A stretch of DNA of 64,000 nucleotides, taken from positions 1-64,000 of the forward strand of contig JALHOP010000015.1 of NCBI GenBank assembly GCA_022842935.1. The letters run 5' to 3'. A program made the translations under genes and the position numbers. The notes under the pieces are model-generated. The model saw only the letters and a list, made by a program, of their open reading frames with translations, made no database searches and had not been told where the DNA came from. Of the stretch, positions 1 through 64,000 are shown piece after piece (the first letter of the stretch is position 1; each line of letters starts with the position of its first letter). The DNA is from Myxococcota bacterium. Its GTDB lineage: Bacteria > Myxococcota > XYA12-FULL-58-9 > JALHOP01.

Positions 1-142
1 GCCCCCCGGCTACTATCGGCCCTGGTACTCGCCATGGCGTCGCGAGCCCATCCGCGGCTACCGCGAGTGCAGCGCCTTCGAAGCCTTCTTCACGAGCGGC
101 GCGGTCAACCGGCACGGGCGCCATTTCTGCCCGATTCGCTGA
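1..142 (+). CDS. C-terminal end of an unknown protein (partial)
   Basis: An open frame enters from the left edge (first full codon at base 2) and stops with TGA at 140-142, giving 46 residues. It is rich in Pro, Tyr, Arg and Trp and has two cysteines. The following gene starts 49 bases later behind its own ribosome site, which supports this being the end of a real upstream gene. I do not recognise the family and nothing about its function can be inferred from this fragment. Confidence 0.5.
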   Translation, partial: PPGYYRPWYSPWRREPIRGYRECSAFEAFFTSGAVNRHGRHFCPIR

Positions 143-191
143 CCCGAGGTCGCTATCACTTGTCTGCAATAACGTACTCGTCGGAGGTCAC

Positions 192-665
192 GTGTTCATC
201 AACGAAATGAGTCAGCTCGTTGAGGCGTATCTGGCGAACGATGGCGTCGTTCAAAACGACGAGTACGTTCAGCTCCTGACCGCCGCTTTGGCGGATGGCG
301 TGCAGGACTACGAGCTATCGGCGGCACGGACCCTCTTGCAGCAGGCCGAGGGTATCAATCAGCAGGCGGCCGCCATCTATCAGCAAGAGGCCCAGCAGCT
401 TGCTTACATTCGTGCGTCGGCGCCGACGGCAAGCGCCGTCATCGACAGTCGCAATCCCCTTCCTGGGGTCATTGGGCTTGCCATCGGGGGCATCGGCATC
501 GCACAGCACCGGGACCAAGTGCGCCAGGCCGAGCAGCGTGTCGCCCAAGCGACGCGGCAGTACCAGGCTACGCAGGCACGCGTCACCGCCTATCAAACCA
601 TCCAGCTCGAGCTCAACAACCGCGCCTCGCCGTGGACCAAGTTCATGGCCTGGCTGAGCGGTTAG
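192..665 (+). CDS. Hypothetical protein with hydrophobic glycine-rich segment and coiled coil
   Basis: A 157-residue protein starting with GTG at 192, with GGAGGT at 183-188 very close upstream; the next ATG (207) is too far from that site. Residues 1-85 are Gln/Ala-rich and likely helical. Residues about 90-104 form a short Gly/Ile-rich hydrophobic stretch, and 105-145 look like a coiled coil (EQRVAQATRQYQATQ). The product resembles no enzyme I know. It has no signal peptide. It may associate with membranes or form a hairpin, but this is inference. Confidence 0.7.
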   Translation: MFINEMSQLVEAYLANDGVVQNDEYVQLLTAALADGVQDYELSAARTLLQQAEGINQQAAAIYQQEAQQLAYIRASAPTASAVIDSRNPLPGVIGLAIGGIGIAQHRDQVRQAEQRVAQATRQYQATQARVTAYQTIQLELNNRASPWTKFMAWLSG

Positions 666-674
666 CCGCGGCCG

Positions 675-1049
675 CTACTTCTTGCGACGTGGGCCGACGC
701 CCGACGTCGGTGGGGCAAGCCCCGCGACGCCTCGGTGCTTGGGCTCTGCCTTCCAGCCGGTGAGCTTTTTTGCCTGACTGAGCTCGACACCGGCGGCAGT
801 CGCGATACTCGCGGCCGCTGCGGCGTTGAACGCTATCATCGCGATGCTCACGAGCTGAGAGGCGGCGCGACTCGCGCCCTGCTTGCCCAAGCGCATCGCG
901 AGGACCGCGAGGTGTGTCGCGATCTCCTCGCCGTCCGGGTGTTGCGACAGCCGCGTGATCCAGGCCTCGGCCCTATCTTGCGGCATGTCGAGGTCGTCGC
1001 CGAGGTCCTCGGCGAGCTCGTGAATCAACGGATGGAACGGGGTCGACAT
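675..1049 (-). CDS. Hypothetical Ala-rich protein downstream of FadN
   Basis: A 124-residue protein. The ATG at 1049 is preferred over a GTG at 1052 because GGAG lies five bases upstream on the minus strand. It begins 20 bases after the stop of the FadN-type gene and is probably co-transcribed with it. The N-terminal half is acidic and helical, residues about 65-90 are Ala-rich, and the tail is basic (GPRRKK). No family is recognised. A role tied to beta-oxidation is suggested only by position. Confidence 0.65.
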   Translation of the reverse strand: MSTPFHPLIHELAEDLGDDLDMPQDRAEAWITRLSQHPDGEEIATHLAVLAMRLGKQGASRAASQLVSIAMIAFNAAAAASIATAAGVELSQAKKLTGWKAEPKHRGVAGLAPPTSGVGPRRKK

Positions 1050-1069
1050 CACGGCTCCGCAAGTAGCGG

Positions 1070-3445
1070 TCAGTTACGCAACGGCTTACCGGACATCAGG
1101 ATGCTCTGGATGCGAGCCTGCGTCTTCTCCTCGCCGCAGAGCGAGACGAACGCTTCACGCTCGAGGTCGAGATAGTCTTGCTCGGTGCGCTCGGCGCCGA
1201 GCGCCACATGTCCGCCACAGAGGACATGGGCGACCTTTCGCGCGACCAGCGCGTCATGCTCGGTCGCGTGACCCGCCTGCACCATGTTGTAGACGCTGGC
1301 GCCGATGGTCTTCTCGAGATCGTAGCCCGCCGCCCTGAGCACCCTCGGACGCGGCGGCCGGTATCCGGCCCGCGCCATACCGAGCGCGCGTTGCTTGGCG
1401 TCGTAGGTCAGATAGTCACGATTGAGCGTAATGCCATCGGTCGGTGCCAGGTAGCGCAGCCGCTTACCTTCTTCGGCGCCGGTCGCCACCTTGGCGGTCG
1501 CGATGTTCAGCGACGCCTGAGCGATGAACGGCAAGATATCGACACCGGGGGTGTTCATCTCGCGCTCGGTCCAGCGCTCGACGCAGCGGAGTGAGCCCGT
1601 GCCCGCCGGGATGACGCCAACGCCCACCTCGACGAGGCCAATGTAGGTCTCTGCGTGCGCCACCGCAGCGTCGCACGACATCACCATCTCGCAAGCTCCG
1701 CCAAAGGTGTACTGGAACGGGGCCGCTACCGTAGGAATGCTGCTATAGCGGAGACGCTGGTAGACGTTCTGGAGCTCGCGCACCATGGTCTCGATCTGCG
1801 CCCAGTCTTTGTTTTGCGCGGCCATGTAAACGAGCATGAGGTTTGCGCCGGCGCCAAAGTGCTGGCCCTCATTGGTGACCACGAGACCTTGGAAGTCTTT
1901 CTCGGCGATATCGATGGCCTCGTTGAGCAACGTGATCACGTCGCCATCGAGGGTGTTCATCTTGGTGTGCACCTCCATGCAGAGGACACCGTCACCGAGG
2001 TCGAGCAATGAAGCGCCTAGGTTCTCCTTGACGACCTTCTTCGGATCTTCGTGCAGCGCCGCGAGCCGGATGTGCTTGGCGTCGAACGGCACCTTCACTG
2101 CCTTCTTCGCCTTGTGATCGAAGTACGACTTCGAGGCCTCACCGTCGCCGTAGAACGACTTGCGACCCGACGCGAGCATCTGCTCGACCCACTCGGGCAC
2201 CTTCATGCCGTCCTTCTTCATGCGCGCGACCGACTCTTCGACACCGATCGCGTCCCAGGCCTCGAAGGGTCCCAAGTCCCAGTTGAAGCCCCAGCGCATG
2301 GCGCGGTCGATATTGACGAGATCGTCGGAGATCTCGCCCACCAGCATAGCGCTGTACTGCAGTGTCCGCGCGAGCAGACGCCAAGCGAAATGCGCCGCCT
2401 TGTCGTCGGCGGCCACGAGCGCCTTAAGACGTGGGCCTACCTCTTCGATATTCTTGACCGCGCCCAGCGAATCGAAGCGAACCTTGTTCTGCGGGCGGTA
2501 CTCGAGCGTCTTGGGGTCGAGGACCATGATGTCCTTGCCCTCTTTCTTGTAGAAGCCGGCGCCCGTCTTCTGACCATGCCGGCCGCTCGCGACGAGCTTC
2601 TCGACCCAGGCTGGCGCCTTGAACATCTCGCGCTCGGGGTCCTTCACACCCTGCTCGTACGAGGTCTTGGCGACGTGCCCGATGACATCGATACCGACGA
2701 AGTCACCAAGACGGAACGCGCCGGTCGAGGGGCGGCCCATAGGCGTCGACGCGATCTTGTCGACCTCTTCGATGGTAAGGCCCATCTCGTCGTGCAAGTG
2801 CATCGCCACCATGGCGTCGTGGATGCCGATGCGGTTGGCGATGAAATTCGGCGTGTCCTTGCCGTGCACCACACCTTTGCCGAGCATCTCGCCAATGGCG
2901 ACCGCGCGCTCGAGCACTTTCGGGTCTGTTTTCGGCCCGCCAATGATCTCGAGCAGTCGCATGTAACGTACGGGGCTGAAGAAGTGCAGGATAACGAAAC
3001 GCTTCTGCACGTCGGCCGGCAGGTCCTCGATCATCGAAGCGAGCGAGAGACCGCTCGTGTTCGAGGCGACGATTGCGTTCGGGCCGATGTTCTTGGCGAC
3101 ATTGGCAAACAGCTTATTTTTGATGTCGAGACGCTCGACGACAGCCTCGATGACGAGGTCGCAGCCCTTGAGCACGCCCATGTCGTCTTCGAAGTTGCCG
3201 GGCGTGATGAGGCGCGCGATGTCGGCGTCGAAGAAGACCGCGGGCTTGGCTTTCAACCCCTTCTCGATGGCGCCGATGGCGAACTTGTTGCGGGCGGCCT
3301 TGTTCTTCGCGTCCTTCTCGGACAGGTCGGGCGGCACGATGTCGAGCAGATGCACGCGAACACCAAGGGCGGCGATATGCGCGGCAATCGCCGTTCCCAT
3401 GAAGCCAGCGCCGAGGACAGCAGCGGTTTGAAGTCGTTCAGCCAT
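1070..3445 (-). CDS. fadN: 3-hydroxyacyl-CoA dehydrogenase / enoyl-CoA hydratase, FadN type
   Basis: A 791-residue bifunctional fatty-acid beta-oxidation enzyme with the dehydrogenase first and the hydratase second, the order of Bacillus FadN, whose length it also matches. The N-terminal NAD-binding motif is VLGAGFMGTAIAAH, and the dehydrogenase His-Glu pair is in LHFFSPVRYMRLLEII. The C-terminal crotonase part keeps the catalytic Glu in GGACEMVMSCD and the second Glu in GLVEVGVGVIPAG. The start is set at ATG 3445 (MAERLQ), with GGGAG just upstream; the open frame extends further 5' without homology. A thiolase partner is not adjacent, unlike the FadJ/FadI pair near 42 kb. Confidence 0.93.
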   Translation of the reverse strand: MAERLQTAAVLGAGFMGTAIAAHIAALGVRVHLLDIVPPDLSEKDAKNKAARNKFAIGAIEKGLKAKPAVFFDADIARLITPGNFEDDMGVLKGCDLVIEAVVERLDIKNKLFANVAKNIGPNAIVASNTSGLSLASMIEDLPADVQKRFVILHFFSPVRYMRLLEIIGGPKTDPKVLERAVAIGEMLGKGVVHGKDTPNFIANRIGIHDAMVAMHLHDEMGLTIEEVDKIASTPMGRPSTGAFRLGDFVGIDVIGHVAKTSYEQGVKDPEREMFKAPAWVEKLVASGRHGQKTGAGFYKKEGKDIMVLDPKTLEYRPQNKVRFDSLGAVKNIEEVGPRLKALVAADDKAAHFAWRLLARTLQYSAMLVGEISDDLVNIDRAMRWGFNWDLGPFEAWDAIGVEESVARMKKDGMKVPEWVEQMLASGRKSFYGDGEASKSYFDHKAKKAVKVPFDAKHIRLAALHEDPKKVVKENLGASLLDLGDGVLCMEVHTKMNTLDGDVITLLNEAIDIAEKDFQGLVVTNEGQHFGAGANLMLVYMAAQNKDWAQIETMVRELQNVYQRLRYSSIPTVAAPFQYTFGGACEMVMSCDAAVAHAETYIGLVEVGVGVIPAGTGSLRCVERWTEREMNTPGVDILPFIAQASLNIATAKVATGAEEGKRLRYLAPTDGITLNRDYLTYDAKQRALGMARAGYRPPRPRVLRAAGYDLEKTIGASVYNMVQAGHATEHDALVARKVAHVLCGGHVALGAERTEQDYLDLEREAFVSLCGEEKTQARIQSILMSGKPLRN

Positions 3446-3595
3446 GGTGAGCTCCCTTGCGATTCCGTCGTGTGGACACTGACAAGATCGAAGCCGCAAG
3501 AACTTAGTCTCGATGCGGCTGCCGGGCAATGGCCGGGCCGTCGGTCGAAGCCGATGACAACCCTTGCGCCTTCGCGGCATACTTGGCGCTTACGC

Positions 3596-5710
3596 ATGTG
3601 GTGGAGAAACCGAAAGAACGTCGCGGTGATGGCGACGGCGATGGCGATCTGGGCGGCGAGCTGTCAGCGCGACCGGGTCGACCTGAACCGGCCCTGTGTA
3701 ACGGACGGCGACTGCGTCGACGGTACTGTCTGCAATAGCGGCCGCTGCGGTGACCTCCCGGATCCTACCTGCACGCCGCAGGGCGAGATTTGCGACGGGC
3801 GCGACAACGATTGCGACGGCAACCCAGACGACGGCTTCGAGTGTTTGCTCGGAAGCAGCGTCGGTTGCGGCGATGGCACCAGCAGGCTGTGCAAGAGCGA
3901 CTGCACCTTCAGCGAGTGCGTGCAAGACTGGTTCGATGGGGCGTGGCCACATCGCATTCCAATCACCCTGAACGGCAGCTTGGTGACGAGCGCGGTGGGC
4001 GACGTCGTGGTTCCCTTGCGCATCCCAGCGTCGACTTTTGACAGCGCAGGCCTTTCGACCACGACCTTGGACGGCCGCGACGTTCGCGTCACGGACGTAG
4101 CGAACCGCGAGCTGAAGCATCAGGTCGAGACATGGGACCCGGTTCGCGGTTACGTCGTCTGGGTATTCGTCCCGGACCTCGAAGCTGGAGAGTCGCGCAA
4201 GCTCCTTCTCTATGTTGGCAACGTCTTCGCCGAGTCAGCATCGACCCAAGAGATCTGGGACGAAGGCTACGTGGGCGTCTGGCATCTCGGCGACAACATC
4301 ACGAGGGAACCTCTGCGTGACGCGACTGCCGAAGAAAACCACGCGAACCGTGCCGTCGTGAGCGCGAGCTCCGGCGTATTCGGAAGCGGGCAGTACTACA
4401 ACGGAGGTCAGGGCGCCTTCGCTCCGACTGCCGAGGTCGCACCCGATAGCGACTTCACGATCGAGGGTTGGTTCATCCCCGCCCTCCCCGCCCAGCCCTA
4501 CCGCCGTGCGCTCTCCGTCAACGTCCCAGCAAGCGACACGCAAGCCTTGTGGATGGTGCCAAACGATATCGGCTTCAGGGCGCGCACCGACACGTATACG
4601 CTCGTTCGCGTCATCGAGGGCGAAGACGAGCGAACGTATGCGGTCCTCAAGACCGACGCCGGATACGAGCTATGGATTCGTTCCCCCGCGTCGGGTGTGC
4701 GTCCATTCACGCTCGTCTACGGCCAGAGCGGAATGAGCGACGACTCGAACCCGTCGGCGACTTTTCACTTCTGGGCCAACGCGGACCTTTGGGCGACCCA
4801 GTTTTCGCCGCAGCCTAGCGCCGTCACCAGCGGCACGCTGACGGTCGACGCTGGCCGTATGGGCACAACGCTCCCCTTCGACCTACGGCAAGGCTTCTTC
4901 GTGCAGACGTACGCCAACTACAACCCGACGGTCCCCTATATCGAGACGTCCGGTGGGCTGCCGCACATCAGCTCCGCACTGCAACCCTCGACGGACTTGT
5001 CCACACCGACAGCGGGCGTGTGGGTACGTCGCGCAGCCGAGCCCAGCAGCGGCGGTCTCATGCGCACGTCCGCGGGCGTCAATCCCGGCTTCGACCAAGG
5101 CTTCGACCTCGAGCTCCCCTTTCTTACTAACGATATTGGTATTGGCCTATACGACAACCAGGTGTCCGTTTTCGTGGACCAAGAGCTCGCGCGGAGCACG
5201 GATTGCGCCTGGTCCCAGCCTCTCAACCACCTGCTCCTCGGCGCCTACGACGGCGTACTGGGTATGTACCGCACCAACTACATCGCTATGTTCGTGCGGC
5301 GCTGGCCGGGGTCGACGCCTACGGTCGTCGCGAGCCCGGAGCGGGCGGGCGGCATCGGCCTTGGCGACTTCGCGGTGGGTGTCCAACCGGGCGCGGTCTA
5401 CGCCAGCACCAACGTCGCGACCGACTTCGCCTTCACACCGAGTGCTCGCCTAGCGGCGCGCCACATCGCGCTGGTCGTCCGTGGCACCACGGCGGCTGTC
5501 TACGTCGATGGCCAGCCAACCTTGAGCCTGACCGTCGCGGCGCACGGCACCTTCACCGGCTTCTCGTTGGCGGACGCTTTCGCGGTCAATGGTGTCGTCG
5601 ACGAGGTGCGGCTGTCGCGGGTGGCGCGGTCGCAAGAGCAGCTCGCTTTCCATGTCACCTCGGCACGCGCCGACTTCATCAGCCTGGGCGCCGCCGAGAC
5701 GCTCGAGTAG
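3596..5710 (+). CDS. Surface lipoprotein with MopE-type motif, DUF2341 and LamG-like domains
   Basis: A 704-residue protein with an N-terminal lipoprotein signal ending AIWAASC (Cys23). A Cys-rich segment follows, with the MopE-type metal-binding motif CDGRDNDCDGNPDDG near residues 65-79. After that comes a DUF2341-like region (WPHRIPITLN...) and a concanavalin/LamG fold opening GVWHLGD and closing GVVDEVRLSRVARS near the end. This architecture is typical of myxobacterial cell-surface proteins. ATG 3596 is chosen because it gives a basic n-region and a 23-residue signal; ATG 3554 is the alternative, and neither has a clear ribosome site. It diverges from fadN. The ligand is unknown. Confidence 0.85.
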   Translation: MWWRNRKNVAVMATAMAIWAASCQRDRVDLNRPCVTDGDCVDGTVCNSGRCGDLPDPTCTPQGEICDGRDNDCDGNPDDGFECLLGSSVGCGDGTSRLCKSDCTFSECVQDWFDGAWPHRIPITLNGSLVTSAVGDVVVPLRIPASTFDSAGLSTTTLDGRDVRVTDVANRELKHQVETWDPVRGYVVWVFVPDLEAGESRKLLLYVGNVFAESASTQEIWDEGYVGVWHLGDNITREPLRDATAEENHANRAVVSASSGVFGSGQYYNGGQGAFAPTAEVAPDSDFTIEGWFIPALPAQPYRRALSVNVPASDTQALWMVPNDIGFRARTDTYTLVRVIEGEDERTYAVLKTDAGYELWIRSPASGVRPFTLVYGQSGMSDDSNPSATFHFWANADLWATQFSPQPSAVTSGTLTVDAGRMGTTLPFDLRQGFFVQTYANYNPTVPYIETSGGLPHISSALQPSTDLSTPTAGVWVRRAAEPSSGGLMRTSAGVNPGFDQGFDLELPFLTNDIGIGLYDNQVSVFVDQELARSTDCAWSQPLNHLLLGAYDGVLGMYRTNYIAMFVRRWPGSTPTVVASPERAGGIGLGDFAVGVQPGAVYASTNVATDFAFTPSARLAARHIALVVRGTTAAVYVDGQPTLSLTVAAHGTFTGFSLADAFAVNGVVDEVRLSRVARSQEQLAFHVTSARADFISLGAAETLE

Positions 5711-5755
5711 CCGTCGGGCGACGGCCAACGGCGTGTCGTCACCTGCTTGCTGGCA

Positions 5756-8700
5756 TCAGAAGCGATGCGTGAAGACGCCAGAGAAATCCAAGCCAACGCT
5801 CAAGATCCAGCTGCCACCGAACTGGCGATTCGAGATCGTCGTGCCATCGGCGAGCAACACGTCGTCCGATTTTCCCCGCACCAGGACGATATCCGCCGAG
5901 ACGAAAAACGACAGCTTCTGCTGCCAAAACGGAAAGAGCAGACGCGTGACGTCGAGTGCGTAGAAGCCGAGGTCGGACGGCAGATCGTTCTGATCGGGAA
6001 ACAAATAGCGGAGATCGAGCGTACTCTCGAGGCGAAGCTGCTGGTAGATGGGCACCACCAGAGTGTAGCCAGCCCCGATACCGTAGCTAAGGTCGTAGGG
6101 CGACGGCTGCGCAAAGTCCTCCTGCACCAAGAAGCCGGCCCGGACCTCCCGCAGGCGCGGTCCGGGAAAGAAGACGAGGCCCACAATCGCGCGTGCAAGC
6201 TGCTGCCGCTTGTCGTTTTCGGTCGCAGCGGTGAGCTCGGTGTCGTAGGCAGCTTGCACGAACGGAACCACGCGCAACACGTCACCAATGGTGCCGAACT
6301 GCAGGGCGTTCAAGCGAAGCTCCGTCGAGACGACGACGTCGTCGAGGGTCTCTTGGGAGATACGCTCGTCGGGCACGCCATCGTCGTTGGTGTCGTTGCG
6401 CGCGATGAGCTTTGCGTAGTCGAGCCTGAGCCTCGTGTCCCAAGCGAAAGCCGCCGAGTCGTACACGGCCGCGACGTTGCTTCGGATGCCGAACTGGGTG
6501 TTCGCAGACTGCGTGACCCTACTCTCGCGCGTATCCTTGAAGCGCCTTATGTTCTCGCTGTTGCTGTAAGACGACGCCGAGAGCGAGAGCTGGTTCACGA
6601 TGAGCTTCCAACGCGGCACGACCTTGGTGCTCTCGTCTTCGAGCATTGCTTCGACGTAGTCGACAGCGCCGCTAGGCCCTTGCTTCTCACGCTCGAGCGC
6701 ATCGAGCACCATACCTCGTAATAGCGGACGGCCAGGCTCGGTCTTCTTGTTGGCGAAAGCGTCGGCGAGCTCACGCCCCGTGAGCACCGATTCACTCACA
6801 GCGACGCGGTAAGGCTCGCGCGGGTCGAGAGCGCGACCGCGGACGATTCCAGTAACGGGATCCATGCCAGAGACGAACAAGACCTGCGATGCAGGCCAGT
6901 CTTCTGCTTTGAATTGGCGCGCCAAGCGTTGCACCACGGGCTGCAGCTCGAGCCCGGTGAGCGTCACGACCTGCACCGAGTCGCCGGTACGTAGCCAGCT
7001 TCCTACCGTCTCGCGCGAGATTGGGCCTACGATCTCCCACTCGCGCGGCACGTTGTAGCTGATAGCGATGTCGGCCCGTGTCTCGCGATTGATGATGTTG
7101 GTGACCAGCCGCATCCAGAGCGGGTCCGAATAACGGGCTGGCTGGCTCCGAGGGGCGCGACGGTAGCCGCGTCGATGCAGGATGTGCTCGCCCCAGACGA
7201 GGCCTGCGAGCTCGGGCTTCCCCTCGACCATCAACCGAGCTTCCGGAACCAAGATGGTGGCGTCGGTGATGAGGCTCTTCTCCTCAGCGAGACGAAAGCT
7301 GCGCTCGACCTCGGTGTCGGTGGGGCCATCTTCGAGGACCGGTTGGCGCTCCTCGACGATTCGCACGGGGCGCGCACGACGGCGTCCCTTCAGACGCACG
7401 AGATCGGCGCTGATGCGGGTCACGGCGCGCCACGGCGGCTGCATGGCGACGAGGGCGCCGCTGCCATACGTCACCTCGAGCTCACTCGGAGCCTCCGGCA
7501 CATCCGTGACTCGGCGCATGGGGTCGATGTTCGCGTTCACGGGCGGCCCGATCACGAGGTCGACACCTTCGATGCGCGTGAGCGGCGCTGGGTCCCGCGA
7601 CGCGACCAGAACGACGGTAAGGTCCGGGCGGCGCTTGAGATAGGCGCGTAGCTCTTCGACGACACGCCCGACGGCGATGGTCATGTCCTCGAAGCGCCAC
7701 GTCTTTCGCACCGAGGTCGGCAAGCTGTCGAGCTCCGCGGGGTCGACTACACCGACGAACGCGACGGTTAGCCCATCGCGTTCTTGCAGGATGAAGCGAG
7801 GGAAAGGCCGCGCCGTGAAATCGTTGACGGTGGTCTCTCGCCGGAACAGGTTCGCAGCCAGGTAAGGAAGACCGAACTTGTTCGCTAACGCGTACAGCTG
7901 TTCGGGGCCGAGTCCAAGCTCGGAGGCGACTGGAACCATGGCGGTGTAGCCCAAGTTCTTCGCGGTGCCGCCGCAATGCTCGAGGATCTGCGGCGCCATG
8001 CGTGTGCCGAGCACGTCGCCCATCGACACCAACATCGCAGGGTTCTTCACGCGGGTGCGATCAGGTTCTGTCTCGGCCCACACACGACTGATGCGACCGA
8101 GTCGGCGGCCCAGGCTGTAGAACGTCGTCTTGAAGTCTGCGGTGGTCACCTGCGTGATCCCGGCGAACTCGGGGACGTAGTCGATGACATCGCTCGAGAG
8201 CTTGACGCGTTCGTTGGTCTCGAGCTCGAGGACCAAGATGGCGCTGTCACCCTTGCGGTAACGCGTTAGTCGTCCATAGCGACGCGTCGTGAGGGGAAAG
8301 CGCTCTCCGGGAGCGAGCGACTCCTCGATGCCCGCAAGGGTGTCGAAAAGAGCATCGTAAGGGTACTGAAACGCGACCTCCTGGACGTTTACGAGCACGG
8401 GCAAACGCTCGGCCAGCAGCTCGCGCTCGTAACCCAACGGGTCGGCGATGAAGCGACGAGCATCCATCACGTCGGTACTGTCCCGTTCGGGAAAAACGTA
8501 GATGGGCCCCCGGCGGAGGGCTGGAAACCCAGCGGAGGTGACGTTCACCGATCCGGGCCGGTCGGCGAAGTTCTCGTAGAGGACAGAAAGGAGCTGCACG
8601 GTCGTGTCGCCCGAATCGAGGCATCCGTGGGTTGGCAACACGATGTCGATGGTACTGCGCGGAGGGGGAGGCTTGACTGGGAGCGCCGGCAGTTGCTCGA

Positions 8701-8926
8701 CGCTCGTCGGCGGCGGCTCGACTACCGGGGTTGGGGACGGCGCGGGCTCGGCCGGCGGATCGGGCATCCCACCCTGCTCGGCCACGGGGCTCTCCGGGGT
8801 CTCGGGCGGCTGGTCGGGCAGCACGAGGCCTGGCCCCATCGAACCGCTCGTCCCCTGTGCCGAGGCGGGGCGTCCGGCCGCAACGATGAGGCCAAGAACG
8901 GCGATACGAAGGGTTCCACGTAGCAC
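5756..8926 (-). CDS. Exported 5'-nucleotidase-fold pseudoenzyme with C-terminal outer-membrane barrel
   Basis: A 1056-residue protein starting with GTG at 8926. It has a Sec signal (cleavage after RPASA, residue 23) and a Pro-rich linker (35-90). Residues about 92-470 follow the UshA/5'-nucleotidase metallophosphoesterase pattern, and 555-740 follow the nucleotidase C-terminal domain (LVTNIINRETRADIAISYN). Residues about 775-1056 read as alternating beta strands ending in Phe, like an outer-membrane barrel. The usual metal ligands are absent: D-x-H is LPTH (97-100), the GNHE position is VASE (333-336), and the GHxH position is GPPVN (460-464). Only GD of SMGDVLG (303-304) remains. It is probably a non-catalytic binding protein fixed in the outer membrane. 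Confidence 0.75.
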   Translation of the reverse strand: MLRGTLRIAVLGLIVAAGRPASAQGTSGSMGPGLVLPDQPPETPESPVAEQGGMPDPPAEPAPSPTPVVEPPPTSVEQLPALPVKPPPPRSTIDIVLPTHGCLDSGDTTVQLLSVLYENFADRPGSVNVTSAGFPALRRGPIYVFPERDSTDVMDARRFIADPLGYERELLAERLPVLVNVQEVAFQYPYDALFDTLAGIEESLAPGERFPLTTRRYGRLTRYRKGDSAILVLELETNERVKLSSDVIDYVPEFAGITQVTTADFKTTFYSLGRRLGRISRVWAETEPDRTRVKNPAMLVSMGDVLGTRMAPQILEHCGGTAKNLGYTAMVPVASELGLGPEQLYALANKFGLPYLAANLFRRETTVNDFTARPFPRFILQERDGLTVAFVGVVDPAELDSLPTSVRKTWRFEDMTIAVGRVVEELRAYLKRRPDLTVVLVASRDPAPLTRIEGVDLVIGPPVNANIDPMRRVTDVPEAPSELEVTYGSGALVAMQPPWRAVTRISADLVRLKGRRRARPVRIVEERQPVLEDGPTDTEVERSFRLAEEKSLITDATILVPEARLMVEGKPELAGLVWGEHILHRRGYRRAPRSQPARYSDPLWMRLVTNIINRETRADIAISYNVPREWEIVGPISRETVGSWLRTGDSVQVVTLTGLELQPVVQRLARQFKAEDWPASQVLFVSGMDPVTGIVRGRALDPREPYRVAVSESVLTGRELADAFANKKTEPGRPLLRGMVLDALEREKQGPSGAVDYVEAMLEDESTKVVPRWKLIVNQLSLSASSYSNSENIRRFKDTRESRVTQSANTQFGIRSNVAAVYDSAAFAWDTRLRLDYAKLIARNDTNDDGVPDERISQETLDDVVVSTELRLNALQFGTIGDVLRVVPFVQAAYDTELTAATENDKRQQLARAIVGLVFFPGPRLREVRAGFLVQEDFAQPSPYDLSYGIGAGYTLVVPIYQQLRLESTLDLRYLFPDQNDLPSDLGFYALDVTRLLFPFWQQKLSFFVSADIVLVRGKSDDVLLADGTTISNRQFGGSWILSVGLDFSGVFTHRF

Positions 8927-9002
8927 GTTGGCAGGGGGTTATGCCGATGGGTGTCGATGAGCACAACGCCGTCACGCGCGCGCCGGGTACGTTTTCCCTC
9001 TG

Positions 9003-9031
9003 TTGTGCCGCGCCTGCTCGAGCACTACAAT
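9003..9031 (+). promoter_or_regulatory. Sigma-70-type promoter of panBC
   Basis: TTGTGC at 9003-9008 and TACAAT at 9026-9031 are separated by exactly 17 bases. They lie 70 bases upstream of the panB ATG in the gap between divergent genes. The -10 matches consensus at five of six positions, the -35 at three of six. Confidence 0.5.
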
Positions 9032-9100
9032 TAGAGCATCCGCTTGGATCCGGACTTCGCGACGCCTTTGGGCCCGCGATGGACCGAGACGGAGGTTTGT

Positions 9101-9952
9101 ATGCCTGGTCCCTTGACGGCGCTCGAGCTGCGAGCGCGAAAGTCGTCTCCCGAAAAAATCGTTATGGTCACGGCCTACGACGCGACGTTTGCCGCGTTGT
9201 TCGATCAGGGCGGTGTCGACGCCCTGCTGGTTGGTGACTCCTTGGGCATGGTCGTCCAGGGCCATGACACGACCCTACCGGTCACCGTGGACCACATGGT
9301 CTATCACGCCCAGGCCGTCCGCCGCGGCGCACGGCGCGCGCACATGACGGTCGACTTGCCGTTCATGAGCTATCAGGTATCCATCGAAGATGCGCTGCGC
9401 GCAGCAGGCCGACTCGTGCAAGAAGGCGGCGCGCAGTCGGTCAAGCTCGAAGGTGGTCGCGACTACGCGGCGCACATCACGCGCCTCGTGCGCGCCGGTA
9501 TTCCGGTCATGGGTCACGTAGGCCTCACTCCACAGAGCGTGAACACCTTGGGTGGGTTCAAGGTTCAAGGGCGCACCAACAAGGAAGCCCGCAACATCGT
9601 CGACGACGCCCAGGCGCTCGAGGACGCTGGGTGTTTTTCGGTGGTGCTCGAGGCAATCCCTGCTGACCTCGCGGTGGAGATCACGGGCCGCTTGAGTATC
9701 CCGACCATCGGTATCGGCGCCGGCGCCGCATGTGATGGGCAGGTGCTCGTCGGATACGACCTCGTCGGGCTAAATCCAGCCTTCAAGCCGAAGTTCGTCA
9801 AGCGATATGACAACCTCGGCGAATCCGTCATCGCGGCCACGAAGGCCTATGTAAGCGAGGTCCGCTCTGGCGCCTTCCCGGGCCCAGAACACGAGTTCGC
9901 TGGCGGCCTGCGTGTCGTCCCCGAGGCGACGCCGTACGCTGCGAACAAGTGA
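9101..9952 (+). CDS. panB: 3-methyl-2-oxobutanoate hydroxymethyltransferase
   Basis: A 283-residue cytosolic enzyme that transfers a hydroxymethyl group from methylene-tetrahydrofolate to 2-oxoisovalerate, the first committed step of pantothenate and CoA synthesis. PanB signatures are clear: [10 protein letters not shown] near the N-terminus, [16 protein letters not shown], the Mg-binding DLPFMSY, VKLEGG, and [13 protein letters not shown]. The start is ATG 9101, four bases after GGAGGT (9091-9096); an in-frame ATG at 9044 lacks homology. Its stop overlaps the start of panC, so the two are co-translated. Confidence 0.97.
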
Positions 9953-10776
9953 GGCCGGAGGTCCTACGCGACGCCACGGCCATGCGTACGTGGCGCCGAT
10001 CGCATGGTGGCGCACGCATCGCGCTGGTTCCCACCATGGGGTTCCTGCACGATGGTCATCTCAGCCTCGTGAAGCGGGCGCGTGAGCTTGCCGACCATGT
10101 CGTCGCGTCCATCTTCGTGAATCCGACTCAGTTCGGACCAAACGAAGACTTCTCGCGCTACCCGCGCGACGAAGAGGGCGACTTGGCCAAGCTCGCATCC
10201 GCGGGCGTCGATGCGGTGTTCTTGCCGGCGCGTGAGGTGCTCTACCCTGAGGGCTTCGACACGTACGTGGTGCCGAATGAGCTCGCCATGGGGCTTTGCG
10301 GCGCATCGCGGCCGGGTCACTTTCGCGGCGTTTGTACCGTGGTTTACCTTCTCTTTCGCCTCACCGGGTGCGACGTCGCGGTCTTCGGCGAGAAGGACTA
10401 CCAGCAACTCACCGTCATCCGACGCATGGCGCGCGACCTGTTGCTAGATGTCGACGTCGTGGGGCACCCCGTCGTCCGCGAGCCGGACGGGCTGGCCATG
10501 AGCTCTCGCAACGTCTATTTGAGCGCCGACGAGCGTCGAAGAGCCCTTGCGCTATCGCGGGCACTTTTCAAGATGGCCGAAGCGGCCACCCACGAGAAGG
10601 GCGTCCGCGAGCTGGTCCAGAAGGGCCGGGCAGTCTTGGGAGAGGTCGAAGTCGACTATCTCGAGGTCGTGGGCGCCCACGACCTACGCCCGCTCGAACG
10701 CATCGCTGGCCCTGCTCGCGCGATGGTCGCGGGCTTCGTTGGGAAGACGCGTCTCATCGACAACCTCGCTATCTAG
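9949..10776 (+). CDS. panC: Pantoate--beta-alanine ligase
   Basis: A 275-residue cytosolic ligase joining pantoate and beta-alanine with ATP, through a pantoyl-adenylate intermediate. It has the HIGH-like motif HDGHLSLV, the [12 protein letters not shown] substrate loop, FGEKDYQQL and the KMSKS-like [12 protein letters not shown] at 9949 overlaps the panB TGA by four bases (GTGA), a coupled arrangement, and the product length is normal for the family. Together with panB it forms a two-gene pantothenate operon. Confidence 0.97.
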
Positions 10777-10785
10777 CGTCGCCCC

Positions 10786-12582
10786 TCACGGCTCGCGGTA
10801 GCGCGACCAGCTGCGTACGAAGTCCTCGTGTTTGGCGTGTTCGCTAAAACGGCTCGACTGGCTCCCCGCGAAGATCCAGTAAGCCCGCCTGTCGACCTCG
10901 TTCACCGGCGAAACGTCACCATCGTACATGTGGGCGCCGATCCTCGGGCCAACCAATAGGTCGGTGGAGCCACGCTGCGCTGCGCGATGGGTGGTCTCGA
11001 CGGCGAAGATCGCTGGTCTCCCAGACAGGATATTGCTGCCAACGGCGTCCACGATAGCGGGATCGAGCCGATCACGGACCGTCGTGGTACCGCGCGCCAT
11101 GACGTAGTTGTTGTTGACGAACGCCCAGGCCCGGGGCTCGGAGGCGTTGCTCGTCGGACGCTCGACGACCACCGAAGCGGCATGGGTGTCGAGGAGGACC
11201 CAGTAGGTTTGAAAGCGTGGCTGGCCGTCGGCGCGGCGAAGGCCGCCAAAGACATGCGTCGTGATCGCCGCGAAGAACTCGCAGTCGAGGAGGCGCTGGC
11301 CGGTACGCGCTGGCAGCAGATCGTTCACCAAGCCCTGCGTGTCGTGGGTGAGGCGGCCGATATCGAAATCTTGCATACCACCGACTTGAACCGCCCCCTG
11401 AATGTCGAGCGAATGACCGTGCAGATAGAACGCTGTGAGGTACTGCTGCCAACGGGTGAACACCTCTGCTGTCGGCATGCCGCCATCGAGGAGCTGCTGC
11501 ACGTGTGTACGCACCTGGCGCAAGTCGTGCGGATTACCGGTCCGCGGCCAGCCGGCGCTATGTTGCCAGTCGTGTTGCGCTTTCAGCGTGCGCGCGTACG
11601 CGGCAGCGGACACCGTACGGGTATCGGCATCGAAGTTGTAAACGAGGTCGACCTGGCGTGGCAGCCAATAAGCCGAGCCCGTGCCCACGTCGCGCAAGTC
11701 GCTACGGTAGTAGCCATCGAAGGCGCGCATTCCGACAACGAGGCCCGCGTTGGTGGTACCGATGACGCGACCGTCGTTGACGGCGATGCTCCAGCCGTCA
11801 CGGAACTCGACGGGGAGGTTACTCACCTGGATGTCGAGGCGCTGCAAGCGAGCGATGAAGGCCTCGAGCTGCGTCCGGTCGCCGGCCGCGATCAGTCTAC
11901 GCGTCGCGCCTTCGACGATGTTCTGTGCCTCGGCGGCGCGTTGCGGCGTCGCGGGTGATGAAGCAAGGCGTTGCAAAGCCGCGATGGCGGAGTCGGGCGC
12001 GCCTGTAAAGGCAGGCGCTTCATCGATCTGTTGGGGTGGTACGCCGGGCGCGCCGGTGCGGGCGTTGGCAGAGACGCGGGGGTCACGCGCGGCCACCCTC
12101 GAGGCGTTGCGCTCCTCGGCCCCTTCGAGCTGCAAGCGCACGGCGTAGCCCACGAGACGGCGACCATCGGCGTCGCTCGCCCGAAGACGATTCTCCGCAA
12201 TCAACGCATTGGCGACCCCATCGACGAGTTGCTCGCGCTCGGCGGGCGAGAGCGCCGCGAGTTCGCGGCTCATCGAGCGCCACTGGGTTTCGAGAGCCGC
12301 GACCAGCGCTAGGTCCCAGGCGCGACCAGAAAGCGCACGTAGGGGCAGCGTGGCGTTTCCGGAGACCGCGCGTACAGCGCGCGTCAATGTCTGTGATGGC
12401 GGACGCAGCGTCCCCGCCCGCGGCGCCACCAGTCGCTCGAGCGGCCGGCGCTCGCGACGCCTGGCACGCGGCGCGGGGGCATTGAGGACCGGGTCACGAC
12501 CAACCGCGACCCCGTCGTCGCCCTCGCTGACGGCGAGGCTCCGCGAAGGGGCCGATGCGAGTGAGACCGCCGGTAATGTCAC
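10786..12582 (-). CDS. Unknown protein with possible transglutaminase-like C-terminal region
   Basis: A 598-residue protein that I cannot assign to a named family. Residues 1-90 are Arg/Pro/Ala-rich and low in complexity, and 90-260 are helical. Residues about 290-590 look globular, with many aromatics. A Cys434 (LLDCEFFAA), a His467 (DTHAASVVVE) and an Asn cluster about 20 residues later (AWAFVNNN) occur in the order and rough spacing of transglutaminase/papain-like Cys-His-Asp/Asn triads. There is no signal peptide or membrane helix. The start is GTG at 12582; a nearby ATG (12590) runs into a stop. The gene converges on panC with a 9-base gap. Confidence 0.7.
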   Translation of the reverse strand: MTLPAVSLASAPSRSLAVSEGDDGVAVGRDPVLNAPAPRARRRERRPLERLVAPRAGTLRPPSQTLTRAVRAVSGNATLPLRALSGRAWDLALVAALETQWRSMSRELAALSPAEREQLVDGVANALIAENRLRASDADGRRLVGYAVRLQLEGAEERNASRVAARDPRVSANARTGAPGVPPQQIDEAPAFTGAPDSAIAALQRLASSPATPQRAAEAQNIVEGATRRLIAAGDRTQLEAFIARLQRLDIQVSNLPVEFRDGWSIAVNDGRVIGTTNAGLVVGMRAFDGYYRSDLRDVGTGSAYWLPRQVDLVYNFDADTRTVSAAAYARTLKAQHDWQHSAGWPRTGNPHDLRQVRTHVQQLLDGGMPTAEVFTRWQQYLTAFYLHGHSLDIQGAVQVGGMQDFDIGRLTHDTQGLVNDLLPARTGQRLLDCEFFAAITTHVFGGLRRADGQPRFQTYWVLLDTHAASVVVERPTSNASEPRAWAFVNNNYVMARGTTTVRDRLDPAIVDAVGSNILSGRPAIFAVETTHRAAQRGSTDLLVGPRIGAHMYDGDVSPVNEVDRRAYWIFAGSQSSRFSEHAKHEDFVRSWSRYREP

Positions 12583-12645
12583 GTTGTCATTATCTCTGCC
12601 AAACGCCGGGGAGTTGCTTCACGGAGCGAGGCGAAAGCGTCGCAA

Positions 12646-13455
12646 TTACCAGTAACTTTCGATGTGGAGCTGGCCGGGGTCATGGCGTTTGTGGAGTTTA
12701 AACCCGCGAGATTCGAGCAAAGCCTGCATGCTGGTGATCATGTCGGGGTTGCCGCAGAGGTAGACGTGCGACGTTTGTGGGCTGACCTGACGTTGTGTCA
12801 TCGCCTCGATCGCGCCGCTCTCGAAGAGGCTCTGGACGCGGCCCGTCTGTCCGCTCCAAGGGGCCTCCGGGCGCGTCACTGCCGGTAGGTAAGACAGCCA
12901 CGGTCGAGACGCCGCGAGCGCCATGAGTTGGTCGTGGTAGCCGAGGTCGGCGATGTAGCGCGTACCGTGCACGACCACCCAACGACGACCAAGCGGTGTC
13001 TCGCCTTGGGACCCAATCATGGAGACGAACGGCGCAAGCCCGGTTCCTGTCGCGATCAAGACGACATCGTCGGCGGGGCCAACCCCCTCGAGGGTGAATG
13101 TGCCGACCGCTTTGCTGCTCATCCAGACCCGGCCGCCCATTGGCAAGGCGAACAAGCGTGGCGTGAAGGCGCCGTCGTCGACGATGTTGAGGTAGAACTC
13201 GACCGAGTCACGTTGAGTCGAGGGCGAAGCGATCGAATAGGCGCGCTTGATCAATTTTTCGCTACTAGCGAGCCCCGGCTCTCGCTCTGCTTTAGCGTCC
13301 TCTAGGCGGGCGTGGGTTCCCGGTAAGCCGAGCGTCGCGTATTGGCCTGGAAGGAAGTCGAAGGTTGGTCCGTCGGGGCGGACGCCGAGCACGATGAGGC
13401 CAGGGCCGACCTCGTCGCGCCGTACGATGGTTGCATTGAGCGTTGGGCTGGCCAT
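12646..13455 (-). CDS. fpr: Ferredoxin--NADP+ reductase
   Basis: A 269-residue FAD enzyme moving electrons between NADPH and ferredoxin or flavodoxin. The FAD-binding motif is KRAYSIASP (RxYS type), followed by EFYLNIVDDGAFTPRLF. The NADP site is ATGTGLAPFVSM, CGNPDM lies near the C-terminus, and the protein ends in an aromatic residue (ESYW), as in bacterial Fpr. The ATG at 13455 lies only 12 bases from the first possible start of the divergent aldehyde dehydrogenase, so their promoters must overlap coding sequence if both starts are right. Confidence 0.94.
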   Translation of the reverse strand: MASPTLNATIVRRDEVGPGLIVLGVRPDGPTFDFLPGQYATLGLPGTHARLEDAKAEREPGLASSEKLIKRAYSIASPSTQRDSVEFYLNIVDDGAFTPRLFALPMGGRVWMSSKAVGTFTLEGVGPADDVVLIATGTGLAPFVSMIGSQGETPLGRRWVVVHGTRYIADLGYHDQLMALAASRPWLSYLPAVTRPEAPWSGQTGRVQSLFESGAIEAMTQRQVSPQTSHVYLCGNPDMITSMQALLESRGFKLHKRHDPGQLHIESYW

Positions 13456-13467
13456 CCGTCGAACAAA

Positions 13468-14934
13468 ATGCGTAGCATGACGCTCATGGGCCAGTCAGCA
13501 ACCCCATTGGCCGCGGCCGGCGTCCGACCGCTGCAAGAGCGCTTCACCAGCATGCGTAACGCGGTGCGAGTGCAGGGTTTTCCGCAATATCAGCAGCGCC
13601 GTGAGCGGCTCGACCGTTTGCTCGATCTAACGCTCGCCTATCGCACACGCTTTCTCGAAGCAGTGTCGGCTGACTTCGGCCACCGCTCGAAGCACGAGAC
13701 CCAGATGGCGGAGATCTTCCCGGCCGTCGCAAACTTGAGACACGCGCGGCGCAAGCTCAAGAGCTGGATGAAGCCCAAACACGCGCCCTTGTCCTTTGTT
13801 TTCCTGCCAGCCCGCGCGAGCATCGTCTACGAGCCACTCGGCGTCGTCGGCATCTTGACGCCCTGGAACTACCCGCTGCTCTTGGCGCTCATCCCAGCCG
13901 CCGAGGCGATGGCCGCCGGCAACCGCGTCATGATCAAGCCGTCGGAGCTCACCCCAGCCACCTCCGAGGTGCTGCGCGAGCTGTTCGCAAATGGCTTCGA
14001 CGAAGATGAGGCGACCGTCGTCACCGGCGGCGTCGAGGTCGCGCAAGAATTCGCAAAGCTCCCCTTCGATCACCTCTTCTTCACCGGCTCGACCAGCGTC
14101 GGGCGGCACGTCATGCGCGCAGCCGCGGAGAACCTGACACCGGTAACCCTCGAGCTCGGCGGCAAGTCGCCGGCGCTCGTCCACGATGACTACGACCTCG
14201 CACGCGCCGCCGAGCGCATCACGTTCGGCAAGCTCTTGAACGCCGGCCAGACCTGCATTGCGCCCGACTACGCGCTCGTACCAGAGCGTAAAGTCGATGC
14301 GTTCGTCAGCGCCGTTCAAGCCGCGGCGGGGCGCTTGTACGGCCGCTACGAAGGCAACTCGAACTACAGCAGCATCATCAGTGACCGCCATCGCGAACGC
14401 TTGCAGAAGCTACTCGACGAAGCTGAGCGAGGCGGCGCCAAACTGGTGCGCTTGGGTGACCCAGCCGTCGAGGCCGAGGAGAAGAACGAAGGCTCTCGCA
14501 AGCTCGCACCGACACTGGTCGTGGGCGGGACGCCCGACATGACCCTCCTCAAGGAGGAGATCTTCGGGCCCATCTTGCCAGTCGTGCCCTATACCGACCT
14601 CGAGCAAGCGCTGCGCTACATTAACGACCGCGACAAGCCGCTCGCGCTCTACTACTTCGACGACGACGGCAAGCGAGTCGAGGCCGTACGCGCTCGCACC
14701 AGTTCAGGCGGTATGGTCGTCAACGATACGCTACTGCACATTGCTCAAGAAGAGCTGAGCTTCGGGGGCGTGGGGCCGTCGGGGATGGGCCGCTATCACG
14801 GATTCGAAGGGTTCAAGACCTTCTCGAATCAGCGGGCGGTCTACTATCAGTCCCGATGGGCCCAGACCTGGCGGTTTCAGCCGCCGTATCTGGGGTTCGT
14901 CGACAAGATGTTGCGCTGGCTCATCGGGTATTGA
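13468..14934 (+). CDS. Aldehyde dehydrogenase, coniferyl-aldehyde dehydrogenase-like
   Basis: A 488-residue NAD(P)-dependent aldehyde dehydrogenase. The catalytic Glu sits in TLELGGKSPALV and the nucleophile Cys in AGQTCIAPDY. Also visible are GILTPWNYP and the KPSEL/PAT segment. FGHRSKHETQMAEIF and the RRKLKSWMKP region resemble the ALDH3-like group that includes coniferyl aldehyde dehydrogenase; the substrate is not decidable from sequence. Three in-frame ATGs (13468, 13477, 13486) are possible starts and none has a good ribosome site. A long hydrophobic/aromatic tail (residues about 465-488) could contact a membrane. Confidence 0.9.
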   Translation: MRSMTLMGQSATPLAAAGVRPLQERFTSMRNAVRVQGFPQYQQRRERLDRLLDLTLAYRTRFLEAVSADFGHRSKHETQMAEIFPAVANLRHARRKLKSWMKPKHAPLSFVFLPARASIVYEPLGVVGILTPWNYPLLLALIPAAEAMAAGNRVMIKPSELTPATSEVLRELFANGFDEDEATVVTGGVEVAQEFAKLPFDHLFFTGSTSVGRHVMRAAAENLTPVTLELGGKSPALVHDDYDLARAAERITFGKLLNAGQTCIAPDYALVPERKVDAFVSAVQAAAGRLYGRYEGNSNYSSIISDRHRERLQKLLDEAERGGAKLVRLGDPAVEAEEKNEGSRKLAPTLVVGGTPDMTLLKEEIFGPILPVVPYTDLEQALRYINDRDKPLALYYFDDDGKRVEAVRARTSSGGMVVNDTLLHIAQEELSFGGVGPSGMGRYHGFEGFKTFSNQRAVYYQSRWAQTWRFQPPYLGFVDKMLRWLIGY

Positions 14935-14940
14935 ACGCTG

Positions 14941-14954
14941 GCGTCAACCGACGC
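14941..14954. terminator. Possible bidirectional hairpin between convergent genes
   Basis: GCGTC (14941-14945) and GACGC (14950-14954) form a five-pair stem with the loop AACC between the convergent aldehyde dehydrogenase and PilZ-AMIN genes. There is no T tract, so intrinsic termination is only possible, not shown. Confidence 0.25.
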
Positions 14955-14963
14955 TCGCCCAGA

Positions 14964-16334
14964 CTACTTCGACAGCGTCACAACCAGCGCGTTGCCGCGC
15001 GGTTCGACGCGGGCGTCCTGAACGTTGGCCGCAACCTCGAGGACGTAACGGGTCTTGTCCTCGTAGCTGCCAACCCGGACCTTGCTAACGAGGGCGCCCT
15101 TGGGCTCGGGGGTCGTGGCGGCGCGCTTGCCGGGTACGTCGACGACGTAGCGGCGCGGATTGTCGAGCCAGAACGCGTGCGGTTTGGCGGCGGCGCTGCC
15201 GCTCGCCAGGGTCACCTCGGTGGAGCCTGCGCTCGCCTTGCGAGGCAGCAGGTCGCTCGCGGGCTTTGCGGGTGCGGGTGCCGGCTTGGTGACAACCTGC
15301 GAGATCTTGGTCGCTGCAGGCTCGCTCGTCTTGGCGACGGGCGCGGCTTCTTCGGCCTTGGCTGCGACCGTGGGGACCGGGGCCTCGAGGGCAGGTAGCG
15401 GCGGCTCGGGCGCCTTGGCAACGACAGGCTCACTGCCTCCTTGCGCGCCGATCGTCACCGGCGTCGAGAGCGGCGGCAGCGCGGCGGCGTCGGGCGCTTC
15501 GGCAATGGTCGCCGTCGGAAGCGGCAGGTCTTCGTCGACGTCCTGCGTCCCTGCGCCGAAAACATGCGGCAACGCCGAGAGCACGAGCGCGAGGCCCATG
15601 CCGCCGATCATCCCGAAGGCGGCGCTGCTCCACGAGCTCTGCTGACGGCGTGGTGTCGGACGTGCTTGCTCGGGCGTGGGCATCATTGGAAGTGGCCAGT
15701 CCCCTGCCCGACCTTCGAGTCGCTCGCGCACCGTGCCGGAAATGCGCTGCGACTCATCGTCGGTGAGGCTCGTGAACTGTACGCCATAGAGGACATGCTG
15801 CGGGTCGTGGTCGCGCCGCCAAACAACGGCGCAGAGTAGCGAGAGCGGATCTTCCGCGAGGCCAAGCTTGAAACGCACCCAGATACGCTGGCCAGGTGCG
15901 AGCTCGAGCGGCAGCGCGCAGGCGATGCCGGTGGTCGAGAGATTCAAGACGGCGCCGCGATAAAGGTCGGAGTCGCCTTCGACCATGACGTCGAGCGGGA
16001 CGGCAAAGCGCACACGCTCAGGTGGGATGGCGCCGGCCGCGAGGATCGGCATCTCGATGTCGAAGGCCGCCTCCGCGATGGCGTTAGGATCGCTTGGCTC
16101 TGCGTCCATGGTCGGCTCGTCCTCGAGCACGACCGACGCGACGTCGACCTCGATGGCGTCTTCGATCTCGGCGGCGAGGTCTACGTTGGGCCCGCCCGTG
16201 GGCTCGGCGGGGGCTTCCTGAAAGCGCGCGTCGCCGATGGCGATGGGCATGGAGAAGAGGTCCGAGGAGAAGCCCTCCGCGTCTCCGGTGGGCTCATTCG
16301 CGTCAAAATCGCTTCCGAACTTCGTTTCAGCCAT
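14964..16334 (-). CDS. PilZ - transmembrane - AMIN domain protein
   Basis: A 456-residue protein. Residues 1-100 are acidic and disordered. A PilZ domain spans about 105-209 with NLSTTG (131-136), the (D/N)xSxxG motif, but only RVRF where RxxxR is expected, so c-di-GMP binding is doubtful. A single membrane helix follows at about 237-260, then a Pro/Ala-rich periplasmic linker. An AMIN-type beta domain (about 365-456, ending ARVEPRGNALVVTLSK) is present; AMIN domains bind peptidoglycan or appear in PilQ and AmiC. The predicted topology puts PilZ in the cytoplasm and AMIN in the periplasm, which could link second-messenger or protein signals to the cell wall or pilus secretin. Confidence 0.85.
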   Translation of the reverse strand: MAETKFGSDFDANEPTGDAEGFSSDLFSMPIAIGDARFQEAPAEPTGGPNVDLAAEIEDAIEVDVASVVLEDEPTMDAEPSDPNAIAEAAFDIEMPILAAGAIPPERVRFAVPLDVMVEGDSDLYRGAVLNLSTTGIACALPLELAPGQRIWVRFKLGLAEDPLSLLCAVVWRRDHDPQHVLYGVQFTSLTDDESQRISGTVRERLEGRAGDWPLPMMPTPEQARPTPRRQQSSWSSAAFGMIGGMGLALVLSALPHVFGAGTQDVDEDLPLPTATIAEAPDAAALPPLSTPVTIGAQGGSEPVVAKAPEPPLPALEAPVPTVAAKAEEAAPVAKTSEPAATKISQVVTKPAPAPAKPASDLLPRKASAGSTEVTLASGSAAAKPHAFWLDNPRRYVVDVPGKRAATTPEPKGALVSKVRVGSYEDKTRYVLEVAANVQDARVEPRGNALVVTLSK

Positions 16335-16533
16335 GGCCGAACCCTAAAGCTCGCCGATCAAACCCTCAAATTTTCGGCGTGCCACCAGCCGCTGGGTCAC
16401 CGTTTGGCGAGCTCGGGGGGTCGAGGCGCATCCCCTTGGCCAAAAAGCTCCCCCGGGGTGTCGAGCTGGCACGTCACAGTGATGGGCCTGCAAGCGCGCA
16501 ACCCCAAAACCCTGCTGCCGATATCGCAGTCGC

Positions 16534-18510
16534 ATGCAAAGGGTGACACCGTCTTTAGGGACCCGCTTGGCCGCGCAGCGCCCGGTCGAGGCGGCATCGA
16601 ACGAACCGCCACCGCGACCGAGCGCGGCTCCTCCCGCCGGGCCTGCGTCTCGCTTCGCATGTACTCCCCAGCCAGCCAACGTGATGGGCCTACGCGAGCA
16701 CCCCAACGCGGGCGTCGCGGCTTGTGCTTGCGGCGTACACGCTTCGTTGGTGACGCCAAAGCGCCTGCCAGTTGCCGCCGCGCCGCTCGATGCGGTGCGC
16801 TACGAGGTCGCCATCCCCAACCCCTCGTCGGGTTACGTCGAAGTCACTGCCCACTTTCCGACGGATGGCAAGAAGACCCTCGAGCTCGCCATGCCACGGT
16901 GGACACCGGGGTCGTATCGCATTCGCGACTTCGAGAAGGGTATCGACGATAACCTGACGGCGGCGAGCGAGCGTGGCGAGCCGCTCGTCATCGCCAAGCC
17001 CGACATCTCCCGTTGGACCATCGACACGGCTGGCGCCACGACAGTCACCGTCCGCTATCGCGTCTACTCCCATTCGGAGCTTTCGGTGCGGACCAACTGG
17101 GTCGAGCCCGATTTCGCGTTGCTCAACGGCGCCGCGACCTTCATGACGATCGCTGGCGAGGCCTTCGAGCGCCGTCACGAGGTGAGCGTCACTGCACCGA
17201 GCTACTCCGCCGGAGCTGTTTCGGCGATGCCAAGCGAGCGGCCAAATCACTTCACCGCGCCAAGCTTCGATGCGCTCGTCGATTCGCCCATCGCCCTCGG
17301 CGCCGACAACCGTCGCGAGATCGTCGTCGATGGCGTCACGTACGTGCTGGCAACCCACGGAGCCGACGCGGTGTGGGACGCGGGCAAGGCGGCGGCGGCG
17401 CTCGAGCGGGTCGTCAAGGAGATGCACGCGCTCTGGGGAAGACCTCCCTTCGACCGCTATGTGTTTCTGAACCTCTTGTCGGAAGCGCGTGGTGGTCTCG
17501 AGCACAAAGACTCGACGGTGCTCATGCACTCGCGCTTCAGCACCCGCGACCGAGCCGACTTTCTCACCTGGATACGCCTCGCGACGCACGAGCTCTTCCA
17601 CGCCTGGAACGTCAAGCGGTTGCGACCTCGCGAGCTCGGCCCATTCGACTACATGCGCGAGAACGTCACCTCGGGCCTTTGGGTCGCCGAAGGCTTCACA
17701 CGCTACTACGATCGTCTGCTGTGCCGTCGCAGCGGGGTTTTCACTCTGCAGGAAGGGTTGGCGAGTATCAGTCAGCTCCTCGCGTCGCTACAGAACGTGC
17801 CGGGGCGGCAGGTGCAGACCCTCGAGCAGAGCTCGCGCGATGCCTGGACCAACTACTATCAGCCCGACGAGAACAGTCCGAACGCCACCATCAGCTACTA
17901 CGACAAAGGCGGCGTCGTAGCCCTGTTGCTCGACGCCGAGATCCGCAAAGGCACCGGCGGCAAGAAGAGCCTCGATGACGTCATGCGTTTAGCCTACGCG
18001 CGCTACGCAGGCGACACGGGTTACACCTCCGAGCAGTTCGAGGCCGTTGTGAGCGAGGTCGCAGGGAGCGATATGCGTCCCTGGCTCGACCGTGCCCTCC
18101 GCAGCACCGATGAGTTGCCCATCGCCGATGGCATCAAGGCGCTCGGACTGCGCTTCAAGGACGCAAAGGTAGCCGATGGGGCCGCCTTGGGCGTCGAGAC
18201 GCGTGTGGATGGCTACCGACTCGTCGTCACCGGTGTGACGCCTGGTGGGGCCGGCGCGCGCGCGGGTGTCATGCCGGGTGACGAGCTCATTGGCATCGGC
18301 GGCTATCGCGTACCGCCGGCCGAGCTCGAAGCACGCCTGGGTCGCTATGCGCCTGGTGAGGCGAGCGATCTGCTTGTTGCGCGGCGGGGCAAGCTCGCAA
18401 CGCTCCCCGTCACCTTCGCCAAGCGTGAGAACAAAGGCTTCGAGGTCGAGCTCGACCCCGACGCAGACGCGGATGCCCTAGCCCGTCGTATGGCCTGGTT
18501 GGGGGGCTGA
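16534..18510 (+). CDS. M61-family peptidase with C-terminal PDZ domain
   Basis: A metallopeptidase related to M61 glycyl aminopeptidases, 658 residues as drawn. The zinc motif is HELFH (His352, His356) within THELFHAWNVKRLRP, and the third ligand is in EGFTRYY about 33 residues later. The N-terminal beta domain begins at VRYEVAIPNP (residue 87), and a PDZ domain covers about 540-630 (GVTPGGAGARAGVMPGDELIGIGG). The first 86 residues lack homology and contain no clear signal peptide. The true start may be ATG 16684 or a GTG/TTG near 16750, in which case the preceding gene-free gap grows to roughly 350-415 bases. No ribosome site is decisive. Confidence 0.85.
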   Translation: MQRVTPSLGTRLAAQRPVEAASNEPPPRPSAAPPAGPASRFACTPQPANVMGLREHPNAGVAACACGVHASLVTPKRLPVAAAPLDAVRYEVAIPNPSSGYVEVTAHFPTDGKKTLELAMPRWTPGSYRIRDFEKGIDDNLTAASERGEPLVIAKPDISRWTIDTAGATTVTVRYRVYSHSELSVRTNWVEPDFALLNGAATFMTIAGEAFERRHEVSVTAPSYSAGAVSAMPSERPNHFTAPSFDALVDSPIALGADNRREIVVDGVTYVLATHGADAVWDAGKAAAALERVVKEMHALWGRPPFDRYVFLNLLSEARGGLEHKDSTVLMHSRFSTRDRADFLTWIRLATHELFHAWNVKRLRPRELGPFDYMRENVTSGLWVAEGFTRYYDRLLCRRSGVFTLQEGLASISQLLASLQNVPGRQVQTLEQSSRDAWTNYYQPDENSPNATISYYDKGGVVALLLDAEIRKGTGGKKSLDDVMRLAYARYAGDTGYTSEQFEAVVSEVAGSDMRPWLDRALRSTDELPIADGIKALGLRFKDAKVADGAALGVETRVDGYRLVVTGVTPGGAGARAGVMPGDELIGIGGYRVPPAELEARLGRYAPGEASDLLVARRGKLATLPVTFAKRENKGFEVELDPDADADALARRMAWLGG

Positions 18511-18664
18511 GTCTCGAAAAGCATCGCGACGCAGCGCCCGCCTCGGCAGCTAGCGACCCGCCACGCTTTCCCCCTCCCGATCTGTCGGACCCGCGCTGTA
18601 TAGGGGTGCAATCAACGAAGCCGACCATCTCGCGAAACGAGACGGTTCGAATACGGAGGATTGT

Positions 18665-19168
18665 ATGGCCGGCGTAAACAAAGTGATTCTCGTAGGTAAT
18701 CTCGGAGCTGACCCGGAAGTGCGCTACACGCCCAGCGGGCAGCCCGTCGCCAACTTCCGCATCGCCACGTCCGAGAGCTGGATGGACAAGGCGGGCCAAA
18801 AGCAAGAGCGCACCGAGTGGCACCGCATCGTCGCCTGGGGAAAGCTCGCCGAGCTTTGCGGCGAGTACCTCGCCAAGGGTCGTCAGGTGTATGTCGAGGG
18901 TAAGCTGCAGACACGGCAGTGGGACGATCGCGACGGCAACAAGAAGTTCTCGACCGAGATCCAGGCGCAGCAAATCACCTTCCTCGGCGGTCGCGATGGC
19001 GCGCCCCGCGGCGAAGGAGGCTACGCGCGCGACAATGGCGGCCAAAACGGCCGGCGCGCCAATGGTCACGAAGGTGGCGCCCCTGCTGGTGGGGGCCCTG
19101 CTAGCGGCGGCGAAGACAACTTCGACTACGGCCCTCCGCCGATGACGGACGACGACGTTCCGTTCTGA
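18665..19168 (+). CDS. ssb: Single-stranded DNA-binding protein
   Basis: A 167-residue OB-fold protein that coats single-stranded DNA in replication and repair. It opens [20 protein letters not shown] and contains [15 protein letters not shown] and [12 protein letters not shown] Gly/Asn-rich flexible linker leads to the acidic tip DDDVPF that recruits partner proteins. The start is ATG 18665, behind GGAGG at 18655-18659. It stands alone rather than in the rpsF-ssb-rpsR arrangement. The 154 bases upstream hold no other gene. Confidence 0.97.
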
Positions 19169-19191
19169 GCCGCTTGGCACCTGAAGGTTCA

Positions 19192-19220
19192 CGCCGGTGA
19201 CACTCCGCGTGTCATCGGCG
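19192..19220. promoter_or_regulatory. Long inverted repeat after ssb: terminator or activator site
   Basis: A 12-pair stem (arms 19192-19203 and 19209-19220, one G-U wobble as RNA) encloses the loop TCCGC, 24 bases after the ssb stop. No T tract follows. It also contains the dyad TGACAC/GTGTCA and sits about 95 bases upstream of the start predicted from the sigma-54-like site at 19276, where an enhancer would be expected. Either reading is possible. Confidence 0.4.
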
Positions 19221-19275
19221 CCTTCGCGCACGTGACAACTGCAACAGCAGACAGCGTCTACGGGGCCTGGCTGGC

Positions 19276-19291
19276 TGGCACGTCACTCGCA
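19276..19291 (+). promoter_or_regulatory. Candidate sigma-54 (-24/-12) promoter
   Basis: TGGCACGTCACTCGCA: the -24 element TGGCACG is perfect and the invariant GG and GC are 12 bases apart. The -12 element is TCGCA, one change from TTGCA. Transcription would begin near 19302, leaving a leader of about 26 bases that holds the AAGGGAG ribosome site of the following gene. Confidence 0.5.
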
Positions 19292-19327
19292 CAGGACTGC
19301 TCCTGAACCCCCAACAAGGGAGCAACC

Positions 19328-19603
19328 ATGAGCCACATGCACATCACATCGAGCCCCGTTTTCCCGCCCACTGGCAGCCAGACGTCGCCGCGTCCTTCCC
19401 CCAGCGCCGATCGCGTTGGTGAAAGCGATCGGCTGAAGTCGCGCGATCCAAGTAGCCCAGTCGAGGCCAAGCCCAACGACGAAAACGAACCCGCGGGCGT
19501 CTTCGAGCCTGCCCAGCCTCGGAGCCAAATCCGCACGACGCCGATGGCGCCGACCGCGGAGCCACCGGCACCGCGTGGACGTTCGGGTGTGAGCATCCGG
19601 TGA
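19328..19603 (+). CDS. Small disordered Pro/Ser-rich protein
   Basis: A 91-residue protein with a good ribosome site (AAGGGAG ending about five bases before ATG 19328) and a sigma-54-like promoter 38 bases upstream. Composition is dominated by Pro, Ser, Arg, Thr and Glu, with no predicted fold, signal peptide or membrane helix. No family is recognised. The combination of promoter, leader and start argues that it is a real gene despite its low complexity. The promoter suggests conditional expression; the role is unknown. Confidence 0.6.
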   Translation: MSHMHITSSPVFPPTGSQTSPRPSPSADRVGESDRLKSRDPSSPVEAKPNDENEPAGVFEPAQPRSQIRTTPMAPTAEPPAPRGRSGVSIR

Positions 19604-19667
19604 TTGAGTCGGGCCCGCGGCGAGCGTGTTACTTGTCCCAGCTCTCGCGCGCGGGCACCCTATCGTC

Positions 19668-21092
19668 ATGACCAACGGCTCGCGCAGCGAGTTAAAGCGG
19701 CGTCCCTGGTCGGGCATCGTCGAAGCGGTCGACCGTTTCCTCGCGAGCGACATGCGTAGCGCCCCGCGCTGGCGGCGCTTGGCGATCCACTACCTGCGCG
19801 TGCTCATCTTCGTGTCCCGGCCCGAGGTGCTCACCCGTCTACGCCTTCGTGCCCAGGCGCTCTCCTTCCAGACCGTCTTCGCCATCGTGCCGCTGTTTGC
19901 GGTCTTCTTCGTCATCTTCAAGGGCTTCGGCGGCATGGACGCGGTGCAAGGCCGGCTCGAGAAGCTCATTGTCGAAAACCTGGCTGGCGGCTCGGAGCTG
20001 TCATCTCAGGTCACGACATACATTCAACACGCAGTCGCCAACGTGAGCGGCAAGACGCTCGGCATCGTCTCTATCGTGCTGCTCATCTATTCGGTGCTCG
20101 GCCTCATGCAGAACATCGAGGACTCCTTCAACGACATCTTCGGCGTCAAGAAGGGCCGCAGCTGGGACATCCGCATCGTTCTGTACTGGACGGCGCTCAC
20201 CCTGGGGCCGCTACTCATCGGTGCATCGCTTGCGCTCACCGCGTTTCTGCAAAACGACGCAGTAATGAGCGTGGTCGAAAGCTTGGGGGTCGTCAGCGCC
20301 CTGCTCATCCGAGCGACGCCGCTGATGGTGACCTGGGTCGCCTTTGGTGCCCTCTACCTCGTGGTGCCGAATAGCCGCGTCAACTTCAAGGCAGCGGCGG
20401 CAGCGGCCGTCGTCGCCGGCTCGGCGTGGAGTCTCGCCAAGTTTGGCTACGCTATCTACGCCAAGAAGAGCGTCACGACCCTTTCCATCTACGGCACGAT
20501 GGCGGCTTTGCCGCTCTTCTTCTTTTGGATCTACGTGTCGTGGGTCATCGTTCTCTTCGGGGCCCAAGTGGCCTTCGCCTTCCAGAACGCCGCGACGTAC
20601 CGCGAAGAAGACCAGGCTGCGCGCGCCAATCAACACGCCCGCGAACGGGCTGCGGTGCGCCTATACCTCGAGGTCGCTCGCGACTTCTTCGCGGGGCGCC
20701 CCTCGACCGATCCGGCCTATGTTGCTGCTGCGCTCGGTCTGCCGCGACGGCTTCTCGAGCATCTCGTGCAAGCGCTGCAGGAGGGTCGTTTCTTGCGGAC
20801 CGTGGACGGCGAGGCTGGCCTCGTCCCCGCCAAGGACCTGGGCACCGTCACCATTTCGGATCTCGTCACCTACCTGCGGAGCGGGGTTGGCACGTCACCG
20901 CAGCTCGCCGACGACGACGTCCTTCGCTTCATCGATGACGTGTTTGGAAACCTTGCGCGCGAGCAACACCGCATCACCGGCGACCTCGACTTTCGCACCC
21001 TGGCCCAGAAGTTCGCAGCCGCGCGCCGTCCCGACAGCGAGGATCCGGTCGAGCTCGCTGTCGCGCACGAAGCGAGTGCCAAGGTTGATTGA
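19668..21092 (+). CDS. YihY/BrkB-family inner-membrane protein with C-terminal winged-helix-like tail
   Basis: A 474-residue membrane protein of the YihY/UPF0761 family, long misnamed ribonuclease BN. It has about six hydrophobic helices between residues 45 and 300, with family motifs RAQALSFQTVFAIVPL, FNDIFGVKKGRSWDIR and the FFFWIYVSWVIVLFGAQVAF block. The C-terminal 150 residues are soluble, and LGLPRRLLEHLVQALQEGRF resembles a winged-helix DNA-binding fold, as in some longer members. ATG 19668 is preferred over an upstream GTG (19626). The molecular function of the family is unsettled. Confidence 0.88.
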   Translation: MTNGSRSELKRRPWSGIVEAVDRFLASDMRSAPRWRRLAIHYLRVLIFVSRPEVLTRLRLRAQALSFQTVFAIVPLFAVFFVIFKGFGGMDAVQGRLEKLIVENLAGGSELSSQVTTYIQHAVANVSGKTLGIVSIVLLIYSVLGLMQNIEDSFNDIFGVKKGRSWDIRIVLYWTALTLGPLLIGASLALTAFLQNDAVMSVVESLGVVSALLIRATPLMVTWVAFGALYLVVPNSRVNFKAAAAAAVVAGSAWSLAKFGYAIYAKKSVTTLSIYGTMAALPLFFFWIYVSWVIVLFGAQVAFAFQNAATYREEDQAARANQHARERAAVRLYLEVARDFFAGRPSTDPAYVAAALGLPRRLLEHLVQALQEGRFLRTVDGEAGLVPAKDLGTVTISDLVTYLRSGVGTSPQLADDDVLRFIDDVFGNLAREQHRITGDLDFRTLAQKFAAARRPDSEDPVELAVAHEASAKVD

Positions 21093-21146
21093 GCAGATTC
21101 AGCCGAATTCGTTGACATCCACCCCCCTACACCAGACAATTCGCGG

Positions 21147-21569
21147 GTGTTGCCGGCGAACTTCGCGCGCCGTATGGGTCCGCTCGTGTGCGTTGCGGGA
21201 GCAATGCTCGTGTCGCCGCGCCTTGCCGCTGCGAATGACGCAGACACCCTGAGTCTGGTGCCAGGACAGCGGAAAAATCTGCAGGCACCCGGGGTGACGC
21301 GCATCGCTATCGACAACCCGAGTGTGGCGGATGTGAAAGAGAGCGACTTCACCGGCACGGTGAGCGCGCCCGTTTCCTTGGGCCTCGCCCCGATCATCGG
21401 GGAGCTGTTCAAGAGCAGGCAGTTTCGCGACAGCCAGACGGAGCTGGTAGTGTTCGTCGCACCGCGCTTGGTCGACCCACTCGCCAAGAGCCTACGAGAG
21501 CTCTCGACGCAGATTCTCAACAAATACAAAGACGCTGAAGACGACGTCGGTTTCGGCCTACTCGATTAG
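21147..21569 (+). pseudogene. Internally deleted CpaC/RcpA-type pilus secretin remnant
   Basis: A 140-residue open frame from GTG 21147. It has a signal peptide (to about residue 29) and then the opening of the CpaC N-terminal domain (SLVPGQRKNLQAPGVTRIAI...NPSVADVK, 36-64). After a junction of about 13 residues it matches the extreme secretin C-terminus (LGLAPIIGELFKSRQFRDSQ, TELVVFVAPRLVDP, 78-111). The normal protein is roughly 450-500 residues, so the N1 domain and nearly all of the gated barrel are missing, yet the frame is intact and the gene ends 9 bases before the FHA-TadA start. It cannot form a secretin pore. It may be a remnant or a retained mini-protein. Confidence 0.7.
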
Positions 21570-21578
21570 GGACTTGCT

Positions 21579-23618
<2,040 letters not shown>

Positions 23619-23625
23619 GTAAGCG

Positions 23626-25476
23626 ATGCCGCAGCTGGTGATCACGCATCCGAGCCACGAGGAGCGTCGCGTCGACCTCGTCGACGACGAATACGTGCTC
23701 GGACGGGATCCGCAGGTCGCGATACCCCTTCGCGATCGCAAGGTATCGCGGCGCCATGCGCGCGTCTTTCGCCGCGGCGGCTCGTATTACATCGAAGACT
23801 TGGGCAGCGTGAACGGTGTCCTCCTTGGCGGACAGCCGATCTCGGGCGCGCGCAAGATGAACCCAGGCGTCGAGCTCGACGTCGGTGGTTTCGGGGTGAA
23901 GCTGCTCTCCGACAATGCGCGCGAGGCGGTCACTTTCACCCTGACCGGGCGCGTACCGCCGGTGCGGGATCAGGTCTTCATGTTGCCTGTCGGCGAGCTA
24001 GAGGTTGGACGCGTCGAAGGCGCCGCCATCGTCATCCCCGACGTCTCTGTGTCGCGGACGCACGCGCTTCTGACGGTCGAGCCCGGCTCCGTGATCGTCG
24101 AGGACCTCTCCAGCAGCAACGGCACCTTCGTCAACGGTGTCAAAGTGGGCCGCCGCGAGCTCAAGGCGGGCGATACGGTCCGCTTCGGAAACATCGACTT
24201 CAAGTTCGGGCGCGCTGGGCGTGTGTCGTTTGCCCGCGCGAAACAAGTCTGGACGGGCTTCGCGCATAGCGACAGCACCGTCAAGCTTGCCGCCGGTATC
24301 GGCGGACTCTCGCTCGTCTTGTTGATCGTCGTCGTCGTCATCGCGGCGTCGCACGCAGGACCGCGGGCGCCCGAGGGGATGAGCCCAGCCGAGGCGGCGT
24401 ATGGTCGTATGGTCGAAGACGGCCTGTTGCGCGGGCGTGAAGAGCTCGACCGCGGCCACTGGGAAGAGGCGACCAAAGCCTTCACGCAGGTGCTGGACGG
24501 CGACCCCGTCAACCTCGCGGCGCACGATGGGCTATCGTCCGTCGATCAAGGTCGGGAGTCGAGTCGCGCGCTCGAGCAGGCGCGCACCGCGCTCAATCAG
24601 AACCGGCCTAGACTGGCGCTCGACCTCGCCGATTCGATCCCCTTGCGCTCGGCCATTGGCAAAGACGCGGCGGGAGTGGCTGCGAGCGCGCGTACCCTGC
24701 TGGCGACAGACGCCTACAACGCCGCGCAGGCCCTGTGCCGCGACCGACAATGGCTACGCTGTCGCGAAAAGGTCATCGAGCACCTGCGCTACAAGCCGGA
24801 ATCGGTGAGTGGCAAGGCTCTCCTCGGCGAGGTCGAAGAGTCGATGCGCGGCGCCAAGATGCGTTTCTCGCCCTGGCAGCCTCCGCAAACCCCCGAAGAG
24901 CTGGCCCTGCAGGCGCGCTATCCCGACGGCGAGGTCCGCGAGATCGTATTGGCGTACATGAGCGGCGACGTTAGCACCGCCATCGAGAAGGCGCGCGGGC
25001 AGTCTGGACGTGAAGCCGTGTCGCGCCTCTTGTCCGCGCTCGTCGAGATTCAGCGCACCCGCGACGCGGCAGAGCAGGCCGCCGCCGCTGGCGAATCACA
25101 GAGGGTCGTGCGCTTGCTCGAGCGCGCCCTCGCGATCGACGCGACCATCATGCCAGCGTCGCAGAGCAGCACCGTGAGTAGCAACTTGCAACGCAAGATC
25201 GCGAGCGAGCTCTTCGACCTCGGAGAAAACGCTCAGCTCCGTGGCGACAACCAGGAGGCTTTCGTCCACTGGTTCAAGGCGCAGAGCTTCGCCCCCGACA
25301 ACGAGACCATCTTGAGGGCGTTGAACAAGCTCGAGACCCAAGCAGCCGAAATGCTGGCCAGAGCCGATGGCAGCGACCCGCTCTCGTGTTCGCGATTGCA
25401 GACCGCCATGTCGATCACCAAGCCGGACAGCAGTGTCCACTTGGCAGCCAAGAGCAAGCACAACGAGTGTCGATAA
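23626..25476 (+). CDS. Tandem-FHA membrane protein with periplasmic TPR-like region
   Basis: A 616-residue protein starting 7 bases after the FHA-TadA stop. FHA domain 1 is at about 5-95 (VLGRDP, SRRHARV, but GSVNGVLL) and FHA domain 2 at about 110-200 (VGRVEGAAIVI, SRTHALL, SSSNGTFVNG). One membrane helix follows at about 222-245 (GGLSLVLLIVVVVIAAS), then helical TPR-like repeats to the end. The FHA pair should face the cytoplasm and the repeats the periplasm. With the FHA of the neighbouring ATPase it probably forms a phospho-Thr-gated assembly, but no partner phosphosite is visible. Confidence 0.88.
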   Translation: MPQLVITHPSHEERRVDLVDDEYVLGRDPQVAIPLRDRKVSRRHARVFRRGGSYYIEDLGSVNGVLLGGQPISGARKMNPGVELDVGGFGVKLLSDNAREAVTFTLTGRVPPVRDQVFMLPVGELEVGRVEGAAIVIPDVSVSRTHALLTVEPGSVIVEDLSSSNGTFVNGVKVGRRELKAGDTVRFGNIDFKFGRAGRVSFARAKQVWTGFAHSDSTVKLAAGIGGLSLVLLIVVVVIAASHAGPRAPEGMSPAEAAYGRMVEDGLLRGREELDRGHWEEATKAFTQVLDGDPVNLAAHDGLSSVDQGRESSRALEQARTALNQNRPRLALDLADSIPLRSAIGKDAAGVAASARTLLATDAYNAAQALCRDRQWLRCREKVIEHLRYKPESVSGKALLGEVEESMRGAKMRFSPWQPPQTPEELALQARYPDGEVREIVLAYMSGDVSTAIEKARGQSGREAVSRLLSALVEIQRTRDAAEQAAAAGESQRVVRLLERALAIDATIMPASQSSTVSSNLQRKIASELFDLGENAQLRGDNQEAFVHWFKAQSFAPDNETILRALNKLETQAAEMLARADGSDPLSCSRLQTAMSITKPDSSVHLAAKSKHNECR

Positions 25477-25483
25477 GCTCGGG

Positions 25484-26659
25484 TTAGACGGCGCTGCCGT
25501 GGCCCTTGAGCATCACCAAGGTAAGGATCTGTTCACTCACGTTACCGGGGGCGCGAGCAGCGTCTCGGTCGAAGAGACGGGCACGATAAGCATCCGCGAT
25601 AGCGGTCGCCGACTGGTCCTTGATGGCGGCCAAGCTTGTCTCGGCCCAGTAACGTTCTTTGGGGTTTGACGCGTCGAAGTGGTCGATAGCGAACCCGAGC
25701 AGCGCGCCGGGTGACGCTGTGTTGGCGTCACGCCCCAATGCCACCCACGTCTCGGCATCGGCTGCCACCCCGATGCTCAGCTCGCCGCGACGCGTGCTGA
25801 GGAGCTCCTCGAGGATGGGCTTTGCAACCCCAGCAACCTGTTTACGCAAGTTAGAGTCCTTGACGCTCTCGAGCACCTTGCGAATCGGGTCGAGGTGGAC
25901 GGCGGTGATGCTGTTCGCGCGGAGATCGGCGGCGGCGGCGTTACCCGCTACCCACGCATCGAGATCGGCTTGCTGCTGCTTGATCGCGGCGGCGTTGGCC
26001 TCACGCGCGGCGTTGTACGCTTCGATTTGCAAATCTTCCGTTGCCTCAATCGCGGCGTTCGCCTTGGCGACCGAGCGGCGCTCGAAGACGTTAGTCACCG
26101 CGTTCCACATGACGGGGAGTGCGATGACGACGCCCGCCACGAGAGCGCTCGCGGCAAGCGCAATCGCGGTCTCACGCCCCTGCGTGGACAGATACAGGTA
26201 GGGCCCTACTCCCAACAGAACCCCTGCCGGGATGGCCTTGTAGATGCCGCGCTCCCAGGCGACGACGTCGGGGTAGCGCCGACGCAGCCGCGGCGGGTTC
26301 TGCTCGAGCAAGTCGGTCGCAGGCTTCGGCGGTGCTTGGTAGGCCGCCGGCAAGGATAGCCGCACCTCTCTGACCGCCTGCTCGACCGCCGCACGAGCGG
26401 CCCGGGCCGCGATGAAGTCGCGCATGAGGGGCGTCTTCGGGAGCGGGCCAGTAGCCGCACCCTTCGAGCGCAAATAATGGACAGCGACGTCGAGGGATAG
26501 CCCGGAGCGCGCAGCCAGGGCAGCTGGCGTCACCATATGCCCTCGATATTCCAGTTCTTTTCGCGCCGAATCGAGCCTAACGGTTTGCGCGCTGCCGAGA
26601 ACGTCGCGCGCTCCGCTGGCAACGGAGGTTGAGCCTTTGATGCCGCCAACCGAATCCAT
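25484..26659 (-). CDS. Hypothetical protein with helical hairpin in the membrane
   Basis: A 391-residue protein. Residues 1-30 are Ser/Gly-rich. Residues 40-70 resemble a small helix-turn-helix (TPAALAARSGLSLDVAVHYL). Two hydrophobic helices at about 145-195 (AIPAGVLLGVGPYLYL and IALAASALVAGVVIALPV) are followed by an Ala/Gln-rich coiled coil (205-250) and a helical tail. There is no signal peptide. The ATG at 26659 has a modest GAGGAC upstream. The gene converges on the tandem-FHA gene with a 7-base gap. I recognise no family. Confidence 0.7.
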   Translation of the reverse strand: MDSVGGIKGSTSVASGARDVLGSAQTVRLDSARKELEYRGHMVTPAALAARSGLSLDVAVHYLRSKGAATGPLPKTPLMRDFIAARAARAAVEQAVREVRLSLPAAYQAPPKPATDLLEQNPPRLRRRYPDVVAWERGIYKAIPAGVLLGVGPYLYLSTQGRETAIALAASALVAGVVIALPVMWNAVTNVFERRSVAKANAAIEATEDLQIEAYNAAREANAAAIKQQQADLDAWVAGNAAAADLRANSITAVHLDPIRKVLESVKDSNLRKQVAGVAKPILEELLSTRRGELSIGVAADAETWVALGRDANTASPGALLGFAIDHFDASNPKERYWAETSLAAIKDQSATAIADAYRARLFDRDAARAPGNVSEQILTLVMLKGHGSAV

Positions 26660-26769
26660 CGAATAGTCCTCGCCCTGTCGTGCGTGGGGGTCGTCGGGTT
26701 ATCGCGCTGGAGGCGGGGGCAGTTGTCAGCTGCTGCATGTCTTGCTGGCGCGGTCCTCCCCAGGAGGTC

Positions 26770-28206
26770 TCAAGCCTGCAACTCGGGAATGGCACCGCTG
26801 ACGTCACCAAGCGTCGTACCGCCAACGCCGACCGCGTTCATGGCGGTGATGAGGACACTTGCGGGGTGACGTGGCACTCCGCCCACGGCGGCGGGCCTGA
26901 TGTGCTGGCCCATCTTCAAGCGGCCGCCCGCGCTTCCGGCGACGAGCATGATCATGTTGTCGGTCGAGTGAGCATTCAGGGCTGTGCCGGTGGCCGCAGC
27001 ATCGCGGCCGTGACCCGCCTCGAGCGCGAAGATGAGCGCCGTGCTATCGAGCACGGAACCGTTCCCCTCAGGCGTTGCCTTGAGCGCCCGAAGCATCCGC
27101 CCGAACAGACCCACGTGCCACTGTTGCGACGCGACGAAGTCCGCGTGGGTGTTCGACTGATGACTCTCCTCGTGCACGTCGATGTCGTGCCCGGGGAGTC
27201 TAAACATGGGCATGCTAAACGAGATGAGCAGCGTCGCAACGCGGGTCAGGTCGCACGCGAGCGCCATGGCGATGAGATCGACTAGCACGTCGCCCCGCTT
27301 GATCTCGTCGTTGTACTGCGTGCCGGTTGCGAAGGTGCCGGGCTTCGTCGGCTTCACGCAGGTGGTGAGCGCTCCGCTACCGCCGGGATCGGTTCGGGCC
27401 GCGAGCTGCGCGACGCGGCGCTCGAGGTCGCGTACCTGGTCGAGGTGATCACTCAAGCGTGACCTGTCGGCGAGGCCGAGCCGCGACGACAACGATGCGG
27501 AGCTTTGCAAGACCGCGTCGAGAACGCTGCGCCGTCGCAGGCTCGCGCGCGCAATGGTGGGGTCGACTGGGGCGGGCGAGCTCGATGGCGGCACGAAGCT
27601 CTCGAATAGCGTCGCCCACGCGACGGCCGGGTCGGCGACCGAGTTGTTCACGGGGCGGTTCGCCGCTGAATACGAGATCTCGGCGTAGTGGCCGTTGATC
27701 TCGTCTTGCTGCACTCGGTAGTTGATTTGCCGGAAGGTGGTCGCCGAACCGATGCCTTGCGCGACGAGGTAGTCGGACGTCGGACCCGCAGCGCCATAGG
27801 CTCCATCGGTCGGCTGCGCCTTACCCGACAGCAAAGGAGAGAGCGTCTTGTCGTGCGTGGCGCGAGGCTTGCCCCCCGCGGGGATGCCCGAGTGACCATC
27901 GAGTCCCTGCGAAGGTATCTGCAGGCCCGAGACCAGCGTGAAGTCGCCGAGAACATCCGAGAGACCAGCGAGCGCGGGGCGCATCGTCTGCCCCGCGAGC
28001 GCGCCCACGTTCGGAGTGAAGTAGTTGTCGCTGGCACCGTCACGCCCAGTCGCCTGGCCCGAGGTCATGAGAAGGTAACGCTTCACCTGGCCCGCCTGCG
28101 CCAAAGCCTCGCGCGAGGGGAGCATCGCTTCGAGCAGCGGCAGCCCGAGCACCGCACCGCCCGCGCCGCGAAGCAGCGCGCGACGACTTAGCGCGAACCG
28201 TTTCAT
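26770..28206 (-). CDS. DUF1552 exported protein (Tat signal)
   Basis: A 478-residue protein with a twin-arginine-type leader (SRRALLRGAGGAVLGLPLLEAM), followed by the DUF1552 body (RYLLMTSGQATGR..., HSGIPAGG, SDYLVAQ, EESHQSN). It should fold in the cytoplasm, perhaps around a cofactor, before export. ATG 28206 overlaps the stop of the DUF1592-type gene by four bases (ATGA), and the two families occur together in planctomycetes and myxobacteria. The biochemical role is not known. Confidence 0.88.
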   Translation of the reverse strand: MKRFALSRRALLRGAGGAVLGLPLLEAMLPSREALAQAGQVKRYLLMTSGQATGRDGASDNYFTPNVGALAGQTMRPALAGLSDVLGDFTLVSGLQIPSQGLDGHSGIPAGGKPRATHDKTLSPLLSGKAQPTDGAYGAAGPTSDYLVAQGIGSATTFRQINYRVQQDEINGHYAEISYSAANRPVNNSVADPAVAWATLFESFVPPSSSPAPVDPTIARASLRRRSVLDAVLQSSASLSSRLGLADRSRLSDHLDQVRDLERRVAQLAARTDPGGSGALTTCVKPTKPGTFATGTQYNDEIKRGDVLVDLIAMALACDLTRVATLLISFSMPMFRLPGHDIDVHEESHQSNTHADFVASQQWHVGLFGRMLRALKATPEGNGSVLDSTALIFALEAGHGRDAAATGTALNAHSTDNMIMLVAGSAGGRLKMGQHIRPAAVGGVPRHPASVLITAMNAVGVGGTTLGDVSGAIPELQA

Positions 28207-29804
28207 GGCATCACCTCACGGCGCAAAATGAAGGTCGGGTCAGCGACGAGGGTCCGCAAGACCGAGGCGAAGCGCCTGCCGCTCCCCGCGAGAGCCTCTC
28301 CCAGGGCTCTGGCGAGCGGACGGTCTTCGGCCCGCAGGGGGCGACCCAGCGCGTAGCCGTAGACCTTTGTCCCGACGCAGCTCTCGAACAAGCCCGAGCT
28401 CAGAACCAAAGCACCGAGCTCGGCGGGGCCGCTAAACGTGCCAATGTCGGCGACCTCGCCCTTCCCTGCGATGACGCACTCGGGGCGACCGTCGTCGTGG
28501 GTGCGATAGCGACCAAGCGCATCAAAGTTCTCGAGGCCGAAGCCGACCGGGTCCGTGTAGCGATGGCACGTGGCGCATGCCCCCGACCCGTGCGCTGCAT
28601 AGCGGTCGACTTTGCACGCGTCAGGCGTCTCACCCTGCGGCTCCTGGTCGATGTTCACATCGTCGGGTAGCGGCTGATTGGCCTCGCAGAACAAGCGCGT
28701 GCGAATGAAAATGCCTCGACGCGTCGGGCTCGTGTCGTCGCTCTTGGTGCCATAGCCGAGCACCGAGCCGTGCGCGAGGATGCCACGTCGATTCGCCACC
28801 GGGTAGTCGACCCACCCGCCACTCGCTTGAGGCGGCGCGGGGAATCCGTAGTGCGCCGCGAGCGGCGCGTCGACCCACGTGCGGGCGCTGGAAAACAGCT
28901 CAGCGTAGTCGCGAGCGCCACCAAAGATTGAAGCGGCAACCAAAGCGTTCGATTCCGCGCGCATGGAACGGCTTAGCGGGTCGGCGTCAGCCAGGCGACT
29001 GTATCCGAGCCACATAGCGTGAAAACGTTGCCAGTGATCCTGCGCCCGCGTCGTGGCGAGCAGCCGGTCGGCTTGCGCCGCTCGTACCTCGCTATCAAGC
29101 AGCGCTCCGCTGGCCGCGAGCTCGAGAAGCGTGTCATCGGGAGTGGTCCCCGCCAGAAGAAACGACAAGCGGGTCGCCACTTCGAAGGCAGACAAGGTGA
29201 CCGTGCCGTCCGGCTGGGTCGCGACTCCCGGCTCGAAGCGATAAAGTAGGACCGGGTGACTCAAGAGCACGCGCAAGACCAGCTCGGCGCCAGAGTCGAA
29301 CGCACCCTCATCGACGCTAAAAGCGTGCAGGCCCAAGAGCACCGCGCGTTCGTCGTCGGTGAGCGGACGGCGAAACGCACGCCGACCAAAGCTGTCGACG
29401 AAGGACGTGAAGCATGCGAGGTCGCTGGGATCGCGCGGCGCACATCCATAGATGCGCGCCTTGACGGCGGGACGCGCCATGACCCAGGCGGCAGCGGACT
29501 CCGCTATGACGTCGGCGCCCTCGATCACCACCGGCGTCACATGCTGCAGGGCGACGTCGTTATCGAAGGGGACGCCCTCGTCCACCGCGAGATATTCGAT
29601 CGGAACGGGTACCTCGGGATCGAGGAGATCGCGGAGCGTCTGGACGTATTCGGCACGCGTCAGCCGGCGGGGTTCGACCCGGGCGACCTTGATGATGCCG
29701 GTGTCCACGTCGTCGAGGTCGAGCGCGACGTCGTCGGAGGCTTCTCCGATGACGCCAACACAGCCGACGGCACAAGCAGCCCAGCAGGCCGCGAGCAGCC
29801 TCAT
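28203..29804 (-). CDS. DUF1587/1592/1588/1585 lipoprotein with c-type heme motif
   Basis: A 533-residue protein starting at ATG 29804, behind an ideal GGAGG. It has a lipoprotein-type signal (AACAVGC). DUF1587 (RRLTRAEYVQTLRDLL), DUF1592 (GRRAFRRPLTDDERAVLLGL), DUF1588 (TSPTRRGIFIRTRLFCE) and DUF1585 (LGALVLSSGLFESCVGTKVY) follow in that order. A CATCH heme-attachment motif lies inside the DUF1588 region (GSGACATCHRYTDPVGFGLE). It is therefore probably a periplasmic redox protein partnered with the Tat-exported DUF1552 protein encoded immediately downstream. The substrate is unknown. Confidence 0.9.
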   Translation of the reverse strand: MRLLAACWAACAVGCVGVIGEASDDVALDLDDVDTGIIKVARVEPRRLTRAEYVQTLRDLLDPEVPVPIEYLAVDEGVPFDNDVALQHVTPVVIEGADVIAESAAAWVMARPAVKARIYGCAPRDPSDLACFTSFVDSFGRRAFRRPLTDDERAVLLGLHAFSVDEGAFDSGAELVLRVLLSHPVLLYRFEPGVATQPDGTVTLSAFEVATRLSFLLAGTTPDDTLLELAASGALLDSEVRAAQADRLLATTRAQDHWQRFHAMWLGYSRLADADPLSRSMRAESNALVAASIFGGARDYAELFSSARTWVDAPLAAHYGFPAPPQASGGWVDYPVANRRGILAHGSVLGYGTKSDDTSPTRRGIFIRTRLFCEANQPLPDDVNIDQEPQGETPDACKVDRYAAHGSGACATCHRYTDPVGFGLENFDALGRYRTHDDGRPECVIAGKGEVADIGTFSGPAELGALVLSSGLFESCVGTKVYGYALGRPLRAEDRPLARALGEALAGSGRRFASVLRTLVADPTFILRREVMP

Positions 29805-29966
29805 CGAAACCTCCGCGCTCCCGCTCTGCAACAAGTGCGCTAGCAGCCCACACCCACGAAAATCTCAGAGCGTTCGAGGGCTTATCGCCTTCCGCGCGGG
29901 AGGTCTCTCGGGACCGCGCTGGGGTTCGCTGCCCACAGTTTTGTGGTGACAAGCCGTCTTCGCCGG

Positions 29967-30962
29967 TCAGCGCGCCATCACGGCGGCGATCGGCTCGACG
30001 ATGACCTTCACGAGCTCGCCCATGAGGCTCGCGAGCTTGGGCGAGCCCGCAAGCTCTGGGGCCCCGATTGCTCGCTGCGCTTCCTTGTCGATTCGCTCGC
30101 AGACGCCGCGCAAAGCGCCGCCAGTCGCGAAACGTTCGATGACCTCGTCGACCATCGCTTGGGTGGTCTGCTCGCGCGGCGTCTTCAAGATACCGACCAA
30201 CCAGTCACGCTCGTTCGGGTAGCGGGTCACGTGGTCGACGACCAAGGCGCTGACCTTACCCTCGCGGACATCGGAGCCACGGCTCTCGCGGCCCTTGTCA
30301 GCAAAGAGGTCGAGCACGTCGTCCTGCATTTGGAAGAGCATGCCAAGCACGCGGAAGGGGCTCACGAGACGAGCTGCCTCGGCGTCGGTCGCACCGCATA
30401 GCACAGCGGCGCCTTCGACGGGCAGCTCGAACAGCGCGCTGGTCTTGCCGATGATCGCTTGGTCGTAGGCAGGCCAGGTCGTCTCCATGCGCTTCGTCAT
30501 CTCGAGCTCGTCGATCTGACCACGGATCACCTGCGAAGCCTGCCGGCATAGGAGGCTCGCGAGGCGCCACTTGACCGCGTCGTTTACCGCCAGCGCGCCG
30601 ATGGCGGCATACGGCAGCTGAAAGAGGAGGTCGCCACCATTGATGGCCTGGGCCGAGCCGAAGGTCACCCAGGTCGTTGGCCGCCCGCGGCGCACGCGGT
30701 CGCCGTCTTGCAGATCGTCGTGGACGAGCGTCGCGTTGTGCAAGAGCTCGCACGCTGCGGCCCACCCACTGGCTTCGCTGGCAGGTTTGCCGAGAGCTTC
30801 GGCTGCAGAGAGTGCAAGACGCGCGCGGAGGCGTTTGCCACCGCTCGCCAGATGGTCGAGGACGATCGTCGCGGCGTGGTCGTGCGCATTGCCGACCGCG
30901 AGGCGTTGCATGAGAGCTTCGACGTCGGCGAGGCCTTGGTCGCCTGCGAGCATGGAGGTCAT
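29967..30962 (-). CDS. Polyprenyl (GGPP or longer) diphosphate synthase
   Basis: A 331-residue trans-isoprenyl diphosphate synthase. It carries GGKRLRARL, the first Asp-rich motif DDLQD (82-86), the second Asp-rich motif DDVLD (214-218) and GKTSALFE. Position -5 before the first motif is Ala (A77), a small residue that usually allows products of C20 or longer. This points to carotenoid or quinone precursors rather than farnesyl diphosphate. ATG 30962 follows AGGAG by eight bases. It diverges from the FHA sigma-54 activator across about 200 bases that hold no other gene. The exact chain length is not decidable here. Confidence 0.93.
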   Translation of the reverse strand: MTSMLAGDQGLADVEALMQRLAVGNAHDHAATIVLDHLASGGKRLRARLALSAAEALGKPASEASGWAAACELLHNATLVHDDLQDGDRVRRGRPTTWVTFGSAQAINGGDLLFQLPYAAIGALAVNDAVKWRLASLLCRQASQVIRGQIDELEMTKRMETTWPAYDQAIIGKTSALFELPVEGAAVLCGATDAEAARLVSPFRVLGMLFQMQDDVLDLFADKGRESRGSDVREGKVSALVVDHVTRYPNERDWLVGILKTPREQTTQAMVDEVIERFATGGALRGVCERIDKEAQRAIGAPELAGSPKLASLMGELVKVIVEPIAAVMAR

Positions 30963-31165
30963 GGCGGGCTCCTAAATCAGGCGGCCTTGGCCAAGACAAG
31001 CGGGACCGCGCGAATGCGTGTCGCAGATTGCGACGCGCGTCACGTTGAAGCGGCGCGATCGAGGTCGCGGAGCCCTTCTGAGGGGGGCGCGCGCGGCACG
31101 CTGTTTGAAAATACCCCTCCGGTAACCACAGCCCTTCGCAACCAGGCGAAGCAGGAGCCCACCCG

Positions 31166-32626
31166 ATGCATCGTGTGACCTGGAGCATGGGTCCGCAGTC
31201 CCTAGCCGTGCTCTACCCCAACGGCGCGCATGTCTTGCCCGAACCCATCGTCGCGGCGACTCGCGCTTACGCGATTGTCCTCGTCGACAACTTCGCCTAC
31301 CTCGCCTTCGACGACGGCCTGCGTGACATTCCGCCCGACCAACCATTCGTCGGCGCTGGTTGGTCGCTCACCTGGATGCGTGAGCCAACGCTACGGCCGA
31401 GTGCCTTGATGGGTGAACGTACGCGCAGCGACGAAGCAATACCGAGCAGCGCGGTAGTGACCATCTTCGACCCAGAAGGACGCGAGCACCAGGTCGACCG
31501 CCGCCCGATTCTCGTGGGTCGGCATCCCGCCTGCGACATCCCGACCGTCGACCGCAGAGTGTCGCTCTTCCACTGTGCGCTATTGAGGTCCGGTCAGGCA
31601 ATTCGTGTCGTCGATCTTGGCAGTCGCAACGGCACATACGTCGACGGCACGCGGGTTGGCGAAGCGACCGTCGCGCGTCACGCCGCGCTGCGCGTCGGCC
31701 GCAAACGCCTCGAGGTACGCGCCGTCCTTCCCGACCGGGGCCCGGCGCCTGCACGCTCCTCCGCCATGCGCCTGGTCGAAAGTCAGGTCGCGCGCATCGC
31801 GCCCAGCAGTGCGACGGTCATGATCGAAGGTGAGAGCGGGGCCGGCAAAGAGCTGGTCGCGCGCCAGCTCCACCAGCTGAGCGGACGCGGCGGCGCATTC
31901 GTGGCCATCAACGCGGCCGTGTTGTCATCGACACTCGCAAGCAGCGAGCTCTTCGGCCACGTGCGCGGCGCATTCACTGGCGCCGAAACCGACCGTCTCG
32001 GTGCTTTCGCGGCGGCCGACGGCGGCACCTTGTTCTTGGACGAGGTGGCCGAGCTTTCACCGAGCGTCCAAGCCGAGCTGCTCCGTGCCGTCGAGCTACG
32101 CCTCATTCGCCGACTTGGCGAAAACGTCGAGCGCCCCGTCGACGTGCGCCTGGTCGTCGCCAGCCATCGCAACTTGGCCGAGATGGTGCGCGCCGATCGC
32201 TTTCGCGAAGACCTCTTTCATCGCTTGAGCGTCATCACGCTGAAGGTGCCGCCCCTGCGCGAGCGACACGAAGACCTGGTCGAGATCACCGAGCGATTCA
32301 TGCGATCGCAGCAGCCGCCGCGCAGCCTCACACCCGCCGCGTGGGAGAAGCTGCGCTTACACGGTTGGCCGGGTAACGTGCGCGAGCTCATCAACACACT
32401 GACACGCGCATGTGTCATGAGCGATGCAAGCGAGCTAACAGCGGCCGACTTGCTGCTTGCCCCGCGCGCCGCGGTCTCGAGCATCGACCACCTCATCACG
32501 GACGCTGTGATGAGCATGTATTCGGCGAGCGGGCAGAACACCGCGCGTACAGCCCGGGAGCTCGGAATCGCGCGACGCACCGTTCACCGCTTGGTGCGCG
32601 CCAGTCAGGCGAGGCGCAAAGCGTGA
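31166..32626 (+). CDS. FHA-containing sigma-54-dependent activator
   Basis: A 486-residue enhancer-binding protein. An N-terminal segment of unknown type (1-85) is followed by an FHA domain at about 95-185 (ILVGRHPACDI, SLFHCALL, GSRNGTYVDG). The AAA+ sigma-54 domain has Walker A GESGAGKE and the sigma-54 contact loop GAFTGA at 268-273, with Walker B GGTLFLDEV. A Fis-type helix-turn-helix closes the protein (NTARTARELGIARRTVHRLV). FHA in place of a receiver implies control by Ser/Thr phosphorylation. ATG 31166 is preceded by AGGAG. I see no clear -24/-12 site beside it, so its targets are elsewhere. Confidence 0.94.
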   Translation: MHRVTWSMGPQSLAVLYPNGAHVLPEPIVAATRAYAIVLVDNFAYLAFDDGLRDIPPDQPFVGAGWSLTWMREPTLRPSALMGERTRSDEAIPSSAVVTIFDPEGREHQVDRRPILVGRHPACDIPTVDRRVSLFHCALLRSGQAIRVVDLGSRNGTYVDGTRVGEATVARHAALRVGRKRLEVRAVLPDRGPAPARSSAMRLVESQVARIAPSSATVMIEGESGAGKELVARQLHQLSGRGGAFVAINAAVLSSTLASSELFGHVRGAFTGAETDRLGAFAAADGGTLFLDEVAELSPSVQAELLRAVELRLIRRLGENVERPVDVRLVVASHRNLAEMVRADRFREDLFHRLSVITLKVPPLRERHEDLVEITERFMRSQQPPRSLTPAAWEKLRLHGWPGNVRELINTLTRACVMSDASELTAADLLLAPRAAVSSIDHLITDAVMSMYSASGQNTARTARELGIARRTVHRLVRASQARRKA

Positions 32627-32631
32627 TCGGC

Positions 32632-33570
32632 TCAGAGAAACGGCCGTGGCTCGAGGTGGACTGGCAACCTCATGTCGCCCACCACCAACTCGGCTGGCCC
32701 GCCTTCGCTCCCGTCACGCTTGACCACGGCGAGTCCCTTGCCGCCGACCAACGAGGTCACGCGACCGAACGGCTTGTTGTCGCGCGTCAGCTTGCGCTCA
32801 CCTTCGGGCAACGCAGCGACACGCGGCGCCGCTTGCTCGTCGACCGCGAAGCCCACCAGGAGGCGTGCCACCTTGTCGTAGCTATCGAGGCGCGAAATGA
32901 CTTCTTGTCCGATATAGCAGCCTTTACGGAAGCTGACAGCAACCGGCCCCAGACGCAGCTCGAGCGGGTTGACCTCGTCCGGGTACTCTGTCGCGGGGCC
33001 CGGAACACCGGCATCGATACGCAGCCGCTCGAAGATGCTCGGGTCGGCGGCGAGCGCACCCACGGCGTGCAATCGCTGAAGGGTTGCCGAGGCTTGCGAG
33101 GCTTCGACGAGCAACTCGAAGCGGGATCCGTACGCGGCAAGCCCTCTCCAGAGCCAGGCGTCCGGCGTCTGGCGGGCCTCTTCGGTCGTGAGCGCCCCGA
33201 CGTCGCCGAAGACGGTGCTCACGACGCTCTCGGCGTCCGGACCATCGACGACAAGGTGTGCTTTAACGGAAGAAACCACCTTGCTCTGGACGTCTTCCAT
33301 GATCGTATAGGTGTCCACCCAGTCCGCGATGCGCTGACCGCGGCCAGGCGATGCAACCAGGAGCAGCACGTCGGGCGCGGCAACGACGCTCACCCAATCG
33401 ATGAGCCGCCCCTGGGACGTCGTGAAAAGTGTCGAGCGCACCTGCCCAGTGGTTGCGAGGGGTGTGAGATCGTTGGTCGACAGGCGATGCAAGAGGTCGA
33501 CGCGGTCTCTACCCGCGACCTGGACGATGTCGTTCGGAAGCTGGCCAGCGAAGGTCTTTCGGGGGGTCAT
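32632..33570 (-). CDS. ygfZ: YgfZ-type folate-binding Fe-S maintenance protein
   Basis: A 312-residue member of the GcvT-like YgfZ family, which uses tetrahydrofolate to maintain certain iron-sulfur enzymes. The diagnostic motif is KGCYIGQEV, and the N-terminal part has DRVDLLHRLSTNDL. ATG 33570 overlaps the stop of the upstream gene as ATGA and has GGAG five bases before it; an ATG at 33591 is less likely. Its operon partner is a membrane-anchored protein of unknown function. It converges on the FHA activator gene with a five-base gap. Confidence 0.92.
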   Translation of the reverse strand: MTPRKTFAGQLPNDIVQVAGRDRVDLLHRLSTNDLTPLATTGQVRSTLFTTSQGRLIDWVSVVAAPDVLLLVASPGRGQRIADWVDTYTIMEDVQSKVVSSVKAHLVVDGPDAESVVSTVFGDVGALTTEEARQTPDAWLWRGLAAYGSRFELLVEASQASATLQRLHAVGALAADPSIFERLRIDAGVPGPATEYPDEVNPLELRLGPVAVSFRKGCYIGQEVISRLDSYDKVARLLVGFAVDEQAAPRVAALPEGERKLTRDNKPFGRVTSLVGGKGLAVVKRDGSEGGPAELVVGDMRLPVHLEPRPFL

Positions 33571-34703
33571 TTGTTTCTCCGCAGCAGCCATAGAGTAATC
33601 ACGGAGGCGGCGACAACCACCCCGAGACCCGCGAGTTGCTCGCGAAGGTCGAAGGGGCGCGCGACAGGGGGCGGCTCGTTCGGGGGCATACCAACGTCGA
33701 CTCGACGCCCCCCATCGAGGGTCGCCGGTGGGTCATCGTCGCCCGGAGACCGATCATCGGCGCTTGGCTCGCGGCTCTTGGCAATCGACGCGCTGCCATC
33801 GAACCCCGACGGTCGCTCTTCGGCGCTCGCGAGCTCCGCTAACCGCCGCGCGTCGTCCAGCGCCGCGTCGACCACGTCGCGGAAGCTCCTGGCGCTCGCC
33901 GGCACCGCGAACGCCAGGGGCGTCTCGAGTCGCGTCCCACGTAGCCTGTCGATGAGCACCACCCGCAGAAGCTCGTCGAAGCCCATGATATCACCTCGAT
34001 CTCGCAGGCCCGTCAGCAGTTGCTCTGCGCGCTCGCCTCCCAGGACCCCCGCGGCGCGCACCGCGAACAACCGCTCGTGGAGCTCGGTTGCAGATGGCCG
34101 CTGCGGTACAGGCGCGCCGAGGCGTGGTGCAAGCTCGGCAAGCCACCGCGGCGCATCGAGGCGAGCTCGCGCAGCGGCACGCTCTTGGGCACTACCAGTG
34201 AGGGAGAAAAAGTCGACTGCCGCGCGCTCATCGGCAGCGGCGCTGCCGCTCAGCAGACGAAGGAGAAGGGGCACGTTTGCATCCGCTAAAGCGTACCCCA
34301 AGATATGGGTTCGGTAGACTTGAGGAATGGACCCGACCAGGGGAACCACGAAGCTCGCGGGTGCACTGGCATGCGCTTTGACGGCAACGCCAACCACCTT
34401 GCGCAGCACCACGACCCCTGCGGGGGGCATCGCGTGTTTCGGGTCGTCTTTCGCAAGGTAAAGCGCACCCGGGTCGGTCACGGCCCCCAGAGCCTCGGCG
34501 CTTGGAGCCAAAAGCCAGCCGACGTCCACTGCCGTAAGGGGAACGTCGAGATGATTCTGGATCGTGACTTCGACAGTGAGGTCGCCCTCGGCAGCGTCGA
34601 GGGCGACCCGCTGCCCCACAAGTGTGACCGCGGCTGCGACGGGTTCGGCTTCGGCGCGCTGCGCGGCGGTGAGCACGACCAAAAGCCAGAGGCACTGCGC
34701 CAT
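33567..34703 (-). CDS. Exported, C-terminally membrane-anchored protein of unknown function
   Basis: A 378-residue protein with a Sec signal peptide (MAQCLWLLVVLTAAQRAEA). A beta-rich domain (about 20-160, like a bacterial surface Ig or DUF4424-type fold) is followed by helical repeats (170-285), a low-complexity Pro/Asp/Ser linker and one C-terminal helix (GLGVVVAASVITLWLLRR). The domains should therefore be periplasmic. The start is taken at ATG 34703 to fit the signal peptide; an ATG at 34763 would bury it. It is translationally coupled to ygfZ by ATGA. I cannot name a function. Confidence 0.72.
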   Translation of the reverse strand: MAQCLWLLVVLTAAQRAEAEPVAAAVTLVGQRVALDAAEGDLTVEVTIQNHLDVPLTAVDVGWLLAPSAEALGAVTDPGALYLAKDDPKHAMPPAGVVVLRKVVGVAVKAHASAPASFVVPLVGSIPQVYRTHILGYALADANVPLLLRLLSGSAAADERAAVDFFSLTGSAQERAAARARLDAPRWLAELAPRLGAPVPQRPSATELHERLFAVRAAGVLGGERAEQLLTGLRDRGDIMGFDELLRVVLIDRLRGTRLETPLAFAVPASARSFRDVVDAALDDARRLAELASAEERPSGFDGSASIAKSREPSADDRSPGDDDPPATLDGGRRVDVGMPPNEPPPVARPFDLREQLAGLGVVVAASVITLWLLRRNK

Positions 34704-34761
34704 GAGCGAACGGTTCTTCACGCGTGATTTGATCGGGGCCGCCGTGCTACGGCGTTCGCCC

Positions 34762-36212
<1,451 letters not shown>

Positions 36213-36216
<4 letters not shown>

Positions 36217-37430
36217 ACGCCGCACTCATCCTAGCGATGGCGTTGTCCGCTACGACGGTCATTGAGAACGTACGCATCGAGAGTGGCTCGGCGCCAATCG
36301 AGTCCGCAACCGTGGTCATCGACCAGGGCCGCATCGTTTCGGTCACACCCGGCAAAAGCGTGGCCATCATGCCCACCCAAGCCCTGCGCGTCGACGGCAC
36401 GGGCAAGGTCCTCACCGCCGGCCTCATCGAGACACGCTCGCAAATCGGCGTCGCCGAGGTGCTGCTCGAGGGTGATACGGTCGACGACGCATTGGGAGAC
36501 CAACCGCTCGCGCCGGGCTTGCGGGTCTGCGACGGCTTCAACCCGTTATCGGTCCGCATTCCCATTACCCGCGCGGCTGGTGTCACGAGCGTCATCGTGA
36601 GTCCGCACGGCGAGATCATCGGCGGCACCGGCTGTTGGGTCGATCTCACCGGAACCTTGGCCACGCGCCCCGATCCGAGTCGCGCGGTCGCGATGTTCGG
36701 CAGCTTGAAGCCCCAGGAGGGCAGCGGCGGAAGTCGCGGCGGTGTCTGGCTCGCCATCCGCCAGGCCATCGATGACGCGCGCCTGCACAAGCGCAGCGTC
36801 AATCGTCCCCTAGAGCGCGAGCTTTCGTTGTCGAGCCAGCATCTCGAGGCGCTCTACCCTGTCATCGAGGGTCGGCTACCGTTGGTGCTCGAGGCCAACC
36901 GCGCGAGCGATATCCTGACCGCTATCGAGTTCGCCAAAGCGGAGAAGATTAGGCTCGTCATCGCAGGGGCAAGTGAGTCATGGCTCGTCGCGCGGCAGCT
37001 CAAAGAGGCGCGCGTGCCAGTGATCATTCAGCCAACCGAGCAGCTCCCCTACGGTTTCGACCTGCTCAACGCCCGCGACGACCTTCCCGCCCTACTCGAG
37101 CAAGCCGGCGTGAGCGTGATCATCACGAGCGGGATCGCCGACGATCAAAACGCCCGGCGCCTGCGCTTTGAAGCAGGCTTCGCGGTCGCCAACGGGATGA
37201 GCCGTGAGGCTGCTATGCGCGCCATCACCACAACGCCAGCCGAGGTCTTCGACCGAGGCGCGAGCTACGGCCATATCGCAGCCGGAAAACGCGCGGACCT
37301 GGTCTTGTGGTCCGGCGACCCATTCGAGCTTTCGACCCAGGTCGAGCGCGTCTGGATCGAAGGTCATTCCGTGCCTCTAGGCGATCGCCAGCGCCAACTC
37401 GCCGAGCGATATTTGCGAGAGCACGACTAA
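36213..37430 (+). CDS. Amidohydrolase-fold protein lacking all metal ligands
   Basis: A 405-residue paralogue of the upstream enzyme, coupled to it by ATGA. It keeps the fold landmarks (VVIDQGRIVSV, GKVLTAGLIETRSQIG, AAGKRADLVLWSGDPFE). The HxH motif is RSQ (75-77), the HVHC position is LVLEANRASD, the FHHA position is VIAGASESW, and the HSDS position is IITSGIADD. Its N-terminus is a hydrophobic stretch that may be an uncleaved signal. Catalysis by the usual mechanism is very unlikely. A structural or regulatory partner of the active enzyme is the natural inference. Confidence 0.85.
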
Positions 37431-37508
37431 ACGCGGCTCTGGTGGGAGTCGCCCTGATTTTTCGGCCGAACCCATCCACGGGCATGTAGCAAAAAACGAA
37501 GCACTGCT

Positions 37509-37514
37509 TATAAT
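37509..37514 (+). promoter_or_regulatory. -10 element of a possibly leaderless cbpA-like gene
   Basis: A perfect TATAAT ends eight bases before the ATG at 37522, so transcription from it would begin at or next to the start codon. No ribosome site precedes that ATG. A -35 element is not convincing. Confidence 0.35.
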
Positions 37515-37521
37515 TGACGTA

Positions 37522-38460
37522 ATGGCCGACGCCAAAGATCCATACTCCGTCCTCGGCGTCTCGCGCACCGCGAGTGAAGACGAGATCCGCAAGGCGTACC
37601 GTAAGCTCGCGCGCAAGTTCCACCCGGACGTCAACGCGGGGAACAAGCAAGCCGAGGAACGCTTCAAGGAAGTATCGGCAGCCAACGACATTCTCTCCGA
37701 TCCGGAAAAGCGCAAACTTTACGACGAGTTCGGCGATGCAGCTCTACGCAGCGGCTTCGACGCCGAGCAGGCGCGTCACTACCAGCGCTGGGCCGGAGGG
37801 ATGGGCGGCGCCAGTGGCCAGCGCCCATCGCCATTCGGAGGTGCAGCCTCAGGCGGGGGTGTCGAATTCGAGTTCGGCGATATCTTCGGGGATCTCTTCG
37901 AGCGCGGACAACGGCGCAGCCGCGGCCCTCAGAAAGGTCGTGACGTCGTCGCCACCGTCGACATCGACCTCATGCAGGCGATTCGCGGCACGGAAGTGCA
38001 GCTGCGCATCCCGGGTCGCGCCGAGCCAGTCACCGTCCGCATTCCTCCCGGTGCTGATGACGGCTCGAAGCTCAAGGTCGCAGGTCAGGGCAGCCCAGGC
38101 CCCGCGGGTGCTGGCGATCTGCTCATCGAAACGCGCGTCCGTCCGCATCCGTACTTCCAGCGCCACGGGCTCGACCTGCACCTCAAGCTGCCGGTGAGCA
38201 TCGACGAGGCGTACAACGGTGCCTCTATCGACGTGCCCACGCCCGACGGTCATGTCAGCCTGCGCGTGCCACCGCAAAGCCAGCAAAGCGATAAGTTACG
38301 CCTGCGCGGCAAGGGGATTCAGCGCGGCAGCGATCGCGGTGATCTCTATGTCGAGCTCGACGTGCGCCTACCCGACAAGGCAAACGACGCTCTCGCCGAA
38401 GCCCTTAAGTCCGCTAAAGCATCCTATTCCACTCCCCTCCGCGACGGTATCCGGCTGTAG
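37522..38460 (+). CDS. cbpA: DnaJ-like co-chaperone, CbpA type
   Basis: A 312-residue J-domain protein. The N-terminal J domain carries the HPD tripeptide (KFHPDVNAG) that stimulates Hsp70 ATPase. A Gly-rich linker (85-115) and two C-terminal substrate-binding beta domains follow (RAEPVTVRIPPGADDGSKLK, LHLKLPVSIDEAYNGASIDV). The Cys-rich zinc finger of true DnaJ is absent, as in CbpA. The gene lacks a ribosome site and has TATAAT almost touching the start, so it may be translated from a leaderless message. Confidence 0.93.
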   Translation: MADAKDPYSVLGVSRTASEDEIRKAYRKLARKFHPDVNAGNKQAEERFKEVSAANDILSDPEKRKLYDEFGDAALRSGFDAEQARHYQRWAGGMGGASGQRPSPFGGAASGGGVEFEFGDIFGDLFERGQRRSRGPQKGRDVVATVDIDLMQAIRGTEVQLRIPGRAEPVTVRIPPGADDGSKLKVAGQGSPGPAGAGDLLIETRVRPHPYFQRHGLDLHLKLPVSIDEAYNGASIDVPTPDGHVSLRVPPQSQQSDKLRLRGKGIQRGSDRGDLYVELDVRLPDKANDALAEALKSAKASYSTPLRDGIRL

Positions 38461-38573
38461 CGACGCATTGCGGCGTCCCTGTCAGCTCGTCACAGGCCGG
38501 CATGAGAACACTGGATGTTCGAGCGCCGAACATTTGGCTAGGTCTGCGGTTTGCGGCACGCGACGGGAGCGGC

Positions 38574-38948
38574 ATGGGTAACTTCGGCCACAGCGACGAC
38601 TTCCCCCCCGCGCCCCGCTCGCTCGAGGACGCGCTCATGAAGGGTGCGCTCGATGCGATGGTCGCTGGTGACTTCAAGCGTGGCCGCCAACTGTTCGCGC
38701 ACCTGCGCGGCTTGGGTGTTCGTAGCCAAGGTGTGCTCCTGGGGCTCGCGGTGTGCGCCGATCAAAGCGGTGATGACGTCACTGCGAAGAGCACACTCGA
38801 CGAGGCAGCGACCCTCGCGGCATCAGGTGACCCGCTATGCAGGGAGATCCACGACGCGGTACGCCCCTGGTTGCCGGGAGGTCAGCGCTCGCATGTCAGC
38901 GCCTCGGAGCTGTCCGCGGTGGCGTGTCGCTTCATCGCGACCCTCTAA
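38574..38948 (+). CDS. Small TPR-like hypothetical protein
   Basis: A 124-residue protein starting at ATG 38574, with GGGAG just upstream; an ATG at 38502 lacks one. Residues 18-95 form helix pairs with TPR-like spacing (ALMKGALDAMVAGDFKRGRQ, VLLGLAVCADQSGDDVTAKS). There is no signal peptide or membrane helix. It follows the co-chaperone gene by 113 bases and precedes a PilZ gene in the opposite direction. No specific function can be assigned. Confidence 0.65.
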   Translation: MGNFGHSDDFPPAPRSLEDALMKGALDAMVAGDFKRGRQLFAHLRGLGVRSQGVLLGLAVCADQSGDDVTAKSTLDEAATLAASGDPLCREIHDAVRPWLPGGQRSHVSASELSAVACRFIATL

Positions 38949-39004
38949 CCCCGCCGCTCCCGCCGCTCGGTTGTGTCGATCCGACGCAGAGAGCGGCGGG
39001 CACG

Positions 39005-39787
39005 TTAGATGTAAGCGACGTTGGCCTGCTTCTCTGCGCGGCGGTTGAGCAGATGCCCGATGGTGTCGACGATACGCGCTAGCGGCACCGGCTTGACGAA
39101 CGTAGCGTCAGCGACGAGGCTTGCGTGGCGCAGCAGATCGGAGTCGTCACCGCTCGCGAGGGCGACCACGACACCCTTCCCCGCGACGCCATCGCTACGA
39201 ACGAACGACAGGGCCTCTTTGCTGTCCCGATACTTCGGATGCAGGCCAAGGATGATCATGTCCGCTGGCGCTGCTTCGAGTTGCTCACGCGTTTCGTTCC
39301 AACCGCGCGTCATCGTGAGTTCGAGGTGCGCGCCGGTCACTGGGTGCAGGTCGTCCAGCGCGATGCGATGGGTAAGCGCCGCTAGCGGGTCAGTCTCCAT
39401 GATGATGATGCGATAGGGGCGAACCATCCGTGATTGCGGACGTACCGCTAGACCCGCAAGATGCGCCAGGCGCTCACGATCGAGGCTCGACCAGACGCGC
39501 ACGCCAACTCCGCCTGCAACGGACAGGGTCTTCTGCGCCCAGACCACGTCACCCAAGACCTCGAGAGGGTCGAGAAGCCCGGGGAACGACAACGACATGC
39601 GAACGATCTGCCCACGCACGAGCGCGCGTGCTCCACGCAGTGAGACACCGCCGGCAGATACATCAGCCGTCCACGCAGAGGCGAGCGCGCGGTCGTCTCC
39701 ACCCTCGCGGACGTCGACGCGCAACATCAGCGTTCGTCGCGGATCGCGCCTTAGCTCGCGCGGCGCTTGCCGGTCGTCGTTCATCAT
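39005..39787 (-). CDS. PilZ domain fused to a receiver-like domain without phospho-acceptor
   Basis: A 260-residue protein. Residues about 8-115 form a PilZ domain with RxxxR (R13-R17 in RRDPRR) and DVSAGG, both parts of the c-di-GMP site. Residues about 130-255 follow a response-regulator receiver fold (RIIIMETDPLAAL, VVVALASG, ATFVKPVPLARIVDTI). The strand that should end in the phospho-Asp reads ADMIILGLHP, with Gly in its place. ATG 39787 (MMNDDRQ) is chosen because upstream sequence in the frame lacks homology. It likely senses c-di-GMP and signals through protein contacts rather than phosphorylation. Confidence 0.85.
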   Translation of the reverse strand: MMNDDRQAPRELRRDPRRTLMLRVDVREGGDDRALASAWTADVSAGGVSLRGARALVRGQIVRMSLSFPGLLDPLEVLGDVVWAQKTLSVAGGVGVRVWSSLDRERLAHLAGLAVRPQSRMVRPYRIIIMETDPLAALTHRIALDDLHPVTGAHLELTMTRGWNETREQLEAAPADMIILGLHPKYRDSKEALSFVRSDGVAGKGVVVALASGDDSDLLRHASLVADATFVKPVPLARIVDTIGHLLNRRAEKQANVAYI

Positions 39788-39881
39788 GAGGGAGCCGAGG
39801 TCATCGCGACAACCTAGGTCCTGGAGTGGCAATCGGCAAATAGCTTGGCGTCGCGGCCTGGTGTGACCTGGTGACACCCGC

Positions 39882-42152
39882 TCAACGGTCGTGAAACTTC
39901 GTCTCCGCCGCGGCGTGCCGCGCGAGACCCTCCGCGGGCTTGAAGCGCTCACCCAGCGAAGCGGCATAGTGCGTTAGCCGCTCGACCACGGCGCGGGCTC
40001 CCAGGCGGTCAACGTAGCGGAACGGGCCACCCAAGAACGGTGGGAAGCCCAGACCGAAGACGGCGCCGATATCGCCATCGCGCGCCGAGCGAAGAATGCC
40101 GTCATCGAGACAACGTACCGCTTCGTTCACCATCTGCAGGGACACACGCTCGCGGATCTCATCGCGTGGGATACGGCTACGCCCGCGAGACTTTCCACCC
40201 AGCAGGTCGTAGACGGAACCATCGGGGCCACGCTTCTTACCCTTCTCGTAGAGGTACAGGCCACGACCGTTCTTGCGACCTTGTCTGCCATCGCGGATGA
40301 GGCTGTCCATCGCGTCGGGCGCGCTCATGCGGTTGCCGAACGCCTTCGCCATGATGTGGGCGACTTTATTGCCCACGTCGATACCAACCTCATCGAGCAA
40401 GGTGAGGGGCCCCACTGGAAACCCCATCTCGACCAACGCACTGTCGACTTCATCGATCGAAGCGCCCTCGACGAGAAGCCACGCCGCTTCGTTCATGTAC
40501 GGGGCCAAGATCCGCGATGTGTAGAAGCCAGGTCCATCGCGCACGACGATGACGGTCTTGCCCTGCGCCTTGCCAACTTTCACGGCGGTGGCGACCGCCC
40601 AGTCTGCGGTCTTTGCGGTGGTCACCACCTCGAGGAGCGGCATCTTCTCGACCGGCGAGAAGTAGTGCATCCCGAGCACCGCCTCGGGACGACTTGCGAC
40701 CTCGGCGATGCTGCTGATGGGGATGGATGACGTATTCGATGCGAAGACGCAGGTCGCGGGCACGCGCTTCTCGATCTCGAGCAAGACGCGTCGCTTGAGA
40801 TCGAGATCCTCGAAGACCGCTTCGACCACCAAGTCGGCGTTGCCGAAGCCCTCATAGCTCGACGCCCCGGAGACCCGGCTCATGGTGCGCTCGGCCTCGA
40901 AGCGGGTGAGGCGACGACGCTCGACATCCTTGTCGACGAGGCGTCGGACATGCGCGAGGCCCCGTCCAATCCCGCTGTCGTCGATTTCGTTGAAGCGTAC
41001 GGGGATGTGCATCCTCGTCGCGGTCACGTAGGCGATGCCGCCCCCCATGAGACCGCCGCCAACGATGCCAAGCTTGCGCACCTCGTGCGGCTCTGCGGCC
41101 GACGACGTGCCGCCGTCCTTCTTTGCTGCTTGCTGCGCGAAGAAAATCGCAATGAGGGCGCGCGCCTCGGGGCTGACGACGAGCTTGCCAAAATGAGAGG
41201 CCTCGGCAGCGTATCCCGCCTCACGCCCTTCGAGCACGCCGACACGAATCGCGTCGAGAGCGGCCTCGGGAGCGGGATAGAGACCGTGCGTCCGTTCGAG
41301 AAGACGCTCTTTGGCCTTCTTGAAAAGGAGACGTTGCCCGACGGGATTCTCCTCCAAGGCAACCTCTTGGAGAAACTCGGGGTCGGCGATGTCGCGCAGG
41401 ACTTTGGCGAGTGGCGAACGCAGCCGTGTGAAACCGCGAGCAGGCCGCAGCGGCTTGCCCTGCAAGGCTTTGCGCACGGCGCGCCTAGCCGCTTCGAGCA
41501 GCACCGGTCGCGGCACGACCTCGTCGACGAGGCCGAGCTTCAAGGCCTTCTTGGCACGCACATCGTTGCCCGAGAGGATCAAATCGAGGGCGTTTGCGAT
41601 ACCGATGAGCCGTGGCAAGCGCTGCGTGCCACCGGCCCCCGGAATGACCCCGAGCTTCACTTCGGGAAGGCCGAGCTTCGTGACGTCGGCATCAGATGCG
41701 ACGCGTCCCGAACACGCGAGCGCGAGCTCGAGACCACCGCCGAGCGCAGCGCCATGAATCGCCGCGATGATCGGCTTTTCACGCCCGAGCGTCTCGAGCC
41801 GCGCGAAGCCTTTCTGACCGCGCGTCGACAGCTCTTGTGCTTGCGCGGCGGTCGTGTAGCCGGCGAGCTCGGTGACGTCAGCGCCAGCAACGAATGTGTC
41901 ATCTTTGCCCGACACGATGATGGCGGCGACGATGCTTGCCTCGCGCTCGATCACGTCGACCACTGCTTCCATCTCGCGGATGATCGGCGTGCCCAGCGAG
42001 TTCACCTTGTCGCCTTGTCGGTCAAAGGTGACGAGGGCGATTCCCTCTTCGACGCTGACCTTGAAGTGCGACAGGTTGAGATGCGCGAACATATTGCTCA
42101 TGGAGCCCGCCTCGAGACCCGTTTCATCCGCAATAGGGGAAAACTTCGTCAT
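39882..42152 (-). CDS. fadJ: Enoyl-CoA hydratase / 3-hydroxyacyl-CoA dehydrogenase, FadJ type
   Basis: A 756-residue multifunctional beta-oxidation subunit with the hydratase first. The crotonase Glu residues are in GAALGGGLELALAC and GLPEVKLGVIPGAGGTQRLPR. The NAD motif is GIVGGGLMGGGIAYV, and the dehydrogenase His-Glu pair is in GMHYFSPVEKMPLLEVV. ATG 42152 overlaps the fadI stop as ATGA; an internal ATG at 42101 (MSNMFAHL) with GAGG upstream is the alternative. With FadI it should form the hetero-oligomeric beta-oxidation complex. Its domain order is opposite to the FadN-type enzyme at the window start. Confidence 0.94.
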   Translation of the reverse strand: MTKFSPIADETGLEAGSMSNMFAHLNLSHFKVSVEEGIALVTFDRQGDKVNSLGTPIIREMEAVVDVIEREASIVAAIIVSGKDDTFVAGADVTELAGYTTAAQAQELSTRGQKGFARLETLGREKPIIAAIHGAALGGGLELALACSGRVASDADVTKLGLPEVKLGVIPGAGGTQRLPRLIGIANALDLILSGNDVRAKKALKLGLVDEVVPRPVLLEAARRAVRKALQGKPLRPARGFTRLRSPLAKVLRDIADPEFLQEVALEENPVGQRLLFKKAKERLLERTHGLYPAPEAALDAIRVGVLEGREAGYAAEASHFGKLVVSPEARALIAIFFAQQAAKKDGGTSSAAEPHEVRKLGIVGGGLMGGGIAYVTATRMHIPVRFNEIDDSGIGRGLAHVRRLVDKDVERRRLTRFEAERTMSRVSGASSYEGFGNADLVVEAVFEDLDLKRRVLLEIEKRVPATCVFASNTSSIPISSIAEVASRPEAVLGMHYFSPVEKMPLLEVVTTAKTADWAVATAVKVGKAQGKTVIVVRDGPGFYTSRILAPYMNEAAWLLVEGASIDEVDSALVEMGFPVGPLTLLDEVGIDVGNKVAHIMAKAFGNRMSAPDAMDSLIRDGRQGRKNGRGLYLYEKGKKRGPDGSVYDLLGGKSRGRSRIPRDEIRERVSLQMVNEAVRCLDDGILRSARDGDIGAVFGLGFPPFLGGPFRYVDRLGARAVVERLTHYAASLGERFKPAEGLARHAAAETKFHDR

Positions 42153-43459
42153 CGTTCCAACACCAACGCGGCCCCAAGACCACCAGCGGCGCATTGTGTG
42201 ATGAGTGCCGATCCTCTTCCGCGACGCGAAAGTTCGCGCGACATGGTGAGAGCCTGACGTGCTCCCGTCGCCCCAAACGGGTGACCGAGGCTCACCGAGC
42301 CGCCGTAGATATTGAGTTTCTCGTCCGGCACCTTGCCCAGGGGCTTTAAGCCTCCGCGATAACGGTCGCTGAAGTCCTTCGATGCGAAGCCGAGAAGATT
42401 GGAAAGAACCTGAGCGGCGAAGGCCTCGTGCATGTCGACGAGCGTCAGGTCATCGAGACTCAAGCCCGCGCGTGCGAGCGCTTTCGGCGCCGCGAACGCT
42501 GGACCTTGCAGGAGCTGCCAGGACGGGTCGAGCGCAGTAAACGCCCAGGAACGCACGTAGGCGAGCGGTTCGACGCCCAGCTCGCGGGCGCGTTCTTCGC
42601 TCATGACCAGGAGCGCCGCGGCCCCGTCGGTGAGTGGCGAGCTCGAGCCGGCGGTGACGCTGCCGTAGTTTCGGTCGAAGACAGGAGGCAAGCTTGCCAG
42701 CTTCTCGAGCGAAGAGTCCGGACGAACGATTCCGTCTTTTACGACCGCCTGCCCATAGTCGCGGCCCAGTAAGACGTGCATGACCTCGTCGTCATAAACG
42801 CCTTTTTCCCATGCCGCAGCGGCCTTCTTGTGCGAGTTGTACGCGAAAGCGTCCTGCGCGGCGCGGGTGATGCCGTTCTCCTTGGCCATCTTCTCGGCGG
42901 ACTCACCCATGGACATTCCCGTCGACACCTCCTTGATGGCTGGAGCCTTCGGAAGCAGATCGCGGGCGCCCAGGTCGAGGAAGGCCTTGGCCTTGGCGAT
43001 TGGGTCCTTGGCGGCGTTCGCGGTCATGAGCGCATCGGCGAGGTTGTCACTCACGGTGATCGGTACGCGCGACAAGGATTCGGCGCCGCCGACGACGGCG
43101 ACGTCGATGTCACCTGCAATGATGCCCTGCGCCGCGTCGACCAAGGCCTGCGTGCTGGTCGCGCAGGCGCGCGAGACCGAGTAGGCATCGATACTGCGCG
43201 GCAGCCCGGCGGCGAGGACGATCTCGCGCGCGATGTTGGGCGCCTGGGGGTCGGCGATGACGGCGCCAAAAACCAAGCGCTCGATGTGTACAGGGTCGAT
43301 CGCAGCCCGCTGCACCAACTCGGCAACCGCAGCCTTGCCCAGCTCGAGCGCCGAGAGGTGCTTGAAGACCGTCCCTGACTTCACGAACGGTGTACGGATG
43401 CCATGAACGATCGCAGCACGCCCGCGCGGCCCGACATGATTGAAGCCCGGCTTTGCCAT
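42149..43459 (-). CDS. fadI: Acetyl-CoA acyltransferase (thiolase), FadI type
   Basis: A 436-residue thiolase that cleaves 3-ketoacyl-CoA with CoA. The nucleophile Cys is in SRACATSTQAL, the His is in GHPFGATGARQ, and the second Cys is in TQCAAGGLGAAL. DMHEAFAAQVL is also present. The length is typical of FadI rather than FadA. The start at ATG 43459 (MAKPGFNHVG) follows AAGGTGAGC. Its stop overlaps the fadJ start by four bases, so the two subunits are made together. Confidence 0.95.
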   Translation of the reverse strand: MAKPGFNHVGPRGRAAIVHGIRTPFVKSGTVFKHLSALELGKAAVAELVQRAAIDPVHIERLVFGAVIADPQAPNIAREIVLAAGLPRSIDAYSVSRACATSTQALVDAAQGIIAGDIDVAVVGGAESLSRVPITVSDNLADALMTANAAKDPIAKAKAFLDLGARDLLPKAPAIKEVSTGMSMGESAEKMAKENGITRAAQDAFAYNSHKKAAAAWEKGVYDDEVMHVLLGRDYGQAVVKDGIVRPDSSLEKLASLPPVFDRNYGSVTAGSSSPLTDGAAALLVMSEERARELGVEPLAYVRSWAFTALDPSWQLLQGPAFAAPKALARAGLSLDDLTLVDMHEAFAAQVLSNLLGFASKDFSDRYRGGLKPLGKVPDEKLNIYGGSVSLGHPFGATGARQALTMSRELSRRGRGSALITQCAAGGLGAALVLER

Positions 43460-43491
43460 GAAGCTCACCTTCGACCGCGGTCTAGACACTG

Positions 43492-44304
43492 TCAAGACTC
43501 GGACGCGTACACCCTTGCCGCCAGGCTAACGTGCTTTTCGAGCGCGTCCAGCCCGTCGGTCAATGCCGCCGGACCAGGCTGCAGAATGATTGGGCTTTTG
43601 ACCTCGTGGACCAGGTCGTGACGCACGGCACTGGTGCCCGCGAAGCCGGCCCGGGCGAGAACGACCTCTTTTTTCATTTTCTTGCCGCACCACGACCCGA
43701 GGATGAGCTGCGGGTCACGGCGCACGACCTCCTCGGGCGTGACGATGCGGTCCTTGGCGAGCTTGGCCGTGCGTCGCTCGGGGAACAAGTCGTCACCACC
43801 GGCTGCCTCGATGAGCTCGCTCACCCAGCGTATGCCGGAGATCAGTGGGTCCGGCCACTCCTCGAAGAAGACCCGTGGCCGCAATGGCAGATGCTTCGCT
43901 CTCTCGCGGGCCGCATCGACACGCGCAGCGAGAGTGTCGGCGAGCCTTTCCGCCGCGACTTGCTGGCCGACGATGCTCCCGAGCATCACGACCATGCGCA
44001 GGATTTCGTCGATGCTACGGTGATTGAGCGCCAACACCTCGATGCCCCTTTGAATCAAGGCTCGCACGATGTCGGCCTGGAGATCGGAAAAGGCGATCAC
44101 CAGATCGGGCTCGAGCTTTTCGATGGCGGGGATATCGGCCTCGAGAAAGACGCTGACCTTGGGCTTCTCCTTGCGCGCGCGCGGCGGACGCACCGTGAAG
44201 CCCGAGATGCCGACGATGCGCTCCTCTTCACCAAGAAGATAAAGCGTCTCCGTGGTTTCCTCGGTGAGACAGACGATGCGTCGGGGATAGAGCGAGCGAG
44301 CCAT
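43492..44304 (-). CDS. BtuF-like periplasmic-binding fold protein without signal peptide
   Basis: A 270-residue protein resembling the cobalamin/iron-siderophore binding proteins of ABC importers: RIVCLTEETTETLYLLGEEERIVGIS, EPDLVIAFSDLQADIV, GIRWVSELIEAAGGDDLF and VVRRDPQLILGSWCG. It has no signal peptide or lipobox from its ATG, and no BtuC/BtuD genes are adjacent, so it may act in the cytoplasm. ATG 44304 overlaps the stop of the diguanylate cyclase gene by one base (TGATG), and fadI starts 32 bases after its stop. A B12 link is family inference only. Confidence 0.82.
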   Translation of the reverse strand: MARSLYPRRIVCLTEETTETLYLLGEEERIVGISGFTVRPPRARKEKPKVSVFLEADIPAIEKLEPDLVIAFSDLQADIVRALIQRGIEVLALNHRSIDEILRMVVMLGSIVGQQVAAERLADTLAARVDAARERAKHLPLRPRVFFEEWPDPLISGIRWVSELIEAAGGDDLFPERRTAKLAKDRIVTPEEVVRRDPQLILGSWCGKKMKKEVVLARAGFAGTSAVRHDLVHEVKSPIILQPGPAALTDGLDALEKHVSLAARVYASES

Positions 44305-45257
44305 CAGCTGCCGACGTTGTCGCGCTCCGTCGAGCCGTCCATGGCGGCCACCACCACGCGGTTACGGCCTTGGTGTTTGGCCTGGTACATCGCCGCGTCG
44401 GCACGACGAACCAATGCGTCGAGATTCGTCAGCTCGGGCGCGAGCTCGGCGACCCCAAAGCTTGCGGTGAGCCTGATGCGCTCACCCTGGGCGTTTAGCT
44501 GGTACTCCTCGAGACGCTTGCGGTAGCGCTCCGCCACGACGCGCGCGCCGTCGCCGACGGTCTCGGGTAGCAGCAAGGAAAACTCTTCTCCGCCATAGCG
44601 ACCAATGACGTCATTGCGGCGCAAGTCTTGGCGCAAGACACTCGCGACCGCCGTAAGGGCTTCGTCACCGACTTGATGGCCGTAGCGATCGTTGATGGCC
44701 TTGAAGTGATCGATGTCGACCATGACGAATGAGAGTGCGTTGTTGTAGCGGCGGGCGCGCGTGAATTCGAGGTCCAAGAGCTCCATCAAGTGTCGGCGGT
44801 TGACGACTCGAGTCAGGCCGTCGGTGTTCGAGAGCTCCTCGAGCCGCTGGTTCTTCTCTCGCAGCTCGTCTTGGAGGCCCTTGATCTTGAGGTGCACCTT
44901 CACGCGCGCGACGAGCTCTTCGTCGTCGAATGGTTTGGTGAGGTAGTCGGACGCACCCGCTTCGAGGCCGCGCACCTTCGCATGAACGTCGCTCGCGGTC
45001 CCTGCGAGCATGATCACGGGCACCTCGACGAGCTCGCTGCGCGCCTTCTTCAGCGACAAAAATTTGAAGCCGTCGATGCCCGGCATCACCACGTCACAGA
45101 GCACGAGATCGATGCGATTGTTCAACAACAGCTTGAAGCCTTCGAGGCCGTCTTTGGCAAACAACACGTTGGTGGCGACATGGCCGTCGAGCAACACGTG
45201 TTGAACGCGTTGCCGTACCGTTTCTGAGTCATCGATGATGAGAACAGTCGTGCTCAC
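44304..45257 (-). CDS. Response regulator with GGDEF domain (diguanylate cyclase)
   Basis: A 317-residue protein from GTG 45257. The receiver domain (1-120) has the acidic pocket IIDDSE, phospho-acceptor LCDVVMPGIDG and YLTKPF. A short coiled coil (125-145) leads to a GGDEF domain with the active motif RYGGEEFSLLLP and SFGVAEL. An RxxD inhibitory site (RRND) lies five residues before the GGEEF, so product inhibition by c-di-GMP is expected. It resembles PleD/WspR-like enzymes with one receiver. Its cognate kinase is not nearby. It is translationally coupled to the BtuF-like gene. Confidence 0.95.
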   Translation of the reverse strand: MSTTVLIIDDSETVRQRVQHVLLDGHVATNVLFAKDGLEGFKLLLNNRIDLVLCDVVMPGIDGFKFLSLKKARSELVEVPVIMLAGTASDVHAKVRGLEAGASDYLTKPFDDEELVARVKVHLKIKGLQDELREKNQRLEELSNTDGLTRVVNRRHLMELLDLEFTRARRYNNALSFVMVDIDHFKAINDRYGHQVGDEALTAVASVLRQDLRRNDVIGRYGGEEFSLLLPETVGDGARVVAERYRKRLEEYQLNAQGERIRLTASFGVAELAPELTNLDALVRRADAAMYQAKHQGRNRVVVAAMDGSTERDNVGS

Positions 45258-45302
45258 GCCGTCACCAAATGTAACCGCTGCATGCGTCGCGCGCCACGCA
45301 CG

Positions 45303-47882
45303 TTATAGCGGAGTGTCGGCAGAGAAAATGCTGTCCTGTCCGGCGTTGACCACGTTCTTGTCTGGCGCGACCTCACGCGGCTCACTGCCCGCGCGGAAAT
45401 ACTCGGAATACGCACGACCGCCAGGGCGAGCACGCATGCCACTCTCGGGATCAATCGACACCTGCACGATACCGGAGGGCATGTTGAAGGGGCCCGATGG
45501 CTTTTTGCTAGGCGGTTCCGTCGTGTAGTCGGTGAGCGCTTGCATCATGAACTCGAGCCAGATCGGGAGCGCGGTGCGGCCACCCTGCTCGTTCGGGCCG
45601 AGCGGGCGCTCTTTCTTGTCGTGACCGACCCATACGCCCGTGACCAGGTTCTTGGTGAACGCCATGAACCAGGCGTCGTACGAGTCGTTTGTGGTTCCGG
45701 TCTTGCCTGCTGTCGGCACGCCAAGACGCGACGCCGCAGCCCCTGTACCACCCTCGACGACCCCCTTGAGCATGTTGGTGATGAGGAACGCCGTCTGCCG
45801 GTCGAGCGCCATGCGCGACGGCGTGACGATACGATTGTAGGCGCGCGTCAGACGCGACCCGAGATCGAGCGTGGGGTCCCAAGCCACGGTGTGGTCTTCG
45901 AGGACGTTGCCGTAGCGGTCGACGACACGCCGTACGAAGGTCATGTCGCGGCGCTCGCCGAGCTGATTGAACGCGAGATAGACGTTCATCAAGTCGTACA
46001 ATGTCGTGCACGACGAGCCGAGCGCAGTACCGAGCTCCGCTTTGAGCGGGGTGGTGATACCGAGGCGCCTCGCGTTCTTGTTGACGTCGTGAATGCCGAC
46101 CATGTCGGCGAGCCGCACTGCAACTGAGTTGATGGAGTCACGCAGAGCAGCACGCAACAGGATCTGGCCGCGAAATTCCTCCTCGAAGTTGTCCGGCTTC
46201 CAGCGCGTTCCCGCGTCTGCGTCGTCGAAGACGATTGGCTTGTCGTCGATCATGGTGCCGGGCCCCATGTCGAGCTTGTCGATGGCGGCGGAGTAGACGA
46301 TGGGCTTGAAGGCGCTGCCAGGCTCGCGGCAAGCCTGCACAGCGCGGTTGTAGCTCGAGTCGACGAAGTTGTAGCCGCCGATCTGGGCCAACACGTAGCC
46401 CGAGCGCGGCTCGGTGGAGAACAAGGCGCCCTGCGCGAGCGGCTCCTGCTCGAGGCGCACGAGTGGCGAGTCGGCGGGCACGTTGGCGCTCACGTCGCTG
46501 CCGTACTTCCACTCGGACAGCCAATCGCGGGTGGTGGGCTTGACCTGGACGATGTCGCCAACCTGCAGCACGTTCTTGACGTCAGTGACGAGGAAGGAGT
46601 CCATCCGGAAAAGCGGATTGGGCTTACGGGCCCAGCGCACCGCCGCGAGCGGCATGTAGACCTGTGTGCCGGCGACATCGAGCGTCGCGTGCGTGCTCTC
46701 AACCTTGGTGACGAGACCCACGTAGGTCTTGCCGTCTCTCATCTGGAGCTTGGCGTTGTCCTTTAGGCCCAGATACGCGCGGTACTTGGTCTTGAAGAGG
46801 TCACGTTTACCCTTCTCGACATTACCGAGCGGGCCGCGGAAACCCTGGCGCTTGTCCAAGTCGCGCAAACCGTGGTCGAGCGCGTTCTGACCGTTAGCTT
46901 GCAGCTCGAGACTGACGGCCGTGTAGACCTCGAGACCCTCTTCGAGGACCTCGCGCTCGCCGTAACGCTCGATGATGTCGCGACGAACCTGTTCGGTGTA
47001 ATACGGCGCGACTGCCAAATAGAGCTCTTCACGTGGATACGTGACGAGCACCTCCGCGACGGCTTGGTCATGCTGCGCCTGAGTGATGGCGCCGTCCTCG
47101 AGCATGCGACGCAGGACGTATTTCCGACGTGCCAGCGCCTTGTCGGGGTTCGACACGGGCGAATAGTCGCTCGGTCGCTGTGGCAATCCCGCGAAGGTCG
47201 CCATCTCGGCGAGCGACAGCTCCCAAACGTTCTTGCGGAAGTAGTGCTCCGCGGCGGCCTGCACGCCGTAGGCCTGGTAGCCGAGGAAAATCTGATTGCT
47301 ATAGATGTAGAGGATCTCTTTTTTCGTGAGCGCTTGCTCGAGCCTGATGGCGAGGAGCGCCTCGCGGATCTTGCGCTCGAAGGAGCGCTCCGTGGCCGTC
47401 TCGTAGCTTTCGTTGATGGCGAGCAACGACTTGGCCGCCTGCTGCGTGATGGTCGAAGCACCACGGAGCTTCCCACCTTTGCGGATCTTGTCGAAAGCCG
47501 CCTGCATGATGCCGAGCACGTCGACACCACCGTGCTCCCAGAAGCGCTTGTCCTCGGCTGAGATGAAGGCCTGGAAAAGAAGCGGCGGCACCTGGTCGTA
47601 GTCGACCAAGACGCGACGCTCGGCAGCGAACTCACCGATGAGCTGGTTGTCGCTCGAGTAGATGCGCGTGCCGATTTTCGGATGGTAGTCCTGCAGCGAG
47701 TGAAACTCCGGCAGGGTCGGCGCGTAGTAAAAGTAGACGCCGAGCAGCAGCGTGCTCGCGGCGACTGTGCAGGTGAGCGTGAAGAAGATGGCCAGGCGGA
47801 CCATGGTCGACAACCAGCCACGTCGTGGCGGGTCGCCGGAATTGGCCGCGGCTTTGGCCTTTACGCTTTTGGGCTTGGTCAC
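45303..47882 (-). CDS. mrcA: Class A penicillin-binding protein 1A
   Basis: An 859-residue bifunctional peptidoglycan synthase with one N-terminal membrane helix (about 27-50). The glycosyltransferase (GT51) catalytic Glu lies in ISAEDKRFWEHGGVD near residue 110, followed by GASTITQQAAKSL. The transpeptidase has SxxK in EPGSAFKP near residue 520, SxN in RDSINSVAVRLAD, and KTG in TAGKTGTTNDSYDAWF near residue 725. An OB-like insert lies between the two catalytic domains, as in PBP1a. The start is GTG 47882, with GAGAGAG upstream. It is essential-type wall machinery acting in the periplasm. Confidence 0.95.
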   Translation of the reverse strand: MTKPKSVKAKAAANSGDPPRRGWLSTMVRLAIFFTLTCTVAASTLLLGVYFYYAPTLPEFHSLQDYHPKIGTRIYSSDNQLIGEFAAERRVLVDYDQVPPLLFQAFISAEDKRFWEHGGVDVLGIMQAAFDKIRKGGKLRGASTITQQAAKSLLAINESYETATERSFERKIREALLAIRLEQALTKKEILYIYSNQIFLGYQAYGVQAAAEHYFRKNVWELSLAEMATFAGLPQRPSDYSPVSNPDKALARRKYVLRRMLEDGAITQAQHDQAVAEVLVTYPREELYLAVAPYYTEQVRRDIIERYGEREVLEEGLEVYTAVSLELQANGQNALDHGLRDLDKRQGFRGPLGNVEKGKRDLFKTKYRAYLGLKDNAKLQMRDGKTYVGLVTKVESTHATLDVAGTQVYMPLAAVRWARKPNPLFRMDSFLVTDVKNVLQVGDIVQVKPTTRDWLSEWKYGSDVSANVPADSPLVRLEQEPLAQGALFSTEPRSGYVLAQIGGYNFVDSSYNRAVQACREPGSAFKPIVYSAAIDKLDMGPGTMIDDKPIVFDDADAGTRWKPDNFEEEFRGQILLRAALRDSINSVAVRLADMVGIHDVNKNARRLGITTPLKAELGTALGSSCTTLYDLMNVYLAFNQLGERRDMTFVRRVVDRYGNVLEDHTVAWDPTLDLGSRLTRAYNRIVTPSRMALDRQTAFLITNMLKGVVEGGTGAAASRLGVPTAGKTGTTNDSYDAWFMAFTKNLVTGVWVGHDKKERPLGPNEQGGRTALPIWLEFMMQALTDYTTEPPSKKPSGPFNMPSGIVQVSIDPESGMRARPGGRAYSEYFRAGSEPREVAPDKNVVNAGQDSIFSADTPL

Positions 47883-47937
47883 GCGCTCTCTCGATTAGGG
47901 AACGGAGGTAACACAATCCCCGGAAGGCCCTCAATTT

Positions 47938-48801
47938 TCAACCCAATGCGGTTGTCTCGAGCACCAATTGCTGCGGCTCGCTCCGCCATACAACATCTCC
48001 GGGCAGGTCTAGACGCGGATCGCGGCTTCCCACGAGGGTTAGTCGTCGAACCCCGGTCGAGCGCGCAAGCTCCTCGACTGTGGCGCGACCGGCGTACCAA
48101 TGCAGGGGTACGCGCTGCGCTCCACTGCCCTTCAAGCGCCGCAGTCCTGAGTCGACGTCGATGCTACGCCCGACCCTTGCATGCGCAAGGCGGCCAAGGC
48201 CGACGCTCACTCGCCCCGGCACCGCCTGTGGCGCCTCGAGATGACGCACGAGACCGCGGCCGCTACAGACGACACCACGCGCATGCAAAGCGGTGATGAG
48301 AGCGTAAGCAACCTCGATACTTTCCACGCGTACGCTACAACGGTCACGGTGGGCGGCCTTCGCTACGACACCGGCGACAGCGTCGAGATCGTCTCCGCGG
48401 TGACCTAGCGCGGGGACGTGCGCCACGATGTGGTCGGCTCGTGGCCAATCAACGGCCGCGGCGCGAAGCGGGCCGGTGACGAGGACGATCTCGTCTGCGA
48501 GGGTTACCTGAGCGCCCGCGGCGAGACCGTGCGGCCCCGCTTCGACGAGCTGCAAGCGCTCGCCGCCGACGCCAACCCAGCGGTCGCGAGGCGTCGGCAA
48601 CACTGTGCTCGCGTGTCCCGCGGCCTTGAGCAGACGCGCGAGCTCCGCTGTCGCAAGCAGGCGCGTGTGCGCCGGAGGTAAGCGGTCGACGATGGTCGTC
48701 ACCACGCACAGTGGGCGCTTGGTCGCGGCGTCGATCCACAGGGGCGTGCCGCGAACGTGAACGCCGAACGCGGTGGTGACGCGAGGAGGGACGCGGCTCA
48801 C
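47938..48801 (-). CDS. Hypothetical protein, possible degenerate metallo-beta-lactamase-fold relative
   Basis: A 287-residue protein coupled to the upstream FlgT-like gene by GTGA. Its opening (GVHVRGTPLWIDA, PLCVVT, HTRLLATAELARLL) matches the start pattern of exonuclease-type metallo-beta-lactamase proteins, where the segment between would read FVSHAHSDH. Here it reads VVTTIVDR, so the zinc-binding HxHxDH is absent. The rest is Val/Arg/Ala-rich with alternating strands and helices. There is no signal peptide. The family link is tentative and the function unknown. Confidence 0.6.
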   Translation of the reverse strand: MSRVPPRVTTAFGVHVRGTPLWIDAATKRPLCVVTTIVDRLPPAHTRLLATAELARLLKAAGHASTVLPTPRDRWVGVGGERLQLVEAGPHGLAAGAQVTLADEIVLVTGPLRAAAVDWPRADHIVAHVPALGHRGDDLDAVAGVVAKAAHRDRCSVRVESIEVAYALITALHARGVVCSGRGLVRHLEAPQAVPGRVSVGLGRLAHARVGRSIDVDSGLRRLKGSGAQRVPLHWYAGRATVEELARSTGVRRLTLVGSRDPRLDLPGDVVWRSEPQQLVLETTALG

Positions 48802-49994
48802 AGTTTGAATTCGAGCTGCGACCCGGCGACACGCACCAAATCGATGCTCGCGAGCTCCTTGACTCGACGCGCCAGCTCGAAGACGCGCGCTTGCAGATCG
48901 CTGCCGCTACAAGCACAGGCGACGTCGACGACGAGCACGCCGCCATCGAACGAGCGCTGTGTGGCGTTGTTGACGCCGGGCGCGCCCTTCAGGCCGTCGA
49001 CCAGGCCCATGCCCTGTGCGCGATAGCTGGTGATGTTGGAGACCCGCAGCACATAGCGCTGACCTTGCTCGGCCGCCTTGTTGAGGGCTGCCTTCAGACC
49101 GGGCACCAGCTCGTCGAGCGTCTTCTGCACGACGTTGGCGCCGCGACCAACGAACGCGCGCTGGATGGCGCGCTCGACGTCGATGCCGAACGACGTCGTC
49201 TTGATGGGCGAGGCGGAAGTTACCTCCGCGGTCGCGACCTGGATCCCGCGAATGACCGCGTCGATCTCGATCTTGTGCTGGCCCTTTAGCGACTCGAACT
49301 CGCCGTCCTTGATGACGCCCAGGTCGGTGACCTCGACATGGCCAGCGACGACGATGTCCGCTCCAGCGTCCCGAGCCGCGGCGGCGAGCTTCTCGGCGTC
49401 GTCGACATCGACTTTGCTGCCCGCCTTTGCCTTGCCGACGATCTTCGCAGTCACTTCCGGAGCGAGGACGATGAATCCGCGCGAGGCGAGCCCCTTTTCG
49501 ATCTGGGCGCCGAGGCTCGAGCCCTTGTGTGGCTTACCAGCGTGATTTTCAGTGACGACGACCGCAACGCGCGGATTTCCCGCTTTGGCGAGCAGTTTGG
49601 TCATGGCGTCGAGCTCCGCCGCTATCTTCGACTCGACGATCTTTGCGCGCACGGTGACGCGCAGAACGTTGCCGTCGCGCTTCTCCTCGGTGACGTCATA
49701 GCTCTCGACGAAGCCTTCGGACTTCTGGACGATCTTGTCGCGCACGGCGGAGTCGAACGTCGTTTTGTCCCCCGCCGTCACCTCACGCTGTTCAGCCGTG
49801 AAGTTGTTGACGACCTGGAAGCCAACGGCCTGCTCAACGGCGTGCCGCAGAGCGTCGGCAACCGCGCTCTTCTTGGCGCTCACGGTATCGCTTCCCGTGA
49901 TCGTCGCCTCGCCCCGCGCCTCGATGGTTTCAGCCGCCAGTGCCGAAGCAGCCCAGAAACAGCCAAGAAGGCTCAAGAAACAAGCTTTTGCCAT
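48798..49994 (-). CDS. Exported FlgT/LPP20-type domain protein
   Basis: A 398-residue protein with a Sec signal peptide (to about ALAA, residue 21). Residues about 22-130 fit the FlgT N-terminal/LPP20 fold (ARGEATITG, AVADALRHAVEQAVGFQV, KSEGFVESYDV, VLRVTVRAKIV). A nucleotide-fold-like middle region (145-260) and a C-terminal repeat of a similar alpha-beta unit (310-398, SYRAQGMGLVDGLKGAPGV) follow. FlgT belongs to the H-ring of sodium-driven flagella, but no flagellar genes are nearby, so the role may be a general envelope one. The start is ATG 49994. Confidence 0.8.
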   Translation of the reverse strand: MAKACFLSLLGCFWAASALAAETIEARGEATITGSDTVSAKKSAVADALRHAVEQAVGFQVVNNFTAEQREVTAGDKTTFDSAVRDKIVQKSEGFVESYDVTEEKRDGNVLRVTVRAKIVESKIAAELDAMTKLLAKAGNPRVAVVVTENHAGKPHKGSSLGAQIEKGLASRGFIVLAPEVTAKIVGKAKAGSKVDVDDAEKLAAAARDAGADIVVAGHVEVTDLGVIKDGEFESLKGQHKIEIDAVIRGIQVATAEVTSASPIKTTSFGIDVERAIQRAFVGRGANVVQKTLDELVPGLKAALNKAAEQGQRYVLRVSNITSYRAQGMGLVDGLKGAPGVNNATQRSFDGGVLVVDVACACSGSDLQARVFELARRVKELASIDLVRVAGSQLEFKL

Positions 49995-50066
49995 TTGCGC
50001 GACACGCTATCACGCCTTGCGACTTTGGGGCATGCGCGTGTTACATTCTGTCGTCGGGGTCGGATC

Positions 50067-51380
50067 ATGTCGCGCTCGGGTGAGATGAAAGACAAGTACG
50101 ACAAGATCCGCGAGCTCCAAGAGCAGCGCGACCGACAAGAACGCCAAGCGCGCGACCAAGCCGCCGAGCTCGAGGAGATTCTCGAGGCCAGTCGCCGGGC
50201 GCACTCCGAGGAGACCGGCATGCCGCTGGTATCGTCCTCGAAGTTGTCGGGCCCAGGCTTCCCCGAGACCAGAAAACGGGCGAGCACGAATCCCGAAGAC
50301 GCCTACAGCTCGAACATGGCCAAGGCTCGCTTTGCGTCACCGGAGGCCTTTAGCCGCAACCGCGCGGCGCCGTCGGGCGTGCCCGACGGTAGCGTCGCTG
50401 GCATGGTGGCGCGCGTCGCGAGCAGCATCAGTGCGTCGGCGAGCGGCACGAGCAGTACACGCGAGCCGGGCGATGAGCCCCGTTCCGAACACACCCAGAC
50501 GATGACGGTCAAAGGGTTTCCGCCATCGCCGACAGAGGTCACGCAGGTCGTCCGGCGCCGTGCTCCGGTGCCGGGCAAGGTGCGCCGCGAGCCGCCACCA
50601 GTCGCGCCCGCAAACCTCGCCACCACCCTCTCTGCGGACGGGCCGGCCATCGTCATCAAGGACGAGACGTCGCCCCCTGCGCCGCTCAAGGCGCCGAGCG
50701 ACGACACACCCATCGTGGTCCCTCAAGTTCAGCGCGTGACGTTCCAGCGGCCGAAGGCGCAGCCAGGCGCCCATCGCATGGTCACGAACCGACCGGCGGA
50801 CTACGGGTCGTTCAAGTCGATGACCACACTAACGAACGACACCGCCCCATTCGGGCCGGACACGCGGCGCTTCACGCGCGGGCAGCTCATGAAGGAGATG
50901 GACACCGCGCCGGGTGCCCCTCCGGGTGACGAGCGTGAAATCACCGCGCCTGGCGCCGAGCACGACACCTCACCAGGCATGGGTGAAGGTATCGACCCGA
51001 CCTCGCCGGGCGAGGCAGGTATTGAATCGACGTCGCCAGGCGTCGTCGAAGTGACACCGAGGCCCGATACGTTTCCGGGCACGGTTGTCGAGCGCATCAC
51101 CAATGACCCGACGGCAGCCGATGACCAGCGTTACAAGCGCGTCCGCGAAATCGACGCCCTCATCGCGCGCTTCGCTGCCGACGTCGAGGTCAAGGTCGGC
51201 CAGGGCCGGGAGAACACTTTCTTGCGCAAGCGCTCGGACATCCTTCGCGGGGCAGACGTCGACGACTCCGACCCTGGGTTCCCGGAGGAAAGCACGCAGC
51301 CTCGCCACCGCAACATCGAAATTCGCTCCGAGAACACCGAGATCATCCCCCGCCGCCTGCCACCTCGAAAACGTAAGTAG
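50067..51380 (+). CDS. Disordered protein with N-terminal coiled coil and TxPG repeats
   Basis: A 437-residue protein starting at ATG 50067. Residues about 5-50 form a strongly charged coiled coil (KIRELQEQRDRQERQARDQA). Residues 60-350 are Pro/Ser/Thr-rich and predicted disordered, with six T-x-P-G units (TAPG, TAPG, TSPG, TSPG, TSPG, TFPG) at about 280-335. A short helical segment (about 350-400, RYKRVREIDALIARFAADVE) precedes a basic tail (RRLPPRKRK). It has no signal peptide, so it is probably cytosolic. Many Thr-Pro and Ser-Pro sites could be kinase targets. No family is recognised. Confidence 0.75.
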   Translation: MSRSGEMKDKYDKIRELQEQRDRQERQARDQAAELEEILEASRRAHSEETGMPLVSSSKLSGPGFPETRKRASTNPEDAYSSNMAKARFASPEAFSRNRAAPSGVPDGSVAGMVARVASSISASASGTSSTREPGDEPRSEHTQTMTVKGFPPSPTEVTQVVRRRAPVPGKVRREPPPVAPANLATTLSADGPAIVIKDETSPPAPLKAPSDDTPIVVPQVQRVTFQRPKAQPGAHRMVTNRPADYGSFKSMTTLTNDTAPFGPDTRRFTRGQLMKEMDTAPGAPPGDEREITAPGAEHDTSPGMGEGIDPTSPGEAGIESTSPGVVEVTPRPDTFPGTVVERITNDPTAADDQRYKRVREIDALIARFAADVEVKVGQGRENTFLRKRSDILRGADVDDSDPGFPEESTQPRHRNIEIRSENTEIIPRRLPPRKRK

Positions 51381-51436
51381 GGTTCGTGTTTCCACATTCT
51401 GGCTTGCACTCGCGTTCACCTGGTACATGTAGGCCC

Positions 51437-52306
51437 ATGTCGTCTCGTTTGGCCGGGATGCTGACAGCTGCCTTCGCGGTCCTGGCCTCCCGACCCGCTG
51501 CCGCCGATCCACTCGCCTACGTGCGCACATCCTCCCAGAAGGACCGTGCGCAGGCGCCCTCGCAGTTTCATCCGCTGAATCTTCTCGACGAGGACCCGGC
51601 CACGGTCTGGTGTGAAGACGCGACCGGCATGGGCGAGAAAGAGGAGGTGCGGTTCTACTTCAAGGGCCGCACGCGCATCGACCGCATCGTCGTGACGCCG
51701 GCGGCGACCACCGGCCGCCTCGTGCAAGAGATCCGCCTCAGCGACGACACCAACAACGTCAAGGTCGTGCTCGGCGACGCGACAACCGACCAGATGCTCT
51801 CGAAACCGCTCGTCGGGACCACCATCACGCTGACCATTCAGCGCGTCGGCGGTCCCAACAAGTCCTCGACGCTCGGCTCCGATACAGCCTGCCTCTCGGA
51901 CGTGCTTCTCTACGAGCGCAATCTGTTGTTTGGCGGCAAGATTGAGCCCGCCAAGCTCCGCTTCGACCCAATGCGCGAGAAAGTGCTCGGGCGCTGGGCC
52001 GGGGAGCCCTTCGGAGCCCCCGAGAAGTACATCCTCTTCGCGCTCGACGGCACGTGGGAGTGGCACTACGAAGGCATCATCGACAACAAGAAGGAGCGTC
52101 TTGCGGGCGAGTATCGCTTCCGTGGGGATCGCTTGTTGATGCGACGCGGCGAAACGGGACGCTGGGCTGATATGCGCTTTGCTTACAAACGCGTCGCAGT
52201 CGATCCGAGCGAGCCCGGCGCACCGAAGGGAGATTACGACCTCATCAGCCTGAACGAGGCTATCGAAGATAAGGTCAAGGGCGAGTACAACAACGCCGAC
52301 TTCTAG
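51437..52306 (+). CDS. Exported discoidin-like (NADase-type glycan-binding) protein
   Basis: A 289-residue protein with a signal peptide (MSSRLAGMLTAAFAVLASRPAAA). A galactose-binding/discoidin-like beta domain covers about 35-170, carrying the family pattern FHPLNLLDEDPATVWCEDATG and VRFYFKGRTRIDRIVVTP. The C-terminal part (about 180-289) is a compact lipocalin-like beta region (GTWEWHYEGIIDNKKERLAG). ATG 51437 fits the signal peptide; an ATG at 51386 does not. It should act in the periplasm or at the surface, probably binding sugar. It follows the TxPG-repeat gene in the same direction by 56 bases. Confidence 0.8.
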   Translation: MSSRLAGMLTAAFAVLASRPAAADPLAYVRTSSQKDRAQAPSQFHPLNLLDEDPATVWCEDATGMGEKEEVRFYFKGRTRIDRIVVTPAATTGRLVQEIRLSDDTNNVKVVLGDATTDQMLSKPLVGTTITLTIQRVGGPNKSSTLGSDTACLSDVLLYERNLLFGGKIEPAKLRFDPMREKVLGRWAGEPFGAPEKYILFALDGTWEWHYEGIIDNKKERLAGEYRFRGDRLLMRRGETGRWADMRFAYKRVAVDPSEPGAPKGDYDLISLNEAIEDKVKGEYNNADF

Positions 52307-52373
52307 CGGGGCGCTGCGCGAACGGCGGCCTGCCTCCTACGGGGTGGCGCCGGTCGGCGCGCACCTCGTGACC

Positions 52374-52994
52374 TCAAGACTTGAGCATTTTGCTGAGCGA
52401 GTCGCGTTGCTTGGTTACTGCGTCCGTCAGGATCTGCGCAGCCGCGGCTTTGTCAGTGGCCGCGCTCGCCGCAGTGAGAGCCGCTTCCAAAGCCGTCAGG
52501 TTGGATTGGTCGCGGTTGCGGAGCTGGTTCACGGCCTCTTCGAACGTCGTGAAGAACTCTTGGAGCTCGTCGCGCTTACGCAGCGGGCGCATGTCGGGGT
52601 ACTGGCCGCCGCCCAGAATGCCGAGGTAGCGGGCCACGAGATACAGCGGACCGCTTATGCGGTGCGTCACGATGATGCCCCAGATCGAAAGCACGAACGC
52701 CATACCGACCACCAGGAGCACCAGGTAGAGGAGGAACAGCTGGTCGTTTCGCGCGACCTGTAGGCGCAGCTCTTCGTTGGCGAGCTCAAGCACGCGGGTG
52801 TTGGTGACGTGGGCGCGGTAAAGAAAGCCGCCCATGATGGCGGTCACGCCGACGCCAAGAGCCGCAATCAGCAGTGTGTACTTCCACTGGAAGCGCGCGT
52901 CGACGATAGGGACGAGGCGCCGACGACGGCGTTCGAGGCCCGGGTCATTCGCGGGTTCGTTACTTCCAACCGCCGGTGCGGCCGACGAGCTCAT
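52374..52994 (-). CDS. Membrane protein with HAMP domain and no output domain
   Basis: A 206-residue protein with two membrane helices (about 38-60 and 86-110) enclosing a very short periplasmic loop. A HAMP linker (ISGPLYLVARYLGILGGGQY...MRPLRKRDELQEFFTTFEEA) and a helical Ala-rich tail (165-206) follow. There is no kinase, cyclase or chemoreceptor output, so it may signal by contact with another protein. ATG 52994 follows GGGAG by nine bases. The gene lies downstream of the tRNA gene on the same strand. Confidence 0.82.
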   Translation of the reverse strand: MSSSAAPAVGSNEPANDPGLERRRRRLVPIVDARFQWKYTLLIAALGVGVTAIMGGFLYRAHVTNTRVLELANEELRLQVARNDQLFLLYLVLLVVGMAFVLSIWGIIVTHRISGPLYLVARYLGILGGGQYPDMRPLRKRDELQEFFTTFEEAVNQLRNRDQSNLTALEAALTAASAATDKAAAAQILTDAVTKQRDSLSKMLKS

Positions 52995-53096
52995 AAGTGC
53001 GCTCCCAAGCGTGAGAAACTACGCGGAGAAATGTAACACGCGAACGGAACGCAGGCGAAACGTAAAAGAGCTGCCGATCGGGCACGGCGCACGGCC

Positions 53097-53110
53097 CCCT
53101 CTTCGGAGGG
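53097..53110 (-). terminator. Possible hairpin terminator downstream of tRNA-Met
   Basis: CCCTC (53097-53101) and GAGGG (53106-53110) form a perfect five-pair stem with a TTCG loop (CGAA on the minus strand), about 48 bases after the tRNA 3' end. It lacks a T tract. Confidence 0.25.
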
Positions 53111-53157
53111 TCGCCGATCCCGGGGGTCAGCCGCGCATGGGGCCGGAGGAGGAGGAA

Positions 53158-53231
53158 TGGCGATGAGTGGAGTCGAACCACCGACACCGCGGTTATGAGC
53201 CGCGTGCTCTAACCAACTGAGCTACATCGCC
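53158..53231 (-). tRNA. tRNA-Met (anticodon CAT), elongator type
   Basis: A 74-base cloverleaf on the minus strand. The acceptor stem is GGCGATG/CATCGCC with discriminator A. The D arm contains AGCTCAGTTGGTTAGAGC. The anticodon arm is CGCGG-CTCATAA-CCGCG with anticodon CAT, and the T arm holds GGTTCGACTCC. The body closely resembles elongator tRNA-Met and lacks initiator features, though a lysidine-modified tRNA-Ile2 also carries CAT and cannot be fully excluded. The 3' CCA is not encoded. Confidence 0.93.
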
Positions 53232-53283
53232 GGACCAGAGGGCGCAGCGTCTACGGTATGGTGTACAAGCTGTCAAGCGCTGC

Positions 53284-56200
53284 ATGATTCCCTCCGAGGT
53301 ACGTTTGAGCCTGACCCTGGTCGCTGGCCGCTATCGCGTGAAGCGTGAGCTCGGTAGGGGCGGCATGGCGATCGTTCTCGAAGCCGAGGACACCTGGCTC
53401 TCGAATCGCCCGGTCGCCCTCAAGCTCGGTCGAGCCGAGGTGGCGGGCGCACGGCAACGACTCGCTCACGAGCTCGCGCTCGTCGAAGGCCTCACCCACC
53501 CGCACCTCATGCGTGTCATCGGGAGCGTCGAGCTCGTCGAGCCGCCACCTGAAGTGACGTCGTTGGCGCTCGTGCTCGAGATGTATCCGTTCGCGAATGC
53601 GATCGCGTGGGCCAAGGGACGCTCACCCGAGCAGATCGCGGGAGTGGGAGCGCGCATCGCGGCTGGACTCGCGGCGCTTCACGCCCTGGGCGTTCGGCAC
53701 GGGGATGTAAGTCCGCCCAACCTGCGCATCGCATCCGACCAAGACTGCAAGCTCATCGACTTCGGGCTTGCCGGCCGCGGCGTCGGCAACGCCGCCGCAG
53801 GCACATTGCGCGTCATGGCGCCGGAAGCCATGGCGGGTCGGCCCTCGCCCGCATCCGACATCTACGCGCTAGCCGCGACGCTCGCCGACATGCTGGAGCC
53901 ACAAGCAAGCCGAGCGCCGGGCGAATCCGTCGCGATCGACGGGCCGCTCCGCGACGCGTTGCAGGCGATGAGCCATCCACAGGAGCAGCGCCGCGCCGAC
54001 GCGACGACTGCGGCCGAGCTTTTGGCGCACATTGCGGGCGAGGTCACGCTCACCGCCGTCCGCGCCCTGCGCGACGGCCCCCCTCTGCTCTCGCGCGCGG
54101 TTGGGCGTGACAGGGAGATCGCGCGCATGGTTCCGCCGCCGGGAAAACGTGTCGTGCGGCACGTCGTCAGCGGCACGAGCGGCAGCGGCAAGACTGCGTT
54201 TCTCAGGGCCTGCGCCTCGGCCGCGCTCGAGAATGGTTATCGCGTGCCCGGCGGAGTGCATGGCGGCGCGAGTGACCTCGACGGAGTGCTCTCGGCTCTG
54301 CGCGAGCTCGGCATCGAGTTGCGCCTCTCGACCAGCGCGGACGACCCAGTTGCTGGTCGCTATGCGCAATTCACCGCCATCGCGGACGCGCTCGCCCGCG
54401 CGACAGAACCCGTTGCGCTGCTGCTCGACGACGTCGAAGGCGGTTCTCCTACGAACGAGCTCGGTAAGTTCCTCGAACGCTTTGGCGGTGCGCCACTGCT
54501 TTGGGTCGAGGCCGGACAAGCAGGTGAGCCCCTCGCACCCTTGTCCGCTGAGGCGATGCGCGACCTTCTGCGGGTCGCGCGGCCGTTACGCGCAGTGGAT
54601 GTCGAAGCGGTGCAAGCCCTACACGCGGCGAGCGCGGGACACCCCGCCACCGCTGTCGCGCTGCTGAGTGCGTATCCAGGTCCACGCCTGCTCGAGGCGA
54701 CGAGCCGTGGCGCCCTGCAACGACCCGAGGGCGACCACCTCGACGCGCAGAGCAAGGGGCTCGTGAGCGCGGTCGCATTGTTCGGCCGAGCGGCGCCGAT
54801 GGAGCTTCTGCGCCGGCACATCCCACCGGGTCTCTTGGACGCGCTCATCGATCGCGGGTTGGCGGTGCCGCGGGTCGTCGACGGCGCCGCAGTCCTCGAG
54901 GCCACGCGCCGGGGTGTCCTCAAGGATTTGCCGCTCGACCTCGCGAAGGATCTTGCCGCGAGCCTCGACGCCACCCAATACCCGCTCGAGGTCGCCTTGC
55001 TGTCGCTTCGACTTGGCGACGCGGGTCGCGCTGAGGAGCTCGCGCTCGAGGGCGGCATGCGCGCCGAGCGCGAAGGCCATCTCGCACGCGCGCTCGACGT
55101 CTACACCGCCGTCGCCGACTCGACACCTTCGTCCTCTTTAGCGGTCGCTGCGGCCCGGACATTGGCGAGTCTGGGGAGGCCCGGTGAGGCGCTCGAGCGT
55201 TTGCAAGCAGCCGATAGCCACCTGGAACGGCGCGTGCTCGAAGCCGACGCGCTGGTGAGCCTTGGCCGTTACGCCGACGCCGCAGAGCTTTTGACGACGC
55301 CGCCTCGACAGGGAGAGCCCGCCGCGCGCATCGAGGCGCTGCGAGCCCGAGCGCTCATGCTCGCAGGACGTTACAACGACGCACGCCGCGCAAGCGAAGA
55401 GCTGCTTCAGAACGTCCCGGAGCACGCCCGTGGCGCCGACCTCTTGAACGTCGCGGGTGTGTGTCACTTCTACCTTGGAGATACGCCGCGTGCGCGTACG
55501 CTACTGCAGCAAGCCGTCAGCGTCGCCCCTGACCCTCGCTCGGCCGAAGCCGGGCGAGCCAACCTCGCCCTCGTCTTGCACAAGTCGGGAGAGCTGCGCG
55601 CCGCCGAAGAGAGCTACACCCAATGCATCGCCGACCTCGAGGCTCGCAGGGATCTGCCGCGCAAGCTCCTGCGCGTCACCAACCTTGCGATCTTGCGGCA
55701 AGAGATGGGGAACTTCGGTCAAGCCCTGACGAGCTTCGCCGAAGCAGCGGAGCTCGCTAGGCTCACTGCAAACGACCGGGCGGCCGCGCGCGCCCTCCTA
55801 AACCGCGCGAACCTCCTCGCCTGGCTCGGGGTTGCGGGCGAGGCTCGCGTCGTGATGGCCGAAGCGGCGGCGGCGTGTGAGCGCACTGGACTCGCGGTCG
55901 AGCGCGCCTATTTGCGACTCATCGCCGCTGAGCTCGCCATCGATGGCGACGCGTTCGCCGAAGCAGGTGGCGAGCTGGACCTCGCGCGCAAGGCGTTCGC
56001 GGCGGCCGGTGACCGCGCCGGTAGCGCCGAAGCCGCGATCGTCGAGGCGCTGCTGCTCGGTAAGCGAAGAGAACGCGACGCCGCCGCAGCGAACGCCAAG
56101 AGCGCGGCCGAAGAGGCTCGTACTCTGCAGCGACAGCGTCTCGAGCTACGAGCGCGCGTCGTCAGTGGCATCGTCGCGGTCGCGCCCATGCCTGATGAGC

Positions 56201-58038
56201 GTCGGCGAGAGCTCGCCGAGCTCTGCGGAGACCCCGATCTCGCCTGGATGGCTTTTGCACTCGAAGGACGAGCCGAACATGCGTTGGGCCGGGCCGTGCG
56301 AGCCCAGGAGCACCTCGCGACGGCGCGGCGTCACCTCGGAGCCGTTCGCACCGCCCTGCCCGCCCACTACGAGAAGGCGTACAGTGCGAGCTGGTGGCGC
56401 GGCGACCTGCTTGCGCTCTTGAGCGGTCCGCCGCGGGAGGACGAAAGCAACGTCATGAATCGCGACGTCGAGCGACTCCTGGCCATCAACCGCGAGCTCG
56501 CCCGAGACCACGACCCAGAGCGCCTGCTCGAGCGCATCCTCGACGCCGCCATCGCCCTGTCTGGAGCAGAGCGTGGCTTTCTCTTGCTCCTCGCTGGTGA
56601 GCCCGGCGCCGAGCTCGAGGTACGCACCGCCCGCGGCCTCGAAGCCCGGCATCTGGCGCCCGATGACCTGCAAATCAGTCGATCCATTGCCCGCCAGGTC
56701 ATCGACAGCAACGCCCCGCTATCGGCGATTGACGCCCAGCAGGACCAGCGCTTTCGCGACTACCAATCCGTGCACTCGCTCAAGTTGCGCAGCGTCCTGT
56801 GTCTGCCATTGCGGGCGGGTAGCGCCTCGCTGGGTGCGATCTATCTCGACCACCGGTACCGGGCGAGCGCCTTCACCGAGACGGACGTGGCCTTGCTTGC
56901 CGCTTTTGGCGATCAGGCCGCCATCGCTATCGCCAACGCCCGATTGCTGGCGGAGCTCACACGCCGGGCGGCGGAGCTCGAGAGCTCGCGGTCTGCCATC
57001 GACGAGCTCAACCAGCGCCTCGAACGCGAGCTGGCAGCACGCGAGGCAGAGCTAGCCGCGCGCAAGCCGCGCGACATCGACGAGCCCGAGGGCAAACACG
57101 GCATGATCGGCCGCAGCCCGGCAATGCGCGATATCTTTCGGGTCATCGATCGTGTCGCGGACAAAGACGTTCCCGTAACCATCGCTGGCGAATCGGGCAC
57201 TGGAAAGGAGCTGGTCGCTCGCGCGTTGCACGCCGCTAGCTCGCGGCGTGGGCCGTTCGTGCCAGTGAATTGCGGCGCCATCCCCGAGGCTCTGCTCGAA
57301 AGCGAGCTGTTCGGTCACGAGCGGGGCGCCTTCACCGGGGCGGTTCGTGCCAAGCCTGGCCTTTTCGAGATCGCGCGCGGCGGCACGATCTTCCTCGACG
57401 AGATTGGCGACATGCCGCTTGGCATGCAGGTGAAGCTCCTACGGGTCCTGCAGACGCGCGAGTTCCGGCGTGTCGGCGGGACGGTCGATTTGGCAAGCGA
57501 CGCGCGCGTGGTCTCCGCGACGAACCGCAGTCTCGAGGAGCTGGTGCGCAAAGGCGTCTTCCGAGAGGACCTCTGGTACCGCCTGAACGTCGTGGAGATG
57601 CTCCTGCCACCTCTGCGCGAGCGTCGCGACGACCTGCCTTTGCTCATCGAGCACATGCTCGCGAGCCACGCCCGGGGCACGCCAGTCCGCCTGTCGAAGC
57701 GCGCCCTCGCCCTGCTGCTCGACTACGCCTGGCCTGGCAATGTCCGAGAGCTCGACAACGAGCTTCAACGCGCCATTGCGCTCGCCGACGGCGTCATCGA
57801 ACCCGACGTGCTCTCCAGCAAGGTCGCCGGTCGAGCCGGGGCTGCCGAACCCGGGCACGACTCCGCCGACGGCGCCCTGAAGCGTAGCCTCGACCGCCAC
57901 GAGCGCGATGTCATCCGCGCGACGCTCGCCGAGCACGGCGGCCGGGTGGCTGCTGCAGCACGCGCCCTGGGACTGACCCGCGCCGGCCTCTATAAGAAGA
58001 TGCATAAGTTGGGTCTCGCCGCGGCAGACCGTGACTGA
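53284..58038 (+). CDS. Ser/Thr kinase - AAA - TPR - GAF - sigma-54 activator hybrid
   Basis: A 1584-residue signalling protein. The protein kinase (about 13-255) has Gly loop LGRGGMA, the VALK lysine, catalytic HGDVSPPN, IDFG and MAPEAM, so it looks active. A P-loop ATPase follows (GTSGSGKTA, about 296-304), then TPR-like helices (about 560-1040), a GAF domain (about 1060-1225) and a sigma-54 AAA+ domain. That domain has Walker A GESGTGKE near 1302, GAFTGA at 1348-1353 and GGTIFLDEI. A Fis-type helix-turn-helix is at about 1545-1578. It has no membrane helix. ATG 53284 lacks a ribosome site; TTG 53305 with GAGG upstream is an alternative start. A palindrome and a sigma-54 promoter follow directly downstream. 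Confidence 0.95.
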   Translation: MIPSEVRLSLTLVAGRYRVKRELGRGGMAIVLEAEDTWLSNRPVALKLGRAEVAGARQRLAHELALVEGLTHPHLMRVIGSVELVEPPPEVTSLALVLEMYPFANAIAWAKGRSPEQIAGVGARIAAGLAALHALGVRHGDVSPPNLRIASDQDCKLIDFGLAGRGVGNAAAGTLRVMAPEAMAGRPSPASDIYALAATLADMLEPQASRAPGESVAIDGPLRDALQAMSHPQEQRRADATTAAELLAHIAGEVTLTAVRALRDGPPLLSRAVGRDREIARMVPPPGKRVVRHVVSGTSGSGKTAFLRACASAALENGYRVPGGVHGGASDLDGVLSALRELGIELRLSTSADDPVAGRYAQFTAIADALARATEPVALLLDDVEGGSPTNELGKFLERFGGAPLLWVEAGQAGEPLAPLSAEAMRDLLRVARPLRAVDVEAVQALHAASAGHPATAVALLSAYPGPRLLEATSRGALQRPEGDHLDAQSKGLVSAVALFGRAAPMELLRRHIPPGLLDALIDRGLAVPRVVDGAAVLEATRRGVLKDLPLDLAKDLAASLDATQYPLEVALLSLRLGDAGRAEELALEGGMRAEREGHLARALDVYTAVADSTPSSSLAVAAARTLASLGRPGEALERLQAADSHLERRVLEADALVSLGRYADAAELLTTPPRQGEPAARIEALRARALMLAGRYNDARRASEELLQNVPEHARGADLLNVAGVCHFYLGDTPRARTLLQQAVSVAPDPRSAEAGRANLALVLHKSGELRAAEESYTQCIADLEARRDLPRKLLRVTNLAILRQEMGNFGQALTSFAEAAELARLTANDRAAARALLNRANLLAWLGVAGEARVVMAEAAAACERTGLAVERAYLRLIAAELAIDGDAFAEAGGELDLARKAFAAAGDRAGSAEAAIVEALLLGKRRERDAAAANAKSAAEEARTLQRQRLELRARVVSGIVAVAPMPDERRRELAELCGDPDLAWMAFALEGRAEHALGRAVRAQEHLATARRHLGAVRTALPAHYEKAYSASWWRGDLLALLSGPPREDESNVMNRDVERLLAINRELARDHDPERLLERILDAAIALSGAERGFLLLLAGEPGAELEVRTARGLEARHLAPDDLQISRSIARQVIDSNAPLSAIDAQQDQRFRDYQSVHSLKLRSVLCLPLRAGSASLGAIYLDHRYRASAFTETDVALLAAFGDQAAIAIANARLLAELTRRAAELESSRSAIDELNQRLERELAAREAELAARKPRDIDEPEGKHGMIGRSPAMRDIFRVIDRVADKDVPVTIAGESGTGKELVARALHAASSRRGPFVPVNCGAIPEALLESELFGHERGAFTGAVRAKPGLFEIARGGTIFLDEIGDMPLGMQVKLLRVLQTREFRRVGGTVDLASDARVVSATNRSLEELVRKGVFREDLWYRLNVVEMLLPPLRERRDDLPLLIEHMLASHARGTPVRLSKRALALLLDYAWPGNVRELDNELQRAIALADGVIEPDVLSSKVAGRAGAAEPGHDSADGALKRSLDRHERDVIRATLAEHGGRVAAAARALGLTRAGLYKKMHKLGLAAADRD

Positions 58039-58060
58039 CCCGGAAACCAATTGCGGCCTC

Positions 58061-58078
58061 TGTCAACGCACGTTGACA
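58061..58078. promoter_or_regulatory. Perfect 18-bp palindrome, candidate enhancer for the sigma-54 activator
   Basis: TGTCAACGCACGTTGACA: two perfect 8-base half-sites around a 2-base centre, 23 bases after the activator stop and about 87 bases upstream of the start predicted from the -24/-12 site at 58131. A two-base loop and the absence of a T tract argue against a terminator. The size and distance suit a Fis-type activator dimer. Confidence 0.65.
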
Positions 58079-58130
58079 AAAGAACGCCCGCATCCCAGCG
58101 CAAACCCTTGAAGTCATTGATTGGTAGGGT

Positions 58131-58146
58131 TGGCACTGGGTATGCT
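58131..58146 (+). promoter_or_regulatory. Candidate sigma-54 (-24/-12) promoter
   Basis: TGGCACTGGGTATGCT: perfect TGGCAC, correct spacing from GG to GC, and a -12 element ATGCT that differs from TTGCT only at its first base. Transcription would begin near 58157. GGAG at 58172-58175 then serves the lipoprotein start at 58186. Confidence 0.65.
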
Positions 58147-58185
58147 TTCGTTCTGGGGTTCGAGCACGCCTGGAGACAAGTTCGC

Positions 58186-58860
58186 ATGATGCGCGCCAGT
58201 ACGATGATTGTCGCAATGGCCTTCGCCCCTTGGGCATGCGTCATCGACGGCGTGCCTCTCCCCGACCAGACAGACGACCGCGCCGGCGAAGACGCCGAAT
58301 CGCCGACCGGCTTCGAGGGCGGGATCGGTTTGTTCGCGACGCGAGCCTCCGGGGTTACCGTGGTTTTCGGATTGCCGGCAGCCGTCGACGGCGGAGCGAC
58401 TGTGGTCGCAAACTCGGGCTCGAGCCAGGCTCGCACGACCGCCGACGCGGACGGGTCCTTCAACGTGGCGCTTATCGGCGAGCTCGCGAGCACCATTCAG
58501 GTTGCAATCCTCGTTGGCGGACGCCAGGTCGCCGCGACCGCGATCGACACGCCGCGCGCGAGCGACATACTCGTTCCCGATGGCACGACCGCTGCCGGCG
58601 ACAAGCCCCCCGTCTTCACTGCGGCCAATACGACACGTGTCGATGCGGTGAGCACCGACGTCGTCTTCCCCGCAGGCTCGTTCGCGGGCGGTGTTCAGGT
58701 CGCCATTGCCAACCTCGATCGCGGAAACACGAGCAGCGCGTTGGCGGCCCTCGACGGCAGCCTCGCTGTCGCCGTGATAGCCGAGAGCGGCGACACGCTC
58801 TACGTCGTTGCCCTCGCCAGCACGGGCGCTTCTTCCCCCTACATCATCACCGCGCCGTAG
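58186..58860 (+). CDS. Lipoprotein of unknown function, probable sigma-54 target
   Basis: A 224-residue exported protein with a lipoprotein-type leader (MIVAMAFAPWAC). An acidic spacer (DQTDDRAGEDAE) and a Val/Ala/Gly/Asp-rich beta region follow, with a carboxypeptidase-regulatory-like segment (TTADADGSFNVALIGE). ATG 58186 (or the adjacent ATG 58189) has GGAG upstream. It lies 147 bases after the kinase-activator hybrid, behind a palindrome and a -24/-12 promoter, so it is the best candidate for that activator's local target. No family is recognised. Confidence 0.75.
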   Translation: MMRASTMIVAMAFAPWACVIDGVPLPDQTDDRAGEDAESPTGFEGGIGLFATRASGVTVVFGLPAAVDGGATVVANSGSSQARTTADADGSFNVALIGELASTIQVAILVGGRQVAATAIDTPRASDILVPDGTTAAGDKPPVFTAANTTRVDAVSTDVVFPAGSFAGGVQVAIANLDRGNTSSALAALDGSLAVAVIAESGDTLYVVALASTGASSPYIITAP

Positions 58861-58983
58861 CGTCCCAGGGGTCCGGCACACCCGGCCAATCGACATCGTC
58901 TCATCGCGATACGGGGCAATCCACACCCGTTTCACGACGGCACAGGAGGTGAATGTGCTCGAGCCAGACGCTCGGGGGTGGAC

Positions 58984-59415
58984 ATGCGTTTCATGGGACT
59001 CGCGATCATCATCGGTGTGAGCACCGGTTGCGCCACCAGCAACAGCGGCACAGCCGCGAACGGCTACCGTCCGCCATCGCTGACCATCGCTGCGGTGACG
59101 CCTGTGGTTTGCGACGCGATCACCCGTCTGGCACGCTCGGAGGGCTGGGAGCTCGTCACGGTGGCGCCTGACCGTGGCGTTGTCGAAGCCCTCTCGCGCA
59201 CCGAAACGACCCTTGGCGTCGGCATGCGTGAGCGTTGGCGCTTCACCATGGGAGACTACGACGTCACCGTGACGCGCATGTTCGAGGTTCAGTTCGAGCC
59301 CGGCAGTGGATGGCGAAGTGAAGACAGGGTTGCGGCCGGCTACGGGTACGAGCGCGAACGCCAAGTCCTCGCCTCGCTGAGCGCGCAGTTCGACACCGTC
59401 ATTCCCGGCCCCTGA
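58984..59415 (+). CDS. Small lipoprotein of unknown function
   Basis: A 143-residue protein from ATG 58984, preceded by GGGGG; a GTG at 58978 is also in frame. The leader MRFMGLAIIIGVSTGC has a lipobox-like STGC. The mature part is one alpha-beta domain with a helix (CDAITRLARSEGWELVTVAP) and paired strands, reminiscent of small outer-membrane lipoprotein folds, but I cannot name a family. It is 123 bases after the preceding lipoprotein gene and could be co-transcribed with it from the sigma-54-like promoter. Confidence 0.72.
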   Translation: MRFMGLAIIIGVSTGCATSNSGTAANGYRPPSLTIAAVTPVVCDAITRLARSEGWELVTVAPDRGVVEALSRTETTLGVGMRERWRFTMGDYDVTVTRMFEVQFEPGSGWRSEDRVAAGYGYERERQVLASLSAQFDTVIPGP

Positions 59416-59481
59416 GCCGAGTCGAAGTCCGGCGCGTGCGCTTGGCGGGCGGCCCGGCGCGATCGCCGTGCGACCCGCGTA

Positions 59482-60360
59482 TCAGTCGATCCGCTGCGTC
59501 GCTTTGGGGACGTTACAGACGTCGACCTTGCCCGCCGGGTGCTTGGTCCAGGGGTCACGCCGGTTGCGCCGTGATTCGACGAGGTCGGCGAAGCTCGAGC
59601 TGTCGCTGCGCAGCGTGCGATATCGCGGACGTTCTGATTCCGGCAGATCGGCAACGATGCGCACACGCTCGAGCGGCGTTCGCTCGGCGGGTGTCGCATA
59701 GAACCCCATCTCAGCGGTGCCGCGTGGCAAGGTCGAGATGATCTCCATACCTTCGACGACGCGACCGATGAGCGTTACGTTGCGATCGAGATGCCGCGGC
59801 GCGTGGCCGATCACCATGTAGAGCTCGCTGCCACTGCCACTGTCGGCGGCCTCGTCACGGCCAACGCCAACCATGCCGTAGCAGTGAACTAGCCAGGCCT
59901 CGGCGTGACCACGTGCGGCGGGAAAGCCTCGAATGAAGCCGGTCTCGGGCGCGTAGGTGTCCACCTCGGGTAGTTTATAGAACTGCAGACCAGCAGGGGT
60001 ACGCGAGAACTCCGCTTTGACGGTCTTCTCCGCGTCGACGATGGGCTTGGTCCCGTCGGCGTCGCCCCACTGCGCGACGTAGTCTTCCTGAGCCCTTATG
60101 AAGGCGAGTCCGTCATAGAAATGCGCGCGCGCAAGCTTACGAACGTTGTCGACCGTGTGAATAGCCATCTCGGGCACGAGAGCGATCACAATGCGCCCAC
60201 GTGGCGTGTCAGCGAGTAAGAGGTCTTCGGCGGGGATCTCTTCCCAGTCGTAGTCGGGAGCTTGGGCTAGCACTTCGGCCGAGGTGAGTCCGCGCGGATT
60301 CGCGCGCAACGGGGCACAAGCTACCGAGGCGAGGAGAAACGGAATCACGATCTTCTGCAT
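59482..60360 (-). CDS. Cyclophilin-type peptidyl-prolyl isomerase, lipoprotein
   Basis: A 292-residue protein with a lipoprotein signal (MQKIVIPFLLASVAC), starting at ATG 60360. The cyclophilin core covers about 45-215: TPRGRIVIALVPEMAIHTV, DGLAFIRAQEDYVAQWGD (keeping the catalytic Arg and the Gln of the FxxxxQ region), and LIGRVVEGMEIISTLP. The usual FHR reads FIR. A charged 60-residue tail follows the fold. It probably assists protein folding in the periplasm at the inner or outer membrane. It diverges from the GST gene across 45 bases. Confidence 0.88.
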   Translation of the reverse strand: MQKIVIPFLLASVACAPLRANPRGLTSAEVLAQAPDYDWEEIPAEDLLLADTPRGRIVIALVPEMAIHTVDNVRKLARAHFYDGLAFIRAQEDYVAQWGDADGTKPIVDAEKTVKAEFSRTPAGLQFYKLPEVDTYAPETGFIRGFPAARGHAEAWLVHCYGMVGVGRDEAADSGSGSELYMVIGHAPRHLDRNVTLIGRVVEGMEIISTLPRGTAEMGFYATPAERTPLERVRIVADLPESERPRYRTLRSDSSSFADLVESRRNRRDPWTKHPAGKVDVCNVPKATQRID

Positions 60361-60405
60361 GGCTCGACAGCCACTACGCGCGTGGGCTACGGCCTGCAAG
60401 CTCCC

Positions 60406-61053
60406 ATGATCACTGTCCACCACCTCGAGGCCTCACGTTCGATCCGTATTCTTTGGCTCCTCGAGGAGCTCGGGCGCGAATACGTCGTCAAGCACTACAA
60501 CCGCAACCGCTCGACGTTCCGGGCGCCGCCCGAGCTCCGCGCCATCCACCCGCTCGGTAAGTCACCCATCGTCACGGACGGGGACCGCGTCCTTGCCGAA
60601 TCCGCCGTCATCATCGAAGATCTCATCGACCGCTACGGCGGAGGGCAATGGCGGCCGCCCCAAGGCTCCCCGGACTACGCGAGCTATCGCTACTGGCTGC
60701 ATTACGCTGAAGGGTCGCTCATGCCCAACCTCGTCATGAAGCTCGTCTTCGACAAGATCCCGCAAGCTGCTCCATCGCTCGTAAGGCCCGTCGTCAAGGC
60801 GATCGCGCAACAGATCGCGGCGGTGGTCGTCGACCCCGAGGTCGCACTGCACCTAGCCTTCATCGAGCGCGCGCTCGAGGGCCGTAACTGGTTCGCTGGC
60901 GACCTGCCCACTGGCGCCGACGTGCAGATGAGCTTTCCGCTCGAGCAGTCATCACTTCGCCACGACGCCGTCGGTCCCAACATCATGGCGTTCGTCGAGC
61001 GCGTCCGCGCGAGACCGGCCTATCAACGCGCGCTTGCGCGAGTAAAAGCGTGA
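60406..61053 (+). CDS. Glutathione S-transferase family protein
   Basis: A 215-residue cytosolic protein. The N-terminal thioredoxin-like domain (HHLEASRSIRILWLLEELG, HPLGKSPIVTDG, LAESAVIIEDLIDRYG) binds glutathione in this family through the PLGKSP and ES motifs. The C-terminal helical domain (95-215) includes WFAGDLPTGADVQMSFPLE. It resembles the group containing the MAPEG-unrelated GST III of yeast type. ATG 60406 is preferred over GTG 60382. Its stop overlaps the start of the S11 peptidase as GTGA. Confidence 0.92.
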   Translation: MITVHHLEASRSIRILWLLEELGREYVVKHYNRNRSTFRAPPELRAIHPLGKSPIVTDGDRVLAESAVIIEDLIDRYGGGQWRPPQGSPDYASYRYWLHYAEGSLMPNLVMKLVFDKIPQAAPSLVRPVVKAIAQQIAAVVVDPEVALHLAFIERALEGRNWFAGDLPTGADVQMSFPLEQSSLRHDAVGPNIMAFVERVRARPAYQRALARVKA

Positions 61054-61913
61054 CCTTCACGTTGCTCGTGGTCATGAGCGCGCTTTCCCTCCCCGAGCGC
61101 GACGCAAATGGGAACCCACACCTGCGCTCGGAGACGGTCCTCGTGCGCCTCGCTGACACCGGCGAGGTCGTACTCAAGAAGAACCCCGCGGTAGTACGGC
61201 CCATCGCGAGCGTGACGAAGCTCCTTACCGGTCTTGTGCTCGCGTCCATGCAAGTCGACCGCGCGCGTACCGTCGTCATCCTCGAGGATGACAAGGACCG
61301 TTTGAAGTGGTCGAAGTCACGACTGCCGGTGAGCGTCTCGATGAGCTGGGGCGATCTGCTGCGCGCGGGTCTAGGCGCATCTGACAACAGGGCCATCTAC
61401 GCAGCGGTGCGGGCAGTGATGGACCGACAGGCCTTTGTCGCTCTCATGAACGCAAAAGCGGCCGAGATCGGTATGGCGAACAGCCGGTTCGTCGACCCGG
61501 CAGGGATCGACCCGGGGAACGTGTCGACAGCGCTCGATCTCACGCGCCTCCTCGATGCGGCTTCACCGCTCGATGACCTGCGCACCATGCTCAACGCGCC
61601 CGTCATCGAGCTCGAGACCAGCCGCGGTCCAATTACCCTGCGTAATCCGGACCGGCTGGTTCATTCCACGAACTGGGATATCGTGCTCGGCAAGACGGGC
61701 TACACGGTGGAGGCTGGTCGCACCCTGGTCGTCCGCATGCATCTGGCCAATCGGCCGATCGACATGGTGTTTCTCGGGTCGCGCGAGATGCAGTCCGTCT
61801 TCGGCGACGCTGGCCGTATCCGCCGCTGGCTCGAGCCCCGACTGCAGACGACGCCGACCCCGGTGCCCACCGGGAATCCCGCGCCGAAACCGGCTCCTTC
61901 GGCGCAACCGTAA
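61050..61913 (+). CDS. S11-family D-Ala-D-Ala peptidase, PBP7/8-like
   Basis: A 287-residue penicillin-binding-type peptidase acting on peptidoglycan peptides. SxxK is in PIASVTKLLTG, SxN in GLGASDNRAIYA, and KTG in VLGKTGYTVEAG, with MANSRFVDPAGID also typical. The N-terminus is short and hydrophobic (MTFTLLVVMSALSLP) and only partly like a Sec signal. A Pro/Thr-rich tail follows the fold. GTG 61050 overlaps the stop of the GST gene, suggesting coupled translation, though the two functions are unrelated. Confidence 0.9.
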   Translation: MTFTLLVVMSALSLPERDANGNPHLRSETVLVRLADTGEVVLKKNPAVVRPIASVTKLLTGLVLASMQVDRARTVVILEDDKDRLKWSKSRLPVSVSMSWGDLLRAGLGASDNRAIYAAVRAVMDRQAFVALMNAKAAEIGMANSRFVDPAGIDPGNVSTALDLTRLLDAASPLDDLRTMLNAPVIELETSRGPITLRNPDRLVHSTNWDIVLGKTGYTVEAGRTLVVRMHLANRPIDMVFLGSREMQSVFGDAGRIRRWLEPRLQTTPTPVPTGNPAPKPAPSAQP

Positions 61914-61981
61914 GCGCCCCTCGCCGATACTGGGAATCAGGAACGCCGAGACTGGCCCGGTCTACGCGTCACCGGATACCT

Positions 61982-62377
61982 ATGAGCATCAACATTCCGA
62001 ATAGCGGTAGCCCAAATGCGGTGCCGCCTGGTCGAGACAGCCCGCTCATCCTGCGGGAGGGTGAAACGCGACGGCTCAGCTTCGCCGACACCGCGAAGCT
62101 CGAGATTCGCCCAGACTTCTCCTCGGACCTCGCAACGTATCGTGGCTCACGCTTGGTCGCCGAGAGAATCGGCGGCTCCTACGACGTCACCCGCGTACGC
62201 GATGTTCGCCCGGAACCAGGCGTCGAAATCGCTCTGAGCCGCCACGAGATGCTCGCCCTTCTCATCCATGCGGCCAGCATGACCTCGGCGCGCCCTGAGT
62301 TCGTCGACTCGACCTTCGCCGTCAGGCAGCCGAGCCCAAACGAATACCGAGTGACGCGCATTCTCCGGGGAACTTGA
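61982..62377 (+). CDS. Hypothetical protein preceding OMPLA
   Basis: A 131-residue protein. Residues 1-25 are Ser/Pro/Asn-rich, and the remainder looks like a small alpha-beta fold (LEIRPDFSSDLATYRGSRLV, ALSRHEMLALLIHAASM). It lacks a signal peptide. The start is ATG 61982, with GGAT upstream. Its stop lies five bases before the OMPLA ATG, so the two are probably co-translated. I recognise no family; a link to the phospholipase rests only on position. Confidence 0.65.
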   Translation: MSINIPNSGSPNAVPPGRDSPLILREGETRRLSFADTAKLEIRPDFSSDLATYRGSRLVAERIGGSYDVTRVRDVRPEPGVEIALSRHEMLALLIHAASMTSARPEFVDSTFAVRQPSPNEYRVTRILRGT

Positions 62378-62382
62378 TCATC

Positions 62383-63165
62383 ATGCTCCGTCCGATCCGG
62401 GTCGCCGTGCTCTTTGGCGTAGCGGCGACCTTCGCGCCGCCACGCACCGCATCAGCGTATGTCGACGAGGTCCAGGCGTCGACGCGCATCGAGCAGTACA
62501 AACCCATCTATGCGCTCTTTGGTAACCCCGACACGAAGCTGCAGATGTCGTTTCGGGTGAAAATGTTGCCGCTCACGGGTCTCTATGCCGGGTACTCGCA
62601 GGTGATGATGTGGCGGCTCTGGGAGGAATCGAAGCCATTCCGGGACCTCAACTACAACCCGGAGATCTTCTACCGCTTCGAGCTGGGTGACGCTCCGAGC
62701 TGGTATGTCGACCTCGGCCTCTACGAGCACGAATCGAACGGACGCAGCGAGCGTGCGTCACGTTCTTGGGACCGCAGCTACATCCGCTATAGCATGACAC
62801 ATGCTCTCTCGAGCACGAGCCGGGCGCGCATTCACTGGAACGTGAAAGCCTGGGTTCCATACAACTACGACTACGACAATACCGACATTGCGCGACGGCG
62901 CGGCCTCTACGAAGCGCAGATCTCCCTCGTGGACGCGTTCGGTTCGTGGCTCGACCGCAGCGACATCACGCTTCGCTTCTTTGGCGGCGGTCCGTCACAT
63001 GTGAACCCCCTCCAGGGTGGCCAGGAGATCACGGTCCGCTTCGCGCCGCGCTTGTTGTCGTCGTCAGCCGCGCAGATCGTCGTTCAGTATTTCCACGGCT
63101 ACGGCGAGAACCTCTTGGACTATGACGTCAAGAAGAGTGTTTTTCGCGCTGGCTTGGGTTTCTGA
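62383..63165 (+). CDS. pldA: Outer-membrane phospholipase A (OMPLA)
   Basis: A 260-residue outer-membrane barrel lipase with a signal peptide (MLRPIRVAVLFGVAATFAPPRTASA). The OMPLA signature is clear: YEHESNGRSERASRSWDRSY holds His116 and Ser118, and YFHGYGENLLDYD matches the C-terminal block. In the usual family the third residue, 14 after the His, is Asn; here it is Asp130, giving a classical Ser-His-Asp set. ATG 62383 is used; a TTG at 62374 overlaps the previous stop. It removes acyl chains from phospholipids in the outer leaflet. Confidence 0.92.
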   Translation: MLRPIRVAVLFGVAATFAPPRTASAYVDEVQASTRIEQYKPIYALFGNPDTKLQMSFRVKMLPLTGLYAGYSQVMMWRLWEESKPFRDLNYNPEIFYRFELGDAPSWYVDLGLYEHESNGRSERASRSWDRSYIRYSMTHALSSTSRARIHWNVKAWVPYNYDYDNTDIARRRGLYEAQISLVDAFGSWLDRSDITLRFFGGGPSHVNPLQGGQEITVRFAPRLLSSSAAQIVVQYFHGYGENLLDYDVKKSVFRAGLGF

Positions 63166-63174
63166 GACTCACGG

Positions 63175-63726
63175 TCAAGCTGGTGCCAGGCGCGCGATCC
63201 AGGCGTCGAAGGCGTCGATGAGCTTCTGTACGCTAGAGCGGACTCTCTCATCGGTGATGGCACCACTGGCATCGAAGAGACCTTCCTTCGCAGTGATGTA
63301 GACTTCTGGGGACTGCATGGGAAGCGCGCCCGACGGACCCAAGATGCTGCGCAGGTGAGCTTGCGCGACGGCGGTCCCGATCGCACCGACAGAGGCACCG
63401 AGGCACGCCACCGGCTTGTGCTTGAACGAGCTCTTGCCGCCTGGGCGTGATGCCCAGTCGAGCGCGTTCTTGAGCACTCCCGGGATCGAGCGGTTGTACT
63501 CGGGGGTTACCACGAGCAGGCCGTCGCTGCTCTCGATGAGCTTCTTGAGAAGGCTCACCGCCGCAGGTGGTTCAGGCCAGAGGTCTTCGTTGTAGAGCGG
63601 CAGGCTACCGATGTCTGCATAGCTGCACGTCCAAAGATCCCTGGCGAGCGTCTCGACCGCCGTCGCGAGCTTCTTGTTCAATGAATCCCTTCGGAGACTT
63701 CCGACAATCACAGCAATCGTTTTCAT
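63175..63726 (-). CDS. NAD(P)H-dependent FMN reductase (ChrR/quinone reductase-like)
   Basis: A 183-residue flavodoxin-fold reductase. The FMN phosphate loop is VGSLRRDSLNKKLA, and the family signature is TPEYNRSIPGVLKNALDWASRP, followed by KPVACLGASVGAIGTA. Relatives reduce quinones, chromate or azo dyes, usually protecting against redox stress. ATG 63726 follows GAGGG by six bases; a longer frame starting at 63783 lacks homology. It converges on pldA with a nine-base gap. Confidence 0.93.
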   Translation of the reverse strand: MKTIAVIVGSLRRDSLNKKLATAVETLARDLWTCSYADIGSLPLYNEDLWPEPPAAVSLLKKLIESSDGLLVVTPEYNRSIPGVLKNALDWASRPGGKSSFKHKPVACLGASVGAIGTAVAQAHLRSILGPSGALPMQSPEVYITAKEGLFDASGAITDERVRSSVQKLIDAFDAWIARLAPA

Positions 63727-63946
63727 TGAGGCCCTCGGCTGGAACCGTGCACGGCGGTCCGCAAGACACGCCCTACCCCGCAATCGCCTTCACAGCCACG
63801 GACAATCGTCCACGCCCCAATCACTGCAAGCGTCGCAATCGCTCCCCTCGCCCTCAGGAGCCCACATGCATCACCCTCCGCGCGGTGTGGGGAAGGCGAC
63901 AGAGAAAGAGCGGTGGTACGATGGAGTAAAGGCAAGGGACGGACGG

Positions 63947-64000
63947 GTGAGACGACTGCTCGTGGTCGCGACGATCGGGCTTGTGGCGTGCGGGTCCGAC
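63947..64000 (+). CDS. N-terminus of a lipoprotein (partial)
   Basis: GTG 63947 opens 18 codons that run off the right edge. They read MRRLLVVATIGLVACGSD, a textbook lipoprotein signal with lipobox LVAC. GGGAC/GGACGG lies just upstream. The 220 bases before it (63727-63946) hold no other gene that I can support. Nothing of the mature protein is visible. Confidence 0.65.
   Translation, partial: MRRLLVVATIGLVACGSD

Follow-up and report, generated by a model that had tools for sequence, protein, structure and literature searches.

What does a gene encode that reads as a 5'-nucleotidase stripped of its metal ligands and joined to an outer-membrane barrel, and what could such a protein do? The question arose from a sequence-only reading of one open reading frame in a 64,000-nucleotide stretch of Myxococcota DNA (the window; positions 1 to 64,000 of contig JALHOP010000015.1, assembly GCA_022842935.1). 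By its codon-position composition the frame is a real gene, with a G+C content of 67/46/79% at the three positions against 70/46/77% in the panB gene next to it; panB-panC is divergent from it. One copy is present in the 6.28 Mb genome (46 contigs searched). The signal peptide was read from the sequence, and the N-termini of relatives resemble its start; the proline-rich linker that follows is short or missing in several of them.

Table. Features of the barrel-fusion gene (positions in the window)
Feature	Position	Strand	Residues	Remarks
Whole gene	5756..8926	-		1056 aa; GTG start; stop codon 5756-5758
Sec-type signal peptide	8855..8926	-	1-24	Basic start, hydrophobic core, ASA-Q
Pro-rich linker	8654..8854	-	25-91	
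LPTH (D-x-H site)	8627..8638	-	97-100	Asp lost, His100 retained
Insert of ~160 aa	8048..8536	-	131-293	After first strand, before GD motif
Metallophosphoesterase-like core	7397..8047	-	294-510	Profile to UshA/SoxB; Foldseek
GD (bridging Asp site)	8015..8020	-	303-304	Asp304 retained
VASE (GNHE site)	7919..7930	-	333-336	Asn and catalytic His lost
SRD (single-His site)	7592..7600	-	443-445	His replaced by Ser443
GPPVN (GHxH site)	7535..7549	-	460-464	Both His lost
5'-nucleotidase C-terminal-like domain	6755..7141	-	596-724	PF02872
12-stranded outer-membrane beta-barrel	5777..6613	-	772-1050	AF2, Foldseek, hydrophobic alternation

The N-terminal two thirds of the 1056-aa protein is homologous to UshA/SoxB/CD73-type nucleotidases over both of their domains. 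On the single sequence, PF02872 was matched at 7.3e-6 (26.6 bits, cut-off 23.6), and the N-terminal match was weak (SoxB, 3.5e-4); the N-terminal homology is solid only at the level of the family profile, and this profile of four relatives matched UshA (4.7e-10) and SoxB (9.3e-9) in the PDB, with both UshA domains collinear and in order. The AF2 model of the full-length protein has a mean pLDDT of 47.8, but reaches 65-87 across much of the core, and its best Foldseek matches were 5'-nucleotidases, CD73 and SoxB (E ~1e-14, probability 1.00), with TM-scores depressed by the large unreliable portion of the model; outside the core it is too poor for the domains to be placed relative to the barrel. 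The UshA-type fold and C-terminal nucleotidase domain recognised in the sequence-only reading, which had named structure prediction as a check, are thus borne out by profile, PF02872 and Foldseek alike. The protein has the two-domain fold, metallophosphoesterase plus 5_nucleotid_C, of the UshA / 5'-nucleotidase family (PF00149 and PF02872, including the CD73 and SoxB folds), whereas its barrel and its ~160-aa insert, the latter not remarked on in the sequence-only reading, are additions to it.

Residues 756-1056 were predicted together with three relatives; one of five models was good (pLDDT 70.3, pTM 0.68) and formed a barrel of 12 long strands, and the remaining four stayed below 43. Evidence independent of the AF2 model came from the conserved alternation of hydrophobic residues, which was compared with shuffled sequences and gave z = 5.2 for the barrel, against -1.2 and -1.0 for two soluble regions. 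Foldseek matched the barrel to OMPLA (TM of the target up to 0.57), to NalP (0.43) and to porins. OMPLA, which is also 12-stranded and gave the best TM among the matches, shares only ~10% identity and is without a comparable N-terminal domain; its catalytic His-x-Ser is absent from the barrel described here, where the sole His of the last 280 residues lies in the terminal THRF. The protein has both the signal peptide and the amphipathic antiparallel barrel of an outer-membrane beta-barrel protein, and the barrel that had been proposed for its C-terminus, now placed in the last ~285 residues, is upheld. The terminal Phe noted at the same time is real in the 1056-aa protein, but is not a family trait; the last residue of the relatives is L, H, R or P.

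The architecture recurs in other Myxococcota-type bacteria, where eight relatives were found in two further lineages: L014 (= L005, 985 aa), L015 (= L006, 949 aa), L016, L021, L022, L023, L024 and the truncated L025, for nine members in total. Within the phylum 58 genomes were sampled, as were two small families, and a species-level collection was pattern-scanned twice. The fusion was present in all six sampled genomes of one family, in two of four of another, and in one of eight genomes of its own order; same-order and same-class searches found no barrel fusion in seven other genomes. A first scan of genome contigs with the single protein gave no match, and PHROGs and viral structures returned generic barrels only, with no relative among them. 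Since the architecture holds at 23-34% identity (the 1056-aa protein against three relatives) and occurs in every sampled genome of one family, it has probably been kept by selection. A 137-column tree of the core gave a single clade of barrel fusions a support of just 0.41, too low to resolve it, and did not settle the branching order; the case for the fusion having arisen once comes from the barrel common to all members and not from this tree.

The motifs LPTH, VASE, SRD and GPPVN each lie at the expected position of an UshA ligand site, as the sequence-only reading had it. Its claim that the ligands are lost holds for most of them, but two of the seven classical ligands, unmentioned at the time, stay in the 1056-aa protein: the D-x-H-G His lines up with His100, and the GD motif's bridging Asp with Asp304 (MGD). 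The dinuclear ligand set of the UshA family (D-x-H, GD, GNHE, His, GHxH) is nonetheless incomplete, and a survey of homologues, which had been suggested as a check, revealed consistent loss; the Asn and the catalytic His of GNHE (His117 in UshA numbering) and both His of GHxH are missing from nine of nine members. The GNHE site reads VASE, RARD, RTAD, GLSE, GAAE, ATNE, GAAE, GAAE and GVSE, always ending in E or D. The single His is kept only in L023, the GD Asp in three of the eight members that cover the site (the 1056-aa protein, L022 and L023), and the D-x-H His only in the 1056-aa protein. Canonical nucleotidases encoded in the genome of the 1056-aa protein and in its phylum (L002, L011-L013) retain GNHE or GNHD together with GHxH, and a canonical nucleotidase of that genome, separate from the barrel fusion, has DLHG, GD, GNHE, GHTH, PFGN and GGDG all intact; catalysis is therefore covered elsewhere. 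A Cys102/Cys318 pair, common only to the 1056-aa protein, L014 and L015, could be disulfide-linked close to where the active site once was; with the pair in three of nine members, a family-wide redox site was rejected.

Binding of nucleotide or phosphate by the dead domain, which had been put forward as its role, is not supported. Phosphate binding in an UshA-type fold needs the metals, which have been lost here; both base-stacking Phe residues are absent as well. In UshA, the base is stacked between Phe429 and Phe498, and His117 is the catalytic residue (PMC7922932). When the members were aligned to UshA and to one another, the Phe429 position was non-aromatic in all nine, and the Phe498 position was Phe only in L016, L021 and L022, being lost in the branch of the 1056-aa protein, which has no aromatic base clamp of the UshA kind. 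The domain should be unable to hydrolyse nucleotides, because the dimetal centre, the catalytic His and the aromatic base clamp are all lost. The combination of dead nucleotidase and barrel is a real family, undescribed as far as our searches reach (literature searches of open-licence papers for a nucleotidase-barrel fusion returned nothing); its members have an outer-membrane barrel fused to a pseudoenzyme from the nucleotidase superfamily, and it provides nine sequences in which a dead nucleotidase on a barrel can be studied.

The closest relatives without a barrel are the known metal-poor UshA-like (seleno)proteins of NF041198 (PCGU/PCxC type). UshA-like proteins of this type have been listed as a selenoprotein family (PMC2398784, PMC13188914). 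They too have an UshA fold with altered metal motifs, for example GRLD or SALD in place of GNHE (L019, L008), whereas the barrel fusions are without PCGU/PCxC, without haem motifs, and with a barrel. After the first strand, where PCGU/PCxC was sought, the 1056-aa protein has THGCLDSG and its relatives GG or GC. Scores against NF041198 were 43 bits (1.8e-11) for L014 and 16 bits (0.0036) for the 1056-aa protein, both well short of the 275-bit curated cut-off; membership of the barrel fusions was rejected because the motif is missing and the score is far under that cut-off. Six UshA-like proteins (L018 and L029-L033, from genomes G058-G063) contain PCG-TGA-PKNPLGGLAR, in which the TGA is in frame; a conserved GC-rich stretch (GGCGGTCTCGCC) comes next, and the C-terminal part has CxxCH haem motifs. 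These six look like selenocysteine proteins of NF041198 type. Genomes with a barrel fusion also carry such in-frame-TGA proteins.

The explanation that we favour, at somewhat less than even confidence, is that the barrel-fusion protein is an outer-membrane protein whose dead UshA-fold module faces the periplasm and binds or docks, scaffolding or gating the barrel. Sec would export the protein, and its C-terminal part would insert in the outer membrane as a 12-stranded barrel. In barrels with an even number of strands both termini normally lie in the periplasm, and because this barrel is even-stranded, the UshA-fold part would most likely hang on the periplasmic side; there it may dock or bind a protein partner or some solute, and could scaffold or gate the barrel, perhaps through the hinge between the two domains of its fold. 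If confirmed, this would give the UshA fold a second function in the envelope, in addition to nucleotide salvage and SoxB. A more specific proposal, in which the dead two-domain nucleotidase is the gate of a new outer-membrane channel or receptor and the ancestral hinge senses a non-nucleotide ligand, is a long shot; the receptor or transporter plug suggested in the sequence-only reading is likewise a guess.

The main rival to a periplasm-facing module is an autotransporter-like (type V) protein, the barrel acting as translocator and the dead nucleotidase as a surface passenger, either an adhesin or a ligand binder. Signal peptide, globular passenger and C-terminal 12-stranded barrel ending in Phe follow the classical order, shared with autotransporters of the EstA/NalP type (from which this protein differs in having a dead nucleotidase as its globular domain), and one of the structural matches is the translocator of NalP; yet neither Pfam nor NCBIfam gave an autotransporter profile match at E<=10, OMPLA is a better structural fit than NalP, the terminal Phe is not conserved, and the model, in a low-confidence stretch, has no pore-filling helix ahead of strand 1. 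We consider this reading unlikely, and decidedly unlikely one in which the barrel is a mere membrane anchor and the nucleotidase fold a spacer or piece of envelope scaffold that neither gates nor binds a small ligand. Loss of all catalytic and base-binding residues, the missing conserved operon partner and the low sequence identity would suit such an anchor, but nine proteins preserve the full two-domain nucleotidase together with its insert, beyond what a spacer needs. Counting against our favoured periplasm-facing module, one metal could in principle be held by His100, Asp304 and Asn464 in the 1056-aa protein. That the protein is still an enzyme, by such a single metal or by a new active site built from other residues, could draw on the two surviving ligands, the invariably acidic end of the GNHE site and the cysteine pair common to L014 and L015; the ligands are not conserved, however, the cysteines occur in a minority of members and the His117 position is lost throughout, and we regard continued catalysis as very improbable.

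A further point against the favoured module is that no neighbour gene is conserved across the family, panBC lying here and other genes at the relatives' loci; a ligA-like gene and a large membrane protein, compared by eye, are common only to G058 and G063, two close relatives, and were rejected as a conserved operon partner. Adjoining the barrel-fusion gene is a Cys-rich, lipoprotein-like ORF (CTPQGEICDGRDNDCDGNPDDGFECLLG) on the + strand (3700-5710), in which concanavalin/LamG-like stretches were noted by eye; it sits in a long open frame (2051-5710), and its start position is putative. A 598-aa ORF on the - strand (10786-12582) has no Pfam matches. Also on the - strand, at 14964-16334, a single protein carries a PilZ domain and an AMIN domain; the first is of c-di-GMP type and the second targets the envelope, which makes the pairing unusual.
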